Part shown: positions 1 to 64,000 of the stretch, piece after piece
Position numbering within the stretch: position 1 is the first letter of the stretch
Layout of the letters: each line of letters starts with the position of its first letter
Notes under the pieces: model-generated
What the model was told of the DNA's origin: nothing
The model's input: the letters and a program-made list of their open reading frames with translations, nothing else
The model's database searches: none
Assembly (NCBI RefSeq): GCF_017592825.1
Contig: NZ_JAGFMD010000003.1
Span: forward strand, 62,001 to 126,000
Length of the DNA stretch: 64,000 bases
Origin: Roseivirga sp. E12
GTDB taxonomy: Bacteria > Bacteroidota > Bacteroidia > Cytophagales > Cyclobacteriaceae
Direction: 5' to 3'
Program-made: the position numbers and the translations under genes

Positions 1-966
1 GTCTGGGTTTAGGCCTCCTGGGATTTGATAAAACAAGTCTGAGTAAAGTATGGAAGCCGAAATAGTCCTTTTATCACTTGGAAAGAAGAGACCATCGAGC
101 TCGATGGTCTGTCTATCCAATCGGTTGTGCTCTCTATATCCATCTGATGTTTGGCTCGACCACTTTAAAGTCAGACTACTGTTTTCATTGAGTACATTAT
201 GCACCCCACTAAATTTCTGTGCTCCAAAAGATCCGAACGATGTGCTCAATAGGGAGGCATTAGACAACATGGACAAATCCGTGCTTTGAATTTTCATAAC
301 ACCACCATTTCCGGCCCCAAAGGCACTTGCTGATGGGCCTTTCATTATCTCGAGCTTGGCGGTATTGTTCAGGTCCAGAAGATTCAAGAAGGTATTGCCT
401 CCGGGTTCGGTAAAGGGTATTCCATTCCAATAGACCTTCACGTTTCTAACACCAAAGGGCGAACGAATAGAACTGCCTCGGATAGAAACCCGATAGCTTC
501 CTCCAGCCCTTTGCTCAAATCTGACACCGGGCACGGTGTTCACAGCATTTACAAGACTTGATTCATCGAATCGATTGAAAGTGCCGGGAGTTATGTAAGC
601 CAAACCACCCGATTGTCGATTCAAGGGTTGTTTGCCCGAAAACCCTTCTACTACAAGTTCACTCAGCACCTTGTTAGATCGGTTAAGTATGATGACTCGA
701 TTGTCTCCCTGACGTATCAAAAGGTTTTGAGTGGTATAGCCGACATATGAAATAGTGGCTGACCTAGGTTCCTGAATGTTAAGTGTGATCCTTCCCTCGG
801 GGTCTGCAACATAGACTACCGAATCGGGTAGCATAACCAGGGTGGCTCCTGGCAAGGGCTCAAAGGACTCGTTTTTGATAATCACCTCCTGCGCAGAAAG
901 TGATGAACAGAGCCAAAGCATGATGGCTACTGAGGCAGACCTGAGTATAAGGGTTGTTTTCGACAT
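1..966 (-). CDS. TonB-dependent receptor, N-terminal part (truncated by window edge)
   Basis: This gene runs off the left edge; 322 codons are present with no stop. It begins with a signal peptide (about residues 1-25, ending LSAQ), then a carboxypeptidase-regulatory-like beta domain (about 26-105), then a TonB plug domain (about 110-215) with the typical 'VPGVRFEQR', 'SIRGSS' and 'GNGGVMKI' segments, then the first barrel strands ending near 'YQIPGGLNPD'. Such proteins sit in the outer membrane and take up siderophores, vitamins or glycans with energy from TonB; the substrate cannot be read from the plug. The gene is divergent from the Rieske gene, with a 56-bp gap in which no clear promoter box was recognised. 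The family call is firm, the substrate unknown. Confidence 0.9.
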   Translation of the reverse strand, partial: MSKTTLILRSASVAIMLWLCSSLSAQEVIIKNESFEPLPGATLVMLPDSVVYVADPEGRITLNIQEPRSATISYVGYTTQNLLIRQGDNRVIILNRSNKVLSELVVEGFSGKQPLNRQSGGLAYITPGTFNRFDESSLVNAVNTVPGVRFEQRAGGSYRVSIRGSSIRSPFGVRNVKVYWNGIPFTEPGGNTFLNLLDLNNTAKLEIMKGPSASAFGAGNGGVMKIQSTDLSMLSNASLLSTSFGSFGAQKFSGVHNVLNENSSLTLKWSSQTSDGYREHNRLDRQTIELDGLFFPSDKRTISASILYSDLFYQIPGGLNPD

Positions 967-1022
967 AAAATTCGCACTAATATCGGAGATTCGATCGCGA
1001 AACAAAGTTCTTGTTTATATTA

Positions 1023-1364
1023 ATGGCAATGGATTCAACGTATAGGAGAGTCAAAGTTTTCGAAAACCAAACAGCCATGGACAAAGTGTTCGTGGAAAAA
1101 GACATTAGGGTACTTAGAATTGGTGAGCAAAAGCTCTGTCTGGCAAAAACGAAAAAGGGGTATTTCGCCTTTGAGGCTTTATGCCCTCATCAAAAACAAC
1201 CCTTATCAGAAGGTAGTTTGAACGCCTTCAGTGAAGTTATTTGTCCATTACACTTCTATCGATTCAACCTAAAAACAGGTGAAGAAGCCAACAGGCTATG
1301 TCAAGCTCTCAAGACATTTCCTCTTGAGATAAATGATGAGGGTATCTTCATCAAGGTCTATTAG
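1023..1364 (+). CDS. Rieske [2Fe-2S] ferredoxin-like protein
   Basis: A small soluble protein of 113 residues with the two halves of a Rieske cluster site: C54-P-H56 and C74-P-L-H77. It has no signal peptide or membrane segment, so it is more like the cytoplasmic Rieske ferredoxins that pass electrons to oxygenases or reductases than the bc1 subunit. No oxygenase partner is nearby, so the partner is unknown. The reading frame extends back to a TTG at 1011, but ATG at 1023 (or 1029) is a better start. It is followed 40 bp later by the DUF418 gene and may be cotranscribed with it. Confidence 0.85.
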   Translation: MAMDSTYRRVKVFENQTAMDKVFVEKDIRVLRIGEQKLCLAKTKKGYFAFEALCPHQKQPLSEGSLNAFSEVICPLHFYRFNLKTGEEANRLCQALKTFPLEINDEGIFIKVY

Positions 1365-1403
1365 GTTTTAATATTCCCCGATAATGCATAATTTTCCAGC
1401 TTA

Positions 1404-2642
1404 GTGACCAAAGCTACGTACATTCTAAACCCTGTCGACCCTAATGCTCGGATCGTCTCGATGGATATATTGAGAGGTGTGGCCGTATTAGGCATTTTGG
1501 TCATGAACATTCAGAGTTTTGCTATGCCTTCCGTGGCCTATAGTAATCCTACAGCTTACGAAAATCTTTCTGGCAATGACCTTTGGGTTTGGCTAATGAG
1601 TCATGTCTTTGCCGATCAAAAATTCATGGCGATCTTCTCTATGATGTTCGGTGCGAGTATTGTGATGCTTTCTCAGAAGGCGAGAAAAGAGCACATGCGA
1701 TCGACAGATTTACAAAACAGACGCTTTGTCTTTTTGGCTCTTTTCGGACTAGTGCACGCCTACTTACTTTGGTATGGCGATATTTTATTTATCTACGCCA
1801 TTTGTGCCTTTTTCATGTTTATGTTCCGAAGTAAGAAGTCGGGGGTACAGATGAAGGCTGGTGTAATTCTATTGATAATAGGGTCGGCTCTCAGTTTGAT
1901 CATTGGCTATACAACGCCAGTATGGGAACCAGGCGAATATGACGCCACGGAAACAGAAATCTGGACGCCAGAAGCCAGTGCTATTTCTGAAGAGATAGAA
2001 TATTATCGAGGGACATGGGAACGCCAAATTCTCTACCGAGCGCCACAGGCTTTTCAAATGCAAACTACCATTTTTGTCTTTGAGACTTTCTGGAAGGTAG
2101 CGGGCCTAATGCTTATTGGAATGGCCCTGTATAAAAGACGTGTTTTTAAAGGGAAACAGAGCACCAAATACTACAGCAAAATGATTGGCTACGGCCTTGG
2201 ACTTGGTCTTCCCCTCGTAGTTATGGGTACCATACTTGATTTTAATTATGAATGGGATTTCCGATTAAGTTTCTTTTTCTTTTCCCAACTTAACTATTGG
2301 GGTTCTGTTTTAGTCGCACTTGGTTATGTCGGTGTTGTAATGATCCTCACCAAGGACTCGGCAAGAGGTTTTATCTCCAGAAGGATGGCTGATGTAGGTA
2401 GAATGGCACTGAGCACCTATTTAATGCAGACCATTATTTGCAGCTTCTTGTTTTATGGCCATGGGTTGGCCCTATTTGGAGATCTCGATCGGTCTTTCCA
2501 GTTGGTTGTTGTGCTGGCCATATGGGTATTCAATATAGCCTTCGCCAGCATCTGGCTCAAAAGCTTTAAATACGGCCCGTTTGAGTGGCTTTGGCGTTCG
2601 CTGACCTATGGCAAAGTGCAATCCATGAGCAAAAACGATTAG
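1404..2642 (+). CDS. DUF418 (YeiB-like) multipass membrane protein
   Basis: A 412-residue inner-membrane protein with about eight to ten hydrophobic segments. The N-terminus carries the family signature (MDILRGVAVLGILVMNI), and the C-terminal third ('GRMALSTYLMQTIICSFLFYGHG') matches the DUF418 domain. The biochemical role of the family is not established; acyl-transfer or transport has been suggested for related proteins. The start used is GTG at 1404; the nearest upstream ATG (1384) runs into a stop. The last bases overlap the stop of the convergent asparaginase gene by 4 bp. Confidence 0.82.
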   Translation: MTKATYILNPVDPNARIVSMDILRGVAVLGILVMNIQSFAMPSVAYSNPTAYENLSGNDLWVWLMSHVFADQKFMAIFSMMFGASIVMLSQKARKEHMRSTDLQNRRFVFLALFGLVHAYLLWYGDILFIYAICAFFMFMFRSKKSGVQMKAGVILLIIGSALSLIIGYTTPVWEPGEYDATETEIWTPEASAISEEIEYYRGTWERQILYRAPQAFQMQTTIFVFETFWKVAGLMLIGMALYKRRVFKGKQSTKYYSKMIGYGLGLGLPLVVMGTILDFNYEWDFRLSFFFFSQLNYWGSVLVALGYVGVVMILTKDSARGFISRRMADVGRMALSTYLMQTIICSFLFYGHGLALFGDLDRSFQLVVVLAIWVFNIAFASIWLKSFKYGPFEWLWRSLTYGKVQSMSKND

Positions 2643-3613
2643 CTACCGTAATACGGTGCGTCAATCAACTCTTCCTGATCATTTGATTTTACCGCAAAGT
2701 TGAAGCCCTTATGTATGGAGTAGGCCCCGTACTCTCCGCTTTTGCTCAATGCCAAGAAGCCCACCTGAAGGTCTTTGTAGTCGTTAGGATATTTGCGAAC
2801 TATACGTTCAACGGCTTGTTTACAAGCCTCACTCGGGGACAGGCCTTGTCGCATTAGTTCGACAATCATATGGGCACCACAAATTTTAATGACAAACTCT
2901 CCCAAACCCGTTGCAGTGCAGGCTCCTACTTCATTGTCTACATAGAGGCCAGCGCCTATGATTGGAGAATCACCCACGCGCCCATGCATTTTCCATGCTG
3001 CACCACTCGTGGTACAAGCTCCTGATAAATTGCCCATATCATCCAAGGCTACCATACCGATGGTATCGTGGTTCTCAACATTAATTTTAGGCTTGTAGTC
3101 CTGATTCTTCAACCAGTTCTTCCAGGCTTTCTCTGACTTTTCGGTCAAGAGATTTTCCTCCTTAAACCCCTTCTCCACAGCAAAACGTCTTGCGCCTTCA
3201 CCCACCAGCATAACATGGGGTGTGTCATCCATTACCTTTCTGGCTACCGAAATTGGGTTTTTGATATTCTGAAGAAAAGCTACTGATCCACAGTTCTCGA
3301 ACTCATCCATGATGCAAGCGTCTAAGGTGACGACACCGTCTCTATCAGGAAAACCACCAATACCCACCGTAGCGTTATTGGGATCATCTTCGGTAATCCG
3401 AACGCCCTTTTCAACTGCGTCAACGGCACGTCCTTTCTTTGAAAGCACTTCCCAGGCTCCAGCATTGGCTTCCATTCCATGATTCCAAGTAGAAATCACT
3501 ATCGGCTTTTTAGGGTCTTTTGGCGCCTCGCAGGCCATGCTGCTTAAACTAGCTGTGGTTACTGCTAAGCCACTATAGATCGATGATTTGAGAAATTTTC
3601 TTCGGTTTGCCAT
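2639..3613 (-). CDS. Glycosylasparaginase-type Ntn hydrolase, exported lipoprotein
   Basis: A 324-residue enzyme of the N4-(beta-N-acetylglucosaminyl)-L-asparaginase family. These enzymes self-cleave to expose a catalytic Thr and split the GlcNAc-Asn bond of glycoasparagines. The expected self-processing site is seen as 'NHDTIGM' with T184, followed by 'GACTTSGAAWKMHGRVGDS' for substrate binding. The N-terminus combines a twin-arginine-like motif (NRRKFLKS) with a lipobox (SSMAC), suggesting a Tat-exported lipoprotein. ATG at 3613 is preferred over the TTG at 3631 because it puts RR at the right distance. It is divergent from a GH20 hexosaminidase, which acts on the same kind of glycan. Confidence 0.88.
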   Translation of the reverse strand: MANRRKFLKSSIYSGLAVTTASLSSMACEAPKDPKKPIVISTWNHGMEANAGAWEVLSKKGRAVDAVEKGVRITEDDPNNATVGIGGFPDRDGVVTLDACIMDEFENCGSVAFLQNIKNPISVARKVMDDTPHVMLVGEGARRFAVEKGFKEENLLTEKSEKAWKNWLKNQDYKPKINVENHDTIGMVALDDMGNLSGACTTSGAAWKMHGRVGDSPIIGAGLYVDNEVGACTATGLGEFVIKICGAHMIVELMRQGLSPSEACKQAVERIVRKYPNDYKDLQVGFLALSKSGEYGAYSIHKGFNFAVKSNDQEELIDAPYYGS

Positions 3614-3709
3614 TTTCAGAATTTTGATCAAGATATTGAAATCATACGGCTTCTGCTTAACCGTTGATCAATGCATTTCATTTTTCCCTCAAACTGGATA
3701 ACTTCCGCC

Positions 3710-5971
3710 ATGAAAAAATTTTTAGTGCTGGCAATCGCCCTTGTATTTTTAGCCGGTTGTCAATCAAAGTCACCTGAAGTAATCACCCCACAAATTGTTC
3801 CCCAACCTCAAAGCATAACGTACGACCTTAACAAGCATTTCAACCTGAATAGCCGACCAATTCTTCTCTCTGAATCGGAAAAGGCTAATGAAGTGATGCT
3901 TTTTCTACATGACTATTTCAAGTCTGTGGGTTGGGCTTCTGAGCTGCATGAGTCTGGAAATGCTCAAATCCATTTCAAAGAAAATTCAGAGTTGGCCGAA
4001 GAGGCCTACGCGCTTACAGTAAATCATGAAGGTGTGACCATTGAAGCCTCCACTTCCAAGGGCTTCTTCTATGGTACGCAGTCTCTCATTCAAATGCTTC
4101 CCGCAGACAAGCACATTGCGGTACTCCCGTTTATGACCATCAATGATGAACCTCGCTTTGCGTGGAGAGGGCTCCACCTTGATGTTGGTCGTCATTTCTT
4201 TCCTGTTGAGTTTGTGAAAAAGTATATCGACCTGATGGCATTCTACAAGCTCAATACCTTTCACTGGCACTTGACAGAGGATCAGGGATGGAGAATTGAA
4301 ATCAAGAAATATCCAAAATTGACGGAAATCGGAAGCCAGCGCAAGCAGACGATGGTGGCCAAGAACTTCGACCCATATGTGGGTGACGGAAAGCCTTATG
4401 GCGGGTTCTACACCCAAGATGAAATCAGAGAAGTGGTTGCTTATGCAGCAGAAAGACAAATTACCGTTGTTCCTGAAATAGAAATGCCCGGTCATAGCCT
4501 TGGTGCTTTAGCTGCCTACCCTGAACTGGGCTGCGGACCGGGTCCCTATGAAGTAGGCACCAGATGGGGAGTCTATGATGACATCTATTGCCCTAGTGAA
4601 AAGACCTTTGAGTTTCTGGAGGATGTATTAACCGAAGTGATCGATTTGTTTCCAGGAGAGTATATCCACATAGGAGGAGATGAGGCACCGAAAGCGGTTT
4701 GGAAAAAGAGCAAATTGGCCCAACAGGTAATCAAGCGTGAGGGGCTTAAAGACGAGTTCGAGCTTCAGAGCTATTTTATCAAACGCATGGAGAAATTTTT
4801 GGTCAATAAAGGCAAAAAGTTGATCGGCTGGGACGAGATCCTAGAAGGCGGACTAGCACCTGAGGCTACCGTAATGTCTTGGCGCGGTGTAGCCGGAGGT
4901 ATTGAAGCGGCAGAAGCCGGCCACGATGTAGTAATGTCTCCAAATGCCGACATGTACTTTGACCACTACCAAGCTGACCCTGCAACTCAGCCTCTAGCTA
5001 TTGGCGGGTTTACAACCCTAGAAAGTGTCTATCACTATGAACCAATTCCTGCAGGTCTAGAAGAAAAACATCACCGGCATGTGCTAGGGGCCCAAGCTAA
5101 CGTTTGGACCGAGTACATGAAGACCTCTGACTATGTAGAGTATATGGTATACCCAAGGGCCTTAGCCTTATCCGAAACTGTTTGGACCCAGCCTGAAAAC
5201 AAAGACTGGGAGGGTTTTCAAAAGAAATTGGGCCATCAATACAGCTTGCTAGATGCCCGAGACGTCAACTATTTTATTGATGTGCCGGAAGGCTTAATGG
5301 ATGGCCTATCTTTAGCCGATGAACAAACCATTAGCTTAAAGACAGGCTTAAAAAAGGCAAAAATCTTCTATACTTTAGATGGAACCGACCCAGACGATAA
5401 GGCCAACCTCTATACAGGTTCTTTTACAGTCGATTTGTCCGCAGGACCAATTACTGTTAAAGCCGTAGTCATTGGTGCAAATGGAAACTCAAGTGTAGTC
5501 CGTACTGCTCACTATAAAAAAGCTCAGTTAGTCAGTGATATCCAACCGCTCAAAGCCGATGATGGCTTGAGAGCATCATTATTTAAAGGCACCTTCAACA
5601 GTGTTACACAACTCGAAGGCCAGGCGGCTAGTAGCTCTGAAGTTGTGACCTCCATCGACCTGCCGAAAAACATGCCTCTCACCTTTGGTATGCAATTTCA
5701 AGGAATGATCCAAGTGCCAACAGATGGCATTTACACATTCCATACGCGTTCAGACGATGGCAGCGCACTTTGGATACATAACCAAATGGTAGTAGACAAT
5801 GATGGCCCACACGGTCCCCAGGAGGTACAAGGGCAAATTGCACTAAAAGCAGGTTTTCATCCTTTTGAAGTACGCTATTTCGAAGCTGGTGGTGGGGAAA
5901 CATTGCGCATACTGATCGAGGGGCCTAACATGGAAAAGCAAACCATCCCAGCCAGTATGCTTAAGCATTGA
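3710..5971 (+). CDS. GH20 beta-N-acetylhexosaminidase lipoprotein with PA14 domain
   Basis: A 753-residue exported enzyme that removes terminal N-acetylhexosamine from glycans. Order: lipoprotein signal (LAGC, about residues 1-17), GH20b alpha/beta domain (to about 130), GH20 catalytic barrel (about 135-500) with the D324-E325 pair in 'HIGGDEAPK', where Asp orients the acetamido group and Glu is the acid, then a chitobiase C-terminal-type beta domain ('FYTLDGTDP', about 535-600), and a C-terminal PA14 domain (about 620-745) likely binding sugar. Start at 3710 gives a proper lipoprotein signal; the frame extends to an upstream ATG at 3671 that would bury it. Probably acts at the cell surface with the divergent glycosylasparaginase. 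Confidence 0.93.
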   Translation: MKKFLVLAIALVFLAGCQSKSPEVITPQIVPQPQSITYDLNKHFNLNSRPILLSESEKANEVMLFLHDYFKSVGWASELHESGNAQIHFKENSELAEEAYALTVNHEGVTIEASTSKGFFYGTQSLIQMLPADKHIAVLPFMTINDEPRFAWRGLHLDVGRHFFPVEFVKKYIDLMAFYKLNTFHWHLTEDQGWRIEIKKYPKLTEIGSQRKQTMVAKNFDPYVGDGKPYGGFYTQDEIREVVAYAAERQITVVPEIEMPGHSLGALAAYPELGCGPGPYEVGTRWGVYDDIYCPSEKTFEFLEDVLTEVIDLFPGEYIHIGGDEAPKAVWKKSKLAQQVIKREGLKDEFELQSYFIKRMEKFLVNKGKKLIGWDEILEGGLAPEATVMSWRGVAGGIEAAEAGHDVVMSPNADMYFDHYQADPATQPLAIGGFTTLESVYHYEPIPAGLEEKHHRHVLGAQANVWTEYMKTSDYVEYMVYPRALALSETVWTQPENKDWEGFQKKLGHQYSLLDARDVNYFIDVPEGLMDGLSLADEQTISLKTGLKKAKIFYTLDGTDPDDKANLYTGSFTVDLSAGPITVKAVVIGANGNSSVVRTAHYKKAQLVSDIQPLKADDGLRASLFKGTFNSVTQLEGQAASSSEVVTSIDLPKNMPLTFGMQFQGMIQVPTDGIYTFHTRSDDGSALWIHNQMVVDNDGPHGPQEVQGQIALKAGFHPFEVRYFEAGGGETLRILIEGPNMEKQTIPASMLKH

Positions 5972-6055
5972 GAGCGCCTTCGGTCAAAGGCCAATGTTAT
6001 TCTTAACGTGTGTTAACGCTCACATCATTTTGCAACTTCTCTAGTAGGCTCTCTG

Positions 6056-6063
6056 TATATTAG
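6056..6063 (+). promoter_or_regulatory. Candidate Bacteroidota -7 box for the aspartyl protease gene
   Basis: TATATTAG differs from the TAnnTTTG consensus at one position and lies 14 bp before the ATG at 6077. A TTTG that could serve as the -33 element is at 6029-6032, 23 bp upstream of the box. Pattern match only. Confidence 0.4.
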
Positions 6064-6076
6064 GGAAACGGTCATT

Positions 6077-7240
6077 ATGAGAAATCTTATTGTAGTAGCA
6101 CTTCTGTTGGTCGGTAGTGTGGCAAAGGCCAATGAGCCTATTGTTTCATTACCCTTCGAAATCCATCTGGGACATATTTATATCAAGGGACAAATCAATG
6201 ATGGAAGGCCCATCAATATCGTATTTGATACGGGCGCTGCAGCCAACCTAGCCAGTGAAGAAGTGGCAGATGAAATCGGGATTACCACTGCTGGTACGCA
6301 GACGGTAATGGGCGCATCGGGTCCTGTCTCTATCAAGGCTTCAACTAACAACCTTCTGATGTTAGGGGAGGAATTAGAACTTAAAAATCAACGTTTCTTG
6401 GTGATGAACTTAGATCACCTGGGTGATCCGGACTACCCACTTGATGCGATTATTGGCGCAAACATTCTCAACCGATATACGGTAGAAATGGATTTTGAAA
6501 AAGGGCTTATCAACCTTTTTCCGCGCAATGGATTTACTGCACCCGAGGGTTATGAAGCGCATAGCATTTCACTAGCCCCTTTCAACATCCCTATTATTGA
6601 GGGTAGCCTTATCGTATCAGACGATGAGACTGTTACCGGTCCCTACTTAGTCGATACTGGTGCTGCCTTGGCCTTGCGCATTAATACGCCAACCGTCAAT
6701 GAAAACGAATTAGTAGAGAAGGTAACTCCTAACTATGAGCATTCTGGAAGAGCTCTTAACAATTCCTCAATAGATAAAGTAGGAAGACTGAAAAGCTTTA
6801 CGGTGCTCGGAGAATCTTTTGAAGGAGTACCTATTAGGATGGCCAGCGTTACCACCGGAGTCAGTAGCATGAGCAATGTGAACGGAATTCTCGGGCTTGA
6901 AATTCTCAAACGCTTTAATACGATCTATGACTATAAGAAACAGGTCATGTATACTAAGAAGAATAGCCTCTTCAATGCTCCCTATAGGGAAAATAAGAGT
7001 GGGTTAAAGCTGAAAAAACGTCAAGGATACCTAGAGGTTGAAAACGTTATCGCCTCTTCCGCTGCGGAAAAAGCAGCCATAAAAAGCGGGGATCGCATTC
7101 TGTCTGTGGATGGAAAGAAAGGGATGACACATGATGAATGCCAAGCTTATTTATCTAGTGTAAAGGGTTCCGTGACTTTGGAAATCATGCGCAATGGTAA
7201 GAAGCTTTCTGTCTCTTTAAAACCCGCGTTCATGATATAA
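6077..7240 (+). CDS. Exported retropepsin-like aspartyl protease with C-terminal PDZ domain
   Basis: A 387-residue protein with a signal peptide (about residues 1-18, ending VAKA). It has two aspartyl-protease half-sites, each with a D-T-G: D51 in 'VFDTGAAAN' and D193 in 'LVDTGAALA', so both catalytic Asp residues are on one chain. A PDZ domain follows at about 305-380 ('AAEKAAIKSGDRILSVDGK'). This architecture is common in Bacteroidota; the proteins act in the periplasm or at the surface, on unknown peptides. A single-gene unit is likely, with its own promoter upstream. Confidence 0.88.
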   Translation: MRNLIVVALLLVGSVAKANEPIVSLPFEIHLGHIYIKGQINDGRPINIVFDTGAAANLASEEVADEIGITTAGTQTVMGASGPVSIKASTNNLLMLGEELELKNQRFLVMNLDHLGDPDYPLDAIIGANILNRYTVEMDFEKGLINLFPRNGFTAPEGYEAHSISLAPFNIPIIEGSLIVSDDETVTGPYLVDTGAALALRINTPTVNENELVEKVTPNYEHSGRALNNSSIDKVGRLKSFTVLGESFEGVPIRMASVTTGVSSMSNVNGILGLEILKRFNTIYDYKKQVMYTKKNSLFNAPYRENKSGLKLKKRQGYLEVENVIASSAAEKAAIKSGDRILSVDGKKGMTHDECQAYLSSVKGSVTLEIMRNGKKLSVSLKPAFMI

Positions 7241-7378
7241 ATCGATCCCTCTTGGGGCTTATCAAAAGGCAATGCATCCTTTGGTTAAGACTTTGCGTCT
7301 TTGATAAAGAGTTTAATTTCAGGATATTAGACTTGGTCAAACCCGTCAATAGGCGGGTCAACTCAAAACTTAACAGCT

Positions 7379-9802
7379 ATGCTCTATTCTTATTTCCGCA
7401 CTGCCTTCCGCAGCCTGCTCAAAAACAAAGCTTTCTCTTTTCTCAATATTATCGGCTTAGCCCTCGGCATGGCCTGTTGTATGGTCATTTTTCAGTATGT
7501 GACTTTTGAAAAGAGCTACGATAAGTTCCACTCCAATGGTGATAATCTTTATCGCGTTCAGTATAACAGCTATAAAGACGGTGTAACCATTTTCGAGTGT
7601 GCTGCCGCTGTGCCTGCTGTGGGTAAGGCGATGAAAGAGAATTTTCCAGAGATAGAAGACTATGCTATTGCCTTTCCTGCCGATGGTGTGGTCTCTTATG
7701 GTGATGTAAACTTTAGAGAAGAAAGGATACAATTAGCTACTCCTTCCTGGTTGACCATGTTCGACTGGCAACTGATTCAGGGCGACATTGAAACGGCCTT
7801 AGATGGTCCTAAGAAAATGGTGCTTACAGAAAGCACCGCTCGAAAATATTTCGGCACGGAAGACCCCGTGGGCAAATACCTCAAATGGAGCAATAGCTGG
7901 TTTACGGAAGACTATCTGATAACAGGTGTAGTAAAAGACGTTCCTAATAACTCGCACATTAAGTTTAGCATTCTCGCTTCTCACTCAACACTCAGAGATA
8001 TCTCTCAAGGTGAGTCTGAAACTTCATGGGGCTGGTATGATCACAACACCTATGTCTCGCTGAGTCCAGGGGTTGATCCAAAAGATTTTGACAAGCGATT
8101 TGCTGCATACCTATATGATTTGAAGGGAGAGGAGTTTGAGAGAAACGGAAGGCTTCAGGAGTTCGTTCTTCAACCCATCAATGATATTCACTTAAAATCT
8201 AACCTGCTTCAAGAGTCCGAACCGGAGGAAAATGGCGATGCACAGTCCGTTTATTTCCTCGGTATTCTCGCCATATTCATTCTAGTCATTGCTTGGGTTA
8301 ACTATATCAACCTGGCTTCGGCTAAGTCGATGGAGCGTGCCCGCGAGGTAGGTGTCAGAAAAGTGCTGGGCGCTTATAAAGGTCAGTTGATTCGTCAGTT
8401 TATTGTTGAGTCCATTGTGGTCAACTTCCTTGCCGCCATTGTATCCGTTGGGATTGTGGCCTTGGTACTGCCCTACTTCAATAATCTTACGGGTTCACCG
8501 CTATCATTGGCTTTGATATTCAATTCAGGTACATGGCTGATCGTATTGTCTGTATTCTTAGGCGGTGCTTTCCTATCAGGGCTTTACCCTGCATTTGTGC
8601 TTTCCTCTTTCCGCCCAATTGTAGTGTTAAAAGGCAAGTTGAGTACTTCTGGAAAAGGAGTGGTGTTGAGAAAGTCACTCGTCACTTTTCAGTTTCTTTC
8701 TTCAGTCTTTTTGATTGCGGGAACTATCATTGTCTATCAACAAATGGAGTTCTTGAAAAACCGAGACCTTGGTTTTCAGATGGAATCTACCTTGGTGCTT
8801 AAGGGCCCAAGTGTGCTACAAGTCGACTCTCTTTATGCCAATTACCTAGAAGGGTTTAAAAATGAGGTGACAAGCCTTGCAGCGATATCTGGTTTAAGTA
8901 CGGCTACCAATGTGCCTGGAGATGAGATCTTCTGGACCAATGGAGCGAAAAGGGCAGAGGCACCTAATTCAGACTTTAAAACCATTTACCATGTCGGTAT
9001 CGACTATGAGTACATCCCCAACTTCGATATAGAAATACTTCATGGTAGAAACTACAGCCGGGAATTTGCTACGGATGAAAACAGCATAATGCTCAATGAA
9101 GCGGCTACCAGGTTTCTAGGCTTCGAAAACCCTGAGGACGCGATCGGCCAAAAAGTTACTGATAGCGGCCAAGACAAAGAGGTGGTTGCGGTACTTGACA
9201 ACTATAACCAAATGTCATTGAAGAGTACCATTGCCCCAATACTTTATCACCTTCAGCCTAATGGAAACTCTTTCTATGCTTTGAGGCTTCAAACGAATAA
9301 TACATCTCGTCTAACGGAGCAAGTGAAGGCTTCATGGGACAAATTCTTCCCTGGAAACCCCATGGATTATTTCTTCTTAGACAACTTTTTCAATAGGCAG
9401 TACGCAAAAGAAGATCAGTTCGGAACAGTGTTCAGCATCTTCTCCATTCTTGCGATTATCGTTTCATGTTTGGGGCTCTTTGGCCTATCTGCTTTTAGTG
9501 CATTGCAGCGTACTAAGGAAATTGGCGTACGCAAAGTCTTGGGCGCTTCGGTGTCGAATATTCTGCTGCTGCTTTCTCGAGAGTACTTCTTGCTGATACT
9601 ACTTGCCGTGGTTATTGGAACACCATTGACCTATTTCGTCATGGATGGATGGCTAAATAACTTTGCTTATCGTACAGATATTGGTCCTCTGGTCTTTGCC
9701 ATTTCTGCAGTGGTTGTTTTGTTAGTGGCCTTATTAACGGTCAGCTACCAAACCATTAAAAGTGCAAGGATGAATCCATCGAATACCTTAAGGTATGAGT
9801 AG
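7379..9802 (+). CDS. MacB/FtsX-family ABC transporter permease
   Basis: An 807-residue permease with the doubled Bacteroidota layout: TM1 near residues 20-42, a MacB periplasmic core domain (about 50-270), three TM helices with an FtsX domain (about 285-420), then a second TM/periplasmic core (about 430-660) and a second FtsX domain (about 675-800). The 'EVGVRKVLGA' and 'EIGVRKVLGA' coupling-helix motifs are present in both halves. No ATPase gene is adjacent, so it must pair with one elsewhere. Such mechanotransmission transporters export peptides, lipids or antibiotics; the substrate is unknown. ATG at 7379 gives the usual 'YFRTAFRSLLKNK' beginning. Confidence 0.88.
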   Translation: MLYSYFRTAFRSLLKNKAFSFLNIIGLALGMACCMVIFQYVTFEKSYDKFHSNGDNLYRVQYNSYKDGVTIFECAAAVPAVGKAMKENFPEIEDYAIAFPADGVVSYGDVNFREERIQLATPSWLTMFDWQLIQGDIETALDGPKKMVLTESTARKYFGTEDPVGKYLKWSNSWFTEDYLITGVVKDVPNNSHIKFSILASHSTLRDISQGESETSWGWYDHNTYVSLSPGVDPKDFDKRFAAYLYDLKGEEFERNGRLQEFVLQPINDIHLKSNLLQESEPEENGDAQSVYFLGILAIFILVIAWVNYINLASAKSMERAREVGVRKVLGAYKGQLIRQFIVESIVVNFLAAIVSVGIVALVLPYFNNLTGSPLSLALIFNSGTWLIVLSVFLGGAFLSGLYPAFVLSSFRPIVVLKGKLSTSGKGVVLRKSLVTFQFLSSVFLIAGTIIVYQQMEFLKNRDLGFQMESTLVLKGPSVLQVDSLYANYLEGFKNEVTSLAAISGLSTATNVPGDEIFWTNGAKRAEAPNSDFKTIYHVGIDYEYIPNFDIEILHGRNYSREFATDENSIMLNEAATRFLGFENPEDAIGQKVTDSGQDKEVVAVLDNYNQMSLKSTIAPILYHLQPNGNSFYALRLQTNNTSRLTEQVKASWDKFFPGNPMDYFFLDNFFNRQYAKEDQFGTVFSIFSILAIIVSCLGLFGLSAFSALQRTKEIGVRKVLGASVSNILLLLSREYFLLILLAVVIGTPLTYFVMDGWLNNFAYRTDIGPLVFAISAVVVLLVALLTVSYQTIKSARMNPSNTLRYE

Positions 9803-9807
9803 GTGTT

Positions 9808-9863
9808 GGGGAATTAGGTGAAAAGTAAACAGGAATCGGTAATCAGAGAGTCGGGGAATTAGG
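9808..9863 (+). repeat. Short direct repeat in the spacer before the YccF gene
   Basis: The 11-mer GGGGAATTAGG occurs at 9808-9818 and 9853-9863, 45 bp apart. The rest of the 171-bp spacer holds the small palindrome ATTCCGGAAT (9906-9915) but no recognisable gene or promoter box. Confidence 0.4.
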
Positions 9864-9973
9864 GCCGTGTATAATCTCAGTTCTAGAAACTCTTATTAGG
9901 GCGTCATTCCGGAATTTTTATTCCTAAATTCAAGAGGGAAAAAAATATCCGGAACCTACATCGTTAACAAGCT

Positions 9974-10339
9974 ATGAACCTTATTGGTAACATTATATGG
10001 ATTGTATTTGGCGGCTGGATGATCGCGCTCGAATACATCATTGGGGGCATTGCCCTATGCCTGACCATTGTGGGGATTCCCTTCGGTATTCAGTGCTTTA
10101 AATTGGCCATACTAGGTTTTGCCCCTTTCGGACAGCAGATAGAGCCCGGCCGAACACTAAGCGGTTGCCTCTCGCTTCCTTTAAATATTATCTGGTTGGT
10201 TTTTGGAGGCTTCTGGGTATTTCTCACTCACCTGATCTGGGGCCTGCTCTTTACCATTACCATTATCGGTATTCCTTTCGGTGCGCAGCACTTTAAATTA
10301 GCCGGCCTAGCTTTTGCTCCGTTTGGGAGGGGGATATGA
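9974..10339 (+). CDS. YccF-domain inner membrane protein
   Basis: A 121-residue hydrophobic protein built of two similar halves, each with a TM helix followed by 'IVGIPFGIQCFKLA' or 'IIGIPFGAQHFKLA' and then 'APFG'. This tandem pattern is diagnostic of the YccF family, whose function is not established. It stands alone; the next gene is convergent and ends 5 bp away, marking the left border of the restriction-modification island. Confidence 0.88.
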   Translation: MNLIGNIIWIVFGGWMIALEYIIGGIALCLTIVGIPFGIQCFKLAILGFAPFGQQIEPGRTLSGCLSLPLNIIWLVFGGFWVFLTHLIWGLLFTITIIGIPFGAQHFKLAGLAFAPFGRGI

Positions 10340-10344
10340 GTAAG

Positions 10345-11979
10345 TTAGTCTTGAAGTTCCAAATCCAAAACGAACCTATCGCCAGTAATCACGGTATTGA
10401 AAATCGACCCTAAAAGGATTCCGGATATTATGATATTGGCATTCTCCATTAGTTTTCTTTGTTCTCCCAAGCCTATGAATCCTACAAGCTCTCTTAACTT
10501 GTCAAGTGTCATAGCATCTGACCTGTTTAACCTCTCTACTAACTCCGAAGCGAATCTACCGATATCATCAATCAACTCAATCGGGTTGTTTTTAGAGCGG
10601 TCTTTATTCGTCCAGTTTTCTTGCAGCCCTGGAGCGTCAACAGAAGCTACAAAATTCTGAAAGTTCATTAAGATATCACCAATTTCGCAATCTAAGGCCA
10701 TAATTTGTAAGGACTCCCAGACTGTCTCAAAGCTTCTTTTATCCAAGGGAAATTGCATCAAGTTCTTGGAATTTCCGTAGCAAAAATTGACCCACCAAAA
10801 CGTTTTCTCAATTTCCTTATTACTTACATTTCTTAGCTCAAACCTGACTCCGCTACCAAGCCTTAAGCCTGGTACTGCGAGCCAAAAAGACCTTTTCCAA
10901 GAGAATTTACTCCCCTTGCTTTCAGGACTAAAAAACTTAGGTGCGTTTTCCGTGGACAAATTTATCCTTCCCTCACTTACTGGGACAGCTACTTCATCTA
11001 GGCTCGTTTCGAGCATACTTTGAGCAATATAATAAGTCAACAATGGCGGAACCGCGTTGCCTATCATTTTCAGTTTGCCACCATAGGAGTTGCTGTGGAA
11101 CTGATAATCAGCAGGAAAGGTTTGAACACACCCTCGCTCTCGAACGGTCAGCCTTCTGTACTTCTCAGGGTCATCTTCAATTATTATGCTCTCTCGTGAT
11201 ACCCTTGTACAGAGGGCCGTTATAGTTCTCGAAGGTCTATCAAGAATATCCGGGAAGGACATTTTATTGTAAACAGGGTGATGGGTTTTTGAATCAGAGT
11301 TGATACGTTTTTCCTCGTCCGTTAATGGCGCCTCATGAATATTATCTGTTAGTGTCTTTAGTGAGTGGCCATAAATCGGGTCCAAGAGGTTTTCTCGCTT
11401 TAGGCCCATGACTACTTCTCCAAGGGTTCTTCTTGGAGTAACTTCCTGATATGATTCGAAAAGCCCAAAAGGAAATCTTCCCGCAATCATTCTTTTCCGG
11501 TTTTGAGGAACTCCGTAGTCCGCGGAGTTGTAGACTTTAATGACTCTGAACTGATCGTCAAAAAGGTGTGAGTATCGTTCCAGGGGCCCACCCTTTTCAA
11601 TACTTTTCTCTATTATACCAGCCACTCTAGGAACATTCTCCATCGCCCAGTATTTCGGCTTTATGTAATCCACTACTTCAAGAAATTTTGCTACATCAAC
11701 TAACCCATCTACCAAATCACCATTTCCACCTCTATTGGCAAATGAAAATTGCGTGCAAGGCGGGCTTCCAACCACAAAATCGATTTCATCTTTTGGAGGC
11801 AAATCACTATGGACATCTAATTCCCTAATGTTTTTTTCCTTATGCTTAGTTCCAAAATTAGCGTTGTGGGTCTCATTGGCATCCTTCCACCATTCAAAAG
11901 AGGAAACCACTTCTATTCCAGCCATCTTGAAGCCAAGGGTCCAGCCGCCTATCCCACTGTATAAATCAATCGCTTTCAT
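10345..11979 (-). CDS. Type II DNA (cytosine-5-)-methyltransferase of the BglII-like R-M system
   Basis: A 544-residue enzyme that methylates cytosine in DNA to protect the host from the neighbouring endonucleases. The m5C motifs are in canonical order: motif I 'DLYSGIGGWTLGF' (5-17), motif IV with catalytic C75 in 'SPPCTQFS', motif VI ENV (114-116), motif VIII 'QNRKRM', a target-recognition stretch, motif IX 'SRTITAL' and motif X 'GNAVPP' near 310. About 210 residues follow motif X; this tail is not part of the standard fold and I do not recognise it. Start is ATG at 11979, inside the end of the C-protein-like gene (14-bp overlap), so translation is probably coupled. Last gene of the leftward R-M operon. 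Confidence 0.93.
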   Translation of the reverse strand: MKAIDLYSGIGGWTLGFKMAGIEVVSSFEWWKDANETHNANFGTKHKEKNIRELDVHSDLPPKDEIDFVVGSPPCTQFSFANRGGNGDLVDGLVDVAKFLEVVDYIKPKYWAMENVPRVAGIIEKSIEKGGPLERYSHLFDDQFRVIKVYNSADYGVPQNRKRMIAGRFPFGLFESYQEVTPRRTLGEVVMGLKRENLLDPIYGHSLKTLTDNIHEAPLTDEEKRINSDSKTHHPVYNKMSFPDILDRPSRTITALCTRVSRESIIIEDDPEKYRRLTVRERGCVQTFPADYQFHSNSYGGKLKMIGNAVPPLLTYYIAQSMLETSLDEVAVPVSEGRINLSTENAPKFFSPESKGSKFSWKRSFWLAVPGLRLGSGVRFELRNVSNKEIEKTFWWVNFCYGNSKNLMQFPLDKRSFETVWESLQIMALDCEIGDILMNFQNFVASVDAPGLQENWTNKDRSKNNPIELIDDIGRFASELVERLNRSDAMTLDKLRELVGFIGLGEQRKLMENANIIISGILLGSIFNTVITGDRFVLDLELQD

Positions 11980-12313
11980 TTTCAAAATTTAGTTTAGACT
12001 GAACAGATTTCTTTTCACGCCCGTAGTGGACCTTAGCTTCTGTTACTTTCAAGATTTCTTGGTAATCTTCTTCTGTTTCCAAAATTGAGGCTATCTCATC
12101 ACTTAAGTATGTTAACTTGAGGTACGACTCAGGCGTATCAAACAAGTCGGATACAACCCTTATAATATCTCCAACTCTCTTCTTTGGAAACCTATTTTCA
12201 TTCTCAATTCTACTAAGAACTGCTACGTCAACATCAAGTGCATTCGCAAGCCGTCTTTGTGTCCATTGCTCTTTTTCTCTCAGTTCCTTTATCTGTTGGC
12301 CAAAGGATTTCAT
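11966..12313 (-). CDS. XRE-family HTH regulator, C-protein-like
   Basis: A 115-residue DNA-binding protein with a Cro/C1-type helix-turn-helix at about residues 6-62 ('WTQRRLANALDVDVAVLSRIE') and a 50-residue charged tail. It lies directly before and overlaps the methyltransferase gene. A set of three AT-rich half-sites lies 12-62 bp upstream of its start. By analogy with controller proteins of type II R-M systems it probably times endonuclease versus methylase expression; this is inference from context. Confidence 0.85.
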   Translation of the reverse strand: MKSFGQQIKELREKEQWTQRRLANALDVDVAVLSRIENENRFPKKRVGDIIRVVSDLFDTPESYLKLTYLSDEIASILETEEDYQEILKVTEAKVHYGREKKSVQSKLNFENESD

Positions 12314-12324
12314 GACATAATTTT

Positions 12325-12375
12325 ATTGATAAATTTTATCTTGACAAAATTTATCAATACAAAATTTATCAATAC
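12325..12375. promoter_or_regulatory. Candidate operator of the C-protein-like regulator
   Basis: AAAATTTATCAATAC is repeated exactly in tandem at 12346-12360 and 12361-12375. The inverted core ATTGATAAATTTT lies at 12325-12337. This gives one inverted pair plus an additional direct copy just upstream of the HTH start codon at 12313. The arrangement resembles C-protein operators with strong and weak boxes. It also fills the spacer between the endonuclease and HTH/methylase parts of the island. Confidence 0.7.
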
Positions 12376-12406
12376 ATCACGAAATATGAGGCTCAGCTTC
12401 AAAGTT

Positions 12407-13096
12407 CTAAGCAGGCCTTGGTCCTATTTCCGATAAACTAGAAACATCTTCAACTGGTTGATCATTTAGATATGCATTTATTATTCTGTACAAATTAGCC
12501 GACCTTCCTTTTCTAGTTATATCCTTTATTCCATCGAATTGAGATTGAGAAACATCGATTATGGGCGTTTCATTGTCGGAATAAATTCCAACCATGAGAA
12601 TAGGGAGGGTAATCGACAAATCGGCAGAGGGTAGCTCCCTTATGCATCTCTCAAAATTGGTAATGTTAGAATCAATCCGTCTTGCAAGACTATTCATCGG
12701 TACGATGCACAACCCCATGTTTATCAAATTCTTTGAATACGCAGTTTGAAATTTAAATATATCTGAGTACCATCTAGACATATTTCCAAATTGTACTTCA
12801 GATTGTATAGTAAGGCCATTAAAATCCTTTTTGAAGTCAGCCTTTAAATTGGAGCCCTTTATTCCTGTAGCATCAGGGTGAAACTGCCACCTGTGAGTTG
12901 ATGAAAAGCCTACATCAAAATATGCATTCAATAGCTGTTGAACTACCTCTAAGCCAGCATTCTTACGCGACTTTCCTGGCCAAATAAATAAAGGACATTC
13001 TCTTATGACTGCTGAAATCTCATGAATTGCTGCAGCGTAGGTAGGATGTTCAATTATTTCTCTCGCAAACCTATAGCTGAAAATCTCAAAATTCAT
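12407..13096 (-). CDS. BglII/BstYI-family type II restriction endonuclease, subunit or paralogue 1
   Basis: A 229-residue protein. BglII uses Asp84, Glu93 and Gln95; here the same D-x8-E-x-Q spacing is seen as D91, E100, Q102 ('QSEVQFGN'). The following segments 'IFKFQTAY' and 'MGLCIVP' fit BglII/BstYI-family proteins, which cut around a central GATC. The actual site cannot be read from sequence. ATG at 13096 is chosen because it forms TAATG with the stop of the upstream endonuclease; the frame extends further back without a better start. The N-terminus ('FEIFSYRFAREII') resembles that of its neighbour, so the two look like diverged paralogues. Confidence 0.82.
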   Translation of the reverse strand: MNFEIFSYRFAREIIEHPTYAAAIHEISAVIRECPLFIWPGKSRKNAGLEVVQQLLNAYFDVGFSSTHRWQFHPDATGIKGSNLKADFKKDFNGLTIQSEVQFGNMSRWYSDIFKFQTAYSKNLINMGLCIVPMNSLARRIDSNITNFERCIRELPSADLSITLPILMVGIYSDNETPIIDVSQSQFDGIKDITRKGRSANLYRIINAYLNDQPVEDVSSLSEIGPRPA

Positions 13097-13842
13097 TAAG
13101 CAGAGATTCTTTCCTTCCCTATTCCAATCAAGACACATGGGCAAGGATCACCTACGCCTCTGTCCATTCTAGTAGTCAGTTTCTGCATGTGTGTAGTTGA
13201 GGTTCCATACTTGGATGAGCATAATAAACGTGCAATGGCAGCGACTGACTCTTCTCGATCAAAACTTACCATATTTGATATTCTTGCACTTGCCTTCTGG
13301 GATAAACTTAACTTTTCTGACAATTGCTCAATACTATAAGGGTATATATCGTTCAGAAATCTTTTATATACTTCTATCAACTCCTGCTGAAGGCTTTCGC
13401 CACGGGTGATTATTATACCAAGCGTAAGTTCTCCTAGTTGATGTAGCTTTCTAAAGTTTTCTAAATCTCTATCAAAGAATGGGTCCTTATTGTTCCACTC
13501 GATTTCTAAGCCAATATTTCCTTTGCCAAACTCCTTGTAATGATCAATCTCATGGCTTTCAGAGGTAAGCACTTTTTCTCGTACCTTATGCTCACTCTCA
13601 ATATTGATCTTTTCCCAGTTGTGCTCATAAAGTTTGTCTCTAAGGTTTTGTGTTATTGAGCTTAACCCTCCACCAGCAGAAATTAGTTGTGTCTCAGTAA
13701 TTTGGAACTCTTCAAGTACCTTCTCTAAATCTGATAGAGCATCCTGAAAATGATCCTTAATAATTGAGTCTGCAAAACGTGTGAAGTAAACTTCGTATCC
13801 AAAAACTGTGAGTACTTCGGGGTTTTTGTAATAATTTGACAT
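13096..13842 (-). CDS. BglII/BstYI-family type II restriction endonuclease, subunit or paralogue 2
   Basis: A 248-residue protein with the pattern 'GLEIEWNNKDPFFDRDL', typical of another branch of BglII/BstYI-like nucleases. Likely metal-binding residues are D100, E113 and E115; the spacing D-x12-E-x-E differs from the partner. Its start region ('GYEVYFTRFADSII') aligns by eye with the other endonuclease. The chosen start is ATG at 13842; upstream in-frame Mets would add an unlikely hydrophobic stretch. It overlaps the next gene by one base (TAATG). It may be an independent enzyme, or one half of a heterodimer with its neighbour. Confidence 0.8.
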   Translation of the reverse strand: MSNYYKNPEVLTVFGYEVYFTRFADSIIKDHFQDALSDLEKVLEEFQITETQLISAGGGLSSITQNLRDKLYEHNWEKINIESEHKVREKVLTSESHEIDHYKEFGKGNIGLEIEWNNKDPFFDRDLENFRKLHQLGELTLGIIITRGESLQQELIEVYKRFLNDIYPYSIEQLSEKLSLSQKASARISNMVSFDREESVAAIARLLCSSKYGTSTTHMQKLTTRMDRGVGDPCPCVLIGIGKERISA

Positions 13843-13917
13843 AATGATCAAAAAAGAAATATAATAAATCCAAACCGCAAGATGGCACATGGATACCATC
13901 AATTTACTTTAAGAAAC

Positions 13918-14124
13918 CTAACTCTTAGTCCCCACCAACAACTCTCGGATATCTACATCAAGTTGTTCAGCAATGCGAGAGAGCATATCTATGCGGGGTT
14001 GCATTTCGTTGGTACACCACTTAGAGACAGTGGTTTTATTGACATCTAGCTGTTCGGCTAACCAGAGGTTGGTTCGGCCGGTCTCGGCCAGTACGGCCTT
14101 GATCCGATTGAGTCTTTTTGGCAT
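13918..14124 (-). CDS. Small XRE-family HTH regulator at the head of the R-M operon
   Basis: A 68-residue Cro/C1-type protein consisting almost only of a helix-turn-helix ('NLWLAEQLDVNKTTVSKW', about residues 18-36). It is the first gene of the leftward R-M cluster, 75 bp before the first endonuclease. A 13-bp direct repeat with 20-bp period lies upstream and may be its binding site. The cluster therefore has two different regulators, one in front of the nucleases and one in front of the methylase. Confidence 0.82.
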   Translation of the reverse strand: MPKRLNRIKAVLAETGRTNLWLAEQLDVNKTTVSKWCTNEMQPRIDMLSRIAEQLDVDIRELLVGTKS

Positions 14125-14198
14125 GTGGAGCTTGTTTACCCCAAATTACCGAATTCATCGCATCTATTTCTTGTCAGACAATTGCTTTTAACTACACT

Positions 14199-14231
14199 TT
14201 AGTTTGTTTTAATTATACTTAGTTTGTTTTA
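14199..14231. promoter_or_regulatory. Candidate operator for the small HTH regulator: 13-bp direct repeats, 20-bp period
   Basis: TTAGTTTGTTTTA occurs identically at 14199-14211 and 14219-14231, so both copies face the same side of the helix. The pair lies 75-107 bp before the start of the small HTH gene in a very AT-rich stretch. Confidence 0.5.
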
Positions 14232-14556
14232 TAATATTATTTAAAATATATTGAAGCTATTATATAGATGTTTAAAACAACTATATCATATGATTCAATT
14301 GACTACTAGATTTCTCTGTACCCAGATGCGATAGGGAAGAAGCAAACATCAACTGATCATAGCCTTGCTGCCTCTTTACGGAGCTTGTACCACTTCACAG
14401 ATGGTGTGGTGGTTGAGGCCTTAAGGTTTTGATCGTGTTTGGTTATCCAAATTGTTGTGTTTTGTGTAAGGCGACAAAGGGCTCTCGATACTATATGCAC
14501 CCATATCAGTACCGAGGTCCTTTTCGTGTTTTAAGATGCTTTCGTCTCTGGTTTGT

Positions 14557-14928
14557 CCCCCTCCGACCTTGCGCCTTCGCTTCACAACCGCTAAAAGCTA
14601 ATGCGAACGCGGTAAAGCTTCAGCGTAAGCGTTCGAGCACCTTGTCTGCCGATAGGCAGGCTCCCCCATGGTGAGATAATACCCACTCCGACCTTCGGTC
14701 ACCCTGTCTGCCGACAGGCAGGCTCCCCCTAAAAAGGGGAGGATTTAGTTTTCTTTAAGGTAATTCGTAGGCTCGCCCTGACAGGGAAGGGTTTAACTAA
14801 TAAAAAAAGCGAACCTTGCGATTCGCTTTTCTTTGTTTAGAGGGCTGAGCCCGTGTGTCCAATGGACGATTATTTTTAAGTAGGAATACCCCCTCCGACC
14901 TACGGCCACCTCCCCCTTACAGGGGAGG
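14557..14928. repeat. Cluster of GC-rich palindromic intergenic repeats
   Basis: The phrase CTCCGACCT plus CGG/ACC variants appears at 14557-14575 (partial), 14682-14703 and 14889-14910. Hairpins CTGCC-GAyA-GGCAG lie near 14647-14660 and 14708-14721, the loop differing at one base while the stem is kept. CTCCCC/GGGGAG hairpins follow near 14723-14742 and at 14909-14928. They look like copies of a dispersed REP-like family. No transposase is nearby. Confidence 0.6.
14805..14830 (-). terminator. Terminator of the fad operon
   Basis: AAAAGCGAA (14805-14813) pairs perfectly with TTCGCTTTT (14822-14830) around an 8-base loop. It lies 110 bp past the fadE stop, and flanking A and T runs would let it work from both sides. 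Confidence 0.75.
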
Positions 14929-14939
14929 AATAGGACAGA

Positions 14940-16745
14940 TTATGCGAAGAAGTAAGGGAACTTACCTTCTTTAATCATGGTATCCGCTACTTGTCTTCTG
15001 AGCTCTTTGGTGTTCACCAAATCCATTTTAGTGAATCGTTTTAAGCCCATTAACATTACCTTTTGCTCATCGCCTTTGGTGAATGAAGCAATGGCTTCTT
15101 TAGCCGCGGCATTCACTCTGTCTACGGCTTGCGCCATATAGATTTGTGTCATCGCGATGTAATCTGCACAGGCTTCTTCACCTCTCATGCTGATCAGCTT
15201 CTCTGTTCTAAGCATAGCCGACTCTACCGCGTAAATCTCGATTAAGATATCGGCTAGGTTCATCATCACCTCTTGCTCGTCTTCGATACGGTCTTGCAAA
15301 GCCATCGCGGCCTTTCCACCTACCATTAAGAAGACCTTCTTCAAGTTTTTGATCACCTCTTTCTCGGCATTGAAAAGTACTGACTTGTCGATGGTTGAGA
15401 AAGTTGGTACAGCAGTCAATTCTTTGGATACGGCCATAGCTGGCTCAAACATATTGAGTTCACCTTTCATCGCACGCTTAAGGATCATACCAATCATTAA
15501 CATGCGGTTGATCTCGTTGGTCCCTTCGTAAATTCTCGCGATACGCGCATCTCTATAAGCACGCTCCATTGGAGCATCTGCTGAGTAGCCCATTCCTCCA
15601 TAAACCTGAAGGCCTTGGTCTACTACATAATCAAGCACTTCCGAACTGTGGATCTTTCCGATGGCACATTCGATCGCAAATTGCTCCACACCTTTCAGCT
15701 TCGCTTGGGCATCATCCATTCCAGACGCTACCAAGTCATCCATTTTATCTTCAATATTTTGTCCGGCACGATAGTCCAGAGACTCTGTCACATAAACACG
15801 CGTAGCCATTTCGGCTAGTTTGTGTTTGATCGCACCGAAACTCGAAATAGATACATCAAACTGCTTACGCTCATTCGCATACTGTGTCGCCTGAGAGATG
15901 ACTGTTCTACATCCACCCAAAACACCGGCTCCGAGTTTAATTCGGCCAATGTTGAGAATGTTCACCGCAATCTTAAATCCATTTTGTCTTTCGGAAAGCA
16001 TATTCTCAACAGGCACTTCTGTGTCGTTGAAGAATACCTGACGTGTAGAAGATCCCTTGATTCCGAGTTTCTTCTCTTCGTCATTCATGGTAATACCATT
16101 GAAGGTTTTCTCCACAATGAATGCAGTAAGGTTTTTATCATCTTCGATCTTGGCGAAAACGATAAAGAGGTCAGCGAACCCGGCATTAGAGATCCACATT
16201 TTCTGACCTGTGATTTTGTAGTGGCTACCGTCATCAGAAAGGACCGCTTTGGTCTTACCTGAATTAGCATCTGAACCCGCATCTGGCTCCGTCAGACAGT
16301 AACATGCCGCCCACTGACCTGTAGCCAGTAATGGAAGGTATTTCTGTTTTTGCTCTTCGTTACCATAGTATAGAATCGGAAGCGTACCAATACCCGTATG
16401 GGCGCCATATGTCGTAGAGAAAGATCCTGCCGCACCAATAATATCCGCGATCAGCATACCCGTATTGAAACTCATGCCGAGTCCACCATAGTTTTCCGGA
16501 ACGGAAATCCCTAACAAGCCCAGTTCGCCCGCCTTCTTGAAAATTTGCGGAACCAACTCCGGATCCTTCATACTATCGATCTCATCCGCCTTTGGGGTGA
16601 TTTCGGTATCGATAAAGTCTTGACAGGCTTGCGCCATCATTTTTTGCTCTTCGGAAAACTCTTCTGGAATGAAGACTTCCTGGGCATCTGTTTCTCTGAC
16701 AAGAAACTCGCCTCCTTTAATTGAATGTTTAGTAACTGTAGTCAT
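14940..16745 (-). CDS. fadE: Acyl-CoA dehydrogenase (FadE type)
   Basis: A 601-residue flavoenzyme for the first step of fatty-acid beta-oxidation, turning acyl-CoA into trans-2-enoyl-CoA. Acyl-CoA dehydrogenase N-terminal, middle ('CYCLTEPDAGSDA', 'KMWISNAG') and C-terminal domains are seen, with the catalytic-glutamate region 'RIYEGTNEINRM' near residue 410. The 180-residue C-terminal extension is as in the long FadE of Bacillus fadNAE. It is the last gene of the MarR-fadN-fadA-fadE order. Chain-length preference is not visible. Confidence 0.9.
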   Translation of the reverse strand: MTTVTKHSIKGGEFLVRETDAQEVFIPEEFSEEQKMMAQACQDFIDTEITPKADEIDSMKDPELVPQIFKKAGELGLLGISVPENYGGLGMSFNTGMLIADIIGAAGSFSTTYGAHTGIGTLPILYYGNEEQKQKYLPLLATGQWAACYCLTEPDAGSDANSGKTKAVLSDDGSHYKITGQKMWISNAGFADLFIVFAKIEDDKNLTAFIVEKTFNGITMNDEEKKLGIKGSSTRQVFFNDTEVPVENMLSERQNGFKIAVNILNIGRIKLGAGVLGGCRTVISQATQYANERKQFDVSISSFGAIKHKLAEMATRVYVTESLDYRAGQNIEDKMDDLVASGMDDAQAKLKGVEQFAIECAIGKIHSSEVLDYVVDQGLQVYGGMGYSADAPMERAYRDARIARIYEGTNEINRMLMIGMILKRAMKGELNMFEPAMAVSKELTAVPTFSTIDKSVLFNAEKEVIKNLKKVFLMVGGKAAMALQDRIEDEQEVMMNLADILIEIYAVESAMLRTEKLISMRGEEACADYIAMTQIYMAQAVDRVNAAAKEAIASFTKGDEQKVMLMGLKRFTKMDLVNTKELRRQVADTMIKEGKFPYFFA

Positions 16746-16783
16746 GTGATTCGTAATTAGTATTGCGTCATTCGTAGCACGAC

Positions 16784-17134
16784 CTAACGCAAGCTCTTTT
16801 TCAAATTGAAAAGCATTCTTTGCAAGTGATCTATCTCCTCACTTATTGATTCAAATGCTTCTTTTCCTATTAACTCTAAGTTTTTTGCTATGATCGTTTG
16901 TGTTTCTATTTCACAAAGCGAACCACTGGCAATTCCCAAAAACTGACCAAACTCTCCTTTTGTGTTTCGACCAGCACCTTCCGCGATATTTGATGGTACG
17001 GAAACGGCTGCTCTTCTTAGCTGACTTATCAAACCAAACTTCTCCTCTGCTGGAAAATCTTTAGTCGTCTGATAAATCAACTGAGCAAAATCAATTGCAC
17101 GCTTCCAAACTTTCAATTCTTTATAGTTGTGCAT
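16784..17134 (-). CDS. Four-helix-bundle protein (23S rRNA intervening-sequence protein family), copy 1
   Basis: A 116-residue helical protein starting 'MHNYKELKVWKRA', with the family hallmark 'SQLRRAAVSVPSNIAEGAGR' near residues 37-57. Members are small basic four-helix bundles found as stray genes in Bacteroidota and in 23S rRNA intervening sequences; their cellular role is unclear. It sits between fadE and fadA on the same strand, flanked by short runs of TACG-type words (about 16746-16783 and 17135-17194) unlike the neighbouring genes. It has no evident link to fatty-acid oxidation. Confidence 0.88.
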   Translation of the reverse strand: MHNYKELKVWKRAIDFAQLIYQTTKDFPAEEKFGLISQLRRAAVSVPSNIAEGAGRNTKGEFGQFLGIASGSLCEIETQTIIAKNLELIGKEAFESISEEIDHLQRMLFNLKKSLR

Positions 17135-17194
17135 ATTTATAAAATTGATGTACGCGTATCGAACATCGTATTACGTACTACGCCATACGCCCTA

Positions 17195-18373
17195 CTATTT
17201 CAGGAACTCGTAGATTCCTGCTACTCCCTGGCCACCACCAACACATGCTGTGACCATACCATATTTGGCATTACCCATTCTCCTCATTTCGTTGAAAAGC
17301 TGAACCGACAGCTTAGCACCAGAACAACCTAGTGGATGGCCTAATGCAATTGCCCCTCCATTCACATTTAATCTAGAACGATCTAGGTCGAGCTCTTTGA
17401 TTACTGCTAATGACTGCGCTGCAAAAGCTTCATTCAGTTCAATTAAGTCCAAGTCGGACTGTTTCAAACCTGCTTGCTTCAAGGCTTTTGGCACTGCCTC
17501 CACTGGACCGATACCCATTATTCTTGGGTGTACCCCGATCGCTGTGTAAGTCACCATTCTAGCAATTGGTTCTAACTTCAATTCTTTCACCATCTTCTCG
17601 GACATCACCATCACAAATGAGGCGCCATCTGAAACAGGTGAAGAGTTACCAGCTGTCACCTGTCCGCCTTGCGCGAACACCGGTCTCAAACCACCGAGTA
17701 CGTCCATCGATGTATCTCCCCGAGGTCCTTCGTCCTTATCAACCGTGTATGACTTCTCGTGAATTTTTCCATCAGGACCAACTACTTTGTCAGTCACCTT
17801 GATCGGTACAATTTCATCATCAAACTTACCGGCTGCCTGTGCTGCAACAGCTTTGGTATGAGATTCCAGAGCAAATTGATCGGCTTCTTCTCTATTGATA
17901 TCAAACTCTTTGGCTACTTGCTCAGCCGTTAGGCCCATGCTGAGGTAATAGTCATTATGTTCAGTCGCTAGCTTGTAATTCAATGCCGTTTTGTATCCCA
18001 TTACAGGAACCATTGACATGGACTCTGTTCCACCAGCTATTATGCAATCTGCCGTCCCTGCATGTACTCGGGCCGAAGCCAAAGCAATTGCTTCAAGGCC
18101 TGAACCACAATACCTGTTGACCGTGACACCAGGCACCTCGATCGGCAAAGACAAGAGTGAAATCATTCTGGCCATTTGCATGCCTTGCTCTGCCTCGGGG
18201 ACCGCGTTACCCACGATCAAATCGTCCACGCGTTTCGCGTCAAAGCCATCGACTTGGCTTACCAAATGCTTGATTACATCGGCAGCCATATCATCAGGGC
18301 GAACTGTTTTCAAAACACTTCTTTTTCCCCTACCTACTGCCGTTCTATATCCTGCTACTATATATGCATTCAT
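17195..18373 (-). CDS. fadA: Acetyl-CoA acyltransferase / thiolase (FadA)
   Basis: A 392-residue thiolase that cleaves 3-ketoacyl-CoA with CoA in the last step of beta-oxidation. The nucleophile C89 lies in '[10 protein letters not shown]', the general base H346 in '[10 protein letters not shown]', and the second catalytic cysteine C377 in 'TACVGGGQG'. Full length for the family. Being in a fad operon argues for the degradative enzyme rather than biosynthetic acetoacetyl-CoA thiolase. Four-helix-bundle genes lie on both sides. Confidence 0.93.
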
Positions 18374-18405
18374 TAGATTATAGATTATAGAGATCAGATA
18401 TTAGA

Positions 18406-18762
18406 CTACTGACCTCTTAGTTTATTCATTAAACCAATTATCATTCTTTGTACTTCAGATAATTTGGTCGTCATCTCGTTAAATGCAGAACTCTCTAAAT
18501 AACTCAAGTCTGCCGATACAATTAACTGGCTTTCTAGCTCATAAGATGAGCCTAGTGCCATATCCAGAAAACGGGCAAAATCAGTATCTGTCCCTCTTCC
18601 GGCACCTTCTGCTATATTAGACATCACAGATACTGCGCATGATTGCATCTGTGATATCAAGTTGAATTTCTCACTCTTAGGAAGTTTGGCGGTTACCACA
18701 TAAACTTCCTTGACCATTATTCTCGCCTTTTGCCATACCTTCAATTCTTTAAAGTTGTGCAT
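18406..18762 (-). CDS. Four-helix-bundle protein (23S rRNA intervening-sequence protein family), copy 2
   Basis: A 118-residue paralogue of the copy between fadE and fadA: it begins 'MHNFKELKVWQKAR' and has 'SCAVSVMSNIAEGAGR' at the same place. The two copies are clearly diverged, so this is not a recent duplication. It lies between fadA and fadN. Its flanks (18374-18405 and 18763-18787) hold related TTAGA/ATCAGAT words in opposite orientation, which may mark cassette ends. Role unknown. Confidence 0.88.
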   Translation of the reverse strand: MHNFKELKVWQKARIMVKEVYVVTAKLPKSEKFNLISQMQSCAVSVMSNIAEGAGRGTDTDFARFLDMALGSSYELESQLIVSADLSYLESSAFNEMTTKLSEVQRMIIGLMNKLRGQ

Positions 18763-18787
18763 GAGTCTAATGTCTAAAATCTGATAT

Positions 18788-21172
18788 CTAGTTTCTTAAA
18801 GGTTTACCCTTGAAAAGAATGCTGTGAATCCTTTCGAGTGTTTTAGGCTCAGCTGTTAACTCGACAAACATTTGTCGCTCTAAATCCAGTAAATACTGTT
18901 CCGATACTTCTTGTGGGAATGTCAAATCACCGCCACACATAATCCAACCTAGCTTGCGAGCAATCTTCGCATCATGTTCAGAAATATAATTTCCAAGCAA
19001 CATGCCATTGATTCCTGCTTCGAAAAGCGCCAAACCTGTTCGTCCCTGCACTTTGATATTCTTTCTCTCCATCGGTTGGGTATAACCTGCTTCGTGAAGT
19101 TCAAGCACTTTGGCCTTAGCATCCGTCAATAGACGCTTGCGGTTCAGGGTAATCCCATCTTGAGGTCTCAAAATATGCATAGCCCTAGCCTCTTCTGCCG
19201 AAGTCGCAACTTTCGCAGTGGCGATGTTCATAAAGGCCTCTTGCAAGCGGTTTAACTCTGGGTCTCCACCTTCAATAGAGTCCGCAACTCTCATTGTCAA
19301 CTCTTTGGTTCCGCCACCACCCGGGATCAAACCAACACCAACTTCTACTAGACCTATATATGTTTCGGCATGTGCTTGAATGGCGTCACAGTGAAGTGAC
19401 AATTCACAACCACCCCCGAGAGCCAAGCCTGCTGGCGCGGATACAACCGGAATCGAAGAGAACTTAGCGCGTTTCATCGTATTCTGGAATTGTGCTACCA
19501 TTAGGTTCACTTCATCGAACTCTTGGTCGCCCGCAAACATGAACAACATTGCCAAGTTGGCTCCTGCTGAGAAATTCTCTCCTTCGTTACCAATCACCAA
19601 GCCTTTATAATCTTTCTCTGCCAAAGAAATAGCCGTCTCGATGCCTTCGATCACTTCTTGGCCAATAGCATTCATTTTTGTATGGAACTCTAAGCAAAGT
19701 ACTCCATCTCCAATATCGAAGATAGTTGACCCTGCATTGCCCCACACCTTATTAGTTTCTCTGATGTTTTCGAGAATTACTAAGTCCTCCGTTCCCGGAA
19801 TTGTCTTGTAAGACTTAGATGGAATGTCATAATACTTCTTAATGCCACCTTCAATTTTGTAGAATGACTCGTGGCCTGCGTCCAACATTTCGTAAACCCA
19901 TTCGGCTGGCTTCATATCCATGCCTTCCATTTGTTCGACCACCGACCTGACGCCTAGTAAGTCCCAAGTATCAAATGGGCCCATCTGCCATGCGAAACCT
20001 GCGCAAACGGCCTGGTCTATTCTGAATAGTTCGTCCGAGATCTCAGGAATACGGTAGGTTACATATTTGAATGTATCGTAGAAGGTCTTTCTGTAAAACT
20101 CTCCTGCTTTGTCATCAAAGTTGACGAGTGTCTTGATTCGAGCCTTGAGGTTTTCCTCATCTTTGACCGCCTCTAGCGCTTTGAATTTTGCTCTTGTGCG
20201 ATCACCATATTCGAATGTCTTAAGATCCAATTCTTGGATAACTCTTTTTCCATTCGCGTCTTTGGACTTTTTGAAATAGCCCTGACGAGACTTATCACCA
20301 AACCAACCACGCTCGTGAACTTCCTTGACGATGCCCGGTAGTACAAAAGCTTCCTTGGACTCATCATTAGGAAGGCCAGCATATAGGTTGTTAGCAACAT
20401 TCACTGTTGTATCTAAACCAACAACATCCATTGTACGGAAAGTGGCCGACTTAGCTCGACCAATGATTGGTCCAGTCATTCGGTCGACTTCACCAACAGT
20501 GAGCCCCATTTCCTCAATGGTATGCATTGCCGACATGATGGCGTAAATCCCGATACGGTTAGCAATAAATGCAGGAGTGTCTTTACACAAAACAGTTTCC
20601 TTACCTAGATATAGGTCACCATAGTGCATTAGATAATCGATGATTTCTGGATCAGTCTTCGGCCCTGGAATTATCTCTAACAACCTCAAATAACGGGGAG
20701 GGTTAAAGAAATGTGTACCACAAAAATGCTTCTGAAAGTCTTCGCTTCTTCCTTCACACATTAGGTGCATAGGAATACCTGAAGTGTTTGATGTGATTAA
20801 TGTCCCCGGTTTACGGTGCTGCTCGACTTGATCAAAAATAATCTTTTTGATATCAAGCCTTTCTACGACAACTTCAATGATCCAATCGACATCGGCTATT
20901 TTAGCCATATCATCTTCAAAGTTTCCGGTCTTCACTCTCTTCGCAAACGACTTGTCATAGATAGGTGAAGGCTTAGATTTTAGCGCAAACTGAAGTGCAT
21001 CGTTTACAATTTTATTTCGTGCTGCCGGGTTGGCTTTTTGGTCATCAGCCAAATCTCTAGGAACAATATCCAACAGCAATACTTCCACACCGATGTTAGC
21101 GAAATGACAAGCTATTCTAGAGCCCATTACTCCGGAACCTAATACTGCTACTTTCTTTATACTTCGACTCAT
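18788..21172 (-). CDS. fadN: 3-hydroxyacyl-CoA dehydrogenase / enoyl-CoA hydratase fusion (FadN type)
   Basis: A 794-residue bifunctional enzyme for the two middle steps of beta-oxidation. The NAD-binding dehydrogenase comes first (GSGVMGS at 12-18; 'CKDTPAFIANRIG' near 200), its C-terminal domain continues to about 430, and the crotonase domain is last ('FSAGANLAML', 'GGGCELSLHCD', 'PGGGGTKEL'). This order is that of Bacillus FadN, the reverse of E. coli FadB. It follows the MarR gene by 4 bp, so the two are surely cotranscribed. Confidence 0.93.
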   Translation of the reverse strand: MSRSIKKVAVLGSGVMGSRIACHFANIGVEVLLLDIVPRDLADDQKANPAARNKIVNDALQFALKSKPSPIYDKSFAKRVKTGNFEDDMAKIADVDWIIEVVVERLDIKKIIFDQVEQHRKPGTLITSNTSGIPMHLMCEGRSEDFQKHFCGTHFFNPPRYLRLLEIIPGPKTDPEIIDYLMHYGDLYLGKETVLCKDTPAFIANRIGIYAIMSAMHTIEEMGLTVGEVDRMTGPIIGRAKSATFRTMDVVGLDTTVNVANNLYAGLPNDESKEAFVLPGIVKEVHERGWFGDKSRQGYFKKSKDANGKRVIQELDLKTFEYGDRTRAKFKALEAVKDEENLKARIKTLVNFDDKAGEFYRKTFYDTFKYVTYRIPEISDELFRIDQAVCAGFAWQMGPFDTWDLLGVRSVVEQMEGMDMKPAEWVYEMLDAGHESFYKIEGGIKKYYDIPSKSYKTIPGTEDLVILENIRETNKVWGNAGSTIFDIGDGVLCLEFHTKMNAIGQEVIEGIETAISLAEKDYKGLVIGNEGENFSAGANLAMLFMFAGDQEFDEVNLMVAQFQNTMKRAKFSSIPVVSAPAGLALGGGCELSLHCDAIQAHAETYIGLVEVGVGLIPGGGGTKELTMRVADSIEGGDPELNRLQEAFMNIATAKVATSAEEARAMHILRPQDGITLNRKRLLTDAKAKVLELHEAGYTQPMERKNIKVQGRTGLALFEAGINGMLLGNYISEHDAKIARKLGWIMCGGDLTFPQEVSEQYLLDLERQMFVELTAEPKTLERIHSILFKGKPLRN

Positions 21173-21176
21173 GTGT

Positions 21177-21611
21177 TTAGAATATTGATTTTGAATCTAT
21201 CAATTGATTAATCTTGGTTATTACTTCGAAGAATGTATCTAGTTTTTCGACAGCAATCGATTGCCTAATGGCTTCATTAAATCGAATGACTGTTTCCCTT
21301 GATACTCTTCGCTTTTCCTGGCCTGTTTCTGTAAGAAAGATTCTGACTGAACGACCATCGTGAGGGTCTTTCTCACGGTAGATAAAGCCTTTCTCTTCCA
21401 TGCTCTTGAGCATTCGTGTCAAACTTCTGGATTCGAGCCCCATCAAAGGAGCAATCTTAGTTGCAGGAGTGCCTTCAGTTGGGTCTATATTCAAGACCAC
21501 AAAGGCCATTGAAGTTGTGCTTTCATGTTGAACCGCCTGTTGATTATACATTCGGTAAATGGCATGCCAGCACATTTTAATTTGGTGATCTACGGTTTCT
21601 TCTCTCTTCAT
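21177..21611 (-). CDS. MarR-family regulator of the fad operon
   Basis: A 144-residue winged-helix protein. The recognition region ('TPATKIAPLMGLESRSLTRMLKSMEEKGFIYR', shown as separate parts of the fold near residues 58-90) and wing ('DPHDGRSVRIFLTETG') are clear. It is the first gene of the beta-oxidation operon. A perfect 12-bp palindrome 38-49 bp upstream of its start is the obvious candidate operator. By analogy with other fad regulators an acyl-CoA may be the inducer; that is inference. Confidence 0.88.
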   Translation of the reverse strand: MKREETVDHQIKMCWHAIYRMYNQQAVQHESTTSMAFVVLNIDPTEGTPATKIAPLMGLESRSLTRMLKSMEEKGFIYREKDPHDGRSVRIFLTETGQEKRRVSRETVIRFNEAIRQSIAVEKLDTFFEVITKINQLIDSKSIF

Positions 21612-21648
21612 AAGGCTTTGAGGTCTTACGAATTTAGAAAAAATTTGT

Positions 21649-21660
21649 TATGCATGCATA
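21649..21660. promoter_or_regulatory. Candidate MarR operator, 12-bp perfect palindrome
   Basis: TATGCATGCATA is a perfect palindrome in the spacer upstream of the MarR gene. A second inverted repeat, CTATTTTT-TTG-AAAAATAG, follows immediately at 21661-21679. Together they fill the promoter region of the fad operon. Confidence 0.6.
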
Positions 21661-21693
21661 CTATTTTTTTGAAAAATAGATGTTGATCAGTCG

Positions 21694-21712
21694 ATAACTG
21701 CTATTTAGTTAT
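21694..21712 (-). terminator. Weak hairpin at the end of the SLBB gene
   Basis: ATAACT (21694-21699) pairs with AGTTAT (21707-21712) across a 7-base loop that spans the SLBB stop codon. The stem is AT-rich and short, so it may be a weak terminator or chance. Confidence 0.3.
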
Positions 21713-24392
21713 TGTCTAATCTCTGTACTAGGAATATAGTGGTGAGTGTGGAGCTGACAATGGCTGCTATGGTGCCAAAATTCTCAAGGAATTTGCCCGG
21801 CTCTCTTTCTCTTTTTGCTGGTTTGGCAGAAACAGTAATTGTTGCCCCATCCAAGACTTTCGGGTTCGAAAACCAGCCTACTTTTCTTGTGAATCCGTTT
21901 GGTTGAGTCAAGAATATCTTCTTAGCGTTTTTCGTCTTCCCTCCAGAGTTTCTCAGATACGCTCTTACACCTAGGTTCTCTGTAAACTTCTGAAGTGACG
22001 GGTTAACCACTTCACCTTGCACACTAATGGTATAAACAGACTCAGGGAAATAAATCTCATCATTAGGTTGCAGAACGATATCAAACTTGGTATTTCCTTT
22101 ATTAAATAGGTCATCAAAAGAAAAAGCTAAGCGTTGACCGTTTCGAGTGAAAGTCGCCCCAGGAAGATATGCATTGGGTGATAGACCACCTACCTTGTTG
22201 ATTAATTGAGAGAGAGTCTCCCCTTTGCTCTCGAGATTGTATGTACCGGGAAATTTGACTTCGCCTCCAACACTTACCCTTCTTTGTTCTGAGGAGCCTG
22301 GAATATTGTCTACAGAGACATTGTCGTTATGTTCTAGGAAATAACTTGAAGTGGATTTAGTATTTATACCCACCAAATAGCTCATGTCTGTTTTAACCCT
22401 CTTCAACTCGGCTATTTGGTTTCCTGTAAAATCGAACTTCTCTCTAGAAACTGTGACTGAATCTTTGAAGGAAGTTCGTACAAAGCCCCCTGCTTGCAAT
22501 ATCAAGTCTTCTACTGTCATGCTATCCGTTAACAGAAAGCGACCCTCATTCTTAACTGCACCACGAATTGTGACATATTTATCCAGTATCTCATTGATAT
22601 CACGGCTATAAAGAATCACCTTGTCTTTAGGCCTTAAAACAGCATTAAACCTCTTATCCAAGACGTTATCCAAATTGAATGGAACTACTTGATAGTCTGT
22701 TCTGCCCTCTTGATACCTCAACAGGTCAGCCCTGCTAGTCAAAATTCTATTTTGATATTCTAGGTCCTCTATGTTCGCAGACATAAAGATTAAATCATAG
22801 AGCGTAAAGTTCTCTCTCCACAAAACAGTCTTTGGCTCAGAAAGAAAGCCCTCGATGGAAACTGTTTGTAGGGCCCCTAATTCCTGATCATTATAAATTT
22901 TTACTGAGTCATCGGGTTGAAGGCTCAAGTCAGAATTAATTTGGCCACCAATAATATCGGACAAAGAAAGAGATCTAAACTTCAAATCGCCATTTCGATC
23001 TTTTCTGAAGAGGTCAATTTTTTCAAAGTAAGTGTTTGGTCTTAAGCCTCCTGCATTTTCAATTAAAGAACGGATAGTCATGTCCTCTAACAGCTCATAC
23101 TCACCTGGTCTAAACACAGAACCGGCAATTGTCACAAGGTTGTCGAACTTATCTAGCACCTTACTAAAGGTGATCTCATCTCCGTCTTGAATACGAAAAT
23201 TCACACCATCCTGCAAAAGTTGATCATAATCAATAGTGATAATTTCTCGGTCAAAAGCAGAATCGTCATTTCTACCAATAAGAGGCTTGATTCTCTTGAT
23301 AGTAACTCCACCAGTATGAGCTGAAGGTTTTAGGCCACCAGCGAAACCCAAAAGATCAACTAAGCCTTCTCCTGATTTCAATTCGTAAATTCCCTGTCGA
23401 TTCACTTCTCCCTTCAAGGATATACTATTCAGTCTACTTTGAATGAAAATGACATCATTACTCATTAGTCTCAAGTCTTCAGAAATTGACCCTTTGATCA
23501 AGTAGTCATATAGATCGACTGTCGAAACAAATTTGTTGTTTCGAAAAACTTTTATGTCACGAAGTGATCCTGAAGTTTTTATTCCTCCAGAAGCGTAAAG
23601 CGAGTTTAATGTTGTGGCAAAAGCATTGATAAGATGGGAGCCGGGGTTATTTGACTCTCCCATAACCATAATTCTGATCGGTCTAAGTTTGGTTAACGAA
23701 ACATCTAAGAAGATTTTGTTCTTAGTCAAACCTGAATAAAAACGAGATAAATACTGCTTAAGCCTCTGGTTCAAGTTTTGATAAGTAGTACCTGAGACGA
23801 ACACCTGGCCAACATTCGGCATAAAGAGGTTTCCATTGATGTCAACGATTCCTTCAAACTGAAACTCTGCTTCTCCCCATAGGTAAACACGTAATTCATC
23901 TCCGGGGCCAACAATGTATCCAGGGTCTATATTACCAACAAGTGCCTGTTGATTTGCATATGGGTTATTATTGAAAACATCATATCCAAAATATTTCAGT
24001 CCATCCGAGTCGTCTGGCTTTTTCGTGACATCCACAGTTGGGGCAATTTGACTTCGGTCATCCTTTATCTCAGTTGTATAATCTACTAAGTCGGGTTCAA
24101 TACTGTTTATAGGTTCAGCTGAGGTAGTTGTTGCTTCTTTATTGAGAACATATTTTTGAAGGTATTGATCATAATCTAAACCATAGAGTTTGGCTTGTCT
24201 TCTTGCATCTGCCTCTGACATCCCTCTTTTACGAAGTTCAGCCTGAATTTCTTCAAGGGTATCAATCCCTCTTTTTTCAAGTTCCTGCTTAACTTGTTGT
24301 TCCGATTGACCAAGGGCCATTAACGGTGCAAGCAACAATAAGTATAAAAAGATACTACTTACTGCTAGGTATTTTAGTTTAGTGCCTATCAT
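21705..24392 (-). CDS. SLBB-domain polysaccharide export protein (Wza-like, large form)
   Basis: An 895-residue envelope protein. Signal peptide to about residue 28, a charged helical stretch with 'GIDTLEEIQAELRKRGMSEAD', a polysaccharide-export (PES) domain near 150-260 ('GYIVGPGDELRVYLWGE'), then a series of about six SLBB beta-grasp repeats ('GEVNRQGIYEL', 'GSVFRPGEYEL', 'GAVKNEGRFLL', 'GEVKFPGTYNL', 'GEVVNPSLQ'), and one C-terminal TM helix. Such proteins form or gate the outer-membrane exit for capsule or exopolysaccharide. No glycosyltransferases are in the window. It follows a TPR gene and a 66-residue gene on the same strand. Confidence 0.9.
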   Translation of the reverse strand: MIGTKLKYLAVSSIFLYLLLLAPLMALGQSEQQVKQELEKRGIDTLEEIQAELRKRGMSEADARRQAKLYGLDYDQYLQKYVLNKEATTTSAEPINSIEPDLVDYTTEIKDDRSQIAPTVDVTKKPDDSDGLKYFGYDVFNNNPYANQQALVGNIDPGYIVGPGDELRVYLWGEAEFQFEGIVDINGNLFMPNVGQVFVSGTTYQNLNQRLKQYLSRFYSGLTKNKIFLDVSLTKLRPIRIMVMGESNNPGSHLINAFATTLNSLYASGGIKTSGSLRDIKVFRNNKFVSTVDLYDYLIKGSISEDLRLMSNDVIFIQSRLNSISLKGEVNRQGIYELKSGEGLVDLLGFAGGLKPSAHTGGVTIKRIKPLIGRNDDSAFDREIITIDYDQLLQDGVNFRIQDGDEITFSKVLDKFDNLVTIAGSVFRPGEYELLEDMTIRSLIENAGGLRPNTYFEKIDLFRKDRNGDLKFRSLSLSDIIGGQINSDLSLQPDDSVKIYNDQELGALQTVSIEGFLSEPKTVLWRENFTLYDLIFMSANIEDLEYQNRILTSRADLLRYQEGRTDYQVVPFNLDNVLDKRFNAVLRPKDKVILYSRDINEILDKYVTIRGAVKNEGRFLLTDSMTVEDLILQAGGFVRTSFKDSVTVSREKFDFTGNQIAELKRVKTDMSYLVGINTKSTSSYFLEHNDNVSVDNIPGSSEQRRVSVGGEVKFPGTYNLESKGETLSQLINKVGGLSPNAYLPGATFTRNGQRLAFSFDDLFNKGNTKFDIVLQPNDEIYFPESVYTISVQGEVVNPSLQKFTENLGVRAYLRNSGGKTKNAKKIFLTQPNGFTRKVGWFSNPKVLDGATITVSAKPAKREREPGKFLENFGTIAAIVSSTLTTIFLVQRLDNN

Positions 24393-24436
24393 TCCTTATT
24401 CCCAAAAAAATTCACCAGCTTACATTTTTGGGGAAT

Positions 24437-24444
24437 CAAAAATA
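24437..24444 (-). promoter_or_regulatory. Bacteroidota -7 box for the SLBB gene
   Basis: On the - strand this reads TATTTTTG, a full match to TAnnTTTG, 45 bp before the start codon. A TTG (24463-24461) 16 bp upstream could serve as the -33 element. Confidence 0.55.
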
Positions 24445-24515
24445 GTAAAATTCTGGTTTACAATATACTATTTGAGTTTTGTTGACAAATTGTTGGCAGA
24501 AACATGACACGTGGG

Positions 24516-24716
24516 TCACAGATCATTAACATCAAAATCAGGACCTTTCCCGTAGCGAATAAGATCATAAAGAGAGTAGTTCTCTAATGTATAGATGTCC
24601 TTGAGTTGGCAGTCACCATCAGACATTATCTCCAACACTTCGAAGTCAAAGGATTCTCCGAAATTGAGAAGCCGGAATTTCTTACCTACCCTTAAATTGT
24701 TAAAGGAATTTGCCAT
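24516..24716 (-). CDS. Conserved-looking small protein of unknown function
   Basis: A 66-residue acidic protein with no signal peptide or TM helix: 'MANSFNNLRVGKKFRLLNFGE...' then 'FEVLEIMSDGDCQLKDIYTLENYSLYDL'. It looks like a small beta barrel and is not a family I can name. It starts 9 bp after the TPR gene stop and precedes the SLBB gene by 123 bp, suggesting cotranscription with the TPR gene. Confidence 0.7.
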   Translation of the reverse strand: MANSFNNLRVGKKFRLLNFGESFDFEVLEIMSDGDCQLKDIYTLENYSLYDLIRYGKGPDFDVNDL

Positions 24717-24725
24717 TAAATATAC

Positions 24726-26585
24726 CTAATTCTCGTTGTTGAAATCACCGCGAAGCTCCCTGAACCTTGTGCGAGCTTCGGCAACGAATATACTCCCAGG
24801 AAACTTTGTGAGTAGATCATTATAAACTGTCATTGCTGATTCAGTGTTCCCAAGGTCATCTTGGTGGATAATTCCTGTCAGAAATAAAGCATCATCTCCT
24901 AGTATTTCGAAATAATGGGCTTCGTTAATCTTATTTAGCGATAACAGTGCGCTATCAAAATTCCCTAACTCTCTTTCTGTTTGAGCTCGCAGATAAAGTA
25001 ACTCATCTACAATAGAGTGGTAATTGTACTTAACCAACATCGAGTCCATGGCCTGTAAGGCCTCTAACTTCTGATTTTGAAATAGTAATAATTCAATACT
25101 CGCATATTCTTGCATCACCACATCCGTACTATCAAATACCGTATTGTTCTTTATAAGAATACTGAGGTCTAACGCATCGTTGGCAATCTCTCTTGACGTA
25201 GCGAGTTTTAAAATATCTAAGTTGCTCTGAGCAAGCTCGAAATCACCTTTGAAGTATGATAGCTTTGCGCTTTTGAGTTTGGCGGTATAGCCCAAAGGTT
25301 CGTCCTTAAACATCCTTTCAACTTGACCATAGAGCAAAATAGATTCCCAAGGTTCTTTGTTAAGTAGGTATATATCTGCTAGGTCCATTTTGGCTTCCGC
25401 TACAACATTATGTCTACCTACCTGTTGTTCTAGCATGCTTGTGAGGGTTTCTATGGCATTGTCAATTTCGTTAAGTTGAAATGCCTGTAACAAAGCTATG
25501 CGCCTCTGAGATTCCATCACTGAAAACACATCTCTCGATTCAGAAATATAGACTTCGTACCTTTTAATAAGATCTCGAATCGCTGTGGTATCTACTGGAT
25601 AAGACTTTTTAAGAACCTCTTCTTCTGAGAGTAAAACATAACGTGAGGCAAGTCTTCGGCTCGGACTCTCTGGAAAATCTTCAATTATGTAACCAAATGC
25701 CTTCTTTGAAGTTTTGTAGTCCGAATTTCTAAATGAAATCATTGCCACGTTCATTATATTATCGCCATTATTAGCTAGTCTTCTATCAAGTGCTCTTGCT
25801 TGTCTGAGTGCCGCTGAAAAATTCTTCTGTTGAAGATGGGTCCATACTAAAAGGTTATTGTAAGTACTATTACCCGCTTCCTTTTGAATGACGTTGTACA
25901 ATGACATTTCGAGAGTATCCAAGTCCGCAGGTTCTTGTAAATATCGTTGAAGTGAATTTTTTACATAATTCAAGTTTTGGGGCTGATTCTTAGAAAAATT
26001 GAGATACTCAGAAATCATTGGCTGCTTTTTGTTCATCAGTCGATAAACATTGGCTAAATCGAGAGCAAATAAGTCTTCCTGTCCTAAGGCATTTCTTCCT
26101 TTGATATAGGTATCAAGTGCCTTATCCCTAAAATTCCTTTCAAAAAATACTTGTGCTAGAAATCGGGTCTCATTGGATTTCTTTTCTACAGCAGCCTTGT
26201 CGGTAATCTTTTTAATGACATTTTCGAGCAATTCGTTTGCTTTATCCTCTTCATTTTGAGTCCGGTAAAGCACTCCTAAATCCACTTCATAGATGAAATT
26301 TGTGGGATTATTCTTAACCACATTTTTGAGGTACTTCTCTGCTTCATCGAATTCCTCCATTGTAAGAAGTAATTTGAAATACGTATCGTGAATTCTCGAA
26401 ATATTTCGTCTGTTTCTCGCAAGCTTCTGAAATTCCTCCTTGGCTTTTTCAAATTCACCCTGGTTGTAGTATTCTTTGGCAATTTCAACGGGATCATTTG
26501 TTTGGGCATGTGCATAATTTGAATTAATGATGATGCAAGCTACAGCAGTAAGGCAAGACTTTATCAACAGTTTCAACACACTCAT
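24726..26585 (-). CDS. Exported tetratricopeptide-repeat protein
   Basis: A 619-residue protein with a signal peptide (about residues 1-27, ending AHAQ) and many TPR-like helix pairs along its length ('AKEYYNQGEFEKAKEEFQKLA' at the start, 'TESAMTVYNDLLTKFPGSIFVAEARTR' at the end, quoted in parts). TPRs form protein-binding scaffolds; here probably in the periplasm. It borders the putative replication origin, being transcribed away from it, and is followed by the 66-residue and SLBB genes, so it may help assemble the same export machinery. Confidence 0.85.
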   Translation of the reverse strand: MSVLKLLIKSCLTAVACIIINSNYAHAQTNDPVEIAKEYYNQGEFEKAKEEFQKLARNRRNISRIHDTYFKLLLTMEEFDEAEKYLKNVVKNNPTNFIYEVDLGVLYRTQNEEDKANELLENVIKKITDKAAVEKKSNETRFLAQVFFERNFRDKALDTYIKGRNALGQEDLFALDLANVYRLMNKKQPMISEYLNFSKNQPQNLNYVKNSLQRYLQEPADLDTLEMSLYNVIQKEAGNSTYNNLLVWTHLQQKNFSAALRQARALDRRLANNGDNIMNVAMISFRNSDYKTSKKAFGYIIEDFPESPSRRLASRYVLLSEEEVLKKSYPVDTTAIRDLIKRYEVYISESRDVFSVMESQRRIALLQAFQLNEIDNAIETLTSMLEQQVGRHNVVAEAKMDLADIYLLNKEPWESILLYGQVERMFKDEPLGYTAKLKSAKLSYFKGDFELAQSNLDILKLATSREIANDALDLSILIKNNTVFDSTDVVMQEYASIELLLFQNQKLEALQAMDSMLVKYNYHSIVDELLYLRAQTERELGNFDSALLSLNKINEAHYFEILGDDALFLTGIIHQDDLGNTESAMTVYNDLLTKFPGSIFVAEARTRFRELRGDFNNEN

Positions 26586-26946
26586 ATTAGTATATTATTC
26601 TTTATATAAACTTAAGTTGTTTCTATTAGGGCTGTGGATATGTGGAAATCTTTTTCGATTCACACTAATCTAAGACATTTGTTTACGAAATGTTTGCAAT
26701 ACAGTTATTCTTCACAATTTATGCACTTGTTAATCTCTTGCTTATTAAGTAGTTATTGGTCAGATATTGATAAGTGATTGTTTCGGTGGATAAGTGGTCT
26801 TCTTGATAAAATGTGTGGATGATGTGGTGATACATTGTTTGGAATGTATGGGTTATCCATGTTTAGCGAGCTGAGAAAAATTCTACTATGATTTCTGTGG
26901 AGAAGTTGATGGGATATAATGACTTATACACAAGTTATACTTGCGG
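26586..26946. other. Putative chromosomal replication origin (oriC)
   Basis: This 361-bp gene-free, AT-rich spacer carries a perfect DnaA box TTATACACA (26924-26932) and near matches to TTATCCACA: TGTGGATAT (26633-26641), GGTGGATAA (26785-26793), TGTGGATGA (26814-26822), TTATCCATG (26853-26861) and TGTGGAGAA (26896-26904). Hand counts on sampled lines show C above G on the + strand to the left and G above C to the right, though both sides are coded on the same strand. parS-like sites and mnmG (gidA), often close to oriC in bacteria, are nearby. No dnaA gene is in the window. Confidence 0.7.
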
Positions 26947-28575
26947 TTAGAAGAAGACATTGACATCAGTCTGCTCCCAATTCTTCCTAACTTCTATGAA
27001 TTTGGTTTTGTAAAAGTCGTCAAAGTAGAACTTAGCTGGCTCGGGGCTTTCCCAATTCAAGAGGTTTCCAATGTCCCATTTTCCATTTCCATTGATGTCT
27101 TTAATAACCCTTATCATGTAGCGGCCAGCAGAGAGATAAGTGAATAGAAACTCTTTTGAATTAGATGTGCGGACTACATCATGTGTCCGTGAATCAAGTA
27201 ATTGAACGATGATTTGTTCATGGTCAGATACGACCGAGCCACCAATAACAGCTGAGTCATCGGTTGTCAAAAGGGAAATGCTTTTGTCTTGCTGAATAGA
27301 AGTGTCATTATCGGCTGAGATAAAAGCACCAGTTTTAAACACTAGAAAGATGTTAGGGCTTGATACTCGATTTAGTAGTTCTACTATATCTATTGGAAAT
27401 GAGGCCTGAGTATTGAGTTTATCCCAACTAATGAGGGTTGGGTCTATCTGGTGTGTGGTTGTACTGTCAAGCTGATAATAGAGGCTATCAGCGTTAAATT
27501 GAAGGACAGGTTTATTAAAAGAAATTGAAATAGTGTCTTTTGGAGGAAGTTGATTAGTACTTGGGCTCACTTCGAAGCTAAAGGCTGCAGGATCTAACCT
27601 AGATTCATTGAAAGAGACTTGTACAGTATCTAAAAAGACACTATTGAGAGAGTCTTTCACACTAAAAATGAGTTGTGTAGTATCGGAGGTAGGCCTATCC
27701 ATGGGATAGAAGCGTACTTTAGAAGCTTCAGGTATGCTGTATATTAGATCTTCTCCTTCGACTATCTCGAAATTACTAACTGATTTATTAAATGAGATGT
27801 CATAATAAATTCCAAAGTTTCGGGCAGAAACAGTGCGAATTCTTTCTGTATTTAAACTCTGAATAGTGAAGTCAATGTTGGTAAGTGAACTACTGAGTGA
27901 GAGAGTGTCTGGATAGAATCCATATAGCTCACTTTCACTATCGGCTTGGCTGTTATTGTTTTTGTCTCTAACAGCATAAACTCGAAACTGACCACTAGGC
28001 AAGTTTCTGAAGTTGTAGTTGCCGGCTGAGTCTGTACGGCTGTAATAGGATGCTGGCCCTGTTAGAATGTCTAATGAATCGCTTTCTGAATAAAGTGAAA
28101 CTAAGAGGTTTTCTATAGGGTCTTGAGTATAGAGGTTTAGAACCTTTCCCGCTATTGTCAACGAGTCGATGTATTCTCCTGTTGAAAAGCTCAGATTAAT
28201 GCCTTCGGCTGGGTTGTTATTTGTAATGTCCTGGATTGTACTTCCAAAGCTCAAGTTATAGGTAGTATTTTCTTGAAAGGGCTCAGTGAAACTCAGGGAG
28301 AGGACATTCTTGTTAACTCTGGCTCTATAGGTACCAGCTGGTTTTGGTGTAATGATGAGATCGGTTTCGATTGACCTAGTAATTATTCTTTCATCAAAGG
28401 ACAGTTGAATTGTTTGACCCTCAAAATTAGTGGTGCCTGCTTCTGGTGTTGAACTTATGAGTACGGGTGGGGTTTCATCTTCTGGACCACCTGTTGGTGC
28501 TCCTACTCTGGCACATGAACCAATGAATAGCAGAAGGATTAGAGATAAAGCTGTACGGGTTCTAATAGGTGTCAT
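26947..28575 (-). CDS. Lipoprotein with bacterial Ig-like (Big_5/SbsA) domain
   Basis: A 542-residue lipoprotein (lipobox 'FIGSCARVG', Cys about 21) with an SbsA-type Ig-like domain at about 35-135 ('PPVLISSTPEAGTTNFEGQTI', in the usual wording of this family), a carboxypeptidase-regulatory-like beta domain near 140-215 ('YSRTDSAGNYNFRNLPSG'), and a second Ig-like half. Common in Bacteroidota, role unknown. Its start overlaps the stop of the methyltransferase gene (ATGA), so it ends the mnmG operon, pointing at the putative oriC. Confidence 0.82.
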   Translation of the reverse strand: MTPIRTRTALSLILLLFIGSCARVGAPTGGPEDETPPVLISSTPEAGTTNFEGQTIQLSFDERIITRSIETDLIITPKPAGTYRARVNKNVLSLSFTEPFQENTTYNLSFGSTIQDITNNNPAEGINLSFSTGEYIDSLTIAGKVLNLYTQDPIENLLVSLYSESDSLDILTGPASYYSRTDSAGNYNFRNLPSGQFRVYAVRDKNNNSQADSESELYGFYPDTLSLSSSLTNIDFTIQSLNTERIRTVSARNFGIYYDISFNKSVSNFEIVEGEDLIYSIPEASKVRFYPMDRPTSDTTQLIFSVKDSLNSVFLDTVQVSFNESRLDPAAFSFEVSPSTNQLPPKDTISISFNKPVLQFNADSLYYQLDSTTTHQIDPTLISWDKLNTQASFPIDIVELLNRVSSPNIFLVFKTGAFISADNDTSIQQDKSISLLTTDDSAVIGGSVVSDHEQIIVQLLDSRTHDVVRTSNSKEFLFTYLSAGRYMIRVIKDINGNGKWDIGNLLNWESPEPAKFYFDDFYKTKFIEVRKNWEQTDVNVFF

Positions 28576-29450
28576 CTGCTTAGTACATAAATGAGGCTGC
28601 TATACTCATTAGTTTTAACGGCTTTTCTATTAGAGAGGTATCCATTAATGAATGCCTTGTAGTAGCTCTTCTTTTTGTTGAGGTACTCATCGGAAAGTAA
28701 ACTAACATAATAGCTATCAAATTTCATGGGATGCGTAGCAACAATATTCAGACCAAAAGTTTTGGCCAGCTGGTGGACGCTTTTTTGTGAGAAATGATAG
28801 AGGTGACGTGGTACATCATAGCCAGCCCAGTGATTGCCGTAGCGCTGTGCATCCTCAGATTTGTAGTTAGGGAGAGCGAGTATAATGATCCCGTTTTTAT
28901 CAAGGTGTGATATCAGTGTTTTAAGAGTATGCTCTAAATCATGTACATGCTCAAGTACATGGAAAAGACTGATTGAAGAGAAGGTTTGATCAGAAGGTAA
29001 TTGATCTAGTTTTTGGTAGACAGAAGAAATGTTCTTGGTTGCAATATTGTAGGCTTTTTGGTCTGGTTCAATACCAGTAACGCTCCATTCTTTGGTTTTC
29101 AAAAATTTGAGGAACGCTCCTGTCCCACAGCCAAAGTCGAGGTGTTGTTTGTCAAGAGTGTATTTTTTAAGAATGCTATGTTTTCGTTTGAAATTGATCT
29201 TTTGAACCTTGCTGTATATTATATTGAAAAAACCACCCTTTTTGTCTCCATGAGACACGTAACTATTTGATTTATAGTAGGTTACAATGTTATCAATGGA
29301 TGGTCGAGGATTTGTAATGAGAGTCTGACATTGCTTGCAAAGACAGAGCTTGAAGTTTTCTTTATCACCGAAATGATCTATAACATCGATGTGTTCTTGT
29401 AACTCTCTACTATGACATATTGGACAGCATGTAAGCGTTTCGTTGATCAT
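28572..29450 (-). CDS. Class I SAM-dependent methyltransferase with N-terminal zinc ribbon
   Basis: A 292-residue protein. The N-terminus has a CPIC-x24-CLCKQC zinc-ribbon pattern, followed by a Methyltransf_23-like Rossmann domain with SAM motif 'HLDFGCGTGAFLKFL' near 103-117 and 'ISLFHVLEHVHD'. Proteins of this build often modify sugars or lipids in envelope glycan pathways; the substrate is unknown. It overlaps mnmG and the Ig-like lipoprotein gene by 4 bp each, so all three are translated in a chain. Confidence 0.85.
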   Translation of the reverse strand: MINETLTCCPICHSRELQEHIDVIDHFGDKENFKLCLCKQCQTLITNPRPSIDNIVTYYKSNSYVSHGDKKGGFFNIIYSKVQKINFKRKHSILKKYTLDKQHLDFGCGTGAFLKFLKTKEWSVTGIEPDQKAYNIATKNISSVYQKLDQLPSDQTFSSISLFHVLEHVHDLEHTLKTLISHLDKNGIIILALPNYKSEDAQRYGNHWAGYDVPRHLYHFSQKSVHQLAKTFGLNIVATHPMKFDSYYVSLLSDEYLNKKKSYYKAFINGYLSNRKAVKTNEYSSLIYVLSR

Positions 29451-31312
29451 CGGCCCATGTATACCATTAGTACTGAAATGTCGGCAGGCGAGACACCGCT
29501 GATTCTTGAAGCCTGGCCAATGGTTTTAGGCCTGATCTTTTCTAGTTTCTCTTTTGCTTCCGATGATAAAGCCGGTATACTCTTAAAGTCAAATGTTTCT
29601 TTTATTCGGAGTCCCTCTAGTTCCGATACACGTTCTGCTAGCTTCGTTTCTTTATCGATATAATCCGCATACTTGATATGTATATCAGCACCGTCAAGAA
29701 TGTCTTGCTCATACTTATCAAAGTATTCTTCAAGGGAATCGTTTACTTGTTTAAGGTCACTAATATGAACTTGTGGCCTCTTGACCAACTTAGCCAGGTT
29801 CGTTCTATGCTGAATTGCTGCACTTGAAAGTGATTCAAGTGTGGGATTTACTTCAGAAGGATCTACCTTTTTCTGTTCTAGGTCGTTGAGAAGTTTGTGA
29901 ATCTGACCTGATCTGGCTTTCATAGTGTCATATCGCTCTTGAGTTGCTAGGCCAAGATCATATCCCTTTTGTGTTAGTCTTAGGTCTGCATTGTCTTGTC
30001 TAAGAAGTATTCTGTGCTCGGCTCTTGACGTAAACATACGATAAGGTTCATCTGTGCCTTTATTGATGAGGTCATCAATGAGAACGCCAATGTATGCTTC
30101 CGAACGTGATAAGGTGAACTCTTCTTTTTTAGTGCTCTTTAGGTGAGCATTGATTCCGGCCATTAGGCCTTGACAAGCTGCCTCTTCATAACCTGTCGTG
30201 CCGTTGATTTGGCCAGCAAAGTAAAGGTTGGAAACTAACTTCGTTTCAAGCGTATGATTCAGTTGTGTTGGTGGAAAGTAATCGTATTCAATGGCATACC
30301 CAGGCCTAAACATTTTGACATTCTCGAAGCCACTAATCTTTTTGATTGCTTCGTACTGAATGTCTTCCGGAAGGGAAGTAGAAAAACCATTGACATATAT
30401 TTCAACAGTATTCCAACCCTCTGGCTCAACGAAAATTTGGTGCCTGTTTCGTTCCGCAAAACGATTGATTTTGTCCTCTATAGAGGGGCAATACCGAGGA
30501 CCTATTCCCTGTATTCTTCCATTGAACATGGGAGACTTGTCGAAACCTTTCTCTAATGTTTGATGCACTTCAGGATTGGTATATGTTATATAACAGCTCC
30601 TTTGTTCTTTGAGTGGACGAGTTGAATGACTGAACGAGAATTTCTCCGGTTGTTCATCTCCAGCTTGCTCCTCCATTTTACTGTAGTCTAAAGAGCGGCC
30701 ATCAACGCGAGGAGGGGTGCCAGTCTTCATCCTGCCAGCTTCGAAACCGATGCTTACCAATTGTTCTGTTATTCCCGTTGAAGCTCCTTCCCCTGTTCTT
30801 CCCCCTCCAAATTGTTTTTCACCAATGTGTATGATACCATTTAGGAAGGTGCCTGATGTAAGTATGACGGACTTGGCTTTGAATTCAATGCCCATGCCAG
30901 TTGTGACACCGGTGACAACATTGTCTTTCACCAGAATGCCTGTGACCATTTCTTGCCAGAAATCAATGTTGGGATTAGCCTCCAATGCTAAACGCCATTC
31001 TTCTGCAAAACGCATGCGGTCGTTTTGAGTTCTTGGACTCCACATCGCTGGGCCTTTTGATTTGTTGAGCATGCGAAACTGGATCATGGACTTGTCAGAA
31101 ATGATACCTGACATTCCACCGAGTGCGTCAATCTCACGAACTATCTGCCCTTTGGCCACACCCCCCATCGCAGGATTACATGACATCTGGGCAATGGTGT
31201 TCATGTTCATTGTGATCAGTAGAACTTTTGAACCCATTCGTGCAGCAGCATTTGCGGCTTCACACCCGGCATGACCGGCCCCTACTACTATAACATCGTA
31301 TGCTGGATACAT
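29447..31312 (-). CDS. mnmG: tRNA uridine-5-carboxymethylaminomethyl modification enzyme MnmG (GidA)
   Basis: A 621-residue FAD protein that, with MnmE, installs the 5-carboxymethylaminomethyl group on U34 of certain tRNAs, using folate and NADH. FAD site 'VVGAGHAGCEAANAA' at 9-23, 'SCNPAMGGVAKGQIVREID' near 46, 'GRTGEGAS', and the C-terminal helical domain ('LSSEAKEKLEKIRPKTIGQASRI', in parts) that binds MnmE and tRNA. Full length. Two parS-like sites separate it from ybeY. mnmE is not in the window. Confidence 0.97.
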   Translation of the reverse strand: MYPAYDVIVVGAGHAGCEAANAAARMGSKVLLITMNMNTIAQMSCNPAMGGVAKGQIVREIDALGGMSGIISDKSMIQFRMLNKSKGPAMWSPRTQNDRMRFAEEWRLALEANPNIDFWQEMVTGILVKDNVVTGVTTGMGIEFKAKSVILTSGTFLNGIIHIGEKQFGGGRTGEGASTGITEQLVSIGFEAGRMKTGTPPRVDGRSLDYSKMEEQAGDEQPEKFSFSHSTRPLKEQRSCYITYTNPEVHQTLEKGFDKSPMFNGRIQGIGPRYCPSIEDKINRFAERNRHQIFVEPEGWNTVEIYVNGFSTSLPEDIQYEAIKKISGFENVKMFRPGYAIEYDYFPPTQLNHTLETKLVSNLYFAGQINGTTGYEEAACQGLMAGINAHLKSTKKEEFTLSRSEAYIGVLIDDLINKGTDEPYRMFTSRAEHRILLRQDNADLRLTQKGYDLGLATQERYDTMKARSGQIHKLLNDLEQKKVDPSEVNPTLESLSSAAIQHRTNLAKLVKRPQVHISDLKQVNDSLEEYFDKYEQDILDGADIHIKYADYIDKETKLAERVSELEGLRIKETFDFKSIPALSSEAKEKLEKIRPKTIGQASRISGVSPADISVLMVYMGR

Positions 31313-31326
31313 ATCCTTAAATCAAT

Positions 31327-31342
31327 AGTTCCACGTGAAACA
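31327..31342. promoter_or_regulatory. parS-like centromere site 1
   Basis: The 16-mer AGTTCCACGTGAAACA matches the ParB-binding consensus TGTTnCACGTGAAACA at all but the first base. It lies just upstream of mnmG, 4.4-4.7 kb from the putative oriC. Confidence 0.78.
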
Positions 31343-31359
31343 GTTGCGCTAGTCGAAAA

Positions 31360-31375
31360 AGTTTCACGTGGAACA
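31360..31375. promoter_or_regulatory. parS-like centromere site 2
   Basis: Read on the - strand this is TGTTCCACGTGAAACT, matching TGTTnCACGTGAAACA except for the last base. It is the inverted partner of site 1, centres 33 bp apart. The pair could also fold as a hairpin in the ybeY-mnmG spacer. Confidence 0.78.
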
Positions 31376-31387
31376 CTTTGTGTTTCT

Positions 31388-31816
31388 TCAAATGTGCAGC
31401 AAAGATAAAGAAGCTTCTTCGCTTTTTCTCATCTCTGTTTTTTGAGCTTCGGTTTTATCCTGTTTTCCAAGAAGGTGGAGAATGCCATGAATCATTACGC
31501 GATGAAGTTCGTGCTTGTAAGGAATCTTGAGTCGTTTAGCATTGTCCTTAACTCTGTCGATGGATATGAAAATATCGGAATCGATTGGAGCACTGTCATC
31601 TTCGCGATTGTCAAAGGTGATGATGTCAGTGTAATAGTCATGATCAAGGTACTGCTGGTTAACTTTGAGTAAATAGTTGTCTGAACAATAAATGAAATTG
31701 ATTGAATCAATTATCTGGTCATGCTGCTCAACAACTTGACTGATCCATGACTTAAGTATGCGCTTATGGGATAGCGGGAAGGAGATCTCTTCTTGGAAGA
31801 AGTTGATCTTTGACAT
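31388..31816 (-). CDS. ybeY: Endoribonuclease YbeY (rRNA maturation factor)
   Basis: A 142-residue metal-dependent RNase for 16S rRNA 3'-end maturation and ribosome quality control. The metal site is 'HGILHLLGKQDKT': the first two histidines are kept but the third of the usual HGxLHLxGyxH pattern is Asp (D, 'KQDKT'). I recall the same substitution in Bacteroidota YbeY proteins, so it is probably active. Its ATG shares one base with the stop of the upstream ATPase gene (TAATG). Confidence 0.92.
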   Translation of the reverse strand: MSKINFFQEEISFPLSHKRILKSWISQVVEQHDQIIDSINFIYCSDNYLLKVNQQYLDHDYYTDIITFDNREDDSAPIDSDIFISIDRVKDNAKRLKIPYKHELHRVMIHGILHLLGKQDKTEAQKTEMRKSEEASLSLLHI

Positions 31817-32217
31817 TAATTGAGGTAGAAAGTAAGTTCCAAGGTACTGCCGTCACTTTTGAAGTTTACTTCGTCAGCAAGGTTCTTGATCAGGAAGATT
31901 CCGCGACCGCCAATTTTTTCTACGTTCTCAGGTGCTGTTGGATCCGGAAGGTTCTGATGATCAAAACCAGCTCCTTGATCGGAGACTGTGAATACTATCT
32001 GCTCGTCTTGTAAATTGGCACTAAGCAAGACATTTTTGGCTTTATCGGCCTTATTACCATGGATGATGGCATTATTAACCGATTCAATGACTGCAATCAT
32101 AATATTACCATAAAGATCATCGGTTAGGCTGTATTCTTCTTTGGCGTTGTCTACGAAGCTCTCGACTATGCGAATGTTCTCAACAAGAGATGGTATTTCG
32201 ATGCTTATGTTCTTCAT
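31816..32217 (-). CDS. Anti-sigma-factor-like ATP-binding protein (RsbW/SpoIIAB family)
   Basis: A 133-residue GHKL-fold protein with N box 'ESVNNAIIHGN' (about 44-54), G1 box 'DQGAGFDHQNLP' and G2 box 'GGRGIFLIKNLAD'. Relatives are serine kinases that bind sigma factors or STAS anti-anti-sigma proteins. No STAS or PP2C partner is nearby. ATG at 32217 is preferred to a TTG at 32229 that would overlap the DUF4175 stop. Part of the DUF4175-rsbW-ybeY-mnmG chain. Confidence 0.85.
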   Translation of the reverse strand: MKNISIEIPSLVENIRIVESFVDNAKEEYSLTDDLYGNIMIAVIESVNNAIIHGNKADKAKNVLLSANLQDEQIVFTVSDQGAGFDHQNLPDPTAPENVEKIGGRGIFLIKNLADEVNFKSDGSTLELTFYLN

Positions 32218-32225
32218 TGAAGGGC

Positions 32226-35200
32226 TCAATTCTTTTCCTTGATCTTTTTGAAATACTTATTTGTCTCTCTTTTATAATAGGGATTCAGCTTTGCTGGGAT
32301 AGTTTTTAGCAATTCGATTTCCTTTTCTTTGGCTTTTAAGTATTCATTAAGAGATTCTGGAATAGACAGGTCGTAGTCAAAGGCTGTTCTTCCTTTTCTT
32401 TCCTCGTCCTCACCCCTTTCTTGAACCGAGTTTTCGGCTTCTAACAAACGGGTTAATATATCTTGCTGTCTCTGAACAGTCTCATCAGTAATGCTTTTGT
32501 TGATGAGATCCCATTCATTTTCTTCCATTTGATTGATCAACTGATCAATTTTCTCGCCCAATTTATTTCCATCAAGGCCCGTTTCAAAATTTTCAAGCGC
32601 ATTTCTGAGTCTTTCTTGTTGAGAGGCTAGTTTGGCTAACTGCTCACTGAGTTGGCGTCCTGACATGCCGCTCTCTTTTAGTTCTTTGATTTGCTCACTA
32701 AGCTGCTGTTGTAGCTCACTTAAACCACCCATTTGTGGTTTATTCTTTTGATTTCCTTTTGATTTCCCTTGACCCATTTGACTGGCCATTTGCTGCTGCA
32801 TTTGCTGAACAACGTCATCAAGTAAAAGAGCCAAGTTGTTTATGGCAGTCATAGCAAACTGTTGTTTACCGACTGCTTGGTTAATACGTTTTTCTTTGAG
32901 TGTCTCGACAGCACCATCCATTTGGCGATTCATTTCTCCCAATTCACGCATTACAAAGGAGGATATTTGAAATACTCTTTGAGATAATGAAATGAGACTG
33001 TCTTGAATGATCTTGGAGTCATCTTGTAGCTTAAGCTGACGTTGAGATAGCTTAACATATCTAGGATCGCTTTGTCGTATCTCCTTAAACTCGTTCATTA
33101 AGCCTTCTTGATTAAAGGAAAGAGTAACTAAGTTGTCGACAAGATCTCTTAAGTTTTCCAGGTTTTCTTGCTGCTGCTCCATTTGGGCACCGCTTTGCAT
33201 GGACTGAAGGCTCTGTTTTACCTCTTTCATCTTTTCGGCAGCACGCTTTTGAGATTGAGAGGCATTCTGTCGCTGTTGCTGGCTTTCGGACTCTTGGCTT
33301 TCACTTTTTTCTTGCCCTTCTTCTGAAGAGTTTTCTTCTTTCTCTCCCTCCTCATTTTCTCCTTTATCGCTCAGTTCATCTTGTGCTTTTTGCTGTTCAT
33401 CTTTTGCTTCTTCAAGGCTTTCGTCCAAGTCTTCTGGCAGGCTATCAGGGTTTTTGCGATCTTGATTTAATTCATTAAGCTTGTCTAGCTCTTCTTGAAG
33501 TTTTTCTAAGTCTTCCTGCTCTTTTTTCTGCTCTTCGGCAAGCTCTTCGTTGCTTTTTTCACCCTTTTCAGTTTCTTCATTCAGAGCCTCTTGATCATCT
33601 ATCTCCTCCTGTAGTTTCTCAATATTATCTTCAAGCATTTTATCAAACTGAAGCTTTTTGAAGAGTTCTAAAGTTCTTTCGAGGTCTTCTTCCAGGTTAC
33701 CGCTATTTTCCCGGAGATCGTCCATTTTTTCTCTAAACTCCTCTATATCAGACTGTTCCTCTAACAACTCTCTTAGCTCATCGTAGAGCTTCTTCATCTC
33801 ATCATCCAATACATTGTCCATGATTTCCTGAAGCTGTTCCATCTTTTGCTTAATGGATTCATTTTGAGGTTTGAACTGCTCGAGTTTTTGGTTGTTTTGG
33901 TTGTTTTGCTTTTTGAGCTCGTCAACCTTTTCGGCAAGCTTGTCTTTTTGATCCAAAATTTCTTGCATCAGCTTCTCGTCCTGCCACTCTATCTTTTTCT
34001 TAGTCTTGAGCCTTTCATCGGCTTCTTCGATCATTTTGTTCAGCTCTTTAGCATCCTCGAGTGTCTTGTCTATTTCGCTTTGAATCTGTCGGTCGTTAGC
34101 CTCAATTTCAGCTTCAATTTCTTCCAATGAAGGAATTTTGAAACTATAAGTAGCTGATTTGACAGCTTTTGAACCATTAACCGCATCGTTGTCGGCCACT
34201 TGCATGTAATACTTTAATTCTGCCCCAGCTTGAATTTTGGCTGAATCCAGTGTATAAACTTGATAATAGCTCTGATCGGAAAGTTCCTGATTGAATGGAA
34301 TTGTAAAAGACTCGAATGTTTGTTCATCATCATAAGAATAGTGGAAAGAGAGGGATGAGAACCCATAGTCATCTTTGATGTTTCCACCCAGAACTATGTT
34401 TTTATAAAGAACGGTGTCCTGAAACTGGTCTAATACGATTTCAGGATATCGATCCTTAATCACTTCAATTTGAAACTTTAGAGAATCTTTATTACTGCTG
34501 AATTCATTCTTAAGCTGAATAGAATACGGCCCCGACTTACTAATCGTTCTTTCTAAAAGAAACTCTTCTTCATTTACTAATTCTGCAGCTAATGCTTCTG
34601 CCGGATTTTCAAAGTGAATAGAAAGTGATTCAGTGTGTTTTGTGTTGAACTTCCAACTTACCTCAGTCCCCTCAGGTACCGTCAAATTACCAGAATTGCG
34701 GATATTCTCGTTTTCTCTTAGTGTGTACTCAGGGTACTCTATATCCATGCTAAACAAGTCAACGGCAGGTCTATTGAAGGCTTCAATGTTATATCGGTCT
34801 GAAAGCACTCCTTCAGATTCCAAGCTGAAACTCACATCTCCGCGCAAGCGGTCAATCCTGTATTCGAATTTATCATTGTCTATTTTGGATACTTTGATTT
34901 TACGCTCATTGATCCAGATATAGACGTCAACTGGGCTTAATTGACCTGAGGTTTCTATGGACAGCGTAAAAGGTTCGTCAATGAAACCTTCGAGTTGAGT
35001 TCTATCTATTGAAAAACTGAATGGCGCCTCTGCCTTAAATTCCGAATTATAGTTTATTATTCTGGTTGAGCTTTCGGTAATGAACTGAGGCAAAAATATC
35101 AAGAGTGCTATGATAATGGCTACCGGAGTATAGACATACCGGAGATATTTTCTATTGGCTTTGAGGTCAATGGCGTTTACGAATGGAACCTGTTGAATAG

Positions 35201-35603
35201 TACTGCTTTTTTGCCTAATGCTTGCGAGTAGCAGTTCATTTTCATGACTGGACAGCTTTTCTAACTGAATGATATTCAGAAGTTTATCTGAAATTTCTGG
35301 AAAAAACTTTCCGATTTGAAGGGCTGCTTCTTCATTGCTGATCTGCTTGCTTGAATTCTTCAAAACCAACAAGTGCCGAACAACAAACCAGTAGATTAAG
35401 GTGATATTAATGGCAATGAACCCATATAACATGGCGGCCCGTCCAATCGAGCCTAGGCGGCCTGAAAACTCCACAGTGTTAATAAACAGAAATGAAGCGA
35501 GGAGCAGGGCGGCAGATATGATAGCACCTTTAATCGCTTTATTCCTATAGTACTTTGCTTTATAGGCCTTTAGTTGATTCTTAAGTGCTTCATTAGATCC
35601 CAT
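32226..35603 (-). CDS. DUF4175 membrane protein with long E/Q-rich coiled coils
   Basis: A 1125-residue protein. Two N-terminal TM helices (about 25-45 and 58-75), a third near 155-172, a beta-rich periplasmic-like region (about 190-490), then about 500 residues of charged coiled coil extremely rich in E, K and Q, and further helices near the C-terminus. This layout fits the Bacteroidota DUF4175 family, function unknown. It heads the operon with an anti-sigma-like protein, ybeY and mnmG. A hairpin TTACGCA-AAACA-TGCGTAA lies upstream at 35633-35651. Confidence 0.85.
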   Translation of the reverse strand: MGSNEALKNQLKAYKAKYYRNKAIKGAIISAALLLASFLFINTVEFSGRLGSIGRAAMLYGFIAINITLIYWFVVRHLLVLKNSSKQISNEEAALQIGKFFPEISDKLLNIIQLEKLSSHENELLLASIRQKSSTIQQVPFVNAIDLKANRKYLRYVYTPVAIIIALLIFLPQFITESSTRIINYNSEFKAEAPFSFSIDRTQLEGFIDEPFTLSIETSGQLSPVDVYIWINERKIKVSKIDNDKFEYRIDRLRGDVSFSLESEGVLSDRYNIEAFNRPAVDLFSMDIEYPEYTLRENENIRNSGNLTVPEGTEVSWKFNTKHTESLSIHFENPAEALAAELVNEEEFLLERTISKSGPYSIQLKNEFSSNKDSLKFQIEVIKDRYPEIVLDQFQDTVLYKNIVLGGNIKDDYGFSSLSFHYSYDDEQTFESFTIPFNQELSDQSYYQVYTLDSAKIQAGAELKYYMQVADNDAVNGSKAVKSATYSFKIPSLEEIEAEIEANDRQIQSEIDKTLEDAKELNKMIEEADERLKTKKKIEWQDEKLMQEILDQKDKLAEKVDELKKQNNQNNQKLEQFKPQNESIKQKMEQLQEIMDNVLDDEMKKLYDELRELLEEQSDIEEFREKMDDLRENSGNLEEDLERTLELFKKLQFDKMLEDNIEKLQEEIDDQEALNEETEKGEKSNEELAEEQKKEQEDLEKLQEELDKLNELNQDRKNPDSLPEDLDESLEEAKDEQQKAQDELSDKGENEEGEKEENSSEEGQEKSESQESESQQQRQNASQSQKRAAEKMKEVKQSLQSMQSGAQMEQQQENLENLRDLVDNLVTLSFNQEGLMNEFKEIRQSDPRYVKLSQRQLKLQDDSKIIQDSLISLSQRVFQISSFVMRELGEMNRQMDGAVETLKEKRINQAVGKQQFAMTAINNLALLLDDVVQQMQQQMASQMGQGKSKGNQKNKPQMGGLSELQQQLSEQIKELKESGMSGRQLSEQLAKLASQQERLRNALENFETGLDGNKLGEKIDQLINQMEENEWDLINKSITDETVQRQQDILTRLLEAENSVQERGEDEERKGRTAFDYDLSIPESLNEYLKAKEKEIELLKTIPAKLNPYYKRETNKYFKKIKEKN

Positions 35604-35632
35604 GCTCTATGAAATTTTGTTTCACACTTTAA

Positions 35633-35651
35633 TTACGCAAAACATGCGTAA
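35633..35651. promoter_or_regulatory. Inverted repeat between xth and the DUF4175 gene
   Basis: TTACGCA (35633-35639) and TGCGTAA (35645-35651) form a perfect 7-bp inverted repeat with a 5-base centre, in the 91-bp spacer. It could end the xth transcript or be a protein-binding site; no T-run follows. Confidence 0.4.
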
Positions 35652-35694
35652 AGGATTGTAAAACGATTGATAAAGAGCAGAATATACTACTTAT

Positions 35695-36453
35695 TCAGTC
35701 AATTTCTAATACGATTGGGCAGTGATCTGAGTGATGAGCTCCAGGAAGGATGGATGCTGAGGTCAACCGATCTTCCATAGGCTTGGAGGCCATATGGTAA
35801 TCTATGCGCCAACCTTTATTATTCGCCCTTGAATTTGCCCTATAACTCCACCATGAATAATGGTGAGGGTCAACGTTGAAAGCCCTGAAAGTATCGATAA
35901 AGCCGGAACCGATAAATTTGGTCATCCATTCTCGTTCTTCAGGAAGAAATCCAGAGGAGTTCTTATTTGAAACAGGGTTGTGGATGTCAATTGGTGTATG
36001 GGCTATATTATAATCACCGCTAATGACAAGGTTAGGAATGTCGTTAATCAGTCGATGGGCGTAGTCGTAGAAAAAGTCGAGCCATTCATATTTGAAGTCC
36101 TGCCTCACATCTCCGCTAGTACCACTCGGCATATAAACCGACATGACAGAAAAGTCCTCAAAATCCGCTCTAATCACCCGGCCTTCACTATCATATAACG
36201 AATTACCACAACCATATTCGACATGCTTAGGCTTATGTTTGGTCAATATAGCTACACCGCTATAGCCTTTCTTCTCCGCTGTTTCAGTATAGAGCTCATA
36301 ACCCAACTCTTTGTAAAATGGCTCAATCTGATCGGCCATTGCTTTGAGCTCTTGTATACAGACAATGTCTGGATTTTCTTCAGCCAGCCATGTCTCAAAA
36401 CCCTTTTTAAGTGCGGCCCTAATGCCATTAACGTTGTACGAAATGATTTTCAT
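35695..36453 (-). CDS. xth: Exodeoxyribonuclease III (AP endonuclease, Xth/ExoA)
   Basis: A 252-residue Mg-dependent enzyme of base-excision repair that cuts at abasic sites. The EEP fold is complete: 'SYNVNGIRAA' (5-14), 'IVCIQELKA' with the metal-binding Glu near 36, 'VISGDYNIAHTP' for the Asp-Asn pair, 'YSWWSYR' and C-terminal 'GAHHSDHCPI' with the catalytic His. Overlaps the upstream gene by 4 bp (ATGA). Confidence 0.95.
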   Translation of the reverse strand: MKIISYNVNGIRAALKKGFETWLAEENPDIVCIQELKAMADQIEPFYKELGYELYTETAEKKGYSGVAILTKHKPKHVEYGCGNSLYDSEGRVIRADFEDFSVMSVYMPSGTSGDVRQDFKYEWLDFFYDYAHRLINDIPNLVISGDYNIAHTPIDIHNPVSNKNSSGFLPEEREWMTKFIGSGFIDTFRAFNVDPHHYSWWSYRANSRANNKGWRIDYHMASKPMEDRLTSASILPGAHHSDHCPIVLEID

Positions 36454-36815
36454 AGTGTGATTGTCAAGTTGTATTCTTTTTCAAAGTACTCTAAAACATG
36501 CATTTTGAGCAGTTTTTCCTGGTCCAATAGATCAAACCTTGGTAGTTTCTTCATTGCCACCCAGTGTGGCCAACCATCTTTGTCAAGACCTTCAAGTTCA
36601 TAGTAGCCCGAATAACTTAGAACTTTGCATATCGCTATGTGCATAAGGTCTTGTTTTTCTTCTTTAGAGAAGTTTTGCTTGCCTTTTCCTAACTCTTGAA
36701 CACCAATGAGAAATAAAGTACTGTTTAGGTCCTTGGGTCTTTTGCCAATTGTTTCTGCAAGTTGAGTGAGTAGCTTCACCCACTTTCTTTGTAACTCAAG
36801 GTCTTTTTTATACAT
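36450..36815 (-). CDS. Conserved hypothetical protein in the xth operon
   Basis: A 121-residue soluble, helix-rich protein with no signal or TM segment ('ELQRKWVKLLTQLAETIGKRP' start in parts; 'FLIGVQELGKG'; 'SGYYELEGLDKDGWPHW'). I do not recognise a named domain. It overlaps both its neighbours (8 bp upstream, 4 bp downstream), so it is translated together with xth and the AhpD-like gene. Confidence 0.75.
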   Translation of the reverse strand: MYKKDLELQRKWVKLLTQLAETIGKRPKDLNSTLFLIGVQELGKGKQNFSKEEKQDLMHIAICKVLSYSGYYELEGLDKDGWPHWVAMKKLPRFDLLDQEKLLKMHVLEYFEKEYNLTITL

Positions 36816-37161
36816 TTTTGGCCTCTTCTTGCAGGCTTTCCCAGTATTCGACAGCTCTTCTTAAATGAGGGATTACTATGGTACCACCGATAAGGTTGGC
36901 AATAGAAAATACCTCAAATACCTGTTTGGTGCTAATGCCTACTTCATAACACTTGCCAAGGTGGTACTTGACGCAGTCATCACAGCGAAGAACCATTGAA
37001 CAGGCTAAGCCAACAACTTCCTTTGTCTTAATATCAAGCTCACCTTCAGCGAAGGCATTCGTGTCAAGATTAAAGAGTCTCTTGAGCACTTTATTATCCT
37101 CTTCGAGAATCTTCTCGTTCATTTTGGCTCGGTAGTCATTAAACTCTTGTACTATACTCAT
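36808..37161 (-). CDS. Carboxymuconolactone decarboxylase / AhpD-like protein
   Basis: A 117-residue helical protein with the AhpD-type CxxC and following His: 'RCDDCVKYHLGKCYEVG' near residues 59-75. AhpD proteins use this dithiol as a peroxidase-linked or disulfide-relay centre. The partner is unknown. It begins the operon with the 121-residue gene and xth, which might suggest an oxidative-damage theme, but that is inference. Confidence 0.85.
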   Translation of the reverse strand: MSIVQEFNDYRAKMNEKILEEDNKVLKRLFNLDTNAFAEGELDIKTKEVVGLACSMVLRCDDCVKYHLGKCYEVGISTKQVFEVFSIANLIGGTIVIPHLRRAVEYWESLQEEAKNV

Positions 37162-37188
37162 GTTTATCTTACTTTATTCTTTAATAAA

Positions 37189-37890
37189 ATGATGAAAGGC
37201 TCCTTTTCTACGTACCTCTCAGACTTCGTGTCTCTATTCTATCCGAACCTATGTCTAGGTTGTGATGAATTGCTCCCAAAAGGAAGTGAGTACTTGTGTC
37301 CGAAATGTCACTACAATTTACCAAAAACCCATACTCATAGGCTTGAAGTTCCTCAGTTCAAAGAAAAATTTGAAGGGGTGGTTGCCGTGAGAGATGTATT
37401 GGTTTATGCCCATTTCTTTAAGAAAGGGTTGATTCAGAAGGTTTTGCACCAACTTAAGTATGGTAACCAACCAGGAATAGGAGAAATGATAGGCAGGAGG
37501 TATGGAAAAGAACTATTAGAAAGTGGCTATGCCGATGCTTATGACCTCATTGTACCAGTACCTTTGCACGAAAAGAGATTTAAAGAAAGAGGCTACAATC
37601 AAAGCGAGCACTTTGGACTTGGCTTGTCGAAGGCCTTGGGCATACCGATGAATGTTGACTCACTAGTGAAAGTGAAACACGTAGGTTCTCAAACCAAAAG
37701 AAGCAAATTGAGCAGAATTGTAAATGTTGATGGTGTGTTTAAAGTATTGGACAATAGCTTCTATGAAAAGCGTGTCTTATTAGTCGATGACCTCATGACA
37801 ACAGGTTCCACATTAGTTGCTTGCTTGGAAGTTTTAAGAGAATGTAAGCCAGAGTTTATGGGCATTGCTACAATTGGTGGGGCAAAATAA
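37189..37890 (+). CDS. ComF-family phosphoribosyltransferase-like protein
   Basis: A protein of about 233 residues with an N-terminal zinc-finger (CLGCDEL... CPKCH, four cysteines around residues 19-40) and a C-terminal PRTase domain with the PRPP loop 'VLLVDDLMTTGSTL'. ComF proteins are needed for DNA uptake in competent bacteria. ATG at 37189 is chosen because earlier codons overlap the divergent AhpD gene; the spacer between the starts is only 28 bp. Confidence 0.88.
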   Translation: MMKGSFSTYLSDFVSLFYPNLCLGCDELLPKGSEYLCPKCHYNLPKTHTHRLEVPQFKEKFEGVVAVRDVLVYAHFFKKGLIQKVLHQLKYGNQPGIGEMIGRRYGKELLESGYADAYDLIVPVPLHEKRFKERGYNQSEHFGLGLSKALGIPMNVDSLVKVKHVGSQTKRSKLSRIVNVDGVFKVLDNSFYEKRVLLVDDLMTTGSTLVACLEVLRECKPEFMGIATIGGAK

Positions 37891-37891
37891 A

Positions 37892-37916
37892 AAAGGCTCC
37901 AAAACTTGGAGCCTTT
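37892..37916. terminator. Bidirectional terminator between the ComF and Gld-type genes
   Basis: AAAGGCTCCAA (37892-37902) pairs perfectly with TTGGAGCCTTT (37906-37916) around an AAC loop, with A/T runs on both sides, in the 46-bp gap between convergent genes. Confidence 0.88.
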
Positions 37917-37936
37917 AAATATCATTTGGATTCGGT

Positions 37937-39490
37937 TTACTTTCGGCCGAAAACCCTACTTATGATTCCATTCGACTGGTCTAGCTGCTTAGAGCCTATA
38001 GATATCATGGCACAACGGAAACCAATTGTAGAAGTAGCTCTGTCCATATCAAGATACCTTCTCGTACCAGGAGCCATCCAGTAGGCTACATCCTTCCATG
38101 ACCCACCTTTATATACTTTTGATCGATCATTCACTAAAGAACGATATTCGAGTTGTGGGTTGAAAGAAACACTGTCTCTTACTTGACTAGATTCCCAACC
38201 GTAATCTTTCTCAGAATCACCGGTACCATCTTTTCTAACAGGGTTTAGATCATCAAAATCTCCATATGACAGTGGCCTGTAAGTATCAAACACCCATTCG
38301 CTTACATTTCCTGCCATGTTAAAGAGGTTAAAATCGTTTGGTTCTCTTCCTCCAACTGCTTCAGGTATTACTGAAGCATCATTGTTTACATTACCGGCAA
38401 TACCTGCATAGTCACCACGACCTCTTTTGAAGTTGGCCAAGTGCTCACCTCTCTTTTTACCAAATGGGTTTCGTGTACTTCTTCCATCCCAAGGATAGAT
38501 CCGGCCATACTCTTCATTTTCATCTAAGTAAACAGTACCGATGGTTGCTTTTGCAGCATATTCCCATTCTGCCTCGTTAGGAAGTCTAAATTGAGGAAGG
38601 TAGATACCTCTTTCAATAAACTGCCTTTTGTTTACCTCTTCATTCATGAACTCAATGATTTCTTGCTGAAAATCATCAAAGTCTTCAACTGAGATAACCT
38701 GTTTATCACCGTTATTATCACCTATTATCTGACCACCAATTCCCAACTCATAATCTCCAGTAGTCTCGTTAATCACTATGAACTCTTCTTGAAATGTTAA
38801 CGGTAATTCGTCAAAATCCATTTCAAAGATTTGTCTAAGGTTTACAAAGTCGGTTCTCCATTTTGAGTAATCAACAACTTGTCTCCAAGTGACTCCAACC
38901 ACAGGGTAATTGTTGAATCCAGGATTGCTATAATAGTTTTCAGCGTAAACATCGTTAAAAGAGAAGTTACTGGTCCAAACTGCATCATTTGGAATAATGT
39001 CGGCCATCATTTTCGGATTACTCTTGCTATGGGTTGGCCCCTGTAGATCAGGAATAAATGGTAAGATAGGATCAGCCAAATCTTCATTGCCTTTCGCATT
39101 AGGATCTTCTATCTCAATATTTTTTGGAAGGCTTAAGTTTTGAGGGTTGTATTGATAGTGTACATACTCTCTCCAGTCTTTGTTGGTAACCTCTGTCTCG
39201 TCCATCCAGAAAGAGTTGACTGTAACGGTTCTCTCAACATTATCGCGAGCACCGTAAAGATCTTGTTCATAAGAGCCCAAAATAGTTCTACCGCCCTGAA
39301 CGAATACCATCCCAGGAGGGTTAGGCAGAGCCTGATCGTCATATGGCTTAAAGCCTAGGTTGCTCTTTTGAGTAGCATATGTGGCACCAGTGGTACTACT
39401 TTGGCTAGTTTTTTTGGAGCAAGCACTAATGGAGAACAAAAGTATAACACTAAGAGCGCCTACTTTCAAATAACCCGCTGTGTTTTTCAT
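37937..39490 (-). CDS. Gliding-motility-type lipoprotein with FGE-sulfatase domain (GldJ/GldK-like)
   Basis: A 517-residue lipoprotein (lipobox 'SISACSKK', Cys 24) with a formylglycine-generating-enzyme-like fold: 'PGMVFVQGGRTILGS', 'FWMDETEVTNKDW', 'PVVGVTWRQVVDYSKWRT', 'FRLPNEAEWEYAA', 'FNMAGNVSEWVFD' and 'YKGGSWKD', with an insertion in the middle as in GldJ. GldJ and GldK are structural lipoproteins of gliding and the type IX secretion system. I lean to GldJ because the usual gldLMN genes do not follow, but cannot exclude GldK or an unrelated SUMF1-domain lipoprotein. Confidence 0.75.
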   Translation of the reverse strand: MKNTAGYLKVGALSVILLFSISACSKKTSQSSTTGATYATQKSNLGFKPYDDQALPNPPGMVFVQGGRTILGSYEQDLYGARDNVERTVTVNSFWMDETEVTNKDWREYVHYQYNPQNLSLPKNIEIEDPNAKGNEDLADPILPFIPDLQGPTHSKSNPKMMADIIPNDAVWTSNFSFNDVYAENYYSNPGFNNYPVVGVTWRQVVDYSKWRTDFVNLRQIFEMDFDELPLTFQEEFIVINETTGDYELGIGGQIIGDNNGDKQVISVEDFDDFQQEIIEFMNEEVNKRQFIERGIYLPQFRLPNEAEWEYAAKATIGTVYLDENEEYGRIYPWDGRSTRNPFGKKRGEHLANFKRGRGDYAGIAGNVNNDASVIPEAVGGREPNDFNLFNMAGNVSEWVFDTYRPLSYGDFDDLNPVRKDGTGDSEKDYGWESSQVRDSVSFNPQLEYRSLVNDRSKVYKGGSWKDVAYWMAPGTRRYLDMDRATSTIGFRCAMISIGSKQLDQSNGIISRVFGRK

Positions 39491-39787
39491 TTTTAACTAT
39501 TTAAGCTTATTCAGGTGAAAATTGAACTCGCTAATATACATTTATACTCAATCTATCACAAAATCAGCCTTCTGATTCAATGTCCAAAACGAGATTATTG
39601 AAGGGATATTTCAGAAAATAGAATAAATGTTAGTGCATGCATTGGCCCTATTTAGCATCAAGGTCAGAATTCAAAGGTTAAAAACCACCAATATTACTTG
39701 AACAGACTATAAGTCACTTGATCAGCCTATATTACCTTTCAGTCAAAGGCAATCATCGTCTTTATGGAAATCTCTTTTATTTGAAAC
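39491..39787. other. 297-bp divergent promoter region (Gld-type lipoprotein / LytS kinase)
   Basis: No gene. A near -7 box for the lipoprotein gene (CTAATATA at 39531-39538, reading TATATTAG on the - strand), a TGCATGCA palindrome at 39634-39641, a 20-bp-period direct repeat at 39696-39731, and a near -7 box TACCTTTC at 39733-39740 for the kinase gene. Confidence 0.5.
39696..39731 (+). promoter_or_regulatory. LytTR-type direct repeat upstream of the kinase/regulator pair
   Basis: ACTTGAACAGACTATA (39696-39711) and ACTTGATCAGCCTATA (39716-39731) match at 14 of 16 positions with a period of 20 bp. LytTR regulators bind pairs of direct repeats about two helical turns apart, and the gene pair downstream encodes one, so autoregulation is likely. 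The repeat abuts the near -7 box. Confidence 0.55.
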
Positions 39788-40960
39788 ATGAATAAAAATA
39801 AGCTCTATTGGATGCTTCAGTTTGGCGGCTGGGGTGGATTGATGCTAACGAGCTTTTTAGCAATGGTTATGTTCATGCCGTTTTTGCCCGCATTGGGCAC
39901 AAACCTTATGGCCATATTTTTGGGTGTCTTTGTAAGTCATTTATACCGTGGTTATGTAAAACGTAAGAACTGGAAAGATCTTAGAATTGCGAAACTCTGG
40001 CCGAAAGTGTTTTTGGCAAGTGTACTGCAAGGTGCATTATTGTCGATTTTAACCTTGATAACCCTGGTTGGTGTTTTCGTACTTGTTTCTTCTGCTGACC
40101 CCGAGGCGTTAAATGGCGTGATGGGTATCCCCGAAATGGAAGGGGTAGACGAAGAGACCATGGAGAAGATTAGGCAAGCCAGTATAGCCAACTTTTCTGG
40201 AAGTAAACTGCTGGTATTTCTTTTAAGCTTTGTAGCCAGTTACGCTATCTATTTTATCTGTTGGTCAGCCTTGTACTTTGCTTATCAGTATTTGCAGAAG
40301 GCTCGTGAAATGGAAATAGAAGGGTGGAAACTATCTGCATCCATTAAGGATGCTGAATTAAGCACTCTAAAAGCTCAAATCAATCCTCATTTTATGTTCA
40401 ATAGCCTCAACAACATCCGTTCGTTGGTGGTTGAGGATTCAGAACGTGCTAGAGATGCTATCACGCATTTATCTGATTTACTAAGGTTTTCCGTTCAGTT
40501 TGATCAATATGAAAAGGTTTCATTAGAGAAAGAGCTTGAAGTTGTACTTGATTACCTGAAACTAGAGGCTATCCAGCTTGAAGAGCGTTTGCAGTATACT
40601 TTTGACATAGATAAGAAAACGAAAGAGATGCTCATTCCTCCCATGATTGTTCAGACCCTGGTCGAAAATGCCATTAAGCACAGCATCAATAACCTGCCCA
40701 ATGGAGGAGAGATCATAATAAAGTCGGCCATTAACAATGATTTTCTTTTTCTTAATATTACTAATACTGGTCAACTGAAAAGAGGGGAAAAGCCTGTCTC
40801 AGGAGAAAAAAGGAGAGGGATTGGCATCAGCAATGCTCGTGAGCGCCTAAGACTTCTCTATGGCGAGAACTCTGGGCTTACTGTTCAAAACCTCAACGAG
40901 CATATGGTATGTGCTACGGTTAAAATACCTTTGAATGACAAAGAAAGATTTGCCTTATGA
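39788..40960 (+). CDS. LytS-type sensor histidine kinase
   Basis: A 390-residue membrane kinase with four predicted TM helices in the first 170 residues, a short linker, and a His_kinase domain with the phosphorylation motif 'AQINPHFMFNSLNNIRS' near residue 200, followed by a GHKL ATPase ('PPMIVQTLVENAIKH', 'GIGISNARERLRLLYG'). No large extracellular sensor; the signal is probably in the membrane. It overlaps the response regulator by 4 bp. Confidence 0.92.
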   Translation: MNKNKLYWMLQFGGWGGLMLTSFLAMVMFMPFLPALGTNLMAIFLGVFVSHLYRGYVKRKNWKDLRIAKLWPKVFLASVLQGALLSILTLITLVGVFVLVSSADPEALNGVMGIPEMEGVDEETMEKIRQASIANFSGSKLLVFLLSFVASYAIYFICWSALYFAYQYLQKAREMEIEGWKLSASIKDAELSTLKAQINPHFMFNSLNNIRSLVVEDSERARDAITHLSDLLRFSVQFDQYEKVSLEKELEVVLDYLKLEAIQLEERLQYTFDIDKKTKEMLIPPMIVQTLVENAIKHSINNLPNGGEIIIKSAINNDFLFLNITNTGQLKRGEKPVSGEKRRGIGISNARERLRLLYGENSGLTVQNLNEHMVCATVKIPLNDKERFAL

Positions 40961-41682
40961 AAACACTTATAATTGATGATTCGAGGCTTGCAAGAAACGA
41001 GCTCAAGAGATTGCTAAAAGAGTTTGACAATGTTCAAATTGTGGGAGAGGCTGCAAGCGCTGATGAGGCAAAAGAAAAGATCAATGAGCTGAAGCCAGAT
41101 TTAATCTTCTTGGATATTCAAATGCCAGGTAAAAATGGGTTTGAGTTGCTAGAAGAGTTGGAAGTATTGCCAGAGGTAATCTTTTCCACCGCATATGATG
41201 AACACGCACTCAAGGCCTTTGAGTATAACGCCTTGGACTATCTGGTTAAACCCGTACAGAAACAGCGTCTGGCTGGGTCAGTTTCCAAAGTTTATGATAA
41301 GGTAAGGAAGAAGGAAAACGAGCAAAACAATTCTGAGGAAGGCATTTTGACAATTAACGATCAAGTGTTTGTAAAGGATGGTGAGCGCTGTTGGTTTGTT
41401 CAATTATCGGATATCAGGCTCTTTGAGGTAAGTGGGAATTATACTACCGTTTACTTCGATACTTCGAAGCCTATGATTACTAGAACACTCAATTACCTCG
41501 AGTCTAGACTTGATGACAAGACTTTTTTTAGGGCAAATAGGCAACAGATCATTAACCTAAAGTGGATCGAGCGTATAGAACCATGGTTTAGTGGAAGCTT
41601 GCGAATTTACCTTAAAGGGGGTGAAGAAATTGATGTTTCAAGACGTCAAACGCTTAAATTCAAAGAGTTAATGAGTTTCTAA
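40957..41682 (+). CDS. LytTR-family response regulator
   Basis: A 241-residue regulator. The receiver domain carries D7-D8, the phosphoacceptor D53 in 'IFLDIQMPG' and the conserved K in 'YLVKPVQ'. The LytTR DNA-binding domain (about 140-240) has 'LFEVSGNYTTVYF' and 'FFRANRQQIINLKWI'. Partner of the kinase directly upstream. A promoter-proximal direct repeat before the kinase is its likely target. Confidence 0.93.
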   Translation: MKTLIIDDSRLARNELKRLLKEFDNVQIVGEAASADEAKEKINELKPDLIFLDIQMPGKNGFELLEELEVLPEVIFSTAYDEHALKAFEYNALDYLVKPVQKQRLAGSVSKVYDKVRKKENEQNNSEEGILTINDQVFVKDGERCWFVQLSDIRLFEVSGNYTTVYFDTSKPMITRTLNYLESRLDDKTFFRANRQQIINLKWIERIEPWFSGSLRIYLKGGEEIDVSRRQTLKFKELMSF

Positions 41683-41693
41683 AACTGTGACTT

Positions 41694-42281
41694 ATGAAGT
41701 TCAATGTCAAGAGAGCTGTCTTCGAGTTTTTGTCAATTGTCATAGCCGTAATTTTGGCCATGTCCTTGACGGAAATGCGGCAGAATTATCTGAATAGACA
41801 GCTGGCGGAAAAGTCTTTTTCAAATATTGTAGATGAAATAAGAGAAAATAGAGAGGGGCTTATCAGAGATTCAGCGCGAATAGCCAAAGACCTAGATTTC
41901 ATCAAGAAATGGATTGAGGATGTGAAGGAGAAAAGGAAGCCAGAAGATTTCTCGGCAGGTTTTTCGCTTTCGTTTCTTAATAAAGCGGCTATGGATGTTG
42001 CACAAAACAACCAGTCATTGAACTTTATTTCGAATGAAAGAAATATGGCCATTTCTCAGATCTATGACACGCAAGCCTTTTACCAGGAGCATGGCGCCAA
42101 GACATTTGAAATAATGGGAGATATGTCTAGCAGCGTTATAAGCTCAAAACCTGAAGATTTATTGCCTTATGTACTGAGATTTCGTTTTCACTTGGGAGTG
42201 GTATTTAATACGGTAAAAGCTTATCTAGTGGAGTCCGAGGACTTTTTGCAAAATGAAGCCCTTATGCCAGCATCTGATTAA
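41694..42281 (+). CDS. Membrane-anchored protein of unknown function (DUF6090-like pattern)
   Basis: A 195-residue protein with a single N-terminal TM helix (about 10-28, 'FLSIVIAVILAMSL') and a helical domain outside the membrane ('NIVDEIRENREGLIRDSARI'). The overall form recalls small DUF6090-type proteins of Bacteroidota, but this is by eye. It follows the LytTR regulator by 11 bp, so it is probably the third gene of the operon. Its 3' end overlaps the convergent mfd by 20 bp. Confidence 0.65.
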   Translation: MKFNVKRAVFEFLSIVIAVILAMSLTEMRQNYLNRQLAEKSFSNIVDEIRENREGLIRDSARIAKDLDFIKKWIEDVKEKRKPEDFSAGFSLSFLNKAAMDVAQNNQSLNFISNERNMAISQIYDTQAFYQEHGAKTFEIMGDMSSSVISSKPEDLLPYVLRFRFHLGVVFNTVKAYLVESEDFLQNEALMPASD

Positions 42282-45200
42282 GCAAGGCCTTGCCTTCGTC
42301 TACTGACATTACTTCGCTGAAGGTGAGTATTAACCTCGTTTTATACTCCTTCATTTTGCTCTTTCTAGGGTGCTGCTGTACAAAAGCTAATATTTTGCCA
42401 AATGTTGGCGACTGAAAATATGCTTCATTGTCTGATGGCATGAAGTAACACTTCATGACTTCATTTTTCATTACGACCTTTTCAAAGCCAAGCTGTTCTG
42501 CAGACCACCTTAGCCTGACAGTCTCCACCAAGTCTTTAACAGCGTCTGGCATTGGTCCGAACCGATCACTCACATTGATGATAAACTCCTGAAGCCTCTC
42601 CTCATCTTTGATACTATCCAGCTTAGAATATAGGCCAAGTCGCTCGGAGATATTTGTAACATATTTATCTGGAATAAGGATTTCCATGTCTGTTTCGATG
42701 GTGCAGTCTTGTGCGACCACTTGAGCAGCTTCTTTTGTTAAGTCTTTAGCGAAAAGGTCTTTGAAGTCGTTCTCCTTGAGCTCTTGTACCGCTTCGTCCA
42801 AGATCTTGTGATACATATCAAAGCCAAGGTCTGTTATGAAACCACTCTGCTCACCACCCAGTAAGTTTCCAGCACCTCTTATGTCCAAATCGCGCATGGC
42901 CACTTTGAAGCCATCACCCAAATCTGAAAACTCTTCCAATGCACTGAGTCGTTTTCTTGCCTCCGATGTAAGCCCTATGGTTGGGGGAGTCAACAGATAA
43001 CAAAAGGCTTTTCTATTCGAACGCCCAACACGGCCACGCATTTGGTGAAGGTCTGAAAGCCCAAACATATGAGCATGATTGATGATGATCGTATTGGCAT
43101 TCGGAATATCGAGACCAGACTCAATAATGTTGGTAGAAACCAATACGTCATATTCACCTTCAATAAACTTGACCATTCGCTTTTCTAAAAGGCTACCCTC
43201 CATTTGCCCATGGGCAATACCAATTCGAGCGTCCGGGACTAGCTTTAGTATGATATTACCGATCTGCTCAATATCATTAATTCTGTTGTGCACCACGAAA
43301 ACCTGACCGCCTCTGCGAAGCTCAAAGCTGATGGCATCACGCATGATCACTTCATTGAACGTATGAATTTCGGTAGTTACAGGTTGTCGGTTAGGAGGAG
43401 GCGTAGCGATTATGCTCAGGTCACGAGCTCCCATTAATGAAAAGTGAAGCGTCCGTGGAATTGGTGTGGCTGTTAAGGTCAAGACATCAACATCAACTCT
43501 AAACTCCTTGAGTTTATCCTTAACCTTAACCCCAAACTTTTGCTCTTCGTCTATGACCAGAAGACCGAGGTCTTTAAACTCTACATCCTTATTGACTATT
43601 CTGTGAGTACCAATCAGTATTTCTGTTTTTCCTTCTTTGACACGCGCGAGTGTCTCTTTAATCTGTTTGGTAGTCCTGAATCGATTGATGTATTCTACCC
43701 TTAGCGGAAATTTTGCGAGTCTTTCAGAGAAGGTTCTAAAGTGCTGCATGGCCAAAATGGTTGTTGGCACAAGTACTGCCACTTGTTTTCCGTTTACTGC
43801 TGCTTTGAAAGCCGCTCGAATGGCTACTTCCGTCTTACCAAAACCCACATCTCCACAGACCAGTCGATCCATAGGGTGTGACAACTCCATATCATTTTTT
43901 ACATGCTCGGTCGCAGTTGCCTGATCGGGTGTGTCTTCATATAAAAATGAGGACTCAAGTTCGGCTTGCATAAAGCCATCTTGTGCAAAGGCGAAACCAG
44001 GCGCATTCTTTCGCTTGGCATACAGGCTGATTAGGTCTTTAGCAATGTCTTTAACTTTACCCTTTACTCGTTTTTTCTTATTCTCCCATTCTTGGCTACC
44101 CAATTTGCTCATTGCAGGTGCCACGCCTTCTTTGCCTGTGTATTTTGAAATCTTGTGCAGTGAATGTACACTGACATAGAGCAAGTCATCATCGCGGTAA
44201 ACTAACCGGATGGATTCTTGAAGCTTACCATTTACCTCTTTCTTTTCCATGCCTGCAAACCTGCCGATGCCATGATCGATGTGTGCAACGTAGTCTCCAG
44301 GGTGCAAAGAACGAAGCTCTTTGAGCGTCAGCGCTTTTGACTTGGAATGCTTCGCCTTGCTTTTGTACTTATGAAAGCGGTCAAACAGCTGATGGTCAGT
44401 GTAGCAGAGGATTTCGCGATTTTTATCTATAAAACCCTGCCTCAGGCTTATGTTGATGGGCAGAACCTTCAGCGTGGGGTCAAGCTCTAAAAAGATGGTT
44501 TCCAACCGACTGATTTGGTTAAGCGAATCAGCTGCAATACAGAGGCTGGTGTTCTTTAGTTGCCATTGACCCAAATTTTCAACGATGACGTCAAAATCTT
44601 TGTTGAAAGACTGTTGTGGTTCTACATCAAATTCAAAAGTATAGTCTGATTTGAGGTATGATCGGCTTCCGAATTCAAGTTGTGTATAACCGGCTAAATC
44701 GGCTTTGAAAGTTTCTTGTTTTTCGAATAGTTGTTCAGGACTTAAAACGACTTGGGTATCTGTGACAGCGAGTATTTCATCAAAGTTTTCAGTCGCTTTT
44801 AGAAAATACTTTTCAATCGTGTCTAAGGTCTGTTGATAATCTTTGAACCAGATTTTAGAATTATTGGGAATAAAGCTCAAAAATGACTGCCTTGTCTCTT
44901 CCAAAAGTTTCGTTTGAACATTAGGAATGATGTTAATCTCCTTGATACTTTCCTGGCTTAGCTGTGAAACCGGGTCGAAGGTTCTGATACTATCTATTTC
45001 GTTACCAAAGAGCTCTATTCTATAGGGTAAATCGTGAGCATAGGAAAAGACATCCAGTATACCACCACGAACCGAGAACTGGCCCGCTTCATAGACAAAA
45101 TCAGTTTGCTCAAAGTCATAAGTCTGTAGTAGTTCCGTTAGAAAAGCAACATCTAATGACTCACCTACTTTGGCAGAAAAAGTGTTTGTAGAAAGAGACT

Positions 45201-45612
45201 TCTTGTTAATAACCTTTTCCGTTAGGGCCTCAGGATAGGTCACAATGAGTTCACCTGTAGAGGCTTTATGGTTAATACGGTTCAGGATTTCGGCTCGCAT
45301 TAAGATGTTGGCATTTTCCGTCTCATCGAACTGATAAGGCCTCTTATATGATGTTGGGAAGAGAAGTACCTCTTTGTCTCCCAATAGGTTTTGGAGATCA
45401 TTGTGGAAGTATGCGGCTTCTTCCTTGTCGTGGAGGACGAAAATGTTAGTCTGCCTATTGACTTGATAGGTAGCTGCTGCGACTACGGCATCTAGACTTC
45501 CAACCAGACCTTTTAACCTCAGGTAGGTGGTCTCATTCGGTTTTATTCTTTCGGCTATCGCCTGAATGACCGTGTCCTCTTTATAAACCTTTATGAAATC
45601 CTTAACCTTCAA
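42262..45612 (-). CDS. mfd: Transcription-repair coupling factor Mfd
   Basis: An 1116-residue DNA translocase that removes stalled RNA polymerase and recruits UvrA. UvrB-like N-terminal domains (to about 330), RNA-polymerase-interacting domain ('[18 protein letters not shown]' near 435), helicase motifs '[11 protein letters not shown]' (Walker A), 'VIDEEQKFG' (DEEQ box), 'TATPIPRTL', and '[11 protein letters not shown]', then the TRCF C-terminal domain. Full length. A good -7 box is present upstream. Confidence 0.97.
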
Positions 45613-45634
45613 TTAATCTGTCTGGAATGGCTTG

Positions 45635-45642
45635 CAAATGTA
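45635..45642 (-). promoter_or_regulatory. Bacteroidota -7 box for mfd
   Basis: On the - strand TACATTTG matches TAnnTTTG perfectly, about 23 bp before the mfd ATG. A TTTG (45669-45666) lies 23 bp upstream as a possible -33 element. Confidence 0.6.
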
Positions 45643-45744
45643 ATATTTTTCGAAGACCCACTTATCAAAGTGAATCTTGCGATTATGAGTTTTTTTTGTT
45701 GCTTCACATAACCCTTTCGTTTAAAGAGTTGTTACGATGGACTA

Positions 45745-46371
45745 ATGAAAAGTGCAAAGAACAAATTAGACCTTAAGAAAGAGGCCTTCAAGCGCATTGA
45801 AGAGATGCACCCCCATATGGTTTTGCTTTATGTAAGCATGATTGGGAGTGGAATTATCTTTTTGTTTACGGTTGTTGCCTTTACTGTTTCTCGACCGGAG
45901 AGCGGTGAGTTTTTAAAAATTGACTTTCCGAAGTCCTTTATTGTAAGCTCATTGGTTATGCTGTGCTCAAGTTTTAGCGTTTCTAAGGTATTGCCTGCTT
46001 TTGAGAAGGACGATCTAGATGAGGTTAAAAAGTGGTTGGGCGTTACCCTACTTTTAGGCCTTGTGTTTTCAGCTGCACAGATTACGGGTTGGCGTGAGCT
46101 GCAGTCTAACAGCATTTTTTTTAGTGGTCAACGAACCGGTGCGTATTTATACGTTATATCCGGCCTGCATGTGATTCACGTGCTGGGCGTAATGATTTAC
46201 TTGGTATCCTTGCTGATGGAGTGCCATAAAACATCTAAGGATGTCGTGAAACACCTTCTTTACGCGACCAGCCCATACCAGAAAATCAAGTTTAAAATCC
46301 TTACAGACTTCTGGCATTTTACTGATGCAGCGTGGATCGTGCTGTTCTTTTACTTTCTATTTAGCTTTTAG
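45745..46371 (+). CDS. Heme-copper oxidase subunit III family protein
   Basis: A 208-residue protein with five TM helices. It matches the shorter subunit III of terminal oxidases: 'SGLHVIHVLGVMIYL' with conserved His residues and the C-terminal 'YWHF'-type motif as 'FWHFTDAAWIVLFFYFLF'. Subunit III stabilises the oxidase but has no haem or copper. No other oxidase subunit is nearby, so it is an orphan copy. Confidence 0.85.
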   Translation: MKSAKNKLDLKKEAFKRIEEMHPHMVLLYVSMIGSGIIFLFTVVAFTVSRPESGEFLKIDFPKSFIVSSLVMLCSSFSVSKVLPAFEKDDLDEVKKWLGVTLLLGLVFSAAQITGWRELQSNSIFFSGQRTGAYLYVISGLHVIHVLGVMIYLVSLLMECHKTSKDVVKHLLYATSPYQKIKFKILTDFWHFTDAAWIVLFFYFLFSF

Positions 46372-46379
46372 CATAAAAA

Positions 46380-46405
46380 AAGGCCGCGTGACCAAACGCG
46401 ACCTT
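46380..46405. terminator. Bidirectional terminator
   Basis: AAGGCCGCGT (46380-46389) pairs with ACGCGACCTT (46396-46405) with one C:A mismatch around a 6-base loop. It lies between two convergent genes, with an A-run before it. Confidence 0.75.
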
Positions 46406-46462
46406 CAAGCAATAGACTTATGAAGAATTGTTTTTGACTTTTGGGCTTGGCCCTTTGTTGGA

Positions 46463-47686
46463 TTAGTTAAACGTAATTTTCTTTATGTCATCCCATCTGA
46501 TGTATTTCGGATCACCGTTACCAGCGAACACTAGTACACCATCATTATCTTCGTTTACATCTCTAGCATCACCTAACAATAGTTCTGTACCGTTCTTAAG
46601 CTCAACTGTAGAGTAATCATAATTTTTAGGAGAGATAGACTTGATATTGCCCATGGCGATAATGTATTCTACATCGTCATCTTTACCCTGAAGCATTTCG
46701 AAAGTATACGCTTCGTCTAAGTCGTAGATAATATCTCCACTTAAAGTTTCCCCATCGTTAGTTTCAACAGTGCCAGACAATTTTTTCATGTTAGAAAAGC
46801 TGCCGTATGAGATAGCATTTTTAGGCGCGTCTTTGAAAGTCACTTTTTTAAACTCTCTCCAAGGAATATCAACTCTACCAAAATCAGTGGTTACAATAAT
46901 GCCGCGATTTTCACCATTTACATCATTTGAACCTCTCAAGTACATTTCTCTTCCAGACTGTGTAACAATGTTGCTACCGCCTCTATCTCTTTCTATTGAA
47001 GCAAGTTTCCCGAACTCGATTTTCACATCACCATCTCTAGTGTCACCATCAAGAATGTCTTCAGAAAGTCTTTCATCGTGGTCCCACTGAATAAAGCCAG
47101 TGTACTCACCGCCATAGAATTCAACAGTTCCGTAAAGTGGATCACCCATTTTTTCTCTTAGGTTGCCAGGAGTTTCCATGAATTCGATCATTTCGACTCT
47201 ACTCCACCTGAAAGAGGTTTTTCCTAGTTCGTCATCCATGATGTGGATTTCTGTGTTAAAATCGTTAGAGCCATCTTCTATATAGACTGTCTCACCGTTT
47301 CTAAGCGTCAGCTTAACTTCAGACCTTCTTTGAATCTCCAGCTTGGCGATATCACCAAAGCGTGCTTGAAACTCATGCGTTGTTTCGTAATCACTGTTCC
47401 AACTGATGTTCCATCCGTTCCAACGGTTACCTCTTCTTCTGTCATCCCTAAGGTCGTTACGTTCGTCACGGCTTAGGTAGCGATAGTTTTCATTGTCTTC
47501 TTTGTTGCCATTGAATATATCCGTCCAAATGGCTTCTTCTTTGCCCCAGCGAATTTGGCCCGTATAAGAATCGCCATCAATGGTAGTAAGCTTACCATAA
47601 ATCAAAGCTTCTTCTTGTGCATTTACTGTGAAAGAGCTGATTAAGGCTAAAGTGGCGATCAAAGTGGTTTTCAATTTTGAGTTCAT
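46463..47686 (-). CDS. Exported repeat protein of unknown function, paralogue A
   Basis: A 407-residue protein with a signal peptide (ending VNAQ, about residue 24). The mature part is made of about three repeats, each starting 'YGKLTTIDGDSYTGQIRW' or 'YGTVEFYGGEYTGFIQWD' or 'SGTVETNDGETLSGDIIYD' and followed by an acidic 'DILDG'-type turn and an 'LRNGETVYI'/'GSNDVN' beta segment. Composition suggests beta barrels or SH3-like modules. I do not recognise a named family. A second copy of the same design lies at the other end of the adjoining LytTR locus. Confidence 0.75.
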   Translation of the reverse strand: MNSKLKTTLIATLALISSFTVNAQEEALIYGKLTTIDGDSYTGQIRWGKEEAIWTDIFNGNKEDNENYRYLSRDERNDLRDDRRRGNRWNGWNISWNSDYETTHEFQARFGDIAKLEIQRRSEVKLTLRNGETVYIEDGSNDFNTEIHIMDDELGKTSFRWSRVEMIEFMETPGNLREKMGDPLYGTVEFYGGEYTGFIQWDHDERLSEDILDGDTRDGDVKIEFGKLASIERDRGGSNIVTQSGREMYLRGSNDVNGENRGIIVTTDFGRVDIPWREFKKVTFKDAPKNAISYGSFSNMKKLSGTVETNDGETLSGDIIYDLDEAYTFEMLQGKDDDVEYIIAMGNIKSISPKNYDYSTVELKNGTELLLGDARDVNEDNDGVLVFAGNGDPKYIRWDDIKKITFN

Positions 47687-47833
47687 GACCTTTTTATGTT
47701 TTAGTTGTTGTTTCTTTTCGATGATACAAATATGTGATGACCTACTGACTCCTGAAATGAGTCTGGGTTATACTGGGGGATTTTCGAACTGAAACGGGAA
47801 GGCCTAATACCGAATCCGACTGTCTGATTCAGC

Positions 47834-48598
47834 CTATTGGTCTAGCCACTTTTTAAAAGCAGGCGTTTTTTCACTACTAACCACTATGTCCTCATCGATA
47901 TGAGGGTTAAGGCCAAGCTTAACCCTGCCTTTGAAATAAGGGTGGATATCTGTGACAGAATCAAAGTGCACGAAGAACTTTCGGTTTACCCGATAGAATT
48001 GCTTCGGGTCTAGTAGTGATTCTAACTCCTCTAGAGTAGGGTCAATAGGTAGTTTTTGGCCCTCAAAAGTCATGAGATAAGATAGTTTGTCCTGTGAGTA
48101 GAAGTAGGCAATCTTTTCAACAGGAATCGCTCTTATGCGCTGGCCGAGCTTCACCAAGAACCTCGATTTATACTCTTTAGTCGCCCCGCTGATCACCGCT
48201 CTGATTTCATCCATGTCAATCGGGGTACTAGCGCCTTGTTGCTGGGCCTTTTGCTCAAACTTATCCAGTGCATTGGATAGCTTTTCCTTTTGGATGGGTT
48301 TCAAGAGATAGTCAATACTATTTACTTCAAATGCCTTAATGGCATATTCATCGTAAGCAGTGGTGAAAATGACAGGTGTTTTGATTTCCACCTGATCAAA
48401 TATTTCAAAGCTTGATCCATCCAATAGCTGAATATCGCTTATGATGAGGTCTGGGTGTTCATTGTTTTGAAGCCAAAGCACTGCCGCTTCTACAGACTTC
48501 ATAGAAGTAAGCACATCTGCCTCAGGTTTGATGCTTTTGACCAATTGGATCAATCGATCTGAGGCCAATTTTTCATCTTCGAAAACAACTACTTTCAT
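47834..48598 (-). CDS. LytTR-family response regulator
   Basis: A 254-residue regulator: receiver with phosphoacceptor D55 in 'LIISDIQLLDG' and K in 'YLLKPIQ', then a LytTR DNA-binding domain ('AYFYSQDKLSYLMTF', 'FYRVNRKFFVHFDSV'). Its kinase stops one base before its start. It is followed after 147 bp by repeat protein A, whose promoter region it may control. Confidence 0.92.
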   Translation of the reverse strand: MKVVVFEDEKLASDRLIQLVKSIKPEADVLTSMKSVEAAVLWLQNNEHPDLIISDIQLLDGSSFEIFDQVEIKTPVIFTTAYDEYAIKAFEVNSIDYLLKPIQKEKLSNALDKFEQKAQQQGASTPIDMDEIRAVISGATKEYKSRFLVKLGQRIRAIPVEKIAYFYSQDKLSYLMTFEGQKLPIDPTLEELESLLDPKQFYRVNRKFFVHFDSVTDIHPYFKGRVKLGLNPHIDEDIVVSSEKTPAFKKWLDQ

Positions 48599-48599
48599 A

Positions 48600-49619
48600 T
48601 TACTCGCTCTCTAAGTCGATTAGAGGAATTTTGACGATAAAGTTGTCAGGGTTTTTAAATACTTGAACTTCTCTGTCTGTAAAATAAGAATATCTTTTTT
48701 GAATATTGTCAAGTCCGGTTTTACCACTGTTGCGTTTTTCCACTCGTTTTTCCTGAAGCTCATTTTTGACCGATAGATATCCATTCTGACAGGAGATATG
48801 GATTTTCAATGGCCTGATTTCCGAAATGATATTATGCTTGATGGCGTTTTCTATTAGCATCTGTAAGGTAAGCGGAGGTAGATATAAAGTATGCGATTTG
48901 CTCTCAATATCAATGAAGGTCTGAATCGTATCCTCAAACCGGATTTCCAATAGGTATAGGTATGATGCAATAAACCTAAGCTCTTCATTCAAAGTGACTA
49001 ACTCTTCCTTACTGCTTTTCAATATGTTTCTATAAACATCTGCAAACTTCTCTAGGTAGGTTTGGGACAACTCTGTGTCCACACTAATAAGCGAAGAAAG
49101 AATGTTCAGGTTGTTGAAGAGAAAATGCGGGTCCAAATGATTTTTGAGTGTTGTGAGCTCCGCTCGAATGGTTTCTTTTTGGAAGGTTTCAGAATTTACC
49201 TGTGCTGTTTTCCAGTTGCTCAAAAACTGAATACCAAAGTTGAGCGAAATAGTGGGCAATAGAATCAGTATACCCAATACGTTCATGGAAAGAATCTGAG
49301 TCACGTCAGGTGGGTCGGTAGTTAGGCCGAATTTTAGAATCAAGTAACTAATATTGATTATCAGCAGAGACAGGAATATACCAATACCCAATTGCCAATA
49401 AAACCGCCTATTACCGTATTCCAGCCAGGGTAATTTCTTATCAAGCCTCCTTGTCAAAAAGTGATTAGAAACCCAAACAAGGGCAAGTGTGATGACTAAC
49501 CAACCTGCAGTTAGGTAAAGCTCTTTGTCCGCATTCGTCAGATAAAGCGTCAAAAAAACAGCCCCGACCAATACGAGGCTTATGGTAAGTTGTATCTTAA
49601 ACTTCTTGGAAAGTGCCAC
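48600..49619 (-). CDS. LytS-type sensor histidine kinase
   Basis: A 339-residue membrane kinase with four TM helices in the first 130 residues and a His_kinase domain whose motif is 'NHLDPHFLFNNLNILSSL' (near 157-174), then a GHKL ATPase ('LPPLTLQMLIENAIKHN', 'GLDNIQKRYSYF'). It starts 9 bp after repeat protein B, so B, kinase and regulator form one operon. B may be the sensed partner or a target. Confidence 0.92.
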   Translation of the reverse strand: MALSKKFKIQLTISLVLVGAVFLTLYLTNADKELYLTAGWLVITLALVWVSNHFLTRRLDKKLPWLEYGNRRFYWQLGIGIFLSLLIINISYLILKFGLTTDPPDVTQILSMNVLGILILLPTISLNFGIQFLSNWKTAQVNSETFQKETIRAELTTLKNHLDPHFLFNNLNILSSLISVDTELSQTYLEKFADVYRNILKSSKEELVTLNEELRFIASYLYLLEIRFEDTIQTFIDIESKSHTLYLPPLTLQMLIENAIKHNIISEIRPLKIHISCQNGYLSVKNELQEKRVEKRNSGKTGLDNIQKRYSYFTDREVQVFKNPDNFIVKIPLIDLESE

Positions 49620-49628
49620 TGCTACAAT

Positions 49629-50894
49629 TTAATCAAAAATGATCTCATCGATCTTTGACCATCTGATATATTCTGGGTCTCCAGATTTGGAAACAAAGAC
49701 AAGCACCCCGGCATTATCGCTACTCACATCACGATGATCTCCTAGTAATAGTCTTTCACCGTTTTTCATCTCTACCATAGAGTAGTTAGAGTTTTTTGGA
49801 ATGATGCTTTTGATGTTTCTGAACGGTATTTGGTATTCTACTCTGTCATCATTGGCATCTAGGATTTCGAACTCCCAGGCTTCGTCTAAGTCGAAAGCTA
49901 CAAGGCCCTTAAACTCATCTCCGTCAATGGTGACCACGGTGGCATTAATTCCTTTTGAAACAGGAAAATCATTATAGTCCATGCTTGTGCTTTCGTCATC
50001 ATCTATCTCTAAATCGACAAAATCACGCCAGCCCACTTTTACTAGGCCATAATCTGGGTCGTAGACAACCACGCCTCTGTTTTCTTGATTCACGTCATTA
50101 CTGCCAGTTAGGAAAAGTGTTCTACCAGAACGGAGCGTTAGGTCAACGCCATTTCTGTTTTTTGCAATTTTCTGAATACTTCGAAACGGTATCTTTTTAT
50201 CGCCATCGCGATCTTTGCCGTCAAGAATATCCGTCATAAGCCTCTCATCATTATCCCAAGCGATGAGACCCTTGAAGGTTCCTTTTCTTCCTGCATCGAC
50301 AACGCCATAAATAGGCTTGCCGAAAATTTCGTCAAAACCATCAGGCGCAGCCATAAATTCCACTTTATCAATCCTGCTCCAAGACAACTTAATCTCTCCA
50401 AGCTCAAAATCCATTACTACGATGGTTGCTCCAAAGTCTTCACTATTACTACCTGTGATTTCGAGAGCCACATTGTTCTTTAAGGTAACCTTGGCCCGGT
50501 CTCTTCTTAGCGGTTCAATAGATTTGATATCTCCGAACCGGGCTTTGAATTCGTGTTGTGTTCTAGAGAATTTGTCTTCCCATATACTGAGCACACCTAA
50601 ATCAAGAGATAACCATGAATCACTCTCTTCCCTGCCACTAAGTTCTTTGATTTCTGACTTCGAGAGGAAGCTCATGAAGTCATTAGATGTCTTTGTACCG
50701 TTAAAAAGTTCTACCCAGAATAACTCCGCCTTTTGCGAATTACTCCCGCCCCATCTTATTGCTCCGGTATATTTATCCCCACTTACGGTTGTTACTTTAC
50801 CATATATGGCTACATTTTTTTGGGCCTTGGATTCATTGGCAATGATTAACAAGCCTATGCCTATTCCTACAAACAGCAATATCCGTCTTATCAT
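49629..50894 (-). CDS. Exported repeat protein of unknown function, paralogue B
   Basis: A 421-residue paralogue of protein A: signal peptide (about 1-25, ending SKAQ) and the same repeated units ('YGKVTTVSGDKYTGAIRW', 'YGVVDAGRKGTFKGLIAWD', 'NATVVTIDGDEFKGLVAFD'), ending in the same 'GDPEYIRWSKIDEIIF' tail. The frame extends back to 50987, but the -7 box at 50929-50936 and the signal peptide favour ATG at 50894. It heads the B-kinase-regulator operon. Confidence 0.75.
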   Translation of the reverse strand: MIRRILLFVGIGIGLLIIANESKAQKNVAIYGKVTTVSGDKYTGAIRWGGSNSQKAELFWVELFNGTKTSNDFMSFLSKSEIKELSGREESDSWLSLDLGVLSIWEDKFSRTQHEFKARFGDIKSIEPLRRDRAKVTLKNNVALEITGSNSEDFGATIVVMDFELGEIKLSWSRIDKVEFMAAPDGFDEIFGKPIYGVVDAGRKGTFKGLIAWDNDERLMTDILDGKDRDGDKKIPFRSIQKIAKNRNGVDLTLRSGRTLFLTGSNDVNQENRGVVVYDPDYGLVKVGWRDFVDLEIDDDESTSMDYNDFPVSKGINATVVTIDGDEFKGLVAFDLDEAWEFEILDANDDRVEYQIPFRNIKSIIPKNSNYSMVEMKNGERLLLGDHRDVSSDNAGVLVFVSKSGDPEYIRWSKIDEIIFD

Positions 50895-50928
50895 GGTTTG
50901 ACTTATTTGATTCTGTTTTTGCATACTA

Positions 50929-50936
50929 CAAACGTA
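50929..50936 (-). promoter_or_regulatory. Bacteroidota -7 box for the paralogue B / LytS / LytTR operon
   Basis: On the - strand TACGTTTG is a perfect TAnnTTTG match, 34 bp before the chosen ATG. It argues against the upstream start at 50987. Confidence 0.6.
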
Positions 50937-51024
50937 GCAGCAGAGTTGTCTAATTTGAAGCGGATCAGGCCAGACTAGGGCTTTCATATTTCTGAATCGG
51001 GAAAATTAACGACTGAGTTTTTAG

Positions 51025-52107
51025 TTAATCAGGAAAGGCACTTGCGTCAATTCCAGGGATAATGCGCAAAGCATTCTTATAGTATATGCTTTTCAGTACC
51101 TCATCCGATAGGCCCAAGCCATACATTCTCCAGAAAGCATGATATCGCTTGTAATACGGAAAGTACTCGTCTTCTGACTCCAACACTCTAAAGTAAGTCG
51201 GGTATTCATCAGGGTTGTATGCGTCCTTGCCAAAGAGTACGCGTGTTTGATACTTTTCTAAAAACGCCTTCGCAAACCTTGGCTGCCTACCCAGCTCAGC
51301 AATTACTGCACCGATCTCTACCATCATATTTGGCATCTCGTCTAGTAACTCAGCCAAATGGTTAAGATCATTGGCATACCAGCCCATGTGAGCAGCGATA
51401 AAGGTAGTATTGGAGTGCTTTTTAAATACATTATGCTGCTCCTCTATCATGGTAGTCCAGGGAGCAGGGTCGTCATTTTCTCTTTTGCGCCTTGGGCGAG
51501 TCTTTAATTCAAGCCAGCGTTCATTGTTGGCATCAAAAGGCTCCCAAAACTGCTTGGGATCGGCTGTATGAATTAAAACGGGTATTCCAAGTTCCCCACA
51601 TTTAGCCCATAATGGATCTAATCGAGCGTCATCTACGGCCACACGGTTGCCATCTTTATCTTTAACAGAAAAACCGAGGCTCTTGAAGATCTTTAGTCCT
51701 CTAGCGCCCTGATTGTAGTCTCTTTCTAACTGAGCGGCAGCTCTCGGCCCCCAGTCATCGTCAATATTATTGAAATTGGCATTTGCGAAAATGATGAATC
51801 GTTGAGGTTGGTTGTCTTTAATGTTTTTGATGGCATCTACCACAGCTTTTCCGCTACCACCAGATAGGTTGACCATAAGCCCCATATTGAGGCCATCCAT
51901 TTCAGAAGCAAGTTTATTAAGGTCTCGCTCTCCCATACGCCACTGATGACTATGGACATCTATAAATGGGAATTTGGCGTTTGAAATCGGGTTTTCAGGA
52001 ACTACTAGTGTTGATGGCGGATCATATTCTTCAAAAGTGATTTGAGCCATCAGTGATTGCTGGGCAATCAAGAAACAGCCGATAATTAATAGATGGTGTC
52101 TTTTCAT
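51025..52107 (-). CDS. Exported amidohydrolase-family metal-dependent hydrolase
   Basis: A 360-residue TIM-barrel protein with a signal peptide (ending LMAQ). The family motifs are 'FIDVHSHQW' near residue 35, 'IPVLIHTADP', 'FIAAHMGWYA' and 'VLFGKDAYNP', giving His, His, His and Asp ligands. This is the Amidohydro_2 (ACMSD-like) subfamily, in which products are C-C or amide cleavage; the substrate is unknown. ATG at 52107 is chosen for the signal peptide; the frame runs to 52149. Confidence 0.85.
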   Translation of the reverse strand: MKRHHLLIIGCFLIAQQSLMAQITFEEYDPPSTLVVPENPISNAKFPFIDVHSHQWRMGERDLNKLASEMDGLNMGLMVNLSGGSGKAVVDAIKNIKDNQPQRFIIFANANFNNIDDDWGPRAAAQLERDYNQGARGLKIFKSLGFSVKDKDGNRVAVDDARLDPLWAKCGELGIPVLIHTADPKQFWEPFDANNERWLELKTRPRRKRENDDPAPWTTMIEEQHNVFKKHSNTTFIAAHMGWYANDLNHLAELLDEMPNMMVEIGAVIAELGRQPRFAKAFLEKYQTRVLFGKDAYNPDEYPTYFRVLESEDEYFPYYKRYHAFWRMYGLGLSDEVLKSIYYKNALRIIPGIDASAFPD

Positions 52108-52202
52108 AATCAGTAGCGTTTGAGGAATTAATCGTATTTGATTCCACAATGTTTTTTAAGCGGGATTAAGGATGTAATTTATTCGACCAAAAGCATTTAA
52201 AC

Positions 52203-52961
52203 ATGGAGATTTCTTTAAAAGGAAAAGTAGTCTTGGTTACTGGAGGCTCTCGAGGAATTGGGAAAGCGATCTGTGAGGGCCTGGCAGGAGCCAATGCCAC
52301 CGTTGCAGTTCATTATAACTCAAGTCAAGAAATTGCCGAAGCCTTATGCCAGAGCCTTGGGAATGGAGCTAAGCCGTTTCAAGCAAGCTTGGAACAAGCC
52401 TCATCAACTATATCATTGTTTGAACAAGTAATTAATCATTACGGAAGAATAGACGTGCTGATAAATAATGCGGGAATAGCTATATCATCTGATATTGGAG
52501 TGGACGATACAGATTGGTTGGCTGATTGGGAGAAAACTTTTGCCGTGAATACACGTGCCACAGGCTTATTGTGTAAAAAGGCCATAGAACACTTCGGCCC
52601 CAATGGAGGAGGCAGAATAATAAATATTTCCTCGCGTGCTGCCTTTAGGGGAGATACTATGGACTATCTGGCCTATGGGGCCTCAAAGGGAGCGATACCA
52701 TCATTGACCAGATCTATAGCACGTCATTGTGGAAAACAGAATATAAAGGCATTCAATATTGCGCCAGGTTTTGTGCGAACGGATATGGCCCAAGATTTTA
52801 TGGATCAATATGGTGAGTCTTTTGCATTAGATGATATAGCTCTTACTGAATTGACAGAACCTAAGAACCTAGCACCTATGGTTGTGTTATTGGCTAGCGG
52901 CTTGGCAGACCATGCCACCGGTACTACTATTGATATTAACGCAGGGAGCTATGTGCACTAG
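52203..52961 (+). CDS. Short-chain dehydrogenase/reductase (FabG-like)
   Basis: A 252-residue NAD(P)-dependent oxidoreductase. Classical SDR motifs: TGGSRGIG (14-21), 'NNAG' near 89, catalytic Ser in 'NISSRAA' and Y-x3-K as 'YGASKGA'. Many such proteins are 3-oxoacyl-ACP reductases, others act on sugars or alcohols; the substrate is not visible. Its stop interlocks with that of the convergent kinase gene. Confidence 0.9.
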   Translation: MEISLKGKVVLVTGGSRGIGKAICEGLAGANATVAVHYNSSQEIAEALCQSLGNGAKPFQASLEQASSTISLFEQVINHYGRIDVLINNAGIAISSDIGVDDTDWLADWEKTFAVNTRATGLLCKKAIEHFGPNGGGRIINISSRAAFRGDTMDYLAYGASKGAIPSLTRSIARHCGKQNIKAFNIAPGFVRTDMAQDFMDQYGESFALDDIALTELTEPKNLAPMVVLLASGLADHATGTTIDINAGSYVH

Positions 52962-54280
52962 ATGGGTATAGTGACAGTTGCGGTGAAGATGCCATCTTCA
53001 TCTGTACTCTTAAAATTGAACCCTTGCTTTTCTGCCAGTTTTCCACAAATCCAAAGACCTAGTTTATTGCCGCTATTTCTTTGCTTCTTGAAGTCTACTT
53101 GATTTATAATAGTAAGCTCTATTGATTCGTTAAGGACATTTTGACTAATTCCAATGGGTTTTGAGTTGCTGCCGTACATAGCGGCATTTTGAATCAAATT
53201 GACAAGTATACTTTCCATTTTGGACTTGTCACCATTGACTTCAGCTTTTGAGAGTGGGCCTATGTTTAAACTGATGTCGAATGCATTTTCAGCAATCAGG
53301 GGGTTCATTTTTTCTAGAACATCGTAGAGGAGGTCATCTAAGCGAAATTGTGTTTTGTGAATAGTTAGAGTATCGGCCTTGAGTTGACTCATTAGGAGGA
53401 AGTCCTCAACCAAGTGACTAAGCCTGATGACTTCATTTCTAAAACTCTCAAAGGACTTTTTATCTGATTTGAGATCAGCATCAGCTATCTTCAAATCAAG
53501 TTCAGAGAGCATATTGGCCAATGGGGTTCTCAACTCGTGAGATGCAGAGGCAAAAAACTGCCCTTGATCTTTAATAGATGTCTCTATCCTCTCAATCATT
53601 TCATTTATAGTTTTAGATAGGTCTGTTAACTCATCGTGAGCACCTGAGACAGGGAGTCGATCCATTGTTTCGGAGGCCTTTATACCCTGAGCTTTTGATA
53701 TGAGGGATTTAATGGGCTTAAGCACAAGACCAGATATAAGAATTACTGTAACGCAGGCTATTAGGGCTGCAATGAGGTAATTGTAGAGTAGAGACTTTTT
53801 AATGGACTCAATCTGAGCATATAATGCTACATTTTTTGATGCGGCCACAAGGTTTGTTTTGGATAAGTGATCGGCAGAGGAATATCTCTCAATTATGCAG
53901 AAGGTGAAGTCATCAATTTCCAGCACTGCTGGTGGTTCTAGGTTACTGACGTATGATTCTGGAAGAAGAAGGTTGACGCTCTGCTGAAAGCTCGAGGGAA
54001 AATTACCTCTATCAGATGTCATATGGCTCTCATCAAGGGAGCTGTTCCAAACTTGATACGCGTATACGTCTTGATTTAGGGTAGGGACACTATCGCTGGT
54101 GATCTGATCCAGAATTCTTTGTGTCTGCACAGTGAGCTTTTCATGGTGAGCCGTGACAAGGCTTTTTCTTACCGTTTGAAAGGAGTTTACATTAAAAATG
54201 GTCGTGATGACCATAAATACCACAAAGAATGATGCAGCAATTTTGAATTGAATGCTTCGAAAGAACTTCAAATACCTCAA
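52958..54280 (-). CDS. HAMP-containing sensor histidine kinase
   Basis: A 440-residue kinase: TM1 (about 12-32), a periplasmic sensor (about 35-160), TM2 (about 170-190), HAMP linker, HisKA domain with 'SASHELRTPLANML' and HATPase domain ('NLIQNAAMYGS', 'GNKLGLWICGKLAEK'). The last ATP-binding box is slightly divergent. It overlaps the response regulator gene upstream by 4 bp. Confidence 0.92.
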   Translation of the reverse strand: MRYLKFFRSIQFKIAASFFVVFMVITTIFNVNSFQTVRKSLVTAHHEKLTVQTQRILDQITSDSVPTLNQDVYAYQVWNSSLDESHMTSDRGNFPSSFQQSVNLLLPESYVSNLEPPAVLEIDDFTFCIIERYSSADHLSKTNLVAASKNVALYAQIESIKKSLLYNYLIAALIACVTVILISGLVLKPIKSLISKAQGIKASETMDRLPVSGAHDELTDLSKTINEMIERIETSIKDQGQFFASASHELRTPLANMLSELDLKIADADLKSDKKSFESFRNEVIRLSHLVEDFLLMSQLKADTLTIHKTQFRLDDLLYDVLEKMNPLIAENAFDISLNIGPLSKAEVNGDKSKMESILVNLIQNAAMYGSNSKPIGISQNVLNESIELTIINQVDFKKQRNSGNKLGLWICGKLAEKQGFNFKSTDEDGIFTATVTIPI

Positions 54281-54960
54281 TTTTTTATTAATTCTCCTGC
54301 GATTAAATATCCTTCACCAACCTTTGTTTCAATAAGCTTTCGATCAAATGCTTGGTCGATCTTTTTTCTGAGCTGATGCATATGCACCTCAATAACGTTG
54401 GTACCCATGTCGAAATTTATCTTCCAGATTTTTTCCGTTATCTCAGCTTTGGAGATAGGTCTATTCGTATTATTTAATAGTAACTCAAGTATTGAAAATT
54501 CTCTTTTGCTTAATTCTATGCTGTCGCCAGCCCGAGACACTTCACGTTTAATTAAGTCCATTTCAAGATCTTCTATCCTTAAGAGTGAAACTCTGTCTGA
54601 CCCAAATTTTCTTTGAACATTTCTGATACGTGCTTTCAGTTCCTCGAAGTCAAAAGGTTTTTTGACATAGTCTACCGCTCCCAGATCAAGCCCTTTAATA
54701 ACGTGCTCACTTTCGGCTAGTGCACTCATAAAGATTACTGGAGTGTCAATTTCCGAACTTCGAAGCTCTTTTAGCAGGTCAAAACCATTCTTATCGGGAA
54801 GCATAATATCCAGTAAAATTAAATCGAATTTTTCGGCTGTCACCTGAGCTATTCCTTCAAACGCATTTGAGGCCACACTGATAGAATGTCCGGCTTTTTC
54901 TAATCCGTTTTTTACCAAGACGGCTAGCTTTGCTTCGTCTTCAATAAGCAATATCCTCAT
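54277..54960 (-). CDS. OmpR/PhoB-family response regulator
   Basis: A 227-residue regulator: receiver with E7-D8, phosphoacceptor D51 in 'LILLDIMLPD' and K in 'YVKKPFDF', then a winged-helix domain (about 130-225, 'LSKREFSILELLLNN', 'VIEVHMHQLRKKID'). Cognate of the HAMP kinase that follows it. It is divergent from tag. Confidence 0.93.
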   Translation of the reverse strand: MRILLIEDEAKLAVLVKNGLEKAGHSISVASNAFEGIAQVTAEKFDLILLDIMLPDKNGFDLLKELRSSEIDTPVIFMSALAESEHVIKGLDLGAVDYVKKPFDFEELKARIRNVQRKFGSDRVSLLRIEDLEMDLIKREVSRAGDSIELSKREFSILELLLNNTNRPISKAEITEKIWKINFDMGTNVIEVHMHQLRKKIDQAFDRKLIETKVGEGYLIAGELIKN

Positions 54961-55049
54961 CAGAGCATTTCGAATGGTTTCTAATCAAACTTAAGAATCA
55001 AGAACCGAAATTAGCCTTACTAAAGATTAATGTTTCTTAATTTGAAGGC

Positions 55050-55613
55050 ATGAAAACAAGATGTAGCTGGTGCGAAGGTTCTTTTGAAGATTATATCAAA
55101 TATCATGACGAGGAATGGGGTGTTCCTGTCCATGATGATAGAATCCATTTTGAGTTTTTAATTCTTGAAGGGGCACAAGCAGGCTTGAATTGGTCGACAA
55201 TTTTAAAGAAGAGAGCAGGTTATCGAAGGGTGTTTTCGGGTTTTGACCCAGAGATAGTGGCCAATTACAGCGAGGCAGAAATGGAGCAAATACTATTGGA
55301 CTCAGCGATTATTAGAAATCGACTTAAGGTAAAAAGTGCTGTGACCAATGCGCAGAACTTTCTTAAGGTTCAAGAAGAGTTTGGCTCTTTCGACAAATAC
55401 ATTTGGTCATTCGTTGATGGTAAGCCCATTGTGAACCAATGGGAGTCAATGGCTGAGGTTCCGGCAACAACAGCAGAATCTGATAAAATGAGTAAAGACC
55501 TAGAGAAAAGGGGCTTTAAGTTTGTCGGGAGTACCATAATGTATGCCTATATGCAGGCCTGTGGTCTAGTCAATGATCATGTCAAAGACTGTTTCCGGTA
55601 TAAGGAGGTCTAA
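55050..55613 (+). CDS. tag: DNA-3-methyladenine glycosylase I
   Basis: A 187-residue base-excision repair enzyme that removes 3-methyladenine. The N-terminal 'RCSWCEG' and 'YHDEEWGVPVHDD' segments with the zinc-binding Cys and His, and 'LILEGAQAGLNWSTILKKR', are diagnostic; the second zinc pair is near the end ('GLVNDHVKDCF'). Full length. Its stop interlocks with the convergent lipoprotein gene by 4 bp. Confidence 0.95.
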   Translation: MKTRCSWCEGSFEDYIKYHDEEWGVPVHDDRIHFEFLILEGAQAGLNWSTILKKRAGYRRVFSGFDPEIVANYSEAEMEQILLDSAIIRNRLKVKSAVTNAQNFLKVQEEFGSFDKYIWSFVDGKPIVNQWESMAEVPATTAESDKMSKDLEKRGFKFVGSTIMYAYMQACGLVNDHVKDCFRYKEV

Positions 55614-56098
55614 TTTTTTATGCTTAATACCACCTTCTTACGGGGAATTTCGATTGCCCACATGCCCACCATCACCGTATCTGAATACATGGGTGTAGTG
55701 TAGTAAAGCATTCTGCCATCATCTAGTTTTTGAACATTAGGTTCAGACCTTAAATCATTTTCTCGGTTGTACCGATAAGCTTCAAAAACCTGGAGTGGTT
55801 TGCCGCTAAGGTCTCCTGGATCATCGAAGAAGTATCTATGTTTTTGATAGACAGAATCAGTACCAAAGTCAGTGTTAATTACGTGGGTTTCAGTATTAGG
55901 CTGAGGAATAACATCAATGGAAAAGTCTTTTGAGATTATGTTACCAATTTCCATTGCCCTCTCAATGATCTCTGCCTCAGAAACCACTTTGATCTCGCGG
56001 TCTTCCATTTCTTCACGTGCTTGAGTGGTATCTATCTTTTGGTCTCCACATGAAATGGTGATGAGTGGAAGTACAATAAGAATCAACAGCTTTTTCAT
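55610..56098 (-). CDS. Lipoprotein of unknown function (DUF3365-like)
   Basis: A 162-residue lipoprotein (lipobox 'ITISCGDQ', Cys 17). The mature part has 'IIERAMEIGNIISKDF' and ends 'MVGMWAIEIPRKKV', recalling haem-type DUF3365/Tll0287-like sensor domains, but the CxxCH motif of some relatives is absent, so the assignment is weak. It has its own promoter box at 56123-56130. Confidence 0.6.
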   Translation of the reverse strand: MKKLLILIVLPLITISCGDQKIDTTQAREEMEDREIKVVSEAEIIERAMEIGNIISKDFSIDVIPQPNTETHVINTDFGTDSVYQKHRYFFDDPGDLSGKPLQVFEAYRYNRENDLRSEPNVQKLDDGRMLYYTTPMYSDTVMVGMWAIEIPRKKVVLSIKN

Positions 56099-56122
56099 TC
56101 TTCGTTTTTATGGAATGGTATA

Positions 56123-56130
56123 CAAATGTA
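56123..56130 (-). promoter_or_regulatory. Bacteroidota -7 box for the lipoprotein gene
   Basis: On the - strand TACATTTG matches TAnnTTTG exactly, 25 bp before the start codon at 56098. It is identical to the mfd box. Confidence 0.55.
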
Positions 56131-56151
56131 TAAGGGATTGCTATTGTTTTT

Positions 56152-56159
56152 TAATTTTG
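56152..56159 (+). promoter_or_regulatory. Bacteroidota -7 box for prfA
   Basis: TAATTTTG matches TAnnTTTG exactly, 19 bp before the prfA ATG. No convincing -33 element was seen. Confidence 0.5.
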
Positions 56160-56178
56160 GAGACTAAACCGATTCGGA

Positions 56179-57252
56179 ATGATTGAAAAACTTGTAGCCA
56201 TTAAGGACAGATTTGAAGAAGTAGGCCAACTGCTTGTACAGCCAGATGCCATGTCCGATATGAAAGCCTATTCTAAACTGAGCAAGGAGTACAAGGATTT
56301 AGAGAAAATCGTAAAGGTTTATGACGAGTATCAAAATGTCATTGACAACATTGCTTCTGCCAAAGAGGTGCTTCAAACTGAAAAGGATGAAGAGTTTCGA
56401 GAAATGGCTAAAATGGAACTCGATGAACTGGTACCAAGAGAAGAAACACTTGAGGCGGAAATCAAAGTATTACTGATTCCAAAAGATCCAGATGATCAGA
56501 AAGATGTGATTATGGAGATTCGTGCTGGTGCTGGCGGTGATGAAGCTGCAATTTTCGCTGGAGACCTCTATAGGATGTACGATCGGTTTATAGAAACTAA
56601 AGGTTGGAGCAAAGAATTAATCAGTTTGAGTGAGGCATCTTCTGGCGGCTTCAAAGAAATTGTCTTTGGGGTTTCAGGCGATGATGTCTATGGTTCCTTA
56701 AAGTTTGAGTCTGGTGTACACCGAGTTCAACGTGTACCAGTAACAGAGTCCCAAGGCAGAGTTCATACCTCTGCTGCATCTGTAGCGGTCCTTCCTGAAG
56801 TGGACGAGGTCGACTTCGAGCTCAATATGAAGGATGTTAAAAAAGACACCTATCGTAGCTCAGGAGCGGGTGGTCAGCACGTAAACAAGACTGAATCAGC
56901 AGTTCGGCTTACGCACTTGCCAACCAATACCGTGGTAGAGTGTCAGGATGGTCGTTCTCAGCACAAAAATTATGATAAGGCGCTGCAGGTACTTCGTTCT
57001 CGGCTTTATGAAAAGGAACTGAAGAAACAGCAAGATGAAATTGCAAGCGACCGAAAGTCATTGGTGGGCAGTGGTGATCGCTCGGACAAAATCAGGACCT
57101 ACAACTATCCACAAGGAAGAGTGACTGATCACCGTATAAGTTACTCAGTGCATAACCTTCCAACCGTTATGGATGGCCAACTTGCAGATTTTATTGAGAA
57201 TCTTCGTATAGCCGAAAACGCAGACAAGCTTCAAGACGGAAGCTTGGAATGA
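56179..57252 (+). CDS. prfA: Peptide chain release factor 1
   Basis: A 357-residue release factor that ends translation at UAA and UAG. The codon-recognition tripeptide region reads '[13 protein letters not shown]' (the PxT form of RF1 rather than SPF of RF2), and the catalytic GGQ is in '[14 protein letters not shown]' near residue 235. Full length. It overlaps the YjbQ gene by 4 bp. Confidence 0.97.
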
Positions 57253-57671
57253 AGTACTTTCAAAAAGAGCTTACACTGAGGCCTCACCCTAGGGGTTTTC
57301 ATTTGATTACCCGGGACATTGTATCCATTTTACCAGAGTTAGATCAGATCCACCAGGGGTTGCTACACGTCCATATTAAACATACTTCTGCGAGCCTGAC
57401 CATCAACGAAAATGCCGACCCTACGGTCAGAGAAGACTTCGAAACACACTTTAACCTTCTAGTTTCAGAAGAAGAAAATCATTACCAGCATACCTTTGAA
57501 GGACCCGATGATATGACTTCTCATATCAAAGCGTCCTTACTAGGTTCCTCTGTGACAATCCCTGTCACCAATGGTCGTTTAAATCTGGGTACTTGGCAAG
57601 GCGTATACTTATGCGAGCACCGAAACCAAGGTGGCAGTCGTCATTTGGTACTTACCTTACACGGGACCTAA
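57249..57671 (+). CDS. YjbQ / UPF0047 family protein (secondary thiamine-phosphate synthase type)
   Basis: A 140-residue protein of the YjbQ family with '[20 protein letters not shown]' (in parts), '[15 protein letters not shown]' and '[18 protein letters not shown]'. Some members show weak thiamine-phosphate synthase activity, but the main role is unsettled. Translationally coupled to prfA. Its stop interlocks with the convergent patatin gene. Confidence 0.9.
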
Positions 57672-58696
57672 GAAAGTATTTGATCAACGATAGCATCAAG
57701 TTTATCCTGATTGGCAGCAACGTATTGCAGGCCAGCCTGATGCAATGCTTTTAGGTTCTGTTCCGAAACATCATCCATTTGAGAATTAGCTTCTCCAAGA
57801 CCGGGTTGAATCCTATGGTAATAATCCCCACTGTCAGTGGCATTGAAGATTTGCCCCAGTTGATAGTCCACGGTTTCTGAGTTACCAGACATCATAATAT
57901 CAATCACTGGTTTTATCCATCCGATTGCACCCCATTTCTTGGCCTTGTCGTAATGATAACTCTCCTTGACTGTACCTGTACCAATCGATAAGATCATCAT
58001 GTCTTTGGCCGAAGGGAAAGGAGTATCCGTTGGAGTGTCTAATTTGCTAAAGTCTAGGGTCCTAGCCTCCGAATAAGCGCAGAGTGCAGGATTGTTTGCA
58101 AAAACACCACCATCAACTAGTGTAGAAATAGTACCGTTTTCAGAGCTAATATGAGCTGGCTCGAAGTAGGTAGGAGCGGCCGAAGTTGCCCGTGTGATAT
58201 CTCTCACCTTGTAATTTCTGACAGGGTTGTCGACACCGTCAAGCTTGTTGAAAAAAACCGTTTTGCGGTTGGTAATGTCGTATGAGGTTATGATACAGGG
58301 CCTTCTCAAATCTGCGATCCAGTGGTCGCCAAAGTATTGATCAAGTTCTTTTTCGATGGTATCGGCAGAATATTTTGCTCCTGCGATACCGTCAAGCGTT
58401 TTAACCTTTTGCCAAAAGCTTCTGCTAAAAATGTCAGGCCCAGTTTTCAGGTAGATATTCAACGCGAATTCAGTGGAGTATTTAGACTTACCACTCTCAT
58501 CTGGTACCAAGTAGGTACAGGTAAGAATGCCACCTGTACTTGTACCCGCTATGAGGTCAAAGTGATCAGCGAGTTGAGAGTTTTCCTGTCCTGGGCGTTT
58601 TTGGATTTCGGTTTCGATGTAGTGGAGAATGGTTCCTGGAATGATTCCGCGAATTCCACCACCATCAATTGATAAAATCTTGATCTTTTTGTCCAT
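57668..58696 (-). CDS. Patatin-like phospholipase
   Basis: A 342-residue soluble lipid acyl hydrolase. It has the oxyanion loop GGGIRG (12-17), the nucleophile S53 in GTSTGG and the catalytic Asp in 'LVDGGVFANNP'; helices between fit patatin. ATG at 58696 gives the standard 'KILSIDGGG' start; the frame extends back to 58735. A small HTH gene lies 74 bp upstream on the same strand and may control it. Length is like CapV-type effectors, but no cyclase gene is nearby. Confidence 0.9.
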   Translation of the reverse strand: MDKKIKILSIDGGGIRGIIPGTILHYIETEIQKRPGQENSQLADHFDLIAGTSTGGILTCTYLVPDESGKSKYSTEFALNIYLKTGPDIFSRSFWQKVKTLDGIAGAKYSADTIEKELDQYFGDHWIADLRRPCIITSYDITNRKTVFFNKLDGVDNPVRNYKVRDITRATSAAPTYFEPAHISSENGTISTLVDGGVFANNPALCAYSEARTLDFSKLDTPTDTPFPSAKDMMILSIGTGTVKESYHYDKAKKWGAIGWIKPVIDIMMSGNSETVDYQLGQIFNATDSGDYYHRIQPGLGEANSQMDDVSEQNLKALHQAGLQYVAANQDKLDAIVDQILS

Positions 58697-58770
58697 AGTT
58701 TTCTGTATGTGTTTGAATGCCAATAAGGTTGACATATTAAATTACAGAAAATACGGTAAATGGAAAGCTC

Positions 58771-58980
58771 TTAAGGTTGGTAATCTGATGCTTCCAATTC
58801 AAAGAGCTTATTGACGGAGGTGTTAAAGATTTCTGAAATCTTGAGCGATAACACGGTTGATGGAGTGTATTTCCCTCTTTCTATGGCATTGATGCTCTGT
58901 CTAGAAACTCCAACCATTTGTGCCAGCTGCTCTTGAGTAATCTTTCTTCTCTTACGTTCTTCCTTTAAAATACTCTTCAT
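58771..58980 (-). CDS. Small XRE-family HTH regulator upstream of the patatin
   Basis: A 69-residue Cro/C1-type protein, almost entirely helix-turn-helix ('ITQEQLAQMVGVSRQSINAIE', split over residues 13-33). ATG at 58980 is chosen over GTG at 59001 because a near -7 box (TATTTTCG on the - strand, 59010-59003) would place transcription start between them. It is cotranscribed with the patatin. Confidence 0.85.
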   Translation of the reverse strand: MKSILKEERKRRKITQEQLAQMVGVSRQSINAIERGKYTPSTVLSLKISEIFNTSVNKLFELEASDYQP

Positions 58981-59139
58981 CCTTATGGAACTTTTGGACA
59001 CACGAAAATAGAGCTAAATGCGATGCTTCTTTGGGTATGTGGGGTTAACTTTTTATTACATTTTATACCCTAATTATACTTTATTGTTACAGTGCTGTTA
59101 AAAAACTGTGAAGCACTACTCAACATTTGAGATTTGCTC

Positions 59140-59147
59140 TATCTTTG
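59140..59147 (+). promoter_or_regulatory. Bacteroidota -7 box for the 44-residue membrane protein
   Basis: TATCTTTG matches TAnnTTTG exactly, 21 bp before the ATG at 59168. The sequence downstream (TGGCC) is typical of such promoters. Confidence 0.6.
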
Positions 59148-59167
59148 TGGCCTAAATAGTAAGAACT

Positions 59168-59302
59168 ATGTTGTTTGATCCACCAATTGCTTCTGGCGCA
59201 AATACGTTTCTTTGGATTGTTGTAATCCTAATAGGTTTTGTAGGTGCACTAAGCCAGCACGATGCCATTTTCAAGGGCAAAAAGAAGAAGGAAGAGCATT
59301 AA
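59168..59302 (+). CDS. 44-residue single-pass membrane miniprotein
   Basis: ATG to TAA gives 44 codons: 'MLFDPPIASGANTFLWIVVI', continuing 'LIGFVGALSQHD', then a lysine-rich 'KGKKKKEEH' tail. One TM helix (about residues 13-29) with a positive C-terminus suggests an inner-membrane protein with its tail in the cytoplasm. A clear promoter box precedes it. Its stop is directly followed by the stop of the convergent gene at 59303. Function unknown. Confidence 0.65.
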   Translation: MLFDPPIASGANTFLWIVVILIGFVGALSQHDAIFKGKKKKEEH

Positions 59303-59848
59303 TCAAATGCGTTTGACTAGCCTGTAATAGTCAAACATTGTTATCCTGAAAGCTTCTCTCGACTTGTCTGAGTCAAGGAAAGGAATCCAAGTATCGTTTA
59401 TCTGAATCTTAAAGCTGCAGCCCAGCTGTAATCGATGGTATACTTTGTCTGCGAAGGCAACTTGAGCTGCTTTGTTTCCAGGTCTAAAAACGATTTTACC
59501 TCTCTCCGCTCCCAATTCCCACTGAACGGCTAGTTCACCCTGAGTACCAATTAATTCGTTTGGCTCTAATAGCAAGTATGCTTCATCATATCTCCAGTTG
59601 TCAACTATAGCCAGATTGATTACTGGAACGTCCGTTGAAAGTTCTCTTTGCTTATGGCGATAGACATCGAGCTTTGCAGCCTCCATCACCTCAAGCTCAT
59701 AATAAATCTTCCTCACATTTTTGAAGAACAGTCTGGACGCATCATCCGTGGCAAAGACAATTTTGTCTTGATCGACCTTAGTCTGCTTATCAGGGTTGCA
59801 GCCTGTGGTGAGTAATATTGCGACACATAAAGCAAAGCCTCTGCTCAT
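59303..59848 (-). CDS. Lipoprotein of unknown function downstream of the decarboxylase
   Basis: A 181-residue lipoprotein (lipobox 'LLTTGCNPD', Cys 17). The mature part is mixed alpha/beta with no domain I recognise ('FKNVRKIYYELEVMEAAKLDVYRH', in parts; 'RLQLGCSFKIQINDTWIPFL'). It follows the decarboxylase by 17 bp and is likely in the same operon. Confidence 0.7.
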   Translation of the reverse strand: MSRGFALCVAILLTTGCNPDKQTKVDQDKIVFATDDASRLFFKNVRKIYYELEVMEAAKLDVYRHKQRELSTDVPVINLAIVDNWRYDEAYLLLEPNELIGTQGELAVQWELGAERGKIVFRPGNKAAQVAFADKVYHRLQLGCSFKIQINDTWIPFLDSDKSREAFRITMFDYYRLVKRI

Positions 59849-59865
59849 AATGTACTAACCCAATG

Positions 59866-61287
59866 TCATTGAGGTTGTTTGAGTTTGGAGGCTGTCTCTC
59901 GGATCAGTTGCCAGGCATTTTCCACATGGTAGGCTTCTAGGTTAGTATTACCAAATGAAAGCCTCAAAGTGAACTGATCATAAAGCTTGGTCTGGGTAAA
60001 AAAGAGCTTACCTGATTTGTTGATACTTGTCATAATCTGCTCGTTAATTTGATCAAGCTGGTCTTCTGGGCCGGAAGTAAACCTAAAACAGACAGTGTTT
60101 AACGGTACAGGAGCCATTAGTTCGAAATCAGGATGTGCTATGATCTCATTAGCCAACCATTTTCCGAGGGTAATATGTTTTCTAATGGTTGATTGAATCC
60201 CTTCTACACCCATTTCTCGGATAACAAACCACAGTTTTAAGGCCCGGAACCTTCGGCCTAAGGGAATTCCCCAATCCCGATAGTTTTTGACTTCGCCATC
60301 GACAGAGGTTTTCAAATAGTCAGGGGTGATCGTAAAAGTATTGACCAGTGCAACGGGATCTTTCACATAATAAGCCGTACAATCGAAATTTGTGAACATC
60401 CATTTGTGTGGGTTAAAAACGAATGAGTCAGCTTCTTCAACACCCTCTGACATCCATCGCATTTCTGGAAGTACCAATGCCGTGCCGGCATAAGCGGCAT
60501 CTACATGATGCCAAACCTTATGTGTCTGGCAAATCTTGCTGATTGCGGCAATGGGGTCAATCGCAGTAGTACTTGTGGTGCCGATTGCTGAAACCACACA
60601 TATAGGAGTAAATCCTTTCGCAATGTCTTCTTCAATGGTGTTGGATAATACTTCTGCCCTCATGGCAAAATTCTCATCAACTGCTATCGGTCTGAATTGG
60701 GCAGCTCCAATACCCGCGATTTTCACTGCCTTTTCAATGGAAGAGTGGATCTCTGATGAGGCATAGACGGTGAATTTCTGTTCTTGGAAACCCTTTTCGT
60801 TCACCGCATATCCTGTAGCTCGTTCCCTTGCAGTAAGTATGGCACAAAGTGTTGCCGTGGAGGCCGTATCTTGAATTACACCGGTGAATGACTTGGATAA
60901 ACCGAGCATATCACGTACCCAATTCATCACACTTTCTTCTAGTTCAGCTGCAGCTGGAGAGGTTAGCCAAATCATGCATTGCGAACCCAAAGTGCTCATG
61001 AGCATTTCGGCCAGAACAGAGGCTTTGCTCTTATTGGCTGGAAAGTAGGCCATAAAGTTCGGACTTTCCCAATGGGTAATTCCGGGCATAATGACATCCT
61101 TGAAGTCTTTAAAGATGGCCTCAAAAGACTCTGGTGTCTTTGGAGCTTCTGTGGGGATTTGCTTAAAAATGTCGCCCGGTTGGATGTCAGGCAAGACAGG
61201 GTAGTCTTCTACATTCTCGAAATAGTCAGCCATCCAGTCGACTAATTCATGGGCATGCTTTCGGAAGTCTTTGGTGTTCATGGGCAT
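59866..61287 (-). CDS. Group II pyridoxal-phosphate amino-acid decarboxylase (aromatic-type)
   Basis: A 473-residue PLP enzyme like aromatic-L-amino-acid/tyrosine decarboxylases. The N-terminus ('FRKHAHELVDWMADYFE') and 'PNFMAYFPANKSKASVLAEML' region are typical; the PLP lysine is in 'NPHKWMFTNFD' and the His/Asp pair in 'HHVDAAYAG'. The product would be an amine plus CO2; which amino acid is used is not readable. ATGs at 61287 and 61281 are both possible. A LytS/LytTR pair ends 25 bp upstream and may control it. Confidence 0.9.
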   Translation of the reverse strand: MPMNTKDFRKHAHELVDWMADYFENVEDYPVLPDIQPGDIFKQIPTEAPKTPESFEAIFKDFKDVIMPGITHWESPNFMAYFPANKSKASVLAEMLMSTLGSQCMIWLTSPAAAELEESVMNWVRDMLGLSKSFTGVIQDTASTATLCAILTARERATGYAVNEKGFQEQKFTVYASSEIHSSIEKAVKIAGIGAAQFRPIAVDENFAMRAEVLSNTIEEDIAKGFTPICVVSAIGTTSTTAIDPIAAISKICQTHKVWHHVDAAYAGTALVLPEMRWMSEGVEEADSFVFNPHKWMFTNFDCTAYYVKDPVALVNTFTITPDYLKTSVDGEVKNYRDWGIPLGRRFRALKLWFVIREMGVEGIQSTIRKHITLGKWLANEIIAHPDFELMAPVPLNTVCFRFTSGPEDQLDQINEQIMTSINKSGKLFFTQTKLYDQFTLRLSFGNTNLEAYHVENAWQLIRETASKLKQPQ

Positions 61288-61312
61288 TTTTTAGAAAGCC
61301 CAATTTAAGAAA

Positions 61313-61978
61313 CTAAAGCTGAGATATCAGTCTCTCATAATAGGTTTGGCTGATAGGAATGATTTCATCTTTTAAATGAACTTGATGCTTTTCCACCTTT
61401 GTGATTTCAGTCCTGTTTACAACGTATGAGCGATGTACTTTGAGGAAAGTATCGTTAGGCAGCAACTCTTCTGCCTCAGACATTTTCATGCGGCAAAGAA
61501 TCTTTTGGTCCACTGTATAGAACCCAACATAGTTTCCATCACCTTTGATGTACCTTAGACGAGCTTTGTCAATTCGAATGTGTTCATAGCCACTTTTGAG
61601 AAATAGATGGTCTTTACTCTCTTCCGAAGTCAAGTCAGCCACCTTGTTTACTGCCTTTAAAAATCGCCCGAAGTCAAAAGGCTTTAGTAGATAATCAGCC
61701 GCCTCTAGTTCATAACTCTCAACGGCATATTCAGAATAGGCTGTAGTAAAAATTACATTAGGCTTCGTGGTGAGGCTTTTTAAAAACTCTAAGCCCGAGA
61801 TGTCTGGCATGTTGATGTCTAAAAAAACCAAATCAACCTTGTTTGCATTGAGATGGCTAAGTGCATCGAAGGCATTGGTAAAAGAAGCTTGCAAGCTTAG
61901 GTACGGAATTCGTGCTGCGTGATTCTCAATAACCTTGAGCGCTACAGGCTCATCATCTATGGCAATGGCTTTGATCAT
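61313..61978 (-). CDS. LytTR-family response regulator
   Basis: A 221-residue regulator with receiver phosphoacceptor D54 in 'VFLDINMPD' and 'YLLKPFDF', and a LytTR domain ('YIKGDGNYVGFYT', 'FLKVHRSYVVNRTEI'). It overlaps the kinase gene by 4 bp and precedes the decarboxylase by 25 bp on the same strand. Confidence 0.93.
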   Translation of the reverse strand: MIKAIAIDDEPVALKVIENHAARIPYLSLQASFTNAFDALSHLNANKVDLVFLDINMPDISGLEFLKSLTTKPNVIFTTAYSEYAVESYELEAADYLLKPFDFGRFLKAVNKVADLTSEESKDHLFLKSGYEHIRIDKARLRYIKGDGNYVGFYTVDQKILCRMKMSEAEELLPNDTFLKVHRSYVVNRTEITKVEKHQVHLKDEIIPISQTYYERLISQL

Positions 61979-63504
61979 GACAATGTTATTTTGATGATGG
62001 CTTCAAACTGCTCTTCGCTTTCTATTAGAAGGAAAAGGTGTTTGTTAGGATAAAGAATTTTCAGACGCTGCCTAACATTCTCTAGCCCAATACCGCTTTC
62101 TTCAGAGTTGCCTCCAATTTTTTGATGCATACTGTTTTTAATGTTAAGGTGTACTTCATCGTTTTGACATTTCAATGCTAAGTTAATCCAAGAGTATTTT
62201 TCTAAACTTATGCCATGTTTAAACGCATTTTCAATCATTGGAATTAAAAGCATGGGAGCAATCTCACCCTTGCAACGATCACTAATATTAATCTCTAATT
62301 GAATATTTTCCCTATCTGCTATTCGTAGCGTTTGAAAATCTATGTAGTCATTGATGTATTTGATTTCTCGCTCTAAAGGAATGTGTTCAACTGTATTTTC
62401 TTGCAACATAAAGCGCATCATATCACTCAGCTTCTGAATGCCTTCTGCCGCTTTTGGGCTTTGCTCTTCTAGCGCCAAACCATATACGGTATTGAGAGAA
62501 TTGAATAGAAAGTGTGGGTTGATTTGAGATTTGAGTAAAGAGAGTTCCGTTTTCTTTACTTCTAGGCCTTTTCGCAGACCTTGATCAGACTTCACGTTTG
62601 ATAGGTTGAATCGAAAGGCTAAAAAGCTTACGAATGCTGGAATAGGGGATAGAAATAGAAATGAATTAATTGCTATTCTCCAGCCGGATAAAAGCCATAG
62701 ATCTCCAAAACCTATGCTATGACTATATTTGAACACAACAATTCCAACCAAACCAATAGATGGCAATAGGAAATGTGTGGCCTTGGCTCCAAGACTTCTT
62801 AGGTGCACCTTTGACTCGATGAGGAATGTGGAGGTGAAAACGTAAGATGAAAATGTCATTAATACGGCTATTAATGCTGCTGTTGGTGTAAAAGTTAGCA
62901 GCAGACCTGATAGACCCCCAAACGCCCGTGTTGCCAAAACAAGGGAAAGGACGAAATAGATAAGTCCTAAACTGAGCCAAAATGACCAGTTTATCCGTGT
63001 GGTTTGATTTTTCTGTTGTCGAATGAAGTCTTCTACGCTCAGCAGAACCGTTGCAATACCAAAAGCATGCATTGTCCCGAGGACATTGCTTATAATCAAG
63101 TGTTCAAACATTGATATTGAGGAAGCGGCAACTTTTCCACTAAAAGGGGATAGAAAGAGTGCTGGATTAATGGCTCTGCCTATATAGGCCATGATCACTC
63201 CAATAATAATAGAGATGACCATTGTTGTTGGAAAAGCTAATGACCATTTTTTCTGAATAGTGAGTTGAGGGAATAGGGACTTATAGGCATAGATTATGAC
63301 CCCAATGTAAACTAAGTAGTTAACTATTTTTTGAATCAAAAAGTTGGTATGATGGTCTACGGCTAGTGCCTTATCTCCAAAAGCATTTAATGAGTTTAAT
63401 ATTACTTGTTGGCCGACAGAACCTGCGAAAAAATAGAGTTTCTGACCAAGGAATATCAGTATTATGAATAGATATGTAAATCGAATCAGTTTAATGTGTT
63501 TCAT
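61975..63504 (-). CDS. LytS-type sensor histidine kinase with multiple membrane segments
   Basis: A 509-residue kinase with about seven to eight TM helices in the first 300 residues, like a 7TM sensor, then a His_kinase domain with 'SQINPHFLFNSLNTVYGL' (near 328) and a GHKL ATPase ('MLLIPMIENAFKHG', 'GIGLENVRQRLKILYP'). No extracellular domain is evident; the sensed signal probably binds in the membrane. First gene of the kinase-regulator-decarboxylase-lipoprotein order. Confidence 0.92.
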   Translation of the reverse strand: MKHIKLIRFTYLFIILIFLGQKLYFFAGSVGQQVILNSLNAFGDKALAVDHHTNFLIQKIVNYLVYIGVIIYAYKSLFPQLTIQKKWSLAFPTTMVISIIIGVIMAYIGRAINPALFLSPFSGKVAASSISMFEHLIISNVLGTMHAFGIATVLLSVEDFIRQQKNQTTRINWSFWLSLGLIYFVLSLVLATRAFGGLSGLLLTFTPTAALIAVLMTFSSYVFTSTFLIESKVHLRSLGAKATHFLLPSIGLVGIVVFKYSHSIGFGDLWLLSGWRIAINSFLFLSPIPAFVSFLAFRFNLSNVKSDQGLRKGLEVKKTELSLLKSQINPHFLFNSLNTVYGLALEEQSPKAAEGIQKLSDMMRFMLQENTVEHIPLEREIKYINDYIDFQTLRIADRENIQLEINISDRCKGEIAPMLLIPMIENAFKHGISLEKYSWINLALKCQNDEVHLNIKNSMHQKIGGNSEESGIGLENVRQRLKILYPNKHLFLLIESEEQFEAIIKITLS

Positions 63505-63634
63505 GCTCCAATCATAACACTCGGTTCACCAGTCAACAATTAAATGTGACCAAGTACCACAAGAATGTGATGGAATATAAAAATCGGTTGCACCCGAAAC
63601 TAGAAATGATCAATTTGTCTTAAAATTAAAGACA

Positions 63635-64000
63635 ATGACTTCTCCTTTTCATTTAGCATTTCCTATTAAGGATATCGAATCAACGCGAGAGTTCTACGGG
63701 GGACTTTTAGGTTGCGAAATTGGCCGCTCTACGGACAAGTGGATCGACTTTAACTTCTTTGGCAACCAACTCAGTGCACATGTAAAACCAGAGGAGCTTG
63801 TCGCTGCACACACAAATGCTGTGGATGGAAAGAATGTACCGGTTAGGCACTTTGGGGCTGTTTTGGAATGGGACCAATGGCATGGATTGGCAGATAAACT
63901 CAAAGAAGTAAGTACGGACTTTATTATCGAGCCTTATATTCGGTTCGAAGGGGAAGTGGGCGAACAGGCAACTATGTTTTTTCTAGACCCTAGCGGAAAT
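63635..64000 (+). CDS. VOC-family (glyoxalase-like) protein, truncated by window edge
   Basis: 122 codons are present and the gene continues past the right edge. It begins '[20 protein letters not shown]' and then '[11 protein letters not shown]', the usual first beta-alpha-beta module of VOC metalloenzymes, and reaches 'FFLDPSGN' where a metal-binding residue is expected soon after. Such proteins include dioxygenases and resistance enzymes; the substrate is not predictable. Confidence 0.85.

Follow-up and report, generated by a model that had tools for sequence, protein, structure and literature searches.

Where the chromosome of Roseivirga sp. E12 starts to replicate is a question raised by a 361-bp spacer that an initial annotation had called a likely chromosomal origin without dnaA beside it. 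A DnaA-dependent oriC is expected to combine an intergenic DnaA-box cluster beyond chance, a low-stability duplex beside the boxes, a strand-composition switch at the site with an antipodal counterpart, and a DnaA with AAA+ and box-binding domains encoded in the genome. An origin located away from dnaA is common in Bacteroidota, for which origins far from dnaA, and one beside mnmG, have already been published. In the excerpted parts of these sources, origins are predicted by Ori-Finder/DoriC for Prevotella intermedia OMA14 (PMC4755523), where a box cluster likewise lies at the GC-skew switch and far from dnaA, and for Mariniflexile litorale (PMC11278836), where the predicted oriC adjoins mnmG according to the text, whereas two genes intervene in Roseivirga sp. 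E12. The text excerpt of the latter source places oriC by mnmG and ter by leuB; the legend of its Figure 3 swaps oriC and ter.

Roseivirga sp. E12 is a marine bacterium with a genome of 4.70 Mb in 35 contigs. The stretch of DNA analysed here, referred to as the window, covers 64 kb (bases 62001-126000 of the 357,781-base contig C29, NZ_JAGFMD010000003.1). Its mnmG is nearest to that of Roseivirga spongicola among the named records found (82%; very near records may be missing from the comparison). On the minus strand, mnmG is followed by the methyltransferase gene, the Ig-protein gene, the spacer and the TPR gene (Table 1), so that the coding on the same strand on both sides of the spacer, as previously claimed, is borne out by the ORFs. 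The nearby mnmG and parS-like sites mentioned alongside were recovered as well. A tRNA scan and an Rfam scan at the gathering cut-off gave no matches in the 64-kb window.

Table 1 Features of the putative origin region (window coordinates)
Feature	Position	Strand	Basis
TPR-repeat protein gene on the left, directed away from putative oriC	24726..26585	-	ORF, TPR domains
Probable DNA-unwinding element (DUE); starts 6 bp inside TPR gene	26580..26629		low duplex stability
Putative oriC spacer between TPR gene and Big_5 (Ig-like) gene	26586..26946		box cluster, skew changepoint, synteny
Conserved core, TCCACATATCCACA + GCC + CTAATAG	26623..26646	-	15-species alignment; overlapping pair in 67/94 loci
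CTAATA hexamer, two DnaA-trio-like triplets adjoining tandem boxes	26624..26629	-	TAATA near pair in relatives
DnaA box ATATCCACA, 1 mismatch, DUE-proximal member of tandem pair	26633..26641	-	box scan
DnaA box ATTTCCACA, 2 mismatches, second of pair, one base common with first	26641..26649	-	box scan; same 8-bp offset in relatives
DnaA box TTATCCACC	26785..26793	-	box scan; aligned column of boxes in congeners
DnaA box TCATCCACA	26814..26822	-	box scan; partly conserved in alignment
DnaA box TTCTCCACA	26896..26904	-	box scan
DnaA box TTATACACA, perfect to TTATNCACA	26924..26932	+	box scan; similar boxes at Big_5-gene end in congeners
Big_5 / Ig-like domain protein gene on the right, directed toward putative oriC	26947..28575	-	ORF, PF13205
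Methyltransferase-domain gene	28572..29450	-	PF13489
mnmG (gidA)	29447..31312	-	TIGR00136, 850 bits
parS-like palindrome 1	31327..31342		pattern match; conserved place
parS-like palindrome 2	31360..31375		pattern match; conserved place

Counted against the consensus TTATCCACA, the spacer contains no perfect DnaA box, but five that deviate at one position and a further six that deviate at two, while the consensus TTATNCACA yields one perfect box; the original count of one perfect and five near boxes hence holds or fails depending on the consensus and the mismatch limit applied. Judged from the window, in which 25 sites with at most one mismatch are found versus 17.5 +/- 4.3 in shuffles, only about 0.1 such boxes would be expected by chance per 361 bp, and when the bases of the spacer itself were shuffled 1000 times, 0.14 boxes were obtained on average and never more than two, so that none of the shuffles reached five. 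The box scan proposed as a check was extended to 338 kb of the contig, comprising 112 sites at the same tolerance, and again singled out the spacer region as the densest 400-bp stretch (six boxes, one to two of them just inside the TPR gene); the next separate place holds three boxes per 400 bp, a density exceeded nowhere else.

The spacer was further described as AT-rich at one end, which is correct: its first 60 nt are 73% AT, compared to 68% for the spacer as a whole. Among the non-overlapping 50-mers of the window, the probable unwinding element beside the boxes is the second least stable one, with -49.4 kcal/mol versus a mean of -64.3 (sd 3.8). The least stable 50-mer, at 14203-14252, lies in an inter-ORF gap without a DnaA-box cluster.

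Strand composition was originally addressed by hand counts on sample lines. Those to the left of the spacer (38 G, 59 C) are exact, and those to the right are correct for G (91) and off by one for C (66 instead of 65). The skew step itself is present, but exaggerated by the lines sampled, as the 10 kb on either side contain 1798 G and 2282 C versus 2024 G and 2005 C. The cumulative-skew plot suggested as a check has its raw minimum for this contig at window position 51943, in a broad valley 25 kb from the spacer. Since gene direction shapes the raw skew, this minimum was dropped as a locator, and, with the raw plot being indecisive in the contig, G versus C at codon position 3 was fitted instead, using gene strand as covariate and a single switch point. 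Of the gene boundaries tested over 255 ORFs, the best is 26585/26946, i.e. the spacer, with a dLL of 169.7, followed by 21611/21704 with 166.4, whereas 40 gene-order shuffles averaged 18.3 and did not exceed 68.8. Bootstrapping places the switch at a median of 26766 (5-95% range 21.4-35.6 kb; 92 of 100 replicates within 21-32.3 kb). When the five genes at 26947-32229 are left out, the optimum shifts past one further gene to 35603/35694 (dLL 170.8), and when the 12 genes between 21.0 and 37.2 kb are left out, it stays in the resulting gap (21172/37146). Because of the bootstrap range and these shifts, the contig on its own pins the switch to about 14 kb.

Within such limits, an origin close by but outside the spacer could be considered, either at 51.9 kb, where the raw minimum lies, or in another gap between 21 and 36 kb, a range that the bootstrap spans and at whose right end the optimum settles without the five genes. 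However, the spacer is the best boundary once gene strand is modelled and all genes are kept, the rest of the 338 kb offers no comparable box density, and in a congener with a 4.576-Mb contig (G001) both the raw and the corrected minimum point to the orthologous spacer. Applied there to 350 kb with 269 ORFs, the fit gives 3378118/3378486, which is precisely this spacer, as best boundary (dLL 150.6, with at most 24.9 reached in shuffles), and the 350-kb stretch has its raw cumulative minimum at 3378610, only 124 bp away. Taken alone, the plain cumulative-skew check would have led 25 kb away from the spacer in the contig itself. An origin elsewhere in the neighbourhood is therefore regarded as very improbable, although it fares marginally better than the alternatives discussed below. 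Sampled in 20-kb pieces, G001 has positive skew between 3.35 Mb and, continuing past the contig end, 1.0 Mb, and negative skew between 1.1 and 3.2 Mb; the raw sample just before the spacer (3.35-3.37 Mb) is already slightly positive (+0.005). The opposite switch was sampled between 1.02 and 1.10 Mb, and the antipode of the spacer is at 1.09 Mb; a switch at the site is hence accompanied by an antipodal one in this congener. In G030, a member of the same family, the raw switch was sampled at 1.82-2.00 Mb, with mnmG at 1.75 Mb, and the opposite switch at 4.2-4.6 Mb; given this sampling and one sample of the wrong sign at 2.6 Mb, the agreement extends only to about 0.25 Mb. A same-strand G3 comparison across 76 loci gave the expected direction in 67, but was rejected as proof, as a control split at the mnmG start was lopsided as well (7/68): the test is confounded by the mnmG-methyltransferase-Ig block, which has its own low G3.

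The single DnaA match in the genome, carrying both the AAA+ and the C-terminal box-binding domain, is encoded on a different contig than the spacer. If the origin were nevertheless located beside dnaA, the spacer cluster would have to be a DnaA titration or regulatory site. Boxes do occur at the dnaA locus, with two in 400 bp in the strain itself (L001, 3.5 kb) and three to four in the congener loci L180, L183 and L184, the highest count of four being that of G016 (L183). They suggest that dnaA regulates itself, its promoter thus being probably DnaA-controlled. The density at the strain's own dnaA locus is nonetheless lower than in the spacer, dnaA of G001 is located at 2.763 Mb, inside the negative arm and 0.61 Mb from the switch, and neither a coinciding skew switch nor a low-stability stretch would be anticipated at a titration site, which leaves an origin beside dnaA with a barely appreciable likelihood. 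Just as slight is the chance that the cluster is not an origin but an operator through whose DnaA boxes the TPR gene, with its promoter probably in the spacer, is controlled: this gene starts at the low-stability end, so that DnaA binding may well affect it, yet such regulation is compatible with origin function, and an operator leaves the skew switch, its antipodal counterpart and the nearby parS-like pair unexplained.

The spacer as an origin gains further definition from its conserved core, in which two boxes overlapping by one base are followed by three nucleotides, CTAATA and the low-stability stretch. This pattern has a single match in the whole genome of Roseivirga sp. E12. An alignment of 15 congeners including the window, from which G006 and G010 (seemingly near copies of G004 and G008) as well as G007 and G015 (mnmG partial) were omitted, revealed one strongly kept element, in which two boxes offset by 8 bp are followed by a few bases, CTAATA and AT-rich DNA. 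Across congeners and other relatives, a search tolerating two mismatches in each box recovered the overlapping pair on the mnmG strand in 67 of 94 testable loci, a count that is not one of independent loci since some relatives are close; the pair is missing in 27. Before removal of three copies of named genomes the figure was 70 of 97 testable loci out of 102, five being too short for the test. On the other strand the pair occurs in only 2/94 loci, and it was seen neither in equal stretches inside mnmG (0/94) nor after one base shuffle of each locus (0/94). In 56 of the 67 loci with a pair, TAATA is located at most 12 nt from it, versus 7.0 expected from shuffles. The count of 67 depends on this tolerance: with a stricter, almost exact pattern of boxes plus TANTA, matches on the mnmG strand are limited to 25 of 80 named loci, and those on the other strand to two of 80.

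With TAATA conserved next to the boxes, on the side of the AT-rich DNA, the core resembles the basal unwinding system (BUS), made up of DnaA boxes plus DnaA-trios (PMC8287927). Common to both are tandem boxes and, after a short spacer, a box-proximal triplet that equals 3'-GAT-5' when read on the opposite strand, with AT-rich DNA beyond it. In contrast to the BUS, the window has only two consecutive trios (CTA ATA), and its paired boxes overlap by one base, their offset being fixed at 8 bp. A strict DnaA-trio reading, which by the search rule of PMC8287927 demands an uninterrupted run of three or more 3'-NAN-5' trios no farther than 16 bp from a box, was therefore rejected, and the core is called BUS-like, not a BUS member. 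Runs of at least three trios also showed no excess among 65 related cores (38 versus 35.6 in shuffles); seven fetched loci, including the cluster-less G045 and G056, were excluded from this count.

The position of the cluster is likewise shared by relatives. The synteny set comprised 80 named mnmG loci plus the window, 76 of which reach far enough, and in 56 of these 76 (window included) a 400-bp stretch with four or more boxes lies 4.25-5.35 kb away from the start of mnmG. The 20 loci without a cluster of four are seven of the eight Pontibacter and 13 others. All 15 congeners fetched carry the cluster at the mnmG-linked place, as do G028, G031 and G040; G045 and G056, of the same order, have no box cluster there. 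At class level, only four of 20 genomes, picked for long contigs out of 146 with mnmG, display a 400-bp stretch with four or more boxes no farther than about 10 kb from mnmG. As only these four do so, and one of them belongs to the strain's own order, the cluster was rejected as a class-wide trait and the claim is limited to the order. In a genome of this order (G189, locus L229), 13 DnaA boxes in 400 bp are located 5.5 kb past the mnmG start in a stretch of 61% GC, and the 20 kb fetched contain no parS-like site; this probably represents a similar origin in which the boxes are more densely packed.

A chromosomal parS is assigned by a palindrome match, a location near the origin and an encoded ParB. 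The putative pair 14 and 47 bp upstream of mnmG, 4.4 kb from the spacer, has one mismatch to TGTTNCACGTGAAACA and thereby resembles the TGTTTCACGTGAAACA-like palindromes near the origin in chromosomal parS/ParB systems (consensus as in the excerpted part of PMC10197239). Its exact inner 14-mer is found nowhere else in the genome, and one match to the ParB family model is present, on contig C22. In 76 of 81 loci, the 400 bp upstream of mnmG include a site with at most two mismatches; among the 20 class genomes, 13 have one upstream of mnmG, five only inside or soon after mnmG, and two none. Different from the known systems, the sites of Roseivirga sp. E12 adjoin mnmG with parB on another contig, and in G001 parB is 1.36 Mb from the spacer (2.021 Mb), well inside one arm. 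A third parS-like site with one mismatch, on contig C31, was treated as noise because a reversed control pattern gives eight matches per strand at that tolerance.

Considering the box cluster, the corrected skew switch here and in G001, synteny, the conserved core, low duplex stability, the parS-like pair and a DnaA encoded elsewhere, the spacer is in all probability, close to certainty as far as sequence can tell, the chromosomal oriC, in support of the initial annotation. DnaA would occupy the overlapping pair at 26633-26649 as well as the scattered boxes; starting from the pair, a filament could spread onto one strand of CTAATA and the adjacent AT-rich DNA, melting it. Helicases would then load at the melted stretch, and two forks would depart, one toward the TPR gene and the other toward mnmG. 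ParB may bind the parS-like pair to the right and thus help to segregate the new origins.

Linkage to mnmG is shared with E. coli-type oriC, whereas in Roseivirga sp. E12 mnmG reads toward the putative origin with two genes between them. In E. coli, mnmG reads away from oriC. According to the source excerpts, oriC of Y. pestis KIM+ is located between gidA and mioC, like in E. coli (PMC10225481), and gidA ranks among the 'origin genes' (PMC2099444). For Cytophagales, we tentatively propose, as a possibility somewhat short of even, that origins share a fixed unwinding module without repeated trios (a pair at 8-bp offset, a few nucleotides, a single YTAATA and AT-rich DNA), whose place relative to mnmG and parS is kept across much of the order. 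As the places of oriC and parS are kept with dnaA and parB elsewhere, selection might anchor the cis sites together and not the protein genes. Work on oriC plasmids in Cytophaga hutchinsonii has reportedly been published. Plasmid entries marked oriC have been used in this species as given in an excerpt of PMC5288383, and an excerpt of PMC8653839, on Flammeovirga, does not mention oriC, nor does one of PMC6669920 deal with box spacing. A description of the order-wide core and the mnmG-upstream parS pair in Cytophagales was not found in the open-licence literature searched, mostly titles and abstracts, within which the order-wide core is the least described part.

In practical terms, genome records are often opened at dnaA, while the true start would here be elsewhere and could be located via mnmG and a short core pattern. 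Being small and defined, the conserved minimal core lends itself to tests of DNA opening by DnaA in Bacteroidota, and could be used for building replicating plasmids in marine Cytophagales. With oriC and parS conserved apart from dnaA and parB, it also becomes testable which part of the old origin region is held together by selection. Apart from the origin region, the window encodes at 21705-24392 an 895-aa polysaccharide-export protein with repeated SLBB domains, which we take to be long for its family.
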